In this document: one piece after another, positions 1 to 34,022 of the stretch
Position numbering within the stretch: the stretch's first letter is position 1
How the letters are laid out: every line of letters begins with the position of its first letter
Source of the DNA: Pseudomonadota bacterium
GTDB taxonomy: Bacteria > Pseudomonadota > Alphaproteobacteria > SMXQ01
Direction of reading: 5' to 3'
Assembly: GCA_022566265.1 (NCBI GenBank)
Contig: JADFJG010000008.1
Location: 15,006 to 49,027 of the forward strand
DNA length: 34,022 nt
Position numbers and translations under genes: made by a program
Notes under the pieces: model-generated
What the model was told of the DNA's origin: nothing
The model's input: the letters and a program-made list of their open reading frames with translations, nothing else
Database searches by the model: none

Positions 1-328
1 TGTCGCCGGGCAGGCCGATGATGCGCTTGATATAGTCGGTCTCGTTGTCGCGCGGCAGCTTGAAGACGGCGATGTCGCCACGCACCGGCTCGCTCCCAAG
101 GACGCGGCCCCTGAACGACGGAAAGCTGAACGGAAACGAATGCCGGCTGTAGCCATAGGAAAACTTGGAAACGAATAGGTAATCGCCGACCAAGAGTGTC
201 GGGATCATCGAGCCCGAGGGGATATTGAAGGGTTCGTAAGCGAAGGTGCGCACGAGGACGGCAATGAGAACCGCGTAAATGATCGTCTCGATGGTTTCGC
301 GAAGTCCACTCTTCTTCTTTTTTTCCAT
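1..328 (-). CDS. lepB: Signal peptidase I, C-terminal part outside window
   Basis: Type I leader peptidase, which removes signal peptides on the outer face of the inner membrane. Reading from the ATG at 328 gives 109 residues before the window edge. A lysine-rich cytoplasmic start (residues 2-6) is followed by a membrane segment at about 13-29. The box IPSGSMIPTL holds the probable catalytic Ser40. The box YIKRIIGLPGD holds the general-base Lys101, so both members of the Ser/Lys dyad are present. The rest of the gene lies to the left of position 1. It is the most downstream minus-strand gene seen here, 121 bp after acpS, in the usual alphaproteobacterial order acpS-lepB. No strong Shine-Dalgarno precedes the ATG, but the N-terminus fits the family well. 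Confidence 0.95.
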   Translation of the reverse strand, partial: MEKKKKSGLRETIETIIYAVLIAVLVRTFAYEPFNIPSGSMIPTLLVGDYLFVSKFSYGYSRHSFPFSFPSFRGRVLGSEPVRGDIAVFKLPRDNETDYIKRIIGLPGD

Positions 329-449
329 TAGGAAACACCTACAACTTACTGAAATTAAACGAGTTGTCTTGTAAAAATGTCGCGAGGCCGGACAATCAAG
401 CCAGCCTCCCCGCCGTTTGTCAAGCCGCGGATGGGACCCCGGCGCAACG

Positions 450-854
450 TTACCCGTCCTTCGCTTCGGCGGAGATAATGACCACGGCCTCGGCCCAGAA
501 CGATTCATCGGTCATGGTCAGGTCCACCTGCGCCACCATCCCTTCGGGCGTCAATTCGCGAAGCCGCTTCTCGGCGCCGCCGGTGAGCTTCAAGGTCGGC
601 TTGCCCGATTTGAGGTTGACGACCCCCATGTCCCGCCAGTAGACGCCACGGCGTATCCCGGTGCCCAGCGCCTTGGAACAGGCTTCCTTGGCGGCGAACC
701 TCTTGGCGTAGCTGGCGGCACGGCCGGCGCGGCGTTCCGACCTCTCACGCTCGATGTCGGTGAAGATGCGGCCGAGGAACCTGTCGCCGAACCGTTCGAT
801 CGTGCGTTCGATCCGGCGGATATCGATGATGTCGTTTCCCAATCCAATGATCAT
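450..854 (-). CDS. acpS: Holo-[acyl-carrier-protein] synthase
   Basis: Transfers 4'-phosphopantetheine from CoA to the acyl carrier protein, activating it for fatty acid synthesis in the cytoplasm. The 134-aa length is normal for AcpS. The N-terminal box [16 protein letters not shown] carries the Mg-binding Asp8. The second signature [14 protein letters not shown] (residues 53-66) carries the metal-binding Glu57. The ATG at 854 begins directly at the conserved first beta strand. It lies 36 bp after pdxJ on the same strand and is very probably cotranscribed with it, as in many alphaproteobacteria. Confidence 0.96.
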
Positions 855-890
855 CCAAGACCGTCCCGCCTCATCGACCGCGAGGCCGGC

Positions 891-1646
891 TCAGGCACTG
901 ACCTGGGGACGGGGTCGGGCGCGGGCCTCGTCCATCAAGGCGCGCATATGCTTGATGGCGCCGCCCAGGCCGCTGAATATGGCCTCGCCGACCAGGAAAT
1001 GCCCGATATTCAACTCGACGATCGTCGGAATTGCCGCCACCGGCCCGACCGTATCATAACTCAGGCCATGCCCGGCGTGACATTCGAGCCCCAGACCCCG
1101 GGCCTTCTCCGCCGCCCGCACCAGGCGGCCGAGCTCAGGGGCCACCGCCCCGCCCGAGGCGTCGCAGTAAGCGCCGGTATGGAGTTCCACCACCGGCGCG
1201 CCGAGCGCCTTGGCGGCCTCGAGTTGGACGGTCTCGGGGTCGATGAACAGGGAGACCCGAATGCCGGCCTCGCCGAGGGCGGAGACGTAAGACGCCAGGT
1301 GATCCTTACCGGCGGCGGCGTCGAGCCCGCCTTCGGTGGTCAACTCCCGGCGTTTTTCCGGCACCAGGCAGACGGCGTGGGGCTTGTGGCGCAAGGCGAT
1401 GGCGAGCATTTCAGGGGTCGCCGCCATCTCTAGATTGAGGGGCAGAACGATCTCTTCGCTCAGCCTCTCTATGTCGCCGTCGGAGATGTGGCGCCGATCC
1501 TCGCGCAGATGGGCGGTGATCCCGTCGGCGCCGGCCTCGGCCGAGATGCGCGCCGCGCGCAGCGGATCGGGGTAGCGCCCGCCGCGCGCGTTGCGGATGG
1601 TCGCGACGTGGTCGATGTTGACGCCAAGGCGCAGCCTGGCCGTCAT
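891..1646 (-). CDS. pdxJ: Pyridoxine 5'-phosphate synthase
   Basis: Condenses 1-deoxy-xylulose 5-phosphate with 3-amino-2-oxopropyl phosphate to form pyridoxine 5'-phosphate, the last ring-forming step of DXP-dependent vitamin B6 synthesis. The frame is open much further upstream, but the family N-terminus ([17 protein letters not shown]) begins just after the ATG at 1646, giving 251 aa, the usual size. Catalytic positions are visible: His46 in [10 protein letters not shown], Glu73 in NLEMA, and His193 in CHAGHG. The ATG overlaps the TGA of the upstream DUF2062 gene (ATGA), which implies translational coupling. Confidence 0.96.
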
Positions 1647-2203
1647 GACCCCGCCTCCCGTGGCGCCGCCCGCGCTTTGCGCCGCCGTTCGCGGCGGCGT
1701 GAGCGGCGGTGGTGATAACCCTCGACCATGCGCCGCACCGGCCAGTAAACGGCGATCCAGGCGACAAGACCGGTCGGCAAGCTGCCCAAGAACATCGGCA
1801 GAAGCACGCGCCAGGGATTGTCGAATATGAAGGAGAGGCTTAGATCGGCGGGCAATTCGACGTGGCCCGAGCCCAGCATCCAGCTGCCGAGCCGGTAACA
1901 CCATATCCAGATGAACGGGAACGTCCACGGGTTGCCGACCGCCGTGCCGATGGCGGAGGCCAGTAAGTTGCCGCCGATCGCCCACGTCAGCAAAGCCGCC
2001 AAGGCGAAGTGAAAGCCGATGAAGGGGGTGAAGGAGATGGCGGCGCCGAAGGCGAAACCGACGGCGATGCCATGAGGCGTGCCCGGCAGGCGGCGAATCC
2101 GGTGCATGAGATAATAGCTCACGCGCCGCCAGCCGGCCCGGGGCCAGAATATTTCCCGGACCCGGTGAAACAAACCTGGATCATGGCGCCGTTTGAACAG
2201 CAT
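1643..2203 (-). CDS. DUF2062 family membrane protein
   Basis: A 186-aa inner-membrane protein of the DUF2062 family, whose biochemical function is not established. The family signature [10 protein letters not shown] is present (about residues 90-99), with hydrophobic segments at about 45-75, 92-110 and 130-155. The C-terminal 25 residues are strongly basic ([11 protein letters not shown]), suggesting a cytoplasmic tail. It lies 24 bp after the (p)ppGpp synthetase gene and overlaps pdxJ by 4 bp, so it sits inside the rsh-pdxJ-acpS-lepB operon. This position is common in alphaproteobacteria. Confidence 0.85.
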
Positions 2204-2227
2204 CCTGGCGCTCCCCGGACCTCTAGC

Positions 2228-4372
2228 CTAACCCCGCGCCCGGGCCACCGAGTTGATGGCCGGTGTCGCCCTGAGCGCGGCGATGATGTTCGACAGGTGC
2301 TTCACGTCCGCCACCTCGACATCGATCACCATGTCGAAGAAGTCGGTCGAGCGGTGGGTGATCTTGAGATTCTGGATGTTGCCCAGGTTCTTGGCGATCA
2401 CCGTGGACAGGCTGCTCAACGCGCCCGGTTCGTTGATCACGACCACGTTGATGCGCCCGACATGATGTTCCACATGCTCGGTGTCCCAGGCGACGTCGAG
2501 CCAGCGCTCCGACATATCGGCGAAGCTTTCCAAGGTCGGGCAGTCGATGGTGTGAACGGTGACCCCCTTACCCTCGGTGACGATGCCGACGATCCGGTCG
2601 CCGGGCAGGGGATGACAGCAATTGGCGTAATGCAAAGCCATGCCCGGGATCAGGCCGCGCACGGAGATTGGCTGCGCCGCGTCCTTCGCCCGCTTCTTGG
2701 TGCGGGCGCGGGCCAGGCGGATGATGTTCTTCGCCCTGCCCTCGGATTTGACGCCGGGAAACACCGCCGTGACCACGTCCCGCCCGGTGTGAAGGCCGGA
2801 GCCGACGGCGGCGATGAGGTCCTTGGCGCTGTCGTGCTTGAAGGTCTTGTACACGTCCTTCAGCGCCTTGTCGGTGTACTCGAACCCTTCCTGCCGGAAG
2901 GCCTTCTCGAGGATGGCGCGGCCGAGCGTGAGATATTCATCCAGCTGCTTGGAACGGACGAAGCGGCGGATGCGGGCCCGCGCCTTGGCGGTGACCACGA
3001 AGCGTTCCCAGGTCGGTGACGGCGTCTGGGCCTTGGAGGTGATGATCTCCACCTGGTCGCCGTTGGATAGCTGGGTTCTCAGTGGCGCGATACGCCCGTT
3101 GATCTTGGCGCCGACACAGGTATCGCCGATTTCCGAATGTACGGCGTAGGCGAAATCGACCGGGGTGGCGCCGCTGGGCAGGGAAATGAGATCGCCCTTG
3201 GGCGTGAAGCAGAACACCTGATCCTGGAACATCTCGAGCTTGGTATGCTCGAGGAACTCCTCGGGTCCCGAGGCGTGCTCGAGGATATCAAGCAGTTCGC
3301 GAAGCCAGCGATATTGCCGCCCGTCGGTGTGACCCGCGTCCTGCTTGTACTGCCAGTGCGCGGCGACGCCGCGCTCCGCCGTTTCGTGCATTTCGCTGGT
3401 ACGAATCTGGATTTCGATGCGCTGGCGCTGGGGCCCGATGACGCCGGTATGGAGCGAACGATAGCCGTTCTGCTTGGGCGTCGAAAGGTAGTCCCTGAAA
3501 CGGCCGGGGACCACCGGATATTCGCCGTGCAACACACCAAGGGCGCCGTAACATTCGGGGACGGTCTCGACCGCCACCCGGAACGCCATGATATCGGCCA
3601 GCTGTTCGAAGGTGACGCTCTTGCGCTGCATCTTCGTCCAGATCGAACACGGCGTCTTTTCGCGCCCCGAGACTTCCGCCTCGATGCCGGCCTCCTTCAG
3701 TGTCTGCTTGAGTTCCTCGATGATGCCGTTGACCAGGCCACCCTCCTGCTCGTGCAGGAAATCCAGCCGCGCCAGCACGGAAGCGCGGGCGTCGGGATTG
3801 AGTTCGGCGAAAGCACGGTCCTCGAGCTCATCCTTCATTTCGTGCATGCCGAGCCGAGCCGCCAGCGGCGCATAGATCTCGATGGTCTCGAGCGCGATCA
3901 CCCGCCGCTTTTCCTCATCCTGGATGAAACCGAGGGTACGCATGTTGTGCAGCCTGTCGGCAAGTTTCACCAACAGCACCCGGATATCCTCGGACATGGC
4001 GAGGAACAGTTTGCGGAAATTCTCGGCCTGGCGGGAGTGATCCGATTGCAGCTCGATGCGGGAAAGTTTCGTCACCCCGTCAACCAGGCGGGCGATCTCC
4101 TGACCGAACAGTTTCTCGATCTCATCGAGGGTCGCCAGCGTGTCCTCGACCGTGTCATGGAGCAAAGCGGTGATGATCGAAGCCGAATCCAGCTTCATGT
4201 TGGTGAGGATCCCGGCGACCTCGAGGGGGTGGAGGAAATAGGGATCGCCCGATGCCCGCTTCTGCTGGCCATGGGCCTTCATCGAGAAGACGTAGGCGCG
4301 ATTGAGGGCATCCTCGTCCAGGGCCGGGTCATAGGCCTTGACGCGCTCCAGGAGTTCGAATTGACGGATCAT
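2228..4372 (-). CDS. rsh: Bifunctional (p)ppGpp synthetase/hydrolase (RelA/SpoT)
   Basis: Makes and degrades the stringent-response alarmone (p)ppGpp. The 714-aa protein has the full long-RSH layout. An N-terminal HD hydrolase carries the HDTVED motif at 72-77 and LADRLHNMRT at 137-146. The synthetase domain follows at about 235-345, with RFRDYLSTPKQNGYRSLHT (291-309) and EIQIRTSEMHETAERG. A TGS domain lies at about 385-447, a central helical/zinc-finger-like region contains the CCHPLPGD box, and an ACT domain ends the protein (about 640-714). Because the HD residues are intact it should hydrolyse as well as synthesise, as expected for the single Rsh of alphaproteobacteria. It lies 99 bp downstream of rpoZ, the classic rpoZ-rsh pairing. 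Confidence 0.97.
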   Translation of the reverse strand: MIRQFELLERVKAYDPALDEDALNRAYVFSMKAHGQQKRASGDPYFLHPLEVAGILTNMKLDSASIITALLHDTVEDTLATLDEIEKLFGQEIARLVDGVTKLSRIELQSDHSRQAENFRKLFLAMSEDIRVLLVKLADRLHNMRTLGFIQDEEKRRVIALETIEIYAPLAARLGMHEMKDELEDRAFAELNPDARASVLARLDFLHEQEGGLVNGIIEELKQTLKEAGIEAEVSGREKTPCSIWTKMQRKSVTFEQLADIMAFRVAVETVPECYGALGVLHGEYPVVPGRFRDYLSTPKQNGYRSLHTGVIGPQRQRIEIQIRTSEMHETAERGVAAHWQYKQDAGHTDGRQYRWLRELLDILEHASGPEEFLEHTKLEMFQDQVFCFTPKGDLISLPSGATPVDFAYAVHSEIGDTCVGAKINGRIAPLRTQLSNGDQVEIITSKAQTPSPTWERFVVTAKARARIRRFVRSKQLDEYLTLGRAILEKAFRQEGFEYTDKALKDVYKTFKHDSAKDLIAAVGSGLHTGRDVVTAVFPGVKSEGRAKNIIRLARARTKKRAKDAAQPISVRGLIPGMALHYANCCHPLPGDRIVGIVTEGKGVTVHTIDCPTLESFADMSERWLDVAWDTEHVEHHVGRINVVVINEPGALSSLSTVIAKNLGNIQNLKITHRSTDFFDMVIDVEVADVKHLSNIIAALRATPAINSVARARG

Positions 4373-4471
4373 GACAGGGGGTATTTAGGTAACGGCGGGA
4401 AAGGGCCCGCTACGGTCGAGCCGGATGACCGCGGCGCGGCGCGGCCCGCCCCTACCCGCGCCGCGCCGCAT

Positions 4472-4930
4472 TCATTCCTCGCCTGGCTTGGCTGGACCGT
4501 CGGCCTCCTCGCCGGGGGTGCCACCGGTTTCTGCCTCAACCTCTTCTTTCGGACTCTCTTCCGGCTTGCCGGCCAATATCTCCGCGGCCGGCTCCTGGGC
4601 GATGAAAGCCTTCCCTTCGGCGATGGCGCCGTCCGGCGATGCCGCGGTCAATTCCTGCTCGGTCGAAAGCAGGTCGAGCTCGTCCTCCTCCGGTTCGTCT
4701 TTCTCGACATGGCGTTGCAGGCCGTGAATCAGGGACTGTTGCAGACCGTCGATATCGATGGTCTCCTCGGCGATTTCACGCAGCGCGACCACCGGGTTCT
4801 TGTCGTTGTCCCGCTCCACCGAGAGCGGCGCGCCGGCCGAAATGTCGCGGCCGCGCTGGGACGCCAGCAAGACGAGCTTGAACCGGTTGGGAATTCTGAT
4901 GACGCAGTCTTCGACAGTGATACGAGCCAT
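4472..4930 (-). CDS. rpoZ: RNA polymerase omega subunit with acidic C-terminal tail
   Basis: Omega helps assemble and stabilise RNA polymerase. The start [10 protein letters not shown] at 4930 matches the family N-terminus; the open frame has another possible start five codons upstream, which is less likely. Residues 1-65 form the conserved core ([26 protein letters not shown]). The 152-aa product is longer than typical omega because of a Glu/Pro/Ala-rich acidic tail from about residue 77. A good sigma70-type promoter sits just upstream (4976-5004). It is transcribed toward rsh, so omega and the (p)ppGpp enzyme are probably in one transcript. Confidence 0.95.
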
Positions 4931-4975
4931 GAGGCTGTTCTCCAAGCCACGATAAAATTAGGGAATTGGTTCCAC

Positions 4976-5004
4976 TATATATGGTTCGGCCACTGTAATG
5001 GCAA
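4976..5004 (-). promoter_or_regulatory. Sigma70-type promoter for rpoZ-rsh
   Basis: On the minus strand TTGCCA (4999-5004) and TATATA (4976-4981) are separated by exactly 17 bp. Transcription would start near 4969 and give a leader of about 38 nt before the rpoZ ATG. This is an AT-rich island in otherwise GC-rich sequence. Pattern reading only. Confidence 0.65.
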
Positions 5005-5076
5005 GGGAATTAGCCGCTTTGAGGGCTGCGGCGGGGCCAATTCGCGGCCGTTGGCGCCGGCGCCGGCCATCGTCCA

Positions 5077-5577
5077 TCACAGCGGCCTTATCTCCTGATC
5101 GCCGCCAAGCGCCTCGATCAGTTCGCCGACGCTCCGGCCCAAGGCCGGGTGTCGCCAGTCAGGCGCGATTTCACCCAACGGCAGGAGCACGAAGGCGCGT
5201 TCATGGAGGCGCGGATGGGGCAGCACGGGCCCCTCGGCGCCATCGGAGATCACCTCGCCATAGGCCAGCAGGTCGAGGTCTATCACCCTTGGCGCCCTCG
5301 GCGCGTTGGCTGTCCGGCGCTCGCGGCCGAGGCCACGCTCTATGGCGAGAAGCAGGTCAAGCAAGTCCGCCGGATCGCGCGCCGTCTCGATCCGGGCGAC
5401 GCCGTTGACGAACCACGGCTGATCGGACGGCGGCACCGGGGCGCTCTCATACCAGCGCGATCGGGCGATGACGCCAACGCCGGCATCGGCCAGCGCCAAC
5501 AGCGCCCCTTCCAGGGTCGCCCGGGGCGGCCCATGGCGCAAGGACGGCAGATTGGCCCCTAGCCCGATCAGAATCAT
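5077..5577 (-). CDS. folK: 2-amino-4-hydroxy-6-hydroxymethyldihydropteridine pyrophosphokinase
   Basis: HPPK transfers pyrophosphate from ATP to 6-hydroxymethyl-dihydropterin in folate synthesis. The 166-aa product starts with the diagnostic ILIGLGANLP. It has FVNGVARIET in the middle and the Mg-binding pair Asp100/Asp102 in RVIDLDLLAYG, followed by LPHPRLHERAFVLLPL (119-134). The length and order of motifs are normal for the family. It is upstream of rpoZ on the same strand, but rpoZ has its own promoter, so the coupling is probably loose. The divergent gap to the NYN gene is 254 bp. Confidence 0.95.
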   Translation of the reverse strand: MILIGLGANLPSLRHGPPRATLEGALLALADAGVGVIARSRWYESAPVPPSDQPWFVNGVARIETARDPADLLDLLLAIERGLGRERRTANAPRAPRVIDLDLLAYGEVISDGAEGPVLPHPRLHERAFVLLPLGEIAPDWRHPALGRSVGELIEALGGDQEIRPL

Positions 5578-5831
5578 CCCATTTCCGGCGCCGCGCCCTT
5601 GCGGGAGAGCCCCATCTCGCTTACTTAATGTAGGCGTTCAATGTACATGTCCGAGGCCGCCGGTGGCGAGCCAAAGCTTATCGTTTCGTCGGCGTTGAGG
5701 ATGACTTGATTGGTCGGAAATGAATTTTGCGCCGCGGCCCATGGTCGCGGCTGGCCGGATAAAGCGGCCGGTGACCGGGACCTCTGACCGAGAGATTTTG
5801 GCTGAATTTTTTAAACCAAGGAATATCGACA

Positions 5832-6455
5832 ATGACTTTTTATCCCGAGGATCGCCTCGCGCTTTTTATCGACGGTTCCAACCTCTACTCCGCGGCCCGG
5901 GCGCTGGGCTTCGATATCGACTACAAACGGCTGTTGGAAGTGTTCGCCAAGCAGGGCCGGCTGGTGCGCGCGTACTACTACACGGCGCTGATGGACGAGC
6001 AGGAATACTCGCCGATCCGTCCCCTGGTCGACTGGCTCGATTACAACGGCTATACCATGGTCACCAAGCCGACCAAGGAATTCACCGATTCCTCGGGCCG
6101 GCGGAAGATCAAGGGCAACATGGATATCGAGCTCGCTGTCGACGTCATGGAGATGGCGGAAAATCTCGATCACGTCGTCCTGTTCTCGGGCGACGGCGAC
6201 TTCCGGCCCTTGGTGCAGGCGGTCCAACGCAAGGGGGTGCGCGTGACCGTGGTCAGCACGATTCGCTCCAACCCGCCGATGGCGGCGGATGAGTTGCGCC
6301 GCCAGGCCGACAGCTTCATCGAGTTGCAGGATCTGGCGGCGGAAATCGCCCGCGAGCACGGGCCCAGGGATCAGCCACCGGCCAGGGATCGGGCACCGGC
6401 CAAGGATCAGGCACCGGAAGAAGGCGATCCTCAGGCGTTCATCGAAAGCGCGTGA
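5832..6455 (+). CDS. NYN domain protein, LabA/DUF88-like putative RNase
   Basis: A 207-aa protein of the LabA-like NYN (PIN-related) family, predicted metal-dependent ribonucleases. The acidic active-site set is visible: Asp14 in FIDGSNLY, Asp98 in GNMDIELAVDV and Asp121/Asp123 in FSGDGDFRPLV. The domain ends near residue 170. A hydrophilic Pro/Arg/Asp/Ala-rich tail follows, encoded in part by three tandem 18-bp repeats (6364-6417). AAGGA nine bases before the ATG is a good ribosome site. LabA-like genes beside folK, rpoZ and rsh are common in alphaproteobacteria. The RNA target is unknown. Confidence 0.9.
   Translation: MTFYPEDRLALFIDGSNLYSAARALGFDIDYKRLLEVFAKQGRLVRAYYYTALMDEQEYSPIRPLVDWLDYNGYTMVTKPTKEFTDSSGRRKIKGNMDIELAVDVMEMAENLDHVVLFSGDGDFRPLVQAVQRKGVRVTVVSTIRSNPPMAADELRRQADSFIELQDLAAEIAREHGPRDQPPARDRAPAKDQAPEEGDPQAFIESA
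6364..6417 (+). repeat. Three tandem 18-bp repeats inside the NYN gene tail
   Basis: Three back-to-back 18-bp units begin at 6364, 6382 and 6400, with the first two differing at two positions. Each adds six residues of the form (R/K)D(Q/R)(P/A)PA to the C-terminal linker. As 18 is a multiple of three, copy-number change would lengthen or shorten the tail without a frameshift. Confidence 0.85.
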
Positions 6456-7140
6456 GCGCGGCGCCGGGAACGGTCCGATCCCAGCCGCGGGCATCGCCGA
6501 TAGCGAAATCGGCATCGACCCTCCCGGAGATTGTAACCACTGTCCGCGCCTGGTCGAATATCGCGCCGTCAACCGGGCCGGGCATCCCGACTGGCACAAC
6601 CGGCCGGTCCCCTCCTTCGGCGGGCTTGACGCGCGGCTGCTGATCGTCGGGCTGGCGCCGGGGTTGGCGGGGGCGAACCGCACCGGCAGGCCGTTCACCG
6701 GCGATTTCGCCGGCGGGTTGCTCTATTCGACCCTGGTCAAGTTCGGCTTCGCCAAGGGCGCCTATGGCGCCCGGGCCGACGACGGGCTGGAGTTGATCGG
6801 CGCCCGCATCACCAACGCCGTTCGCTGCGTCCCGCCGAAGAACCGGCCCGAGGCCCGAGAGGTCAACGCCTGCCGGGGATACCTCGCCGCCGAGATCGCC
6901 GCGCACACGCGCCTCGAGGCGATACTGGCGCTCGGCACCCTCGCCCACAACGCGGTGGTTTCGGCCCTGGGGCTGAAGCGCCCGGCCTGGCCGTTCGGCC
7001 ACGGGGCGCTGCATGAACTCCCCGGCGGCCTGGTCCTCGCCGACAGCTATCACTGCTCGCGCTACAACACCAACACGCGCCGCCTGACGCCGGAGATGTT
7101 CGAAGAGGTATTCCGCACCCTCCGCCGCCGCATCGCCTGA
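6452..7140 (+). CDS. Family 5 (UdgB-type) uracil-DNA glycosylase, start unresolved
   Basis: Excises uracil and related lesions from DNA. The open frame ending at 7140 contains the family 5 boxes: DCNHCPRL (first two Fe-S cysteines, codons at 6532 and 6541), the active-site loop GLAPGLAGANRTGRPFTGD, NAVRCVPPKNRP (third Cys), NACRGY (fourth Cys) and the C-terminal SYHCSRYNTNTRRLT. The usual HPS of that last loop reads HCS here. The start is a problem. In this frame the only canonical start before the Cys motif is an ATG at 6289, deep inside the NYN gene. A GTG at 6452 overlaps the NYN stop (GTGA) but is in another frame. A small indel between 6452 and about 6530, or a non-standard start, is likely. 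The left coordinate given here is that GTG. Confidence 0.8.
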
Positions 7141-7160
7141 GGACGGCCAGGCGGCGAAGG

Positions 7161-8765
7161 TCATCGGCGCCGATGGAAACTGGATTTCGCCAGGTCAGCG
7201 GCGAGCGCCGCCAGATACCCGACGCGCTCAAATCTATCCGAATGGCATAACGAGACTTTGACGGCCCGTCCGAACGACGCGATGGCCGCTTCCTCATCTC
7301 CAATTTCGGCCTGAGCTTCGGCGAGTTGCGTTAAAATTGCGATGCGCTCACTGTCCGTCCTGATATTACGCGTGGTTTCAACGGCCTCGGCCATCGTGCT
7401 ACGCGCGGCAGTATCGAAGCCGGATTCAGCCTGCCGACCGGCAATCGCCTCCAGGGCCTTCACCTGACGGCCAGCCCATTTATCCTGAACCTCGGCACGG
7501 GCATCGGTCGGATCGGCGCGCCTGGCGGTATCGATAGCCAGGGCGAACATGTCCCGTGCACCGCTTTCGTCTCCGGCCTGAGCGAGGGCGTGAGCGACCG
7601 AACCAAAAGCCCTGGCGCGTTCATCCAAGAAAAGCACGGTCCGCGCCGCTTCGAGGGCCTCGGCGATAGTGGACCGAAACGCCGGTGAATCCCCGGCCCG
7701 CGCCTGGACCGCCGCGATGTCGAGCAATGCCAGGGATCGGCTTGCCCCTCGGTAAAGACTTCGGGCAGTTGCTAGGGCGCCGGCATGGTCCCCGTTTTTC
7801 AATTGCGCGGCCACGATTTCGCGAAGCGCGATGTCGGACCTACTTCGCCCAACGGTTCTCAGGGCCGCCGCAATACGGCCTCGCCGTGCTTGGGCGATGG
7901 CGATATCCTCCAAGGACTGGGAGCGAGGAAAGCGCGTCTCCACTTTGTCGAGCAACGCGAATGCTTTCGACATCTCTCCCGCTCTTGCCCGGGCGGCGAT
8001 GATCGCCGCATAGGCGTTGTCGCGCCGGCGCGAATATTTTTGGCCAATCCGTTCCGCGGTTTGCAGCGCCGCCGCGATGTCGCCGGCCCGGAGTTGGGCA
8101 TGGACAACACTCAGCAGCACCTCGTCGCGAAGATGACCCCTGGTGATTGTCCGGGCGGCTTCGAGCGCCGCCGCGGCGTCACCGGACGTGCTCTCGGCGA
8201 GGGCGATATCGTACAAAACCGACTCGCGGTAGGCTTTGTCGGCGATGCTGTGCAGGGTCCGGCGCGCGCCGGCGATATCGCCAGCCTTGATCTGCTCGAC
8301 GGCGACAGCGCTCAACACCGAAGCCGGACGCGACGATACCAGCCCAAAGAGTTCCCTGGCGCCCGGCAAATCCCCGGCCTTGGCCAGAATACCGGCAAGT
8401 TCGGTCAAAGTTCCGTCGCGCCAATGCTTGTCGTTAACCGCTGCACTTTCGCCTTCATTGGCGGAATTGGCGATGGCGCGCTCTGTCGCATCCCTGACAT
8501 GGTTCACCGTTTCCAAGGCCTCGGCCATGTAACCGGCGTCAACCTGTACGCGCGCGACACGAGCCAGGGCAACATTACGAATTACCCCTTTGTTTATGGC
8601 GCCGGCGTCTTGAAGCGCGGCGGAAAACAGACATCGCGGGGAAGACGAACATTCGGCGGTCGGCGGATCGAGGCATTCGGGTTGGCGAACCAGCGAATAG
8701 ACGACCGCGCCGGCAATGAGCAACGGCAGTGCCGCCACCGCGAGATCTTTTTTGCCGAATTCCAT
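7161..8765 (-). CDS. Membrane-anchored TPR-like repeat protein
   Basis: A 534-aa protein with one hydrophobic segment (about residues 9-25) after a short charged start, so it is probably anchored in the inner membrane with its bulk in the periplasm. The remainder is helical solenoid of roughly ten repeats of about 33-40 residues with the pattern A.AQ..AGD...AL.TA..I, close to tetratricopeptide repeats. No catalytic motif is seen, so a scaffolding role is the safest guess. It ends 20 bp from the convergent uracil-DNA glycosylase. It begins 63 bp after smpB on the same strand and may share the dapA-smpB transcript. Confidence 0.75.
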   Translation of the reverse strand: MEFGKKDLAVAALPLLIAGAVVYSLVRQPECLDPPTAECSSSPRCLFSAALQDAGAINKGVIRNVALARVARVQVDAGYMAEALETVNHVRDATERAIANSANEGESAAVNDKHWRDGTLTELAGILAKAGDLPGARELFGLVSSRPASVLSAVAVEQIKAGDIAGARRTLHSIADKAYRESVLYDIALAESTSGDAAAALEAARTITRGHLRDEVLLSVVHAQLRAGDIAAALQTAERIGQKYSRRRDNAYAAIIAARARAGEMSKAFALLDKVETRFPRSQSLEDIAIAQARRGRIAAALRTVGRSRSDIALREIVAAQLKNGDHAGALATARSLYRGASRSLALLDIAAVQARAGDSPAFRSTIAEALEAARTVLFLDERARAFGSVAHALAQAGDESGARDMFALAIDTARRADPTDARAEVQDKWAGRQVKALEAIAGRQAESGFDTAARSTMAEAVETTRNIRTDSERIAILTQLAEAQAEIGDEEAAIASFGRAVKVSLCHSDRFERVGYLAALAADLAKSSFHRRR

Positions 8766-8828
8766 GACCAGAAAATCGACGATGGGCGGCGATTATGGTT
8801 TTTGTATGGTCCGTAAAATTGGCGCCGA

Positions 8829-9302
8829 TCAACCCTTTTGGCGCATAAGGCGATCCTTCTCCCGCGACCAGTCGCGCTTCTTTTGGGCCGCCCTTTTGTC
8901 GTATTTGCGCTTGCCCTTGGCGAGGCCGAGCTCGACCTTGGCGATGCCGCGGTCGTTGAAATAGATCGACAAGGGCACCACCGTCATGCCCTCGCGCTGG
9001 AGCGAAGCCAAAAGCCGGCCGAGCTCGCGTTTGTGCAGCAACAGCTTGCGCGGCCGGCGCGGGACGTGGTTTTGCTTATTGCCGTGGCGGTATGGCGGGA
9101 TATGGGCGTGGAACAGGAAGAGTTCCCCGTCCTTCTCCTGGGCGTAGGATTCGTTGAGGCTGCCCTGGCCCTGGCGCAGCGCCTTCACTTCCGTACCGAG
9201 AAGCACGATGCCGGCCTCGAGCGTCTGCTCGATGAAGTAGTTGTAGCGGGCCTTGCGGTTCTGCGCCGCGATCCTGCCGGCGATCAGGCCGCCCCGGGCC
9301 AT
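8829..9302 (-). CDS. smpB: SsrA-binding protein SmpB
   Basis: Binds tmRNA and delivers it to stalled ribosomes for trans-translation. The 157-aa protein has the family features: the N-terminal [20 protein letters not shown] (16-35), [17 protein letters not shown], the HIPPYRHGN strand, and the basic C-terminal tail [20 protein letters not shown] that enters the mRNA channel. The start lies only 7 bp after the dapA stop, so both are almost certainly in one operon. No tmRNA gene was seen in this window. Confidence 0.97.
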
Positions 9303-9309
9303 GGCGCGA

Positions 9310-10185
9310 TCACCTCAGCAGGCCAGCGGCGCGAAGCGCATCGCTGACCGCCGTCTTGGAGGCTTCGGCCAATTCGCAAAGCGGGGCCCGGACCTCATCG
9401 GCGCACCTGCCAAGGAGCGAGGCGGCGTACTTGACCGGCGCCGGATTGGATTCGACGAACAGGGCGTCATGGACCGGCATCAGGCGGTCGTTCAGTTCCG
9501 CCACCGTGCTCAGATCCCCCGCCGTCCAGGCCTCGAACAGCGCCACGCACAGCTTCGGTGCGATATTGGAGGTCACCGAAATGCAGCCGTGCCCGCCTTG
9601 GGCGAAGAACGGCACGGCGGTCGCGTCCTCGCCCGAGAGCTGGCAGAAATCGGCGCCGATGGCGAGGCGCGTCAACGCCGGGCGCACGAGGTCGGCGGTG
9701 GCGTCCTTGACGCCCACGATGTTGGCGTGCTTGGCAAGCCTGGCCATGGTCTCGATCGTCATGTCGACCACCGAGCGCGCCGGGATGTTGTAGATCACGA
9801 TCGGAATATCGACGGCGTCGGCGACGGCCGAAAAGTGGCGGTACATGCCCTCCTGGGTCGGCTTGTTGTAATAGGGCGTCACCATCAGCGCGCCGGCGGC
9901 GCCGGCCTCCTTGGCGTGCCGCGTGAGCCCGATCGCCTCGTCCGTCGAATTCGATCCGGTGCCGGCGATCACCGGCACCCGGCCATCGGCGATCTCGATG
10001 CAGAGCTCGACCACCCGCATGTGCTCCTCGTGGCTCAAGGTCGGCGATTCGCCCGTGGTGCCGCACGGCACCAGGCCGTGGATGCCCTCGCCGATCTGCC
10101 ACTCGACGTGGGACCTGAACGCCTCCTCGTCCACTTTCCCGTCCTTGAACGGGGTAATGAGGGCGGTGTTGTATCCCTTGAACAT
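9310..10185 (-). CDS. dapA: 4-hydroxy-tetrahydrodipicolinate synthase
   Basis: Condenses pyruvate and aspartate semialdehyde at the branch point to lysine and diaminopimelate. The open frame runs further upstream, but the family N-terminus ([13 protein letters not shown]) starts at the ATG at 10185, preceded by GGGAGAGG. This gives 291 aa, the normal size. Thr43/Thr44 (CGTTGES), Tyr132 (IYNIPAR) and the Schiff-base lysine Lys160 (IVGVKDA) are all present. smpB follows after 7 bp. A promoter with 17-bp spacing precedes it (10220-10248), divergent from the lytic transglycosylase gene, so two cell-wall-related genes share one control region. Confidence 0.96.
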
Positions 10186-10219
10186 GGCCCTCTCCCAGAT
10201 CGCCCATAGATTCGGTCTG

Positions 10220-10248
10220 AAAATAGCCCCAGAGGAGCGGTGCGGCAA
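10220..10248 (-). promoter_or_regulatory. Sigma70-type promoter for dapA-smpB
   Basis: Minus-strand TTGCCG (10243-10248) and TATTTT (10220-10225) are separated by 17 bp, giving a predicted leader of about 30 nt before the dapA ATG. Confidence 0.55.
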
Positions 10249-10267
10249 GGGCGAGAGCCGGGCGCTA

Positions 10268-10296
10268 TTGCCCAGCGCCCCCCCGCCCCCTACATT
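10268..10296 (+). promoter_or_regulatory. Sigma70-type promoter for the lytic transglycosylase gene
   Basis: Plus-strand TTGCCC (10268-10273) and TACATT (10291-10296) have a 17-bp spacer made almost only of C. Start of transcription would be near 10303, about 55 nt before the GTG start. It faces away from the dapA promoter 20 bp to its left. Confidence 0.5.
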
Positions 10297-10357
10297 ACGT
10301 CGATACGCGACGCGATGAGAACACGGACCGTTTTCCTTCACCGGCGGGGAGCAGAGC

Positions 10358-12337
10358 GTGAAGAAGCATTGGTTGGCCGCCTTCGCCCTCGCCGCGGCGC
10401 TTGATCTTGGCGCCCTTCCGGCCAAGGCTTCCCATATATCTGCGGTCCCCCCCAGCCCGCCGGCCCAGCGCTATCAAGCCCAGGTCTTCGCCGCCATCGA
10501 GGCGGCCCGTTGGAAGACCGCCTATGCCCTGGCGGCGCGCGCCAACGATAAGGTGTTCGCCAAACTCGTCGCCTGGATCGATTACACCCAGCTCGGCTCC
10601 AGGGCCCGCTTCGCCGATATCGCCGCCTTCATGGAGCAAAATCCCGATTGGCCGGACCCGCACGTCCTGCAGCGCAACGCCGAGGAGGCGTTGGCCGACT
10701 CCATCCCCGCCGCCACGGTCATCGACTGGTTTTCCCGCCGCCGGCCGCTGACGGTCAGGGGCCGGATGCGCCTCGCCCAGGCGTTGCTGGACAGCGGCGA
10801 GACCGAGAGAGCCCGGACCCTGTTGCGCGAGACCTGGGTCGAAAGCAATTTCGCGCGACTCCGGGAACGTTATTTCCTCAAGCGTTACCGCAAGTTCCTG
10901 CGCAAAGCCGATCACGCCGGGCGGCTCGACCGCCTGCTCTGGGCCGGCAGGACCTGGGAAGCGCGGCGTATGTTGCGCCGGGTGGACGCCGGCCAGCGGG
11001 CGCTGGCGGTGGCGCGCATCAGGCTGCGCCGGTTCCAGGGCGGGGTCGACTGGGCGATCCGCCAGGTGCCTGCGGCGCTGACCGAAAATCTCGGTCTCAT
11101 TTACGAACGGTTGCGCTGGCGCCGGCGCAAGGGCCGCGACGCCGATGCCCGCGCGCTGTTGAATAGCCTGCCGCCGGCCCTCACCCGGCCGCCCGAAATC
11201 TGGTGGCGCGAACGCGCCGTCATCGCGCGGCGCGCACTGAGAGGCGGTGAGATTTCGGTCGCCTACGCGCTAGTCAGCGCGCATCGCCAGACCCGCGGCA
11301 AGAATTTCGCCGAGGCCGAATGGCTCGCCGGCTGGATATCGCTACGCTTCCTCGACGACGCCGGAGCCGCGCTCAAGCACTTCTCCGCCCTTCACGCCAA
11401 TGTCAGATATCCCATCAGCCTCGCGCGCGGCGCCTATTGGGCCGGCCGCGCCGCCGAGGCCATGGGTAATGGCCTCCTCGCCCAGCAGTGGTACGCCAAG
11501 GCGGCGACCCACGTCACCACTTTCTACGGCCAGCTCGCGGCCTCGCGCTTGAAAGATCGGGCGCCGGCGGCGATACCGAAGGAACCGGCGCCGGACGCGG
11601 CAACGGCCCAGGCGTTCGCCGAAAGGGAGCTCGTCAAGGCCACGCGCCTGCTTGGCGCCAGCCCTAACCCCAAGCACATGCGGAGATTCATTCTTTACCT
11701 TAATAAAAAAGCACAAACACCTGAAGAACATAAACTTATCGTAGAGCTAGCGAAGTCGCTTAACCGCCCGGACCTGGCCGTGGCGACGGCCAAGAGATCG
11801 CTGAGAAGCGGCGTGTTCCTGCTCGCCGGCGCCTATCCCCTGTCCTATCTTCCGACCAACCGCAACGGGCTCGAGGCGGAACTGCTGCTATCGCTGCTGC
11901 GCCAGGAAAGCGCCTTCGAGGTCGGCGCCGTCAGCTATGCCGGCGCCCGGGGGCTGATGCAGCTCATGCCGGCGACGGCGCGCCGGGTGGCGCGGCGGTT
12001 GAGGCTCAGATACTCCAAGCACAGACTGCTGACCGACCCCGAGTTCAACCTCGCCATCGGCACCGCCTTCCTCAACGGCCTGATTAACGACTATCGGGGG
12101 TCTTATGTGCTGGCGCTCGCCGCCTACAACGCCGGACCGTCCAGGGTCAAGAAGTGGATCAGGAACAACGGCGATCCCCGCGACAGTGAAATCGACGTCA
12201 TCGACTGGATCGAGATGATCCCGTTCGGCGAGACCCGGGACTACGTCCAGAGGGTGCTGGAGAATGTGCGGATGTACCGGCTGCGCACCGGCAAATCGAA
12301 CCCCGGCTTCGACCTGGAGAACGACCTCAACCGCTAG
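10358..12337 (+). CDS. Soluble lytic murein transglycosylase (Slt70-like)
   Basis: A periplasmic enzyme that cleaves the MurNAc-GlcNAc bond of peptidoglycan to form 1,6-anhydro ends. The GTG at 10358 follows GGCGGGGA. Residues 1-24 form a signal peptide ending in AKA. A long helical superhelix (about 30-480) is followed by the catalytic SLT domain. That domain contains Glu517 in RQESAF, then [24 protein letters not shown] and [14 protein letters not shown]. All goose-lysozyme-like signature boxes are intact. The total of 659 aa is normal for the Slt70 group. It is transcribed divergently from dapA and followed by a gene with its own likely promoter. Confidence 0.93.
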
Positions 12338-12421
12338 GCAGCCTGCCGGCGCCGGTGATCCTGGTGCCGCCGCCCCAACCGGGTGCTCACGACTTGATGG
12401 CGGGCCGATCCGCGCCGGTGT

Positions 12422-12449
12422 TTGGCTCAGGGGCAAAAAAGTGTATAGG
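12422..12449 (+). promoter_or_regulatory. Possible promoter for the haloacid dehalogenase-dehydratase pair
   Basis: TTGGCT (12422-12427) and TATAGG (12444-12449) with a 16-bp spacer containing an A-tract. The predicted leader is about 40 nt before the ATG at 12497, which has GGGAGG upstream. Confidence 0.45.
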
Positions 12450-12496
12450 TTCTTCAAACAACACCCGTCAATGAACGGCCCGACAGGGAGGCACCG

Positions 12497-13183
12497 ATGG
12501 CCGAGCCCCAGTTCGACGATATCGCCGCCTGCGTGTTCGATGCCTACGGCACACTGTTCGATTTCGCCTCGACGGTGGCGCGGTGCCGGGATCAACTCGG
12601 CGACAAGGCGGATCGACTCAACGCCATCTGGCGCGCGAAGCAGCTTGAATATGCCTGGACCTGCAGCCTGATGGGGCGGCACAGCGATTTTTGGCACATC
12701 ACCGGCAACGCGCTCGACTTCGCCTTCGAGGTGCTGGGGATCGAGGACCCGGGCTTGCGCGCGAGGCTCATGCAGCTCTACCTCAACATCGATCCCTTCG
12801 ACGATGTCACGCCCATGCTCGAGCGCTTGCGCGAGGCCAAGATGAAACGCGTGATCCTGTCGAACGGCAGCGTCACCATGCTGGTTGCCGCGACCAAGCA
12901 TGCGGGGATCGGCAAGCTCCTCGACGACACCATCTCGATCGAGGAGGCGGGCGTCTACAAACCCCATCCGGCGGCCTACCAGCTGGCGGTCGACAAGCTC
13001 AAGCTGCCGGTCCACCAGATCTGCTTTCTGTCGGCCAACGGCTGGGACACCGCCGGCGGCGCCGCCTTCGGCTTCCAGGTCATAAGGGTCAACCGCACCG
13101 GCCAGCCGGCCGAGAAGCTCGGCGTCGTCCCGGCGGCCGAGATAAGCTCGCTCTCGGAACTGCCGGCCCTGCTCGGCCTTTAG
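12497..13183 (+). CDS. Haloacid dehalogenase, type II ((S)-2-haloacid dehalogenase family)
   Basis: A HAD-superfamily hydrolase of 228 aa. The nucleophile is Asp15 in VFDAYGTLFD. The type II pattern continues with YAWTCSLMGRHSDFW, the Ser of ILSNGS, the Lys of VYKPHPAAYQLAV, and the SANGWDTAGGAAFG box typical of L-2-haloacid dehalogenases. Hydrolysis of short 2-haloalkanoic acids to hydroxy acids is therefore the predicted reaction, though many family members act on other substrates. The dehydratase gene starts 25 bp downstream, so the two are likely cotranscribed. Confidence 0.85.
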   Translation: MAEPQFDDIAACVFDAYGTLFDFASTVARCRDQLGDKADRLNAIWRAKQLEYAWTCSLMGRHSDFWHITGNALDFAFEVLGIEDPGLRARLMQLYLNIDPFDDVTPMLERLREAKMKRVILSNGSVTMLVAATKHAGIGKLLDDTISIEEAGVYKPHPAAYQLAVDKLKLPVHQICFLSANGWDTAGGAAFGFQVIRVNRTGQPAEKLGVVPAAEISSLSELPALLGL

Positions 13184-13208
13184 CACCGAGGGTCGAGGCG
13201 GGGACGAA

Positions 13209-14189
13209 TTGGATCTTCCGGTCGGCTTCGAGGACATCGTTGAGGCGGCCAGGCGCATCGAGGGCGCGGCCGTCGCGACGCCGCTTGTCGAATCGCCGCT
13301 GTTGAACCGCATCGCCGGCGGCCGGATCCTGGTCAAGGCCGAAGGCTTGCAGCGCACCGGTTCGTTCAAGTTCCGCGGCGCCTTCAACCGCCTGAGCGCG
13401 CTCGACGACGATGCCCGCCGCGCCGGCGTCGTCGCCTACTCCACCGGCAATCACGCCCAAGGCGTCGCGGCGGCGGCGGCGCTTCTGGATATTCCCGCCG
13501 TCATCGTCATGCCCGCCGACGCCCCGGCGATCAAGCTCGAGAACACCAAGGCCTACGGCGCCGAGATCGTCCTTTATGACCGCGCGCGGGACAACCGCGA
13601 GGAGATGGGGGTAAGGCTGGCGGCCGAACGCTCGGCGACCCTGGTGCCGTCATACGATGACGCCCGCGTCATCGCCGGCCAGGGGACGGTCGGCCTCGAG
13701 ATCGCGGCGGCGGCGGAAGCGATGGGCGCCACGCTGGACGCCGTGCTGATCCCCTGCGGCGGCGGCGGTTTGAGCGCCGGCACGGCGATCGCCTTGAAGA
13801 CCCGCTGCCCCGGTAGCGAAATCTTCGCCGTCGAGCCCGAGGGGTTCGACGATTGGGCCCGGTCGCTCAAGGCCGGACGACGGCTCGCCAACGCGCCAGG
13901 CGCCCGGTCCTTCTGCGACGCGCTGCTGGCGCCGACGCCGGGCGAGTTGACGTTCGAGATCAACGCCCGGCTGCTTTCGGGCGCGCTCGCGGTGGCGGAC
14001 GAAGCGGTCGCCAAGGCCATGAAGGCGGCGTTCAGCCATCTCAAGCTGGTCCTCGAGCCGGCCGGCGCCATCGCCCTGGCGGCGGTGCTTTCGGGCCAGT
14101 TCGATTGCCATGGCAAGACCGTCTGCGTGGTCTGCTCGGGCGCCAATGTCGATGCCGAAACCTTCCGCCGGGCTATCCGCGGGAAGTGA
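13209..14189 (+). CDS. Threonine/serine dehydratase, short PLP fold-type II form
   Basis: PLP enzyme that deaminates threonine (or serine) to the 2-oxo acid. Start is TTG at 13209 after GAGGCGGGGA. The Schiff-base Lys54 sits in TGSFKFRGA. The substrate loop reads STGNHAQG, and the phosphate-binding loop is CGGGGLSAG. At 326 aa it lacks the C-terminal ACT-like regulatory domain of biosynthetic IlvA, so it is closer to the catabolic TdcB/serine-racemase group. Allosteric control by isoleucine is not expected. It ends 43 bp from the convergent HExxH gene. Confidence 0.88.
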   Translation: MDLPVGFEDIVEAARRIEGAAVATPLVESPLLNRIAGGRILVKAEGLQRTGSFKFRGAFNRLSALDDDARRAGVVAYSTGNHAQGVAAAAALLDIPAVIVMPADAPAIKLENTKAYGAEIVLYDRARDNREEMGVRLAAERSATLVPSYDDARVIAGQGTVGLEIAAAAEAMGATLDAVLIPCGGGGLSAGTAIALKTRCPGSEIFAVEPEGFDDWARSLKAGRRLANAPGARSFCDALLAPTPGELTFEINARLLSGALAVADEAVAKAMKAAFSHLKLVLEPAGAIALAAVLSGQFDCHGKTVCVVCSGANVDAETFRRAIRGK

Positions 14190-14232
14190 ATGAGGTGAAA
14201 GGCGCACCGGCCCGGCGGCCTGGGCGCGTAGC

Positions 14233-14835
14233 TTAGTCGAGACCGAATTTGGCGATATAGCGGTCCCAGATCATGTCTTCGTAGCGGATGGCGTAGTTCT
14301 CGGCAAAGTCCTCGCCGCGGGTCGAGGCGATCTTGCTCCTGGTCGTCATGCGGTCGTGGTGGTGGCCGAGTTCGTGGAGGAACACGCGCAGAAGCTGAAA
14401 GGCCCTGGCCGTGGCCTCGGTATGTTTCCACAGGATCAACTCGCCCCGGGGCTCCGAGGGCACGCCGAGCCGGGCATAGAGGCCCTTGTGCATGTCGTAA
14501 TAATCGCGGCTTTCCTTGGTCCAAAGATCGCGCGGCCAGGCGCAAACGCCGACGACGCCGGCGTCATACCAGCCGTAGAGACCCTCCTCCCCTTCGGCCA
14601 GCAGGACCGCGTTCAACCCGGTGGACAACTCGTCCCAGTGCGGCAGTATCTCGATGAAGTCGAAAATGTCTTTCTTGCGCAGCAGGTGGCGATAGCCGCG
14701 GCCGGGACGCTCCTTATCGATCACCGGGACCTTCTGGTCGGTGTTCCAATAGGTCGGCGTCGGGTCGGTGCGGTTCCTCTCCTGAACCGCGCCGGCGATG
14801 ACCTTGGGGCTGATTCGGCGATTAAAGCGCGCCAT
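14233..14835 (-). CDS. Uncharacterised protein with HExxH zincin-like motif
   Basis: A 200-aa protein not assigned to a named family here. The striking feature is LHELGHHHD (153-161), a canonical HExxH zinc-peptidase helix with two further histidines. A downstream acidic stretch, GEDFAENYA (174-182), could give the third ligand as in gluzincins. Hydrophobic residues around 145-153 fit an active-site helix. There is no signal peptide or membrane segment, so it is probably cytoplasmic. The N-terminal half is rich in aromatic residues (YGWYDAGVVGVCAW at 87-100). AGAGG lies upstream of the ATG. It is convergent with the dehydratase and separate from neighbours; its substrate is unknown. Confidence 0.75.
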   Translation of the reverse strand: MARFNRRISPKVIAGAVQERNRTDPTPTYWNTDQKVPVIDKERPGRGYRHLLRKKDIFDFIEILPHWDELSTGLNAVLLAEGEEGLYGWYDAGVVGVCAWPRDLWTKESRDYYDMHKGLYARLGVPSEPRGELILWKHTEATARAFQLLRVFLHELGHHHDRMTTRSKIASTRGEDFAENYAIRYEDMIWDRYIAKFGLD

Positions 14836-14878
14836 CGGACAAGCCTCTGAGGTTCCTCCCGTTCATCGAGACTCAATA

Positions 14879-14908
14879 ATGCCGCCGGGCAACCATGCCG
14901 CCGGGCAA
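14879..14908. repeat. Two direct copies of a 14-bp sequence upstream of the HExxH gene
   Basis: ATGCCGCCGGGCAA occurs at 14879-14892 and again at 14895-14908, a 16-bp spacing. The repeat lies 44-73 bp upstream of the HExxH gene start, where a regulator could bind. No convincing sigma70 promoter was found next to it. Confidence 0.6.
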
Positions 14909-15061
14909 ATATGGAGCCAGGCGAACAGGCTTCGGCCGCGGCCCCGCGCAATCTGGCGTCACGCGTTGACCAAGGCCTATCCCTCCAGGGACCGTTTCCC
15001 CGGTGGCCTATCGGGACCAATGCCTGGGCGCGGCGGCGATCGAACGCGCCGCGCGATCTCG

Positions 15062-15616
15062 TTACCCGGCGGGCTTGCCCGGCGCGGCCTGGCCTTTATC
15101 TGGTATGGCCAGGGACGACGCCGCTGTCACCGATTCCGGAGAGGACTTGCCGAGCGCCTTGGCCAGCGCCTCCGCCTTCGATGTATCGGCGGGCTTGGCC
15201 TCGGCGGGCTTGGCCTCGGCGGGCTTCGCCTCGGCGCCCTTGCGCACGCTCTCGAGATGCCGGCAATTGCCCTCGAGATAGGCGCCCGATTCGACGATCA
15301 AGAGCGAATGGATAATGTCGCCGACGACCTTGGCGGTGGGGCCAAGCTCGACCTTTTTGGCCTTGATTTGGCCGCTGATCGATCCATGGATGCGGACCGT
15401 TTCGGCCTCGACCTCGCCGTTGATCGTCGCGCTTTCGCCTATGGTCAGGGTCCGGCTTCTGACATTGCCATCGATAATGCCGTCGACCTGGACGTCGCCG
15501 TCACTGATCAGGTTGCCGACGATCCTGAGTGAGGCACTGATGATCGTAGGCACGTGCTGATCCTGGTTAACCTTCGCCGGCGTGGGCGCCACGTCTTTGC
15601 TATCCTTTGAAAACAT
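15062..15616 (-). CDS. Bactofilin
   Basis: A cytoskeletal polymer-forming protein (bactofilin, formerly DUF583) that commonly recruits peptidoglycan enzymes. It has 184 aa. The beta-helical core lies at about residues 25-120 with the periodic pattern GNLISDGDVQVDGIIDGNV, GEVEAETVRIHGSISG and VVGDIIHS. The tail after residue 128 is Ala/Lys/Pro-rich and contains EAKPA repeats. Its start overlaps the end of the upstream M23 peptidase gene by 17 bp, a coupling seen in other bacteria where bactofilin and an M23 endopeptidase shape the cell together. Confidence 0.93.
   Translation of the reverse strand: MFSKDSKDVAPTPAKVNQDQHVPTIISASLRIVGNLISDGDVQVDGIIDGNVRSRTLTIGESATINGEVEAETVRIHGSISGQIKAKKVELGPTAKVVGDIIHSLLIVESGAYLEGNCRHLESVRKGAEAKPAEAKPAEAKPADTSKAEALAKALGKSSPESVTAASSLAIPDKGQAAPGKPAG
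15186..15245 (-). repeat. 15-bp tandem repeats encoding EAKPA units in bactofilin
   Basis: Three near-perfect 15-bp units (15186-15230) and one degenerate unit (15231-15245) encode the C-terminal EAKPA repeats. The period is a multiple of three, so tail length can vary without a frameshift. Confidence 0.85.
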
Positions 15617-16946
15617 ATTTTCCTGCCTGCATAAACTTCAGTGGATCATAGGGTTTACCGTTGACGAGAATTTCGTAGTGGATGTGCGCCCCGGTGGTGC
15701 GGCCGGTGTTTCCCATCAGACCGATCTTCTGACGAAATCCGACTTTCTGTCCGCGGCGCGCGAGGATCTTGTACAAATGGCCGTAACGGGTACGGATGCC
15801 GAGGCCGTGATCGATCACGATCATCCGGCCGTAGGTGGGGTGGCGGCTGACCGACACCACGGTGCCGGCCGCGGTGCTGAACACCGGAGACTTCTTCACG
15901 CCGGCCAGATCGACCCCATAATGCATGCCCCATTTCTTGTTGACCGGATCCCGCCGCTTGCCGAACCGGCTCGATACGTAATAGTGGTCCGACGGCGAGG
16001 TCAGGGGCAAGGTCTTGAGAAGCCCTTTCAACCCGTTCCAGCGATCCATGTGACCGTTGAGCACGGCGAGCCGGGAATCGAACTCATCCTCGTTCTTATT
16101 CGCTTCGGGCTTGAAAGCGATGAAGGGGCCGCCTTGACCGGCCGAGTTGTCGAAAACGCCGCCAAGAAGCTGGTCGGCATCGAGCCCGGTCATGGCGATC
16201 AATTCCTTGAACTCGTCGATTCTGTCGACGGTCCGCTCGGTCAGACGGTCGAGAAACTGTTGCCGCGAGGCCTGGAGATCGACGAGACTTTTCTCCAGAT
16301 CCTTGACGCGCCCTTCCAGCCGATCTTGTTCCTCGATCAACTCGCTACGGTCGAGGGTGGCGTCCTCCAGCCTGGATTCGAGCGATTCCACGGCGCCACC
16401 CAGGCGAATGTTGCGCTTGACCGCGCCATCGAGGGTCACCCTGAGCCGGCCGAGATCCCTATTGGTCACCTGACGCGACGCCCGCGCGACTTTGCGGTCC
16501 TTCTCCGATTCTCCGAGCTTGACCTTGACCGAACCGAGCCGCTTCCTGAGACGGATCCGCTGGGCGAAAAGGCCGCGAATTTCGGCGTGTTTCGCCTCGA
16601 GGTCTTGGTCGAGGTTGCCGATCCGCGCCACCGACCGGGAGACCTCGTCGCGCAAGGCGGCGAAGGCCCTTTCACCGGCGTCGATCTCCCTGTCCTTGGC
16701 GGCAATCACGCTCCGCTGATAGACGGCCGCGACATTGGTGAATACGAACCACCCGCCGATGAGCAATAACACGCCGGCGGCCACCAACTGGGCACGCGGT
16801 GTCACGATGAAGAACTTAAAGCGCTCGTCCCGGCGCAGGATCACCTGCCGTTCCATGAACAGGCGCGCAAATAGCCGCTTGACGGGAATGAAGGGAGCGA
16901 TACCCAGACGCAATAAAAACGCCAAGCCTGATCTGAGTATACGCAC
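15600..16946 (-). CDS. M23 (LytM-type) peptidoglycan endopeptidase with coiled coil
   Basis: Predicted to cut peptide cross-links in the periplasm. The GTG start at 16946 follows GGGAGG. The 448-aa protein has a cytoplasmic N-terminus, one membrane segment at about 52-72, and a long coiled coil (about 78-235). The C-terminal M23 domain follows at about 325-440. The zinc and catalytic residues are present: His342 and Asp346 in MHYGVDLAG, His390 in RYGHLY and His421/His423 in GAHIHYE. The membrane-coiled-coil-M23 layout resembles alphaproteobacterial LmdC-like proteins. Bactofilin follows with a 17-bp overlap, suggesting they act at the same site in elongation or curvature. Confidence 0.92.
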   Translation of the reverse strand: MRILRSGLAFLLRLGIAPFIPVKRLFARLFMERQVILRRDERFKFFIVTPRAQLVAAGVLLLIGGWFVFTNVAAVYQRSVIAAKDREIDAGERAFAALRDEVSRSVARIGNLDQDLEAKHAEIRGLFAQRIRLRKRLGSVKVKLGESEKDRKVARASRQVTNRDLGRLRVTLDGAVKRNIRLGGAVESLESRLEDATLDRSELIEEQDRLEGRVKDLEKSLVDLQASRQQFLDRLTERTVDRIDEFKELIAMTGLDADQLLGGVFDNSAGQGGPFIAFKPEANKNEDEFDSRLAVLNGHMDRWNGLKGLLKTLPLTSPSDHYYVSSRFGKRRDPVNKKWGMHYGVDLAGVKKSPVFSTAAGTVVSVSRHPTYGRMIVIDHGLGIRTRYGHLYKILARRGQKVGFRQKIGLMGNTGRTTGAHIHYEILVNGKPYDPLKFMQAGKYVFKG

Positions 16947-17463
16947 CGGTCCTCCCTGAGTTCAGTTTGGTTTTTTATGACCTTCCGGCCCCGTTTTCCC
17001 GGGATGCCGGAACCCCCGCCCCCCGCCGCGCCGGGCAAAGCCTAATTTGCCGGCCTTGCCGCCATGCGGAACGGTGTTCTTATTATCAGGTCCGGGGCCG
17101 CCGCCGCGCGTTTGACGATGATAGCCAGATGCGCGGTGACAGGCCCAGACAGTGAAGACGGTATCGTTTACCGGTTGGGCTTTCAAGACCTTTCGGCGGG
17201 AATCTTCGAGACGGCGGCGACGGCGGCGGAACAGGACGTGAACCGGGCACAAATAGACGATTTTCCGGGTAATTCGGGCATCCGGCGGGGCCGCGCCCGC
17301 GCCCGCCCGGATACCCCGATCGGCGGGTTTGGCGGGCCTCCCCGGTTCACTGAAAACCTTGGCGCAAAGCGCCCGAGTGGGGTATGTAATAGACACCGAG
17401 GGCCGGCAATTCTTAAGGGGTTTTCCCCCGCCCGGCCATTCGATTTGATCGGGAGTACACATA
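16947..17463. other. 517-bp intergenic region between M23 and cupin genes
   Basis: No believable gene was found here. The left end holds the M23 gene's GGGAGG ribosome site and an A/T-run (16964-16980). A TTCCGG/CCGGAA inverted repeat lies at about 16982-17007. The centre is GC-rich without clear codon structure in any frame. The right end holds the possible promoter of the first cupin gene. It marks the border between the housekeeping block and the catabolic island. Confidence 0.6.
17359..17388 (+). promoter_or_regulatory. Possible promoter for the two-cupin operon
   Basis: TTGGCG (17359-17364) and TATGTA (17383-17388) with an 18-bp spacer; the predicted leader is about 70 nt before the TTG start at 17464. 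Confidence 0.45.
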
Positions 17464-18066
17464 TTGGCCGACGATACGCTGACAGAAAACGAGACCGACC
17501 TTTACATCAAGCCCGGCGAGCCCGGTCACAACCAGCCCAAGGAAGTGGTGTGGGAGCGCTGGACGAAGAAACGCACCTTCGTGCGGGCGCTGGAAGGCAC
17601 TTACGGCGAGGTCTACAAAAGCCTCTACACCCAGCCCCGCGTCTACACGTCGAAGGACTGGAAGTGGAAGGGCGGCCCGCAGAACTACGGCAAGAAGATC
17701 ATCAACCCGCAATCGGTCACCATCGCCCAGGCCATCGAATGCCACCTCGATGTCTACGCCCCGGGAGGGTACGGACAGAAACACGGTCACATGAACAGCG
17801 CCGTCTTTTACGTGCTCAAGGGCAGGGGCCACGACGTCCATGACGGCAAGCACATCCCGTGGCGGGCGGGAGAGGCGCTGATCGTCGAGAACGGCTGCGT
17901 GCATCAGCATTTCAACGACGATCCGGACGAATCCACCGTGGTGCTGATCATGAAGGCGAAGCCCTTGTTCCTGTTCATGCACATGGTGTTCCAGAAGGTG
18001 GTGGAATACCCGCCGACGGAACCGGTCCCCGGCCAAGAGGATTTCAGGCCGCCGGACGACCTTTAG
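17464..18066 (+). CDS. Single-domain cupin protein, incomplete metal site
   Basis: A 200-aa cytoplasmic cupin. The TTG start at 17464 has GGGAG upstream and begins MADDTLTENE. The cupin barrel covers about residues 85-165. Motif 1 is GGYGQKHGHMNSAVFYVLKG, with His107 and His109 but without the usual metal-binding Glu, where Ser112/Ala113 stand instead. Motif 2 is IPWRAGEALIVENGCVHQHFN with His147/His149. It may bind metal weakly or need its neighbour. A second cupin gene follows after 57 bp, so the pair may form a hetero-oligomer equivalent to a bicupin dioxygenase. Substrate unknown. Confidence 0.8.
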   Translation: MADDTLTENETDLYIKPGEPGHNQPKEVVWERWTKKRTFVRALEGTYGEVYKSLYTQPRVYTSKDWKWKGGPQNYGKKIINPQSVTIAQAIECHLDVYAPGGYGQKHGHMNSAVFYVLKGRGHDVHDGKHIPWRAGEALIVENGCVHQHFNDDPDESTVVLIMKAKPLFLFMHMVFQKVVEYPPTEPVPGQEDFRPPDDL

Positions 18067-18123
18067 AACGCTTGGTATCGGAGGTCCGCCGGGCGGCGGT
18101 TAACAGAAAGTTTTGGAGGAAAT

Positions 18124-18675
18124 ATGAGTTTCCCGGATGAAAAGGCGAGGGCCAGGAAAACCGATCTCACCTGCGACTTCTACGCGGAGGGGCTCAAGGA
18201 ATCGGCCGATTTCCGCGACGTCTACAAGCGGAAGATGAAGAACGTGGTCAAGGCCGAGGACATGCCGCTCGAGCGGTCACCCGACGGGCTGATCAAGCAC
18301 ATCATCCACGAAAAGATGGACACCATGGAGTGCTGTATCGACGTCTACATGCAATTCATCGAACCCGGCAAGGCGTCGGGCAAGCACCGCCATCTGACCG
18401 AGGAGATCTTCTACGTCGTCGAGGGCCAGGGCTATGATCTCCATTGGGACGTGGAGTTCGACTGCCAGGACGAATTCATCTGGGATTGGGCCAAGGAGCC
18501 CAAGAAGTTCGAGTGGAAACAGGGAGATTTCGTCTACATCCCGCCTTACGTCATCCACCAGCATCACAACTCGGACACCGGGAACGAGGCCCGCATCATC
18601 GTCATCAACAGCCGGATCATCAAGAAAATGGGGTTCGACTGGTTCGATCAGATCGAAAACGCGGAGGGCTTCTGA
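18124..18675 (+). CDS. Single-domain cupin protein, complete metal site
   Basis: A 183-aa cupin with a strong ribosome site (GGAGG, seven bases before the ATG). Motif 1 is GKASGKHRHLTEEIFYVVEG with His88, His90 and Glu93 or Glu94. Motif 2 is WKQGDFVYIPPYVIHQHHN with His145. The full 2-His/1-Glu/1-His set suggests an Fe or Mn dioxygenase-like or isomerase site. An insert of about 25 residues rich in Trp and acidic residues (105-130) lies between the two motifs. The stop is followed within a few bases by a decayed TctA fragment, so the original downstream gene has been damaged. Confidence 0.85.
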   Translation: MSFPDEKARARKTDLTCDFYAEGLKESADFRDVYKRKMKNVVKAEDMPLERSPDGLIKHIIHEKMDTMECCIDVYMQFIEPGKASGKHRHLTEEIFYVVEGQGYDLHWDVEFDCQDEFIWDWAKEPKKFEWKQGDFVYIPPYVIHQHHNSDTGNEARIIVINSRIIKKMGFDWFDQIENAEGF

Positions 18676-18678
18676 TCG

Positions 18679-18889
18679 CGCCCGCCTCGGCGCATCCGGG
18701 GTCGGCGGCGTCATCGGCCTCCACGGGATGATGCCGGCCTTCGTCGGCATGGACCCGCGGACCGGCATCGCGCGCTATTCCGAGGACTTCCTGTTCATGT
18801 GGGACGGCATCGATCTCATCACCGCTATCCTGGCGCTGTTCGCGGTGCCGGAGATGATCGCCTTGAGTGTCAAGGGCGGCTCGTCCTGG
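18679..18889 (+). pseudogene. Decayed TctA (tripartite tricarboxylate transporter) fragment
   Basis: A remnant of about 70 residues of a TTT large membrane subunit, lacking start and both ends. Its segments FVGMDPRTGIARYSEDFLFM and WDGIDLITAILALFAVPEMI align with the middle of the intact TctA of this window (IGSDPQTGTLRW, YLWDGLPLVPVTIGLFALPE). The fragment begins directly after the stop of the second cupin gene, so the N-terminal half is deleted. It is cut on the right by the element at 18890-19133. It was probably once the membrane partner of the TctC encoded at 19937-21172. Confidence 0.8.
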
Positions 18890-19133
18890 CCCGAATATTT
18901 CATGAAGGCGCTCCCTCAGGGTGTGTTAAGTGTTTTACTTCCATGGCTTGGCTCGTTATTCGAAAAGGGACGTTTTGTACCCCCGTCCGCTGAACGGTTT
19001 TGCGCCGGCCCTGTTTGTCCAAATCGGCGCACGAAACCTCAAGCCATAGCGATGCTATGACTTTCGGCTTCGCACACCGCCTTGGACAAACATTGCTCGC
19101 CGCAAATTCCGTTCCCTTCATGAAATATCCGGG
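18890..19133. mobile_element. 244-bp MITE-like element with 19-bp terminal inverted repeats
   Basis: The ends are inverted copies: 18890-18908 reads CCCGAATATTTCATGAAGG, and the reverse complement of 19115-19133 differs at only one of 19 positions. The flanks CTGG (18886-18889) and TTGG (19134-19137) look like a 4-bp target duplication with one substitution. The interior has lower GC than its surroundings and carries a nested palindrome (19013-19091). It has no transposase, so it would need to be mobilised in trans. Ends beginning CC and a 4-bp duplication would fit an IS1380-like parent, but that is a guess. Confidence 0.65.
19013..19091. repeat. Nested palindrome inside the 244-bp element
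   Basis: The outer arms GTTTGTCCAA (19013-19022) and TTGGACAAAC (19082-19091) pair perfectly, and the pairing continues imperfectly inward. AAGCC (19041-19045) pairs with GGCTT (19066-19070). The centre is the perfect hairpin CATAGC-GAT-GCTATG (19045-19059). It could form a cruciform or a stable RNA fold. Confidence 0.7.
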
Positions 19134-19137
19134 TTGG

Positions 19138-19253
19138 CCCTCACCGGGGCGGCGTGGCTTATCATCTATTCGAGTTCCGACCGCCCGCTAAGCATCATCC
19201 TTCACCCGGGCTTCACCACCGAATATTTCGCCGAGCCGCGGTTCGCCGATTAG
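19138..19253 (+). pseudogene. C-terminal remnant of an unidentified membrane protein
   Basis: Right of the element, one frame reads LTGAAWLIIYSSSDRP and continues to a TAG at 19251-19253. This looks like a last membrane segment plus a short tail, with no start of its own. The frame joins the bases left of the element (GTC CTG, 18883-18888) if the element and one flank copy are removed. That frame differs from the TctA remnant's by one base. I do not recognise the family. Confidence 0.4.
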
Positions 19254-19285
19254 ATGTCCACCTTTTGTTCCGTTCACAAACAATC

Positions 19286-19405
19286 GCTTGGTATCGAGGT
19301 CCCAAGCGGCCTAAAATAGCCGCAACTTCGCCCGGCCATCGGTGTGGCCGCCGGGCAAGGCCCCGAAAGGGCGAGCGGTCTCAGGAGATGTCTTTTGGAG
19401 ACCGC
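19286..19405 (+). promoter_or_regulatory. Hairpin-rich leader upstream of the small secreted protein gene
   Basis: Five consecutive inverted repeats lie in 120 bp: GCTTGG/CCAAGC (19286-19307), GCGGC/GCCGC (19306-19323), GCCCGGC/GCCGGGC (19330-19356), GCCC/GGGC (19360-19372) and GCGGTCTC/GAGACCGC (19375-19405). The last ends 70 bp before the ATG at 19475. It could be a structured 5' leader or a small RNA. Short GC stems are common by chance in this genome, so confidence is limited. Confidence 0.35.
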
Positions 19406-19474
19406 GAAATAACCGGCCACCAGCTTGAACCGGCCCCGGGGCCATTTGGGAGAGCTTTGAAAAGGGACTTTGAT

Positions 19475-19774
19475 ATGAGCATAAGGAATATTCTACTGGC
19501 TACGGCACTCGGCAGCGTCCTCGCCTTTGGACTGACGACGATTACGGTCGATACCGCCTTTGCGGGAGAGGTCAAAGGCAAGGTCACCAAGACCGAACGC
19601 GAAGGCCGCGTCGTGACGATCGGTGGCACCAAGGTCAAGATCAGCGGCTCGCGCACCGAGGTCACCATCGGCGGCAAGGAAGCCGACCGCGAGGAGATCA
19701 AGGTGGGCATGAGCTGCACCGCCGTGGTGGCGCCGCGCAAAGGCAAGGACGAGGCCAAGACGGTCAAGTGCTGA
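19475..19774 (+). CDS. Small secreted protein made of the TctC C-terminal module
   Basis: A 99-aa protein with a clear signal peptide (hydrophobic 6-22, cleavage likely after AFA at residue 30), leaving about 69 residues in the periplasm. The mature part contains KGKVTKTEREGRVVTIGG, SGSRTEVTIGGKEADREE, VGMSC and a final Cys. The same pattern forms the C-termini of both TctC proteins of this window. The two cysteines (GMSC and the last residue) could form a disulfide. The beta-rich, Gly-turn pattern resembles OB-fold-like DUF5666-type domains, but that is an analogy. The ATG follows AAAGGGA. A rho-independent terminator ends the transcript at 19807-19831. Confidence 0.8.
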   Translation: MSIRNILLATALGSVLAFGLTTITVDTAFAGEVKGKVTKTEREGRVVTIGGTKVKISGSRTEVTIGGKEADREEIKVGMSCTAVVAPRKGKDEAKTVKC

Positions 19775-19806
19775 TCGCTTAGGTCTTAACGATATCTTTG
19801 GGGGCG

Positions 19807-19831
19807 GGGGCGAAACCTCGCCCCTTTTTTT
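19807..19831 (+). terminator. Rho-independent terminator after the small secreted protein gene
   Basis: GGGGCG (19807-19812), a 6-base loop, CGCCCC (19819-19824) and a run of seven T. Confidence 0.85.
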
Positions 19832-19846
19832 GGCGCCGGACGCGGC

Positions 19847-19864
19847 TTGACAAACGGCCGTCAA
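19847..19864 (+). promoter_or_regulatory. Consensus -35 box within an inverted repeat upstream of tctC
   Basis: TTGACAAACGGCCGTCAA contains a perfect -35 hexamer (TTGACA) and is an inverted repeat (TTGAC/GTCAA) around the palindrome ACGGCCGT. No good -10 box stands at the right distance, so a promoter needing an activator, or an operator, is possible. It lies 73 bp before the tctC ATG. Confidence 0.35.
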
Positions 19865-19936
19865 CCCGAGACCCTTGTGCCAACGAGCAAGGGGCCGAGA
19901 ACCCGTTTGCCGCATCGAAACACGGAGGACCGAAAC

Positions 19937-21172
19937 ATGCGCACCAGATCAATTCTGCTTTCGCTCGGCCTGGCCAGTCTTAGCGCGGTCGTGCTGAGCG
20001 CTCCCGCCCTTGCCGCTTCGGGCGCCGCGTACTTCAAGGGCAAGACCATCACCTACATCGTCGCCACCGGCGCCGGCGGCGGTTACGATTTCTATGGACG
20101 GCTGATCTCCGAATACATGGAACGGGCGTTGCCGGGTTCGACCATCATCGTCAAGAACGTGCCGGGCGCCGGGCACATAATCGGCGCCAGCCAGATCTAC
20201 AATTCCAAGGCCAACGGCCTCACCATCGGCACCTTCAATACCGGCTTGATCTTTCAGCAGGTCATCGGCCGCAAGGGCATCAAGTTCGACCTCGCCAAGA
20301 TGTCGTGGATCGGCAAGGCCTCGTCCGACCCCAGGGTGTTGATGGCGAGCGTCACATCCGAGGTCAAGACCCTTGCCGACCTGCGCCGCGAGACGGCGAC
20401 CGTAATGTCGACCTCCGGCGTCGGCAGTTCCGGCTACAACGACACCATGATGCTGACCAAGGTGTTGAACTGGAACATCAAGTTGGTGCCGGGCTACCGT
20501 GGCATGGACTCGGAGTTGGCCATGCGCCGGGGCGAGATCGACGCCGCCGTCAGCTCGCGGAGTTCCGCCGATCTGTTCGTCAAGAACGGTTTTGGCCGCA
20601 TCATCTTCCAGGTCGGCGGCACGCCGCCCGAGGGCGTGCCGTTGCTCAAGAGTTTGGTCAAGGGCGACGACGCCCGATCGATCGCCGCCCTCATCGGATC
20701 CCAGGGCGAGTTGGCGCGGCTGACCGCCGGACCGCCCGGTATCTCCGCCGACCGCCTGGCGGCGCTACGGTCCGCCTACCGGAAGGCCCTGACCGATCCC
20801 GAGTTTATCGCCAAGGCCAAGAAAGCCAGCCGGCCCGTCGATCCGCTGTTCGGAGAGGATGTGGCGAAGAAGATCAAGGCCGCCCTTCAGCAATCGCCGG
20901 AGACGGTGGCGCTGGTGAGGAAAATCCTCAACGTCAAGCCGCCATCGATCAAGGTCGGCCCCATCGCCATCGAGGTCCAGAAAAAAGGCCGCTTCATCGT
21001 CTTCGCCGGGCCCGACGGCAAGAAGATCAAGTCCAAGGTCTCGGGTTCGCGGACCAAGATCAAGATCGCCGGCAAGAAGGCCAACCGTAAGAAACTGAAG
21101 ACCGGCATGAAGTGCAAGATCGACTACAAGCCGGGCGGACGCAACGAGCCCAAGACGCTCGACTGCGAGTAA
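19937..21172 (+). CDS. TctC-family periplasmic binding protein with C-terminal Cys module (1)
   Basis: Extracytoplasmic solute-binding protein of the tripartite tricarboxylate transporter family, which hands a carboxylate to TctA/TctB. The ATG at 19937 follows GGAGG and starts a signal peptide ending in ALA (about residue 27). The mature protein begins with the family pattern AYFKGKTITYIVATGAGGGY, then PGAGHIIGASQIYN and FNTGLI. The binding-protein part ends near residue 340; typical TctC proteins end there. The extra 70 residues (342-411) repeat the module of the 99-aa protein upstream, including SGSRTKIKIAGKKANRKK, GMKC and a terminal CE. No intact TctA/B lies next to it, only a TctA remnant. 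Its own terminator is at 21198-21237. Confidence 0.9.
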   Translation: MRTRSILLSLGLASLSAVVLSAPALAASGAAYFKGKTITYIVATGAGGGYDFYGRLISEYMERALPGSTIIVKNVPGAGHIIGASQIYNSKANGLTIGTFNTGLIFQQVIGRKGIKFDLAKMSWIGKASSDPRVLMASVTSEVKTLADLRRETATVMSTSGVGSSGYNDTMMLTKVLNWNIKLVPGYRGMDSELAMRRGEIDAAVSSRSSADLFVKNGFGRIIFQVGGTPPEGVPLLKSLVKGDDARSIAALIGSQGELARLTAGPPGISADRLAALRSAYRKALTDPEFIAKAKKASRPVDPLFGEDVAKKIKAALQQSPETVALVRKILNVKPPSIKVGPIAIEVQKKGRFIVFAGPDGKKIKSKVSGSRTKIKIAGKKANRKKLKTGMKCKIDYKPGGRNEPKTLDCE

Positions 21173-21197
21173 GTACCCACTTGGCCCGAGAACCGGT

Positions 21198-21237
21198 GGT
21201 GGGGCGCGGCGTCATGCCCGCCCCACCCTTCTTTTTT
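21198..21237 (+). terminator. Rho-independent terminator after tctC (1)
   Basis: A perfect 9-bp stem GGTGGGGCG (21198-21206) / CGCCCCACC (21219-21227), followed by a T-rich run (21229-21237). Confidence 0.85.
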
Positions 21238-21272
21238 GGGGCCAATTCATCATCGCCTAAAGGGGAGGTCCG

Positions 21273-22346
21273 ATGACCCTGATCCTGTCGAATGACGATG
21301 TCGAACGCCTGCTGAGCATGACGGAATGCCTCGACGCGCTGGAAGACGCCTATGTCGAGCTCGCCGAGGGGCGCGGGGTGACGCGGGTGCGTTCCGACTG
21401 CCTCACCCCGACCGGGCGCGAGGGCGCCGTTTACGGCCTCAAATCGATGGACGGGGTGTTGCCCAAGCAGGGGATCGGCGCCGTCCGCATCGGCTCGGAT
21501 ATGGTCACCTGGCCGCGGCGGGACGGCAAGCTGCGCCGGGTCAAGGTACCGGCGGCGCCGGGCGGCCGCTATGTCGGGCTGGTGCTGTTGTTCAGCACCG
21601 AGAACTGCGAGCCCCTGGCGATCTTCCCCGACGGGGTGATGCAACGCATCCGCGTCGGCGCCACCAATGGGCTCGCCGCCAAATACCTGGCGCGCGAGGA
21701 CGCCAAGCGCGTCGGTATCCTGGGGTCGGGCTGGCAGGCGGGCACCCAGCTCACCGCCATCTGCGCGGTCCGCGACATCGAGACCATCCGCTGCTTCAGC
21801 CCCAACGCCGAGAACCGCGCCGCCTTCTCGACCGAAATGAGCGCCACGCTCGGTGTCGACGTGACGCCTGTCGATACCCCGGAAGCGGCGGTCGAGGGCG
21901 CCGATGTGGTGATGTGCGCCTCCAGTTCCATCGAAAACATCTTCTTCGAGCCGTGGGTCGAGCCGGGCGTGCATCTGAGCTCGATCAAGCGCCCGGAAAT
22001 CGAGACCAAGGCGATCCAGAGGGCCGACAAGGTGGTGATCCACACCCGTGACGCGACGCCCATGCACATCGCCACCAAGGGTCTCGAGCTGCCGGAACGC
22101 ACCGAGGGCCAGGGCTGGGCCATGACCGAGGCGGTCGACATGGCCAAGCTTACGACCCTGCCGGAGATCATCGCCGGCAAGGCCCAGGGCCGGACCTCGG
22201 ACGAAGAGGTGACCTGCTTCCTGAACAACCTCGGCATGGGCTTCCAGTTCGCCGCCGCCGGCGCCGTCGTCTACCGCAAGGCCAAGGAAACCGGCGCCGG
22301 GCGGGACCTGCCGACCGACTGGTTCACCGAGGACGTCCACCCCTGA
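21273..22346 (+). CDS. Ornithine cyclodeaminase/mu-crystallin family protein
   Basis: NAD(P)-dependent enzyme of 357 aa. Family members deaminate and cyclise ornithine, reduce cyclic imino acids or oxidise amino acids. The N-terminal substrate domain contains VYGLKSMDG (53-61) and AVRIGSDMVTW (70-80). The Rossmann domain starts at KRVGILGSGWQAGTQLTAI (about 145-163), with the GxGxxA-type dinucleotide loop at 151-156. The C-terminal part contains EEVTCFLNNLGMG. The ATG has a very strong AGGGGAGG ribosome site. It stands after the tctC terminator, so it may have its own promoter. The exact substrate cannot be told. Confidence 0.85.
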   Translation: MTLILSNDDVERLLSMTECLDALEDAYVELAEGRGVTRVRSDCLTPTGREGAVYGLKSMDGVLPKQGIGAVRIGSDMVTWPRRDGKLRRVKVPAAPGGRYVGLVLLFSTENCEPLAIFPDGVMQRIRVGATNGLAAKYLAREDAKRVGILGSGWQAGTQLTAICAVRDIETIRCFSPNAENRAAFSTEMSATLGVDVTPVDTPEAAVEGADVVMCASSSIENIFFEPWVEPGVHLSSIKRPEIETKAIQRADKVVIHTRDATPMHIATKGLELPERTEGQGWAMTEAVDMAKLTTLPEIIAGKAQGRTSDEEVTCFLNNLGMGFQFAAAGAVVYRKAKETGAGRDLPTDWFTEDVHP

Positions 22347-22429
22347 GTCTTTGGGGATCCCGGTAACGTAAGGCGGCAGTCCCTGTGGACCGCCGCCATC
22401 ACGGGTGGGCCGATGGATGGCCGCGGCGC

Positions 22430-22918
22430 CTAGATCGAGGGGATCACTCCCTTGAGCGCTGGAATGATGTCGCCGATCACGGTCTGCGGCCACGGCAGCG
22501 CCAGCAAATAGTCGAACAGGCCCCAGGAGAACAGCACCAGCCCGACCGCGCACGACATGGTGAGTTTCCAGGGTTCGTTGCCCTCGACCCGCATATAGAG
22601 GATGACGAACATGAACACCCCGGGCAACATGCCGAACACCGCCGCCAGCGCGACGAAGCCCCACAGCCAGGCCAGATAGATGACGGCGCGGGTCAACATG
22701 ACCTTGGTCTCGATCCCTTCGTCCTGGACCGTGAGATCGAGGTGCATGGACTCGACGATGTCTTCCTTGTCGCCGTTGGCGGCCCGGTGATCGCGGACCT
22801 CGCGGAATATGACAACGGCCATGAAGAGGGCGAACGCGGCATAGATCGCGAAGCCCAACAACTCTTGTCTGGTCATGTCTTCGAGGAAGGTGTCTTCCAA
22901 GAGAAGGTCTAAGTCCAT
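22430..22918 (-). CDS. TctB-family small transporter subunit
   Basis: Small membrane subunit of a tripartite tricarboxylate transporter, 162 aa. Hydrophobic segments lie at about 20-38, 76-94, 96-112 and 122-148, the four-helix layout of TctB. The N-terminal 15 residues are acidic. AAGGAAGG precedes the ATG. It starts 38 bp after tctA and is cotranscribed with it. The sequence of TctB is poorly conserved, so the call rests on size, topology and position beside tctA. Confidence 0.8.
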   Translation of the reverse strand: MDLDLLLEDTFLEDMTRQELLGFAIYAAFALFMAVVIFREVRDHRAANGDKEDIVESMHLDLTVQDEGIETKVMLTRAVIYLAWLWGFVALAAVFGMLPGVFMFVILYMRVEGNEPWKLTMSCAVGLVLFSWGLFDYLLALPWPQTVIGDIIPALKGVIPSI

Positions 22919-22956
22919 GGCGTCCTTCCTTTACTGCGTTCGTTCCCGGCCATCGG

Positions 22957-24666
22957 TCAGCGCTTGTCGCGCCCGCCGAAGGTGAAATTGAGCAGGCTGA
23001 TGGTGGTGACGGAAATGGTGAAGACGCCAACGATCATAGGCACGATCTTGGCATCCAGATTCCACTCCGAGGCCTGCATCATCATCGTCGTCAACAGGAT
23101 GAGAAATCCAATATAGAACGCGGTGGTGACGTCGAACCGGGGGGTTGTCAGGCCGGCGAACATGCCGCTGAACCCGCCGGACTTCCTGACCTCGCGGACG
23201 AAGGGACGGAACAGGCCCCACATCGCCCCCACGAACACCACCGCGACGACGGGGCGCAGCAGCCAGTCGGTGCCGTAACGCCCGACCGAGATGAACAGGT
23301 AGCGCTCGACGATATCGCCGAGCACGACGCCGAGGATCAGGGGTGGCCGCGGCCAGCCCAGGCGCTTCATGGCCCAGCCGATGACGCCGAACAGCAACAG
23401 CGTGTAAATGTCGCCCCACTGGCGGGTGCCCTGGAAAGCGCCGACGAACACCACGGTCAGGATCAGCGGCATGATGACGGCGTAGCGGACCAGGGCGACC
23501 TTGGCGAACTGGTCGGAGAACGCGAAGCACAGCCCGGCGCCGAGGATGTTGGCCAGCGCGACGCTCCACACCATGGTGTAGGTCACGTCGAGGTTCTTGG
23601 TCAGCATGTCGGGGCCGGGAACCAGGCCGTGGATCAGGAAGGCGCCCAGCAGGATCGCCATCGAGGCGCTGCCCGGCACGCCGAAGGCGATGGTCGGCAC
23701 CAGCGCGCCGCCCTCCTTGGCGTTATTGGCGGCCTCGGACGCGATGACGCCGCGGATATCGCCCTTGCCGAAAGTCTCGGAGGCGCCCTTCTCGGTCCGC
23801 GCCGCGTGGCCATAGGCGATCCAGTCGATGATCGCGGCGCCGATACCGGGGATCGCGCCCAGCGACGAGCCGAGCAAGGCGCAACGGAGCACCAGCCACC
23901 AGTGGGTGAACGTATCGCGCACGCCCTGCCACTGGCCCTTGCGCACATCGACCTTCGCTTCATCGCCGGTGGCGATGGAACGGCGCGAGATCGCCATGTC
24001 GGCGAGCTCGGGCAGGGCGAAGAGGCCGATCGTCACCGGCACCAGGGGCAGGCCATCCCAGAGATAGAGCGAATCGAGCGTCCAGCGCAGGGTACCGGTC
24101 TGCGGGTCGGAGCCGATCATGGCGACGAGCAATCCGAACCCGGCCGCGCCGAGGCCGCGCAAGGGCGCGCGGCCGCTCAAGACCGCGACCATGGAAAGAC
24201 CGAAGACCGAAAAGGCGAGAAGCTCCGGCGATCCCAGGTACAGCATGACCGGCCTGAGGATGGGGATGGAGACGGCGAGCAACAGGGCGCCGAAGACGCC
24301 GCCGATCAGCGACGCGCTGTAGGCCGCCCCGAAGGCGCGCCCCGCCTGTCCCTGGCGCGCCAGCGGATGGCCGTCGAGGATCGTCGCCGCCGATCCCGCC
24401 GTGCCGGGAACCCCGAACAGCACCGCCGGAATGGTGTCCGACGTGGTGGTGACCGAACCCATGCCGAGCAGGAAGGCAAAGGCGGTGTAGGGGTCCATGT
24501 CGAAAGTGAAGGGCAGCAACAGCGCCATGCCGACGATGCCGCCAAGGCCCGGAATGACCCCCAGCATGAGGCCGATCATCACCCCCGAGGCGAGGAAGAA
24601 GAGGCGTGTCGGATCGGCGATGATGAGGAGGGCTTGGCCCGCCTCATGCAACATATCAACTTCCAT
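22957..24666 (-). CDS. TctA-family large transporter subunit
   Basis: Large membrane subunit that carries carboxylates across the inner membrane using an ion gradient. The signature GVIPGLGGIVGMALLLPFTF (36-55) is present, then LLGMGSVTTTSDTIPAVLFG and the second-half repeat IPGIGAAIIDWIAYGHA. These are followed by KGDIRGVIASEAANNAKEGG and IAFGVPGSASMAILLGA. About eleven to twelve membrane helices are evident. At 569 aa it is some 60-70 residues longer than usual TctA, with two extra hydrophobic segments at the C-terminus. It is followed by tctB and preceded by ubiX; its binding protein is most likely the tctC at 27541-28824. Confidence 0.93.
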   Translation of the reverse strand: MEVDMLHEAGQALLIIADPTRLFFLASGVMIGLMLGVIPGLGGIVGMALLLPFTFDMDPYTAFAFLLGMGSVTTTSDTIPAVLFGVPGTAGSAATILDGHPLARQGQAGRAFGAAYSASLIGGVFGALLLAVSIPILRPVMLYLGSPELLAFSVFGLSMVAVLSGRAPLRGLGAAGFGLLVAMIGSDPQTGTLRWTLDSLYLWDGLPLVPVTIGLFALPELADMAISRRSIATGDEAKVDVRKGQWQGVRDTFTHWWLVLRCALLGSSLGAIPGIGAAIIDWIAYGHAARTEKGASETFGKGDIRGVIASEAANNAKEGGALVPTIAFGVPGSASMAILLGAFLIHGLVPGPDMLTKNLDVTYTMVWSVALANILGAGLCFAFSDQFAKVALVRYAVIMPLILTVVFVGAFQGTRQWGDIYTLLLFGVIGWAMKRLGWPRPPLILGVVLGDIVERYLFISVGRYGTDWLLRPVVAVVFVGAMWGLFRPFVREVRKSGGFSGMFAGLTTPRFDVTTAFYIGFLILLTTMMMQASEWNLDAKIVPMIVGVFTISVTTISLLNFTFGGRDKR

Positions 24667-24724
24667 CAGTACCTACCCTGTTGACCGGCTCTGCGGCCGG
24701 ATTGTTATGCTTTTTCAATCTTTG

Positions 24725-24755
24725 GCCCGGGCACGCCTTTGGCGTGTCGCCGGGC
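24725..24755. repeat. Inverted repeat in the ubiX-tctA gap
   Basis: GCCCGG...CACGCC-TTT-GGCGTG...CCGGGC forms a hairpin with a small asymmetric bulge. There is no T-run after it in the transcribed (minus) direction, so it is more likely a processing or stability element between ubiX and tctA than a terminator. Confidence 0.45.
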
Positions 24756-24760
24756 TCGAT

Positions 24761-25354
24761 CTAAACTTCCACCTCGGCCGGCGCCGTCTCCTTCCAGCGC
24801 CGGAAAAGATCGTGGGGGACGTCGAACAGGTCGAGCGTCTTGCCCACCGTCTGGTTGACGATATCGTCGATGGTTTTCGGCCTGTGATAGTAAGCGGGGA
24901 CCGGCGGCATGACAATCGCGCCGAATTGGGCGGCCCGGACCATCAGCTGGAGGTGCCCGAGATGCAGCGGCGTCTCCCGCACCAGCAACACCACCCGGCG
25001 CCTTTCCTTGAGACAGACATCGGCGGCGCGGACGATCAGGTTCTCGTCATAGGAGTTGACGATGCCCGACAGGGTCTTGACCGAACACGGCGCCACCACC
25101 ATGCCGGCGGTGCGGAACGAGCCGCTGGACAGCGACGCCCCGATATCCTTGTGGCTATGCACCACGTGGGCCAGGGCCTTGACCTCGGATACCTTCCAGT
25201 CGGTCTCATCGACGATGGTCTGGCCGGCGGCGGGCGATAGGATGAGGTGAATCTCGACATCATCGACGGCGCCCAGCGCCTCCATCATCCGGATGCCGTA
25301 GATCGCCCCGGAAGCCCCGGACATACCCACGATTATTCGCCGCTTCCGCTTCAG
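24761..25354 (-). CDS. ubiX: UbiX-family flavin prenyltransferase, probable CTG start
   Basis: Makes prenylated FMN, the cofactor of UbiD decarboxylases. Family boxes are intact: RIIVGMSGASGAIYGIRMME (FMN site), the APCSVKTLSGI loop, and RETPLHLGHLQLM followed by GAIVMPPVPAYYHRP. The first canonical start (GTG at 25330) would cut into the first beta strand. A CTG at 25354 lies five bases after GGGAGG and gives the normal UbiX N-terminus (KRKRRIIVGMSG), preceded by an in-frame stop. I therefore use CTG, giving 197 aa. It lies downstream of the ThDP gene and upstream of tctA, and serves the UbiD encoded at 30187-31674. Confidence 0.88.
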   Translation of the reverse strand: MKRKRRIIVGMSGASGAIYGIRMMEALGAVDDVEIHLILSPAAGQTIVDETDWKVSEVKALAHVVHSHKDIGASLSSGSFRTAGMVVAPCSVKTLSGIVNSYDENLIVRAADVCLKERRRVVLLVRETPLHLGHLQLMVRAAQFGAIVMPPVPAYYHRPKTIDDIVNQTVGKTLDLFDVPHDLFRRWKETAPAEVEV

Positions 25355-25509
25355 CGCCGCCTCCCGTCAATCTTTTGCGCGGGGCCGGTCGGAACGCATC
25401 GCGCCCGTCTCCGGCCTCCTTCTCGAGGAACAGGCGATGAAAACAAATATTTCATCATCCGTCCAGTCCCGAGACCTTGCCTCTTTTGGCCCTCACCTTA
25501 CTTTGGCCC

Positions 25510-27330
25510 TCACCTTCTTTCGGTAATGGTGTCAAGCAGCGCCGGCTGCCCGGCCTTGACCCGCGCGATGGCGCGCTTGAGCGCCGGTCCGACGTCCTTG
25601 GCGTGATCGATCGGCCCTTCGGCATACCAGCCGAAGGAGCGGGCGAGGCCGGCGAAATCCGGGTCGGGATCGCTGAGGTCCATGCCGATATAGGCGCGCT
25701 CCACCGGGGTTTTACGCTGCTCCGCCATGCGGATCTGGTGCTCCCAGTCGTTGTAATACGCCCGGTTGTTGTACATCACCACCAGCATCGGGATGTTGTG
25801 CTTGGCGGCGACCCAAAGGGCGCCGGCGTCGAACATCAAATCGCCGTCGGGTTGGAAGTCGACGACGAGGCGGCCCTTGTCCCGATGCGCGAGAGCGACA
25901 CCGAGAGAGATGCCGATCTGGGTCGAGGTGCCGAGCGACTTGCCGGCATGGCGGTAGTGCTTGTCGAAATCCCACAATTTCCGCGACCAGTCCCCGAGCG
26001 TCCCGGCGGTGAGCACCCAGTCCTCGTCCTTGATCGCCTCCCACACCTCGGCGGCGAGAACGGGCAGGCGAAGGGGGCGGTCGTCGCGGCCCTTGCGGGC
26101 CTCCTTGGCCCAGCGTTGCCGCGCCGCCTGGTGCCGCTTGGCGATCCGCGCGCCGCGCCGCTCGATCCGGGTCTTGATCGCGGCATTGCGGTTGAGAAGG
26201 GCGCGGCAGCGCTTGGTCAGCTCCGGAATGGCCAGGTCGGTGTCGGCCATGATCCTGAGATCGGCGTCGAGGAGGCGTTGGTAATCGAGCGCCCAGGCGC
26301 TGATCTCCAAATCGCCGAAGCCGATATCGACGAAGCGACAGTTTTTCGGGGTGATCCTCTCGACCTTGCGGGTGGTCGAGGAAAGCTTGGTCGTCGGCCG
26401 CTCCCAGTCGCGGACATCGAGGCCGACGATGAGATCGGCGTCGGTGAAGACATCGTCCAACATGCTCACGTTCAGTGGATGGCAGCCGGGAAAATTGAGC
26501 CTGGTGTTGAGGTCGTACACCGGCGCCTGGACGCATTCGGCGAGCTTGACCAGGGCATCGAAGCCGGCCTCGCCGCGGCCGGAAAACTCGGCCAGCAACA
26601 CCGGCCTCTTGGCCGCCACCAGCATCTCCGCCGCTTGATCCAGGGCGGCCGGGTCCGGGGCCATGGGCGTCGGCACGCGGGCGGCGTCCTTGGCCGGCAG
26701 CGCCACCTTGTGATCCAGTGGCGCCTCCTGGAGCCAGGCGTCGTAGCACATATAGATCGGTCCCTGGGGCTGGGTCATCATCACCGAAAAGGCGCGGGCG
26801 AAGGCCTCGGGGACGCCGTCGACCACCGAGGGCTGGTAGTCCCATTTGGTGTAGTCGCGGATCTGCGACCCCTGGACGTTGGCGGAATGGATCCAGTCGA
26901 TCTTGGGGCGCCGCTTGGTCTCGTTCATCGGCCCCGTCGCGCCGATGATGAAGATCGGGGCGCGGTCGATATAGGCGTAATAGATCGCCATGTTGGAGTG
27001 GATCAGGCCGACCAGATTGTGGACGATGGCCACCATCGGCTTGCCCGACGCCTTGGCATAGCCGTGGGCGACCTGGACCGCCGTCTCCTCGTGCTGGCAC
27101 AGCATCATCTGGGGATAGTTCTGGCCGTAATTGACCAGCGAATCATGGAGCCCCCGGTAACTGGCGCCGGGATTCAGCGCCGCATAGGGCATGTCGTAGC
27201 GATGCAGCATGTCGACGATGACGTCGGCCCCCCAGCGGCGCTTGGCGGGGACCACCTTCGGCCTCTTCGGCGTCCTGATCGGTTTGCGAAAGGTCTTGGC
27301 CTTCCTCCCGGCACTCTTCTTGACAGCCAT
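25510..27330 (-). CDS. ThDP-dependent enzyme, acetolactate synthase/benzoylformate decarboxylase-like
   Basis: A 606-aa thiamine-diphosphate enzyme that should act on a 2-oxo acid. The pyrimidine domain carries the catalytic Glu81 in LCQHEETAVQVAHGYAKASG. A central domain follows, then the ThDP-binding domain with FQPDGDLMFDAG and VVMYNNRAYYNDW, the GDG...NN signature with Pro in place of the first Gly. The first 33 residues are very basic (about 15 Lys/Arg) and are not part of the fold. AAAGGGG precedes the ATG. Because it sits with ubiX, ubiD and TTT genes, a decarboxylase or C-C lyase step in the same pathway is more likely than branched-chain amino acid synthesis. Confidence 0.85.
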   Translation of the reverse strand: MAVKKSAGRKAKTFRKPIRTPKRPKVVPAKRRWGADVIVDMLHRYDMPYAALNPGASYRGLHDSLVNYGQNYPQMMLCQHEETAVQVAHGYAKASGKPMVAIVHNLVGLIHSNMAIYYAYIDRAPIFIIGATGPMNETKRRPKIDWIHSANVQGSQIRDYTKWDYQPSVVDGVPEAFARAFSVMMTQPQGPIYMCYDAWLQEAPLDHKVALPAKDAARVPTPMAPDPAALDQAAEMLVAAKRPVLLAEFSGRGEAGFDALVKLAECVQAPVYDLNTRLNFPGCHPLNVSMLDDVFTDADLIVGLDVRDWERPTTKLSSTTRKVERITPKNCRFVDIGFGDLEISAWALDYQRLLDADLRIMADTDLAIPELTKRCRALLNRNAAIKTRIERRGARIAKRHQAARQRWAKEARKGRDDRPLRLPVLAAEVWEAIKDEDWVLTAGTLGDWSRKLWDFDKHYRHAGKSLGTSTQIGISLGVALAHRDKGRLVVDFQPDGDLMFDAGALWVAAKHNIPMLVVMYNNRAYYNDWEHQIRMAEQRKTPVERAYIGMDLSDPDPDFAGLARSFGWYAEGPIDHAKDVGPALKRAIARVKAGQPALLDTITERR

Positions 27331-27464
27331 TCGTTCCCCTTTAACCGACGGTTTAATTCCCTGGCGCTGGCAGTGGAACCCGGGCCCGCCAACAGACCGA
27401 ACTTATCCGGTGGAGATGGCCTCAAGGTTTCTAGATATCGCGGGATGCGCGGGGCCCTGGCGGC

Positions 27465-27518
27465 AAAATAAGGCCGCGGTCCCGGGTTCGATCACGAACC
27501 GCACCCGGGACCGCGGCC
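27465..27518 (-). terminator. Strong rho-independent terminator after tctC (2)
   Basis: GGCCGCGGTCCCGGGT (27472-27487) pairs perfectly over 16 bp with 27503-27518. The loop contains a further TTCG/CGAA pair. On the minus strand the stem is followed by TTATTTT (27465-27471). It separates tctC (2) from the ThDP gene. Confidence 0.85.
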
Positions 27519-27540
27519 CCGCGAGGTTAAGCCCTCCCGT

Positions 27541-28824
27541 TTATTCGCAGTCGATCTTCTTGGCGGCGGAAGCCTGGAAGGTGAACTCGCACTTCATGCC
27601 CACCTTGAGGTTCTTCCGCTTGGCCTTCTTGCCGCCGATGGAGACCTTGGTGCGCCGGCCGCTGACGCTCAGCTTGCCCTTCCTGCCGCCGCCCTTGTAG
27701 GAGACGCGCCGGCCCTTGCGCTGGATCTTGGTGATCGTCCCCTTGACCGTCTCGATGGGAATGACGACCTTGGTGATCTTGATCTTCCCGGTCTTTTCCG
27801 CCGCTTCCTTGGCCGCCTCGACGAGGTCCTTGGGCGAGGCGTAGAGCGCGGCGATGAGCTGTTTGATCTTCTCGCCGCTGATCGGCGCGATCTCCAGCTT
27901 CTGCTTCTTGGCGTCGGCGAGGAAATCCGCATCCTTCATCGTCGCCATGAACGCCGCCTGCAGGGCCTTGACCCGGTCCGCCGGAACGCCCGGTGGTGCC
28001 GCGAACGGGCGGCCCCATGCCTGACGGGCGAAGACGAGCTCGAGAACCTTGCGGTCCTTGTCGGTCTTGGCCAGATCCATCACGAACGGCACGTCCGGCA
28101 GGTCCGGATGCTTCGCCGTCGACATCTGCAACAGGATCTGAACCTTCTTCCCCGTCAGCCATTGGGGGAAGCGCGACTTGAGCGACGACCAGGAGTAACC
28201 GCAGCGGCCCTGGAGCTCGCCGCGCTCTATCGCCAGGTTGATGTCATTGCCGCCGGGATAGCCGGTCACCAGCCGGAGCTTGGTGCCAAGGATGTTGTTG
28301 AGCACCTTGGGAAAAGTGTCGGTATCGGCGCCCGGTCCGGTGCCGCCGACGATCATCGGCATGGTCAGGAAGTCGTCCAAGGTCTGGATCGGCGATTCGT
28401 GCCAGGCGATGCAGACGCTGACCTCGTTATTGGCGCTGCCGAGCCAGGTGAACTTGGAAGGATCGAACCTTGCCTTCTCGTTGCCGAACAGCGGCTCCAT
28501 GACCATGCCCCGGCCGAAGGTGGCGATGACGGTGCCGTCCTTGGGCAGGGAGTTGTAAAGCTCGTTGGTCAGCCTGAGGCTGCCGGCGCCCGGTTTGTTC
28601 TTGGCGACGACTTTCGGGTTGCCCGGTATATGCCTGCCGATCACCCGGCCGATGGTCCGGGCGTAGGTGTCGTAGCCGCCACCAGCGCTGTAGCCGATAT
28701 AAAGGGTAATGGTCTTACCCTTGTAGAAATCCGCCACCGATTCGGCCTGGACCGGCGGCGGCAAAGCCGAGCCGATCAGGACGCCGATGGCCCCTAAACC
28801 GATGAGGTAACGTAGCGCTTTCAT
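27541..28824 (-). CDS. TctC-family periplasmic binding protein with C-terminal Cys module (2)
   Basis: Solute-binding protein of the TTT family, 427 aa. Its signal peptide ends in VQA (about residue 27). The mature start is DFYKGKTITLYIGYSAGGGY, followed by NKPGAGSLRLTNELYN, GGTGPGADTDTFPKVLN and PPGVPADRVKALQAAF. The binding-protein part ends near residue 350. Residues 357-427 repeat the module of the 99-aa secreted protein: VKGTITKIQRKGRRVSY, SGRRTKVSIGGKKAKRKN, LKVGMKC and a terminal CE. It is only distantly similar to the other TctC in the binding region, whereas the module is clearly alike. A 230-bp AT-rich upstream region and a strong terminator make it a separate unit. It probably feeds the intact TctA/TctB. 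Confidence 0.92.
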   Translation of the reverse strand: MKALRYLIGLGAIGVLIGSALPPPVQAESVADFYKGKTITLYIGYSAGGGYDTYARTIGRVIGRHIPGNPKVVAKNKPGAGSLRLTNELYNSLPKDGTVIATFGRGMVMEPLFGNEKARFDPSKFTWLGSANNEVSVCIAWHESPIQTLDDFLTMPMIVGGTGPGADTDTFPKVLNNILGTKLRLVTGYPGGNDINLAIERGELQGRCGYSWSSLKSRFPQWLTGKKVQILLQMSTAKHPDLPDVPFVMDLAKTDKDRKVLELVFARQAWGRPFAAPPGVPADRVKALQAAFMATMKDADFLADAKKQKLEIAPISGEKIKQLIAALYASPKDLVEAAKEAAEKTGKIKITKVVIPIETVKGTITKIQRKGRRVSYKGGGRKGKLSVSGRRTKVSIGGKKAKRKNLKVGMKCEFTFQASAAKKIDCE

Positions 28825-29054
28825 GTTTCGCTCTCCCCGCGATGTATTGTCCGTTGAACAGGCCCGGCGCTCGCGATGAATACGGCGCCAGTTTATTGTT
28901 TCACTATATTTAGACCCTTATAACAGCATCTTGTGCTTGCCGACAGTATTTTATGATATTTCCAGGCTTTCGGCCCGCTTCGATTAACACTTTTGTTCTA
29001 CGGCCGACCGCGATTCGCGCCGGCCCCGCCACCGGTCCCTTAGAGCATTATCCG
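28825..29054 (-). promoter_or_regulatory. AT-rich upstream region of tctC (2)
   Basis: The segment 28885-28970 is much richer in A/T than its surroundings. On the minus strand it contains several -10-like hexamers (TTATAA at about 28918, TATAGT at about 28904), but none has a good -35 partner at 16-18 bp. It very probably holds the tctC promoter, perhaps activator-dependent. GGGGAGAG before the ATG is the ribosome site. No gene was seen here. Confidence 0.4.
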
Positions 29055-29573
29055 CTAAAGCGGCAGCGGCCGGTTCTGCACCAGCGCCACCAGGACCGCC
29101 GCGATCACGCCGGATAACGGCGGCAACAGGACCGACGCCGAAAGCCGCATCACGGCGAACCGCGCCCCCAACATCGGCACCTCGAAAAGGAACACCCGGT
29201 GGATACCCAGGACCGACCACGACGTGAGGAAAGCCACCAGTTGCGGGATGTCGGCGCCGGCCTTGTAGAGGACCACGGCGACGGGAAAGGAGATGATGCC
29301 GCCGCCGGGAATGAAGCCGCCGAGGAGCGAGGCGATGAGGATGCCGCGAAACCCCGAATCGCCGCCGATCCACTCGGCGACCAGCTCCTTCGGCAAAATC
29401 TGGCTGGCGAACCCGGCGATCAGCAGCGCCATGACGACCCTAGGCGTGTTGGCGGCGATGATATTGACGCCGACGCGAAGCCCGAGACGGTGCTTCTTTT
29501 CCGGCTGGCGATAGGCCACCACCACAAGGCCCGCGACCATCAACCACAAGACGATAGCGGTCGGACCCACCAC
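29055..29573 (-). CDS. Half-size permease (UPF0718/DUF318-like), second of a pair
   Basis: A 172-aa membrane protein resembling one half of the ArsP/DUF318 (COG0701) permeases. It has about five hydrophobic segments. The box WIGGDSGFRGILIASLLGG is followed by FIPGGGIISFPVAV, the typical repeat signature. The GTG start directly abuts the TGA of the preceding permease gene, implying strict translational coupling. The same boxes occur in that neighbour, so the two products are likely the two halves of one transporter. The cargo is unknown. Confidence 0.75.
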   Translation of the reverse strand: MVGPTAIVLWLMVAGLVVVAYRQPEKKHRLGLRVGVNIIAANTPRVVMALLIAGFASQILPKELVAEWIGGDSGFRGILIASLLGGFIPGGGIISFPVAVVLYKAGADIPQLVAFLTSWSVLGIHRVFLFEVPMLGARFAVMRLSASVLLPPLSGVIAAVLVALVQNRPLPL

Positions 29574-30146
29574 TCAGGCGTCCTCCGCCTTGGCGCCGAT
29601 GGGGCCGAACGGCAGCCGGCGGGCGATCAACCCGGCGATGATCGGCAGCGCCAGGCCCGCGAGCAGGCGCAGGAAGGCGAATTCGGTGCCCATCAGCGGG
29701 ATTTCCCAGACCAGCATGCGCTGCAGGCCCAACAGCGACCAGGCGGTGAGATAGGCGACCAGCGCCCCGCGGTCGGCGCCGGAGATATGGAAGGCGACGA
29801 CCAGGGGAAAGGACGTCATCGGCCCACCCGGCGTCAGGATGCCGGCGAGCCCGGCGATGCAGATTCCCTTGAGCCCCGACTGCCCGCCGACCCATCTGGC
29901 GACGAGGGCCCGCGACAACAGCACCTGGACGAGACCCGCCATCAACATCGCCGCGGCCATGCGCGGAAGCAGGACCATGAACAGATCGAGATCACCGGCA
30001 AGCGCTTCGATGAAGGCGTCCTCGCCCTTGATCCGGTAGCAAAGGCCGCCGGCGAGGACGGCAAGGGCGGCGAACACCCAGAACGAGCGCCCGAACGGTT
30101 TGCCCTTGCCCCAACTCTCGGGCAGTCTGGTCTCGGGCAAGCTCAT
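29574..30146 (-). CDS. Half-size permease (UPF0718/DUF318-like), first of a pair
   Basis: A 190-aa membrane protein; the ATG at 30146 (MSLPETRLPE) is chosen because upstream codons look like non-coding Arg/Ser-rich translation. The box WVGGQSGLKGICIAGLAGIL, then TPGGPMTSFPLVVAF, parallels the neighbour's WIGGDSGFRGILIA and PGGGIISFPVAV, showing duplication. Both also share the later L.AWS.LG..R...(W/F)E.P pattern. It begins 40 bp after the ubiD stop and abuts the next permease gene, so the order ubiD-permease-permease is likely one operon. Export or uptake of the UbiD substrate or product is a reasonable guess. Confidence 0.75.
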   Translation of the reverse strand: MSLPETRLPESWGKGKPFGRSFWVFAALAVLAGGLCYRIKGEDAFIEALAGDLDLFMVLLPRMAAAMLMAGLVQVLLSRALVARWVGGQSGLKGICIAGLAGILTPGGPMTSFPLVVAFHISGADRGALVAYLTAWSLLGLQRMLVWEIPLMGTEFAFLRLLAGLALPIIAGLIARRLPFGPIGAKAEDA

Positions 30147-30186
30147 GGCTAAAGGGGCACGGCGGCGGCGCGCCCCGGCGCGGCGG

Positions 30187-31674
30187 TCAATCCAGCAGGT
30201 CTTTCCACTTGTCGTAAGTCTTCTGCTTGAGATCGGGACTGGATTCCGCCACCGGCGGGAACTCGTCCTTCCATTCATACGGGCGGCAGGCGTCGACGAT
30301 GGCCCGGGAGTTGAAGTTGTCGCCGACTCTCTTGCGCGGATCGAGCGCCCCGCTCCAGGCCTTGCGGATGATGTCGATATCCTCATCCGGGTCGCAGCGC
30401 GTCGCCATCGCCCAGGTCACGTCCCACAGGTTCGAGGGATCGATATCGTCATCGACGACGATGACCCAGCGGCCGAGATAGTTGCCGGCGTGGCAGCTGG
30501 CCGCCAGTAGCGCCGCCTGCTTGGCGTGGCCGGGATAGGCCTGGGTGATGGAGATGACGTTGAACAGGCGGCCGCCGCCGGGCTCGTGGCACCATACGCC
30601 CTTGACGCCGGGAAGGCCGGCGCTCTCGACCTCGTCCCAGATCATCGCCGACTTGATGACGCATTTGGAAAGCGAATAGTCGGACGGCGGGCGGCCCGGC
30701 CGGGCCATGGTGATGATCGGGTTGTTGCGCCAATAGATGCGCTGGATGTGGACCACCGGGTCCTCGCGCACGGACGAGGCGTAATAGCCGGTCCACTCGC
30801 CGAACGGGCCCTCGGGCAGCAAGTCGTGCTCGCGGATCTCGCCCTCGATGACGATCTCGGCGTTGGCCGGGATCGGCAGGCCGTGGACCTCGCTCTCGAT
30901 GATGTCGAAGGGCATGCCGCGATGGCCGCCGGCGTAGGCGAACTCGGAAACGCCGTAATTGACCTCGTTGCCGGCGGCCAGGAACAACAGCGGATCGTGG
31001 CCGACGCTGATCGCCACCGGACAGGGCTTGCCCTGCTTGAAATATTTTTCGCGGATGAGCCGGCCGTGCTTGCCGGGCGACATCCACAGGCCCAGCGTCT
31101 TCTTGTCGTGGATCATCACCCGGTAGGTGCCGATATTGACCCAATCGGTATCCGGGTCCTTCATGATCACCAGATCGCCGGTGCCGACGTAGCGCCCGCC
31201 GTCGAGCTCATGGAGGAACGGCACCGGGAACTTGTAGATATCGACGTCCTCGTCGCGATCGATGTTCTCCAGCACGGCGCCGGAGGTGACGGTGCGGGAG
31301 GGGATCGGCTCGAAGTTCTTCATGCGGTCGCGATAGGACTGGACGACGTCGAGGCCCTTGTCCGCATCGGGCAGGCCGAGGGTGACGGCGAGCCGCTTGG
31401 GCGAATTGGTCATGCCCGAAAGGACGCGGAAGCCCTCCTCGTAGCCCGGAATGTTGTCGAACAGCAGACAGGGCGGGTTCTCGGGCGAATTGTGATAGAT
31501 CATCTCGGCGATGGCGCCGATCTCGAGGTTCCAGTCGGCGCCGTCGATCTTCTTCATCTGGCCGGTGCGCTCGATGCGCTCGAGCCAGTCCCGCAAGTCG
31601 GTGTGGGGCTCGTTGTACCCGGCGTAGCCTGGGGCGCGCTTCCCTGACCCGGTGTCTTTTTCTATCGTGCTCAT
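30187..31674 (-). CDS. UbiD-family prenyl-FMN-dependent (de)carboxylase
   Basis: Reversible decarboxylase using prenylated FMN. The ATG at 31674 follows GGGAAG; the frame is open further up through a non-coding tandem repeat, so the longer version is unlikely. It has 495 aa, normal for the family. Cofactor and Mn/K ligands are visible: Asn180 and Arg185 in WVNIGTYRVM, His203 in GKHGRLI and Glu244 in GVSEFAYAGG. The catalytic segment is LLPEGPFGEWTGYY (285-298). Substrates of this family are aromatic or alpha,beta-unsaturated carboxylic acids; which one applies here is unknown. A LysR gene is divergent, and a promoter lies at 31748-31776. UbiX is encoded in the same island, as usual for catabolic UbiDs. 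Confidence 0.93.
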   Translation of the reverse strand: MSTIEKDTGSGKRAPGYAGYNEPHTDLRDWLERIERTGQMKKIDGADWNLEIGAIAEMIYHNSPENPPCLLFDNIPGYEEGFRVLSGMTNSPKRLAVTLGLPDADKGLDVVQSYRDRMKNFEPIPSRTVTSGAVLENIDRDEDVDIYKFPVPFLHELDGGRYVGTGDLVIMKDPDTDWVNIGTYRVMIHDKKTLGLWMSPGKHGRLIREKYFKQGKPCPVAISVGHDPLLFLAAGNEVNYGVSEFAYAGGHRGMPFDIIESEVHGLPIPANAEIVIEGEIREHDLLPEGPFGEWTGYYASSVREDPVVHIQRIYWRNNPIITMARPGRPPSDYSLSKCVIKSAMIWDEVESAGLPGVKGVWCHEPGGGRLFNVISITQAYPGHAKQAALLAASCHAGNYLGRWVIVVDDDIDPSNLWDVTWAMATRCDPDEDIDIIRKAWSGALDPRKRVGDNFNSRAIVDACRPYEWKDEFPPVAESSPDLKQKTYDKWKDLLD

Positions 31675-31700
31675 CACTCTTCCCGTTCGATCGACAATTA

Positions 31701-31736
31701 AAGTCCCTGGCCTTGGGGAAGTCCCTGGCCTCGGGA
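31701..31736. repeat. Tandem 18-bp repeat in the ubiD leader
   Basis: Two adjacent 18-bp copies (31701-31718 and 31719-31736) match at 16 of 18 positions. They lie between the predicted ubiD promoter and the ATG, so they would be transcribed. They might bind a regulator or shape the leader RNA. Confidence 0.75.
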
Positions 31737-31747
31737 CACTGATGCTT

Positions 31748-31776
31748 AGAATACGCAGAACCCGGCGCACCGGCAA
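31748..31776 (-). promoter_or_regulatory. Sigma70-type promoter for ubiD-permease operon
   Basis: Minus-strand TTGCCG (31771-31776) and TATTCT (31748-31753) with exactly 17 bp between. Transcription would start near 31741, giving a leader of about 67 nt that contains the tandem repeat. Confidence 0.6.
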
Positions 31777-31837
31777 TGGCGCCGGACCTGGCCTTGGCGA
31801 TAGCGGGGCCGCTAGCTCATATCAAGGATCGGCGCCG

Positions 31838-31850
31838 ATGACAAAGTCAT
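31838..31850. promoter_or_regulatory. Palindrome in the ubiD-lysR divergent region
   Basis: ATGAC-AAA-GTCAT is a perfect inverted repeat in the middle of the 310-bp divergent region. LysR-type regulators bind interrupted dyads in such regions, so this is a candidate operator. Otherwise 31777-31984 shows no gene. TAGACA (31944-31949) and TAGTAT (31968-31973), 18 bp apart, could be the lysR promoter and would leave almost no leader. Confidence 0.4.
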
Positions 31851-31984
31851 TCGCGCTCTGGCGGGGGCCATGAGGGGAGTGGCGCGCTCCCGCGGCCCGG
31901 AGCCGCAAGGGCGTCAGCTGGATCGGGAACGGCCCATTGGAGCTAGACAAAAACGCTATATTGCTGGTAGTATCTCTAACTAAG

Positions 31985-32911
31985 ATGACTATCCGGCAAC
32001 TCACATACTTCCTCCGCATCGTCGATCTCAAGAGCTTCAGCAAGGCGGCGGCGTACCTGCATGTCGCCCAGCCGGCGCTCGGCCTGCAGATCCGCAAGCT
32101 CGAGGACGAGTTGGGGGTGAGGCTGCTGGATCGCCATTCGCGCGGCGTCACCCCGACCGAAGCGGGCCTGGTGCTGCGCGAGCACGCGGCGATCATCCTG
32201 CGCCAGATCGAGCGGGCCAAGGGGCAACTCATCGACATCACCGGCCCGCCGCGCGGCAAGATCGCGCTCGGCGTGACGCCGACGGTGAACCTGGTGCTGG
32301 CGGCGGAGTTGGTGATGAAATGCCGGGCCGAGTTACCCGAGGTATCGCTCAGCATCGTCGAGGGCATGAGCGAGACCCTGATGGAATGGGTCGAGAGCGA
32401 CCGCCTCGACCTCGCCTTCTCCTACAACCCGACGGCGGTCCGGGGCCTGGTTTGCGAGCCCCTGGTCACCGAGGATCTGTGCCTCGCCGGACCGGGCGAC
32501 GATGACCGCGAGCTCGGCGATCCGGTGACGTTCGCCGAACTGGCCAAATTGCCGCTGATCCTGCCGAGCATGGCCCATGGGCTCCGCGTCCTGATCGACG
32601 ACACGGCGAACAAGGGGAACCGGGAGCTCAACGTCATCCTCGAGATCGATTCGGTGCCCGCCATCAAGGAACTGGTCGAACAAGCGGTGGGTTACACGGT
32701 GTTGGCCTTCGGCGCCGTGCGCCGCGAGGTCGCGGAAGGGCGGCTGAGCGCGCACCCGATCGCCCGGCCCAGCCTGACGCGGGAGCTTTACCTCGCCTAT
32801 GCCGCCAATCACCCGACATCGAGGGCCAGCGTCGCGGTCGGCCAGATCATCCGTTCGCTGGTCAAGGAAGGGGAGACGCGCGGCGCCTGGTCGTGGCGCC
32901 CCTCGGGCTGA
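31985..32911 (+). CDS. LysR-type transcriptional regulator
   Basis: A 308-aa regulator. The ATG at 31985 gives the family start MTIRQLTYFLRIVDLKSFSK; an upstream TTG in frame (31937) would add 16 residues not typical of the family. The helix-turn-helix spans about 17-37 (SFSKAAAYLHVAQPALGLQI), followed by the linker LGVRLLDRHSRGVTPTEAG. The inducer-binding domain is about 88-300 (GKIALGVTPTVNLVL, then LDLAFSYNP). It is divergent from ubiD and most likely activates the ubiD operon in response to a pathway acid. No clear Shine-Dalgarno precedes the ATG; the mRNA may be nearly leaderless. Confidence 0.92.
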   Translation: MTIRQLTYFLRIVDLKSFSKAAAYLHVAQPALGLQIRKLEDELGVRLLDRHSRGVTPTEAGLVLREHAAIILRQIERAKGQLIDITGPPRGKIALGVTPTVNLVLAAELVMKCRAELPEVSLSIVEGMSETLMEWVESDRLDLAFSYNPTAVRGLVCEPLVTEDLCLAGPGDDDRELGDPVTFAELAKLPLILPSMAHGLRVLIDDTANKGNRELNVILEIDSVPAIKELVEQAVGYTVLAFGAVRREVAEGRLSAHPIARPSLTRELYLAYAANHPTSRASVAVGQIIRSLVKEGETRGAWSWRPSG

Positions 32912-32970
32912 ACGCCGGAGATAACGAGGAGCGCGACGATTGCTCTGGACCGCATTCAAGGCCCCTGTGC

Positions 32971-32976
32971 TACAAT
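32971..32976 (+). promoter_or_regulatory. Possible -10 box for the bicupin gene
   Basis: TACAAT lies 40 bp before the bicupin ATG in the 105-bp gap after lysR. The -35 region is poor, so this could be an activator-dependent promoter. Confidence 0.35.
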
Positions 32977-33016
32977 CGGGCCTAACGCAAAGACAAATTT
33001 ACAGGGAACCGAAGCC

Positions 33017-34022
33017 ATGGCAGACGCGCCGGATAACAAAGACCTGAAATTCCTGCTCGACCCCTATATCGAATGGACCGAGCGGGAAGGCGTTCCGATC
33101 ACCGAGGAGCTGAGCGTCGATCTTCTCAAGGTCGAGACCAAGCCCTGGCCCCGGTTCGATGCCGATGGCGCGCTGGTGCACCTCAAGGGCCGGGGCGATT
33201 TCGTCTCCATATTCGTCATCGACATCGCGCCCGGCGGCAAGACCGCGCCGCAACGCCATCTCTTCGAGGAGGTGATCTATGTCCTCTCGGGCCACGGCAG
33301 CACCACGGTCGAGACCCATGACGGCAAGAAGCACAGCTTCGAGTGGGGCCCCAAGAGCCTCTTCGCCCTGCCGCTCAACGCCCATTACCAGCACTTCAAC
33401 GGCTCGGGCACCGAGACCGCGCGCTTCGCCTCGGTCAACAACCTCTGCATCATGCTGAACCTGTTCCACAACGAGGGTTTCATCTTCGATAACCCGCTGC
33501 GCTTCCCCGAGCGCGAAGGCGCCGCCGGTCACTTCAGCGGCGAGGGCGAGTTCATCCCCATCCGCCCGGGGCGCAACATGTGGGAGACCAACTTCGTGCC
33601 CAATCTCGCCGATTTCGGGCTCAAGACCTGGGAGGCGCGCGGCGCCGGATCGTCGAACATGAAGTTCATCCTCGCCGACGGCACCATGCACGCGCACTCC
33701 TCCGAGATGCCGGTCGGCACCTACAAGAAGGGCCACCGCCACGGCGCCGATTTCCACGTCTTCGCCGTCAGCGGCCATGGCTATTCGCTGCTGTGGTACG
33801 ACGACGACGAGGAATTCCAGCGCATCGACTGGCAACACGGCGTCGTCTTCGCGCCGCCCGACCAGATGTTCCACCAGCACTACAACACCTCGACCACCCC
33901 ATCGCGTTACCTGGCGGTGGCCTTGGGCAGCATGCGCTACCCCTTCGTCGAGGACAAACGCAAGCTGTTCGCCGGCGGCGTCGACACCTCGGTCGCCGAC
34001 GGCGGCAACCAGATCGAGTACC
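33017..34022 (+). CDS. Bicupin protein (gentisate dioxygenase-like fold), C-terminus outside window
   Basis: At least 335 aa with two cupin barrels; the gene runs off the right edge. The ATG at 33017 follows AGGGAA. The first barrel has GGKTAPQRHLFEEVIYVLSG (His81, Glu84 or Glu85) and LPLNAHYQHFN (His123/His126). The second has KKGHRHGADFHVFAVSGHGY (His240/His242) and APPDQMFHQHYN (His286/His288). Both barrels keep several metal-binding histidines. The two-barrel plan is that of gentisate-type ring-cleaving dioxygenases, but sequence details differ and other bicupin enzymes are possible. It lies next to lysR and ubiD, fitting a role in oxidising the decarboxylated product. Confidence 0.8.
   Translation, partial: MADAPDNKDLKFLLDPYIEWTEREGVPITEELSVDLLKVETKPWPRFDADGALVHLKGRGDFVSIFVIDIAPGGKTAPQRHLFEEVIYVLSGHGSTTVETHDGKKHSFEWGPKSLFALPLNAHYQHFNGSGTETARFASVNNLCIMLNLFHNEGFIFDNPLRFPEREGAAGHFSGEGEFIPIRPGRNMWETNFVPNLADFGLKTWEARGAGSSNMKFILADGTMHAHSSEMPVGTYKKGHRHGADFHVFAVSGHGYSLLWYDDDEEFQRIDWQHGVVFAPPDQMFHQHYNTSTTPSRYLAVALGSMRYPFVEDKRKLFAGGVDTSVADGGNQIEY

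Follow-up and report, generated by a model that had tools for sequence, protein, structure and literature searches.

Gram-negative solute-binding proteins (SBPs) are usually pictured as two-lobed proteins that diffuse freely in the periplasm. DUF5666, BOF (YgiW) and other periplasmic OB families are small exported OB domains, and the metal ligands of the periplasmic chaperone CusF are His, Trp and Met. The TctC/Bug proteins (PF03401) are the SBPs of TTT systems; mature TctC has a mean length of ~300 residues, paralog expansion is known in Bordetella, and TctC is known to be overabundant relative to TctA, the reason for dozens of TctCs per few TctA/TctB pairs being open (PMC5812351). The literature searched, which lies largely outside subscription journals, describes no C-terminal extension of TctC, no poly-Lys tail of an SBP and no OB-tailed SBP.

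The window considered here, the whole analysed stretch of 34,022 nucleotides of alphaproteobacterial DNA, encodes a ~70-residue module with a Cys pair three times, once free and twice at the C-terminus of a TctC. The free form is a 99 aa secreted protein (19475..19774, + strand) recognized from its translation, homolog searches, an AlphaFold2 (AF2) model of residues 31-99 and a conserved operon position; the predicted signal peptide spans residues ~1-30 and the mature module residues 31-99 (19565..19771, +), where Cys81 and Cys99 correspond to C51 and C69 of the module in two alignments. TctC1 is a 411 aa SBP (19937..21172, +; PF03401 E 3.1e-9) ending in the OB module (20951..21169, +; profile E 3.6e-32 and alignment), and TctC2 is a 427 aa SBP (27541..28824, −; PF03401 E 6.7e-6) with its module at 27544..27765 (−; profile E 4.5e-30 and alignment). 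With a Pfam cut-off of 27 bits for PF03401, TctC1 scores 37.2 and TctC2 26.3; the core of TctC2 is predicted to have the two-lobed TctC/Bug fold, as its full-length AF2 model matches TctC structures at E 2.5e-16. An earlier note on this DNA gave these frames and lengths exactly, and the motif it described is present in all three window copies, with the last Cys as the last or next-to-last residue.

By sequence comparison the module is a genuine homologous domain. With the 99 aa protein as the sole query, a search of the whole genome recovers six places besides the query itself (E 2e-7 to 3e-11), each within a frame of 426-497 aa: the TctC tails of the window, at E 1.6e-9 and 6.9e-8, and four further frames; a profile search finds eight copies in the same genome (best E 9e-37), including the TctC1 and TctC2 tails at a significant E of 4e-32 and 5e-30 (rounded) and an eighth copy found by profile only. 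Alignment of the three window copies with four more from this genome has 13 invariant columns. The genome also holds 16 PF03401 matches, eight of which are proteins of ordinary size (frames of 321-368 aa) without the module; the tail is therefore an addition and not part of the normal TctC fold, which explains the lengths of 411 and 427 aa as the earlier note had proposed, and the reading that all TctCs carry the module is ruled out. Searches of Pfam and NCBIfam with the module return no family match, only scattered hits at chance level, and a PDB sequence search with the module profile returns no match. As judged from these searches, the module is a known fold with no described sequence family, a new OB-fold domain family; an entry for it would annotate hundreds of proteins.

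Modeling of module residues 31-99 of the free protein by AF2 (40-row alignment) confidently predicts a small barrel, with a pLDDT of 89.7. Foldseek ranks CusF and PilY2 as its nearest solved folds (TMq 0.63-0.70), cold-shock and S1-type OB folds follow lower in the list, and none of the matches reaches E 1e-3. A small β-barrel whose top structural matches are OB folds, at a TMq of at most 0.70, supports the OB-like secreted domain that had been proposed from the sequence. At least two Cys are found in 214 of 214 complete modules (exactly two in 210); in the model this pair, C51 and C69, is divided between the strands of the last hairpin (50-58 and 61-68), whose register sets the two residues opposite each other at its base, and the full-length TctC2 model (pLDDT 92.7) places C385 and C399 in the same register. 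The universal pair and its facing geometry support the earlier proposal of closure by a disulfide, which is predicted to pin the end of the barrel. The suggested comparison with DUF5666 finds no sequence support, as a Pfam scan of 40 module sequences with E values allowed up to 1 does not return this family; BOF (YgiW) and the other periplasmic OB families likewise match 0 of 40, and membership of ExtJ (NF040942) was rejected at 15.5 bits against a curated cut-off of 52.5. In the alignment T31, G37, K38, G48 and M49 are strongly conserved, and R42 and K46 are near-invariant. The module has a mean net charge of +13.8 in 71 residues on TctCs; free modules are moderately basic (+3 to +16), and a basic character is shared by the TctC cores of the same genomes (+16.5 per 325 residues).

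With the Cu(I)/Ag(I) chaperone CusF among the best structural neighbors, and free and fused forms side by side in a manner that recalls CusF and its fusions, the module could be thought to capture a metal, anion or substrate and hand it to the SBP, the free form being a diffusible chaperone for the same ligand. This is considered improbable: the alignment has no conserved His or Trp column, its only invariant Met stands directly before the Cys strand, the geometry of the Cys pair suits a disulfide, and the substrates of the receptors are presumably diverse. Membership of the CusF family itself (PF11604, Pfam CusF_Ec) was rejected, as the profile finds a single one of 40 members, at E 0.17, and the set of His/Trp/Met ligands is not conserved.

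Carriers of the module are all SBPs where a core can be assigned. The 236 non-redundant module ORFs comprise 191 with a TctC core, 23 with an ABC-type SBP core (Pfam SBP_bac_1/6/8 among those scanned) and 11 free forms with a signal peptide; the remainder are contig-edge fragments or short unassigned frames. Contig-edge matches and frames with stops were excluded from the count of free forms, and a further candidate (G236) was rejected since its frame continues upstream into TctC sequence. The OB-tailed ABC SBPs adjoin BPD_transp_1 permeases and, in one locus, also an ABC ATPase. In the first census the ORF ends 0-1 residues past the module in 134 of 143 complete ORFs. Two modules can stand in tandem at the C-terminus, as in two TctCs of genome G003 (L150 and L151, G003:C17:611-613 kb) that adjoin a tctA. 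Only SBP cores are seen among classifiable module ORFs with a long N-terminal part, and not the many unrelated exported families expected of a general C-terminal sorting tag such as the T9SS CTD, which was rejected. The earlier note had described the module as standing alone or fused to TctC; both forms are found, but the description is too narrow since the module also ends ABC-type SBPs and can be doubled, and a TctC-only module is thereby ruled out.

TctC paralogs without the module were sampled with a core profile that is blind to their ends (n=40; L232-L251, L275-L294, L100 and L102), and 31 of the 40 have at least five Lys in their last 16 residues; about one-fifth show no clear lysine tail, and in ten a short Cys-pair stretch lies just before the lysines, e.g. 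..KGAVFKCKALAKNKKMCKKKKKKKKKKK. At L179 (G010:C65) two adjacent sister TctC genes have cores that are closely similar up to ..TGKVEMAK; one then ends in the OB module, its sister in GAKKKKKKKKAEE. Across 102 TctC cores placed in a FastTree phylogeny, in which long branches were flagged, the tail types alternate, with 12 changes for OB, at least five of them forced by supported branches; poly-Lys is also present on a few TctCs of other clades. A DNA pattern in G003 finds seven in-frame K5-tailed proteins, all TctC-like, six of them matching the TctC profile and one (L259) judged by eye. K/R tails occur on only five of 126 genes in module-bearing stretches, which were chosen around SBPs; all five are SBP-like, three on profile evidence and two (in L273) from their size and terminus. 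One of the K/R-tailed proteins, an ABC-type SBP_bac_6 protein in an ABC operon (L271, 2749-3837, −), ends in GPKKRKKRRKK, and basic tails thus extend beyond TctC; the OB module in turn is not a TctC-specific device, because it also ends ABC-type SBPs, can be doubled and is replaced by poly-Lys in sister TctCs. The class-wide control of the poly-Lys pattern is confounded by GC content, since the reversed control also yields background in AT-rich genomes; G000, with 8 forward matches and a control of 0/0, nevertheless stands apart from large genomes, most of which give 0.

A structural cap against proteolysis, or a relic inherited with the expanded receptor clade and having no separate function, would account for a module that is always at the extreme C-terminus, forms a well-ordered unit together with the core in the prediction and sits mostly on paralogs of one expanded clade in the core tree. 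Such an explanation is unlikely; free secreted copies are retained in a conserved operon position, unrelated ABC SBPs carry the module, no complete copy has lost the Cys pair, and replacement by poly-Lys is hard to explain for a cap.

The free form is encoded within a tctABC operon in four genomes (G003, G005, G009 and G010), in the order tctA, tctB, free module (one to three copies) and OB-tailed tctC, followed by an ocd-family gene where the sequence extends far enough. The tctB-like gene, seen in G005, G009 and G010, is assigned by position and membrane-like sequence; Pfam gives no match for that of G005. This conserved operon ties the free form to the fused form genetically, a link that supports this part of the earlier interpretation. 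The window keeps the free gene, TctC1 and ocd in operon order, the last an ornithine cyclodeaminase/mu-crystallin family gene (21273..22346, +; Pfam OCD_Mu_crystall E 2.4e-40) with the same neighbor in L176. Upstream of the free module lies a 60-codon tctA remnant (18704..18883, +) that is 82% identical (E 1e-26) to the TctA encoded by the intact L180 operon, with no further tctA at that place, and a same-genus locus (L008) has a tctB-like stretch upstream of the free gene. Given the remnant and the shared gene order, the window is judged to contain a decayed version of the conserved operon that has retained the free module and the tailed receptor. Three tandem free OB-module genes lie between tctB and tctC in L172 (1535-2926) and L176 (2024-3425), and some free copies (also in L145 and L180) have an extra NVC..GxCD Cys pair.

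Such an arrangement agrees with a specific docking or oligomerization domain, in which fused modules would bind each other, the free module or membrane subunits, the free form would be a fourth TTT subunit, and SBPs would be assembled into complexes with a few shared permeases. The free module stands between tctB and tctC in three genera besides the decayed window copy, occurs in up to three tandem copies, and has invariant residues beyond those that give charge; however, ABC-type SBPs, whose permeases are unrelated, carry the same module at the C-terminus, and a specific interface would not easily allow the poly-Lys replacement seen in sister proteins. This explanation is possible but rather doubtful.

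Elsewhere in the window, TctC2, a TPP enzyme, a UbiX-like flavoprotein, TctA (22957..24666, −; Pfam TctA E 4e-132), TctB (22430..22918, −; Pfam TctB E 1.8e-7) and a UbiD decarboxylase are all encoded on one strand (22430-31776, −); the gene set looks like one for uptake and (de)carboxylation of an aromatic or unsaturated acid. A DUF5930 and M23 peptidase protein (15600-16946, −) is probably a cell-wall hydrolase and has no relation to the OB module.

The module is concentrated in the family of the window's genome, which consists mostly of uncultured alphaproteobacteria and in which dozens of binding proteins per genome end in the module or in lysines. There are eight copies in the window's genome and 7-68 per genome in 11 of 11 genomes of the family, which are also all the sampled genomes of the order; TctA genes number 7-21 per genome, mostly fewer than the module copies. 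Across the class the module is rare, with a match in 11 of 385 genomes: five sampled members of the family, a second family with four genomes of 2-4 copies each, and two single matches, one a truncated TctC in another family and one a spurious match with stops. These class-wide counts are lower bounds, as 15 candidates were scored per genome. Contigs from 84,980 species, scanned with a sequence pattern, yield 45 module loci, mostly in metagenome-assembled Alphaproteobacteria, plus Litoricola and unnamed Gammaproteobacteria; none of the plasmid records searched encodes the module.

The reading preferred here, at a probability of about 0.4, is that periplasmic SBPs are tethered or docked through the module, which would serve as their cationic C-terminal tag; it is rated most likely because the carriers are all periplasmic SBPs, of any transporter class, and both kinds of tail are strongly cationic at the C-terminus. 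With the Cys pair as a disulfide pinning the end of the barrel, the basic surface of the module, or a poly-Lys tail, would hold the receptor on an anionic partner in the envelope, candidates for which are inner-membrane lipid head groups or acidic permease loops; a small number of permeases would thus have many competing SBPs kept nearby, in the way that Gram-positive SBPs are retained by a lipid anchor. The free form, encoded between tctB and tctC, would be an accessory subunit able to occupy these sites or to bridge them. Tethering would fit the presence of one module on two unrelated SBP classes (191 TctC and 23 ABC-type) beside their own permease genes, its strictly C-terminal placement, the tandem doubling and the OB/poly-Lys swap in L179. 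The mean charge of +13.8, the poly-Lys on 31 of 40 module-less TctCs and the restriction of K/R tails to SBP-like neighbors point the same way, as do the tctA-tctB-free-tctC operon and the smaller number of TctA genes in most genomes. Against it stand the one-fifth of module-less TctCs without a clear lysine tail and the high salt of seawater, which would weaken electrostatics. The charge is perhaps not the selected trait, since TctC cores are basic too and free modules only moderately so, and the conserved T31, G37, K38, G48 and M49 suggest a defined partner rather than plain charge.

More tentatively, the two tails could form a non-lipid C-terminal addressing code for SBPs, in which paralogs could exchange a lysine tail for a disulfide-pinned cationic OB domain and which TTT and ABC receptors would share, with the free OB protein acting in trans at the same site. 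It may be that the module holds or docks receptors in a manner not seen before. A lineage that carries a basic C-terminal element in two interchangeable forms on most of a large TctC clade provides natural experiments, the L179 pair being one, on how SBPs are held near permeases or shared among them.

The carriers resemble the TctC/Bug SBPs of TTT (PF03401) in core fold (4x9t, BugD, TphC), signal peptide, tctA/tctB neighborhood and large paralog expansion; they differ from ordinary TctC/Bug proteins in having an OB module built from 70-100 additional residues at the C-terminus, or a lysine-rich tail, and in weak PF03401 scores. The periplasmic Cu(I)/Ag(I) chaperones CusF and SilF are also small periplasmic OB barrels (TM 0.63-0.68), whereas the module has a conserved Cys pair, sits on SBPs and is without the conserved His/Trp ligands. 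PilY2 of Pseudomonas aeruginosa (3tdq) is a small secreted OB-like barrel (TM 0.69-0.70), but identity is 15% and its pilus biogenesis context is absent around the module. The likeness to lipid-anchored Gram-positive SBPs is one of analogy only and lies in a shared hypothetical role, that of placing SBPs near permeases; the element considered here is a C-terminal domain or poly-Lys tail, whereas theirs is an N-terminal lipid.
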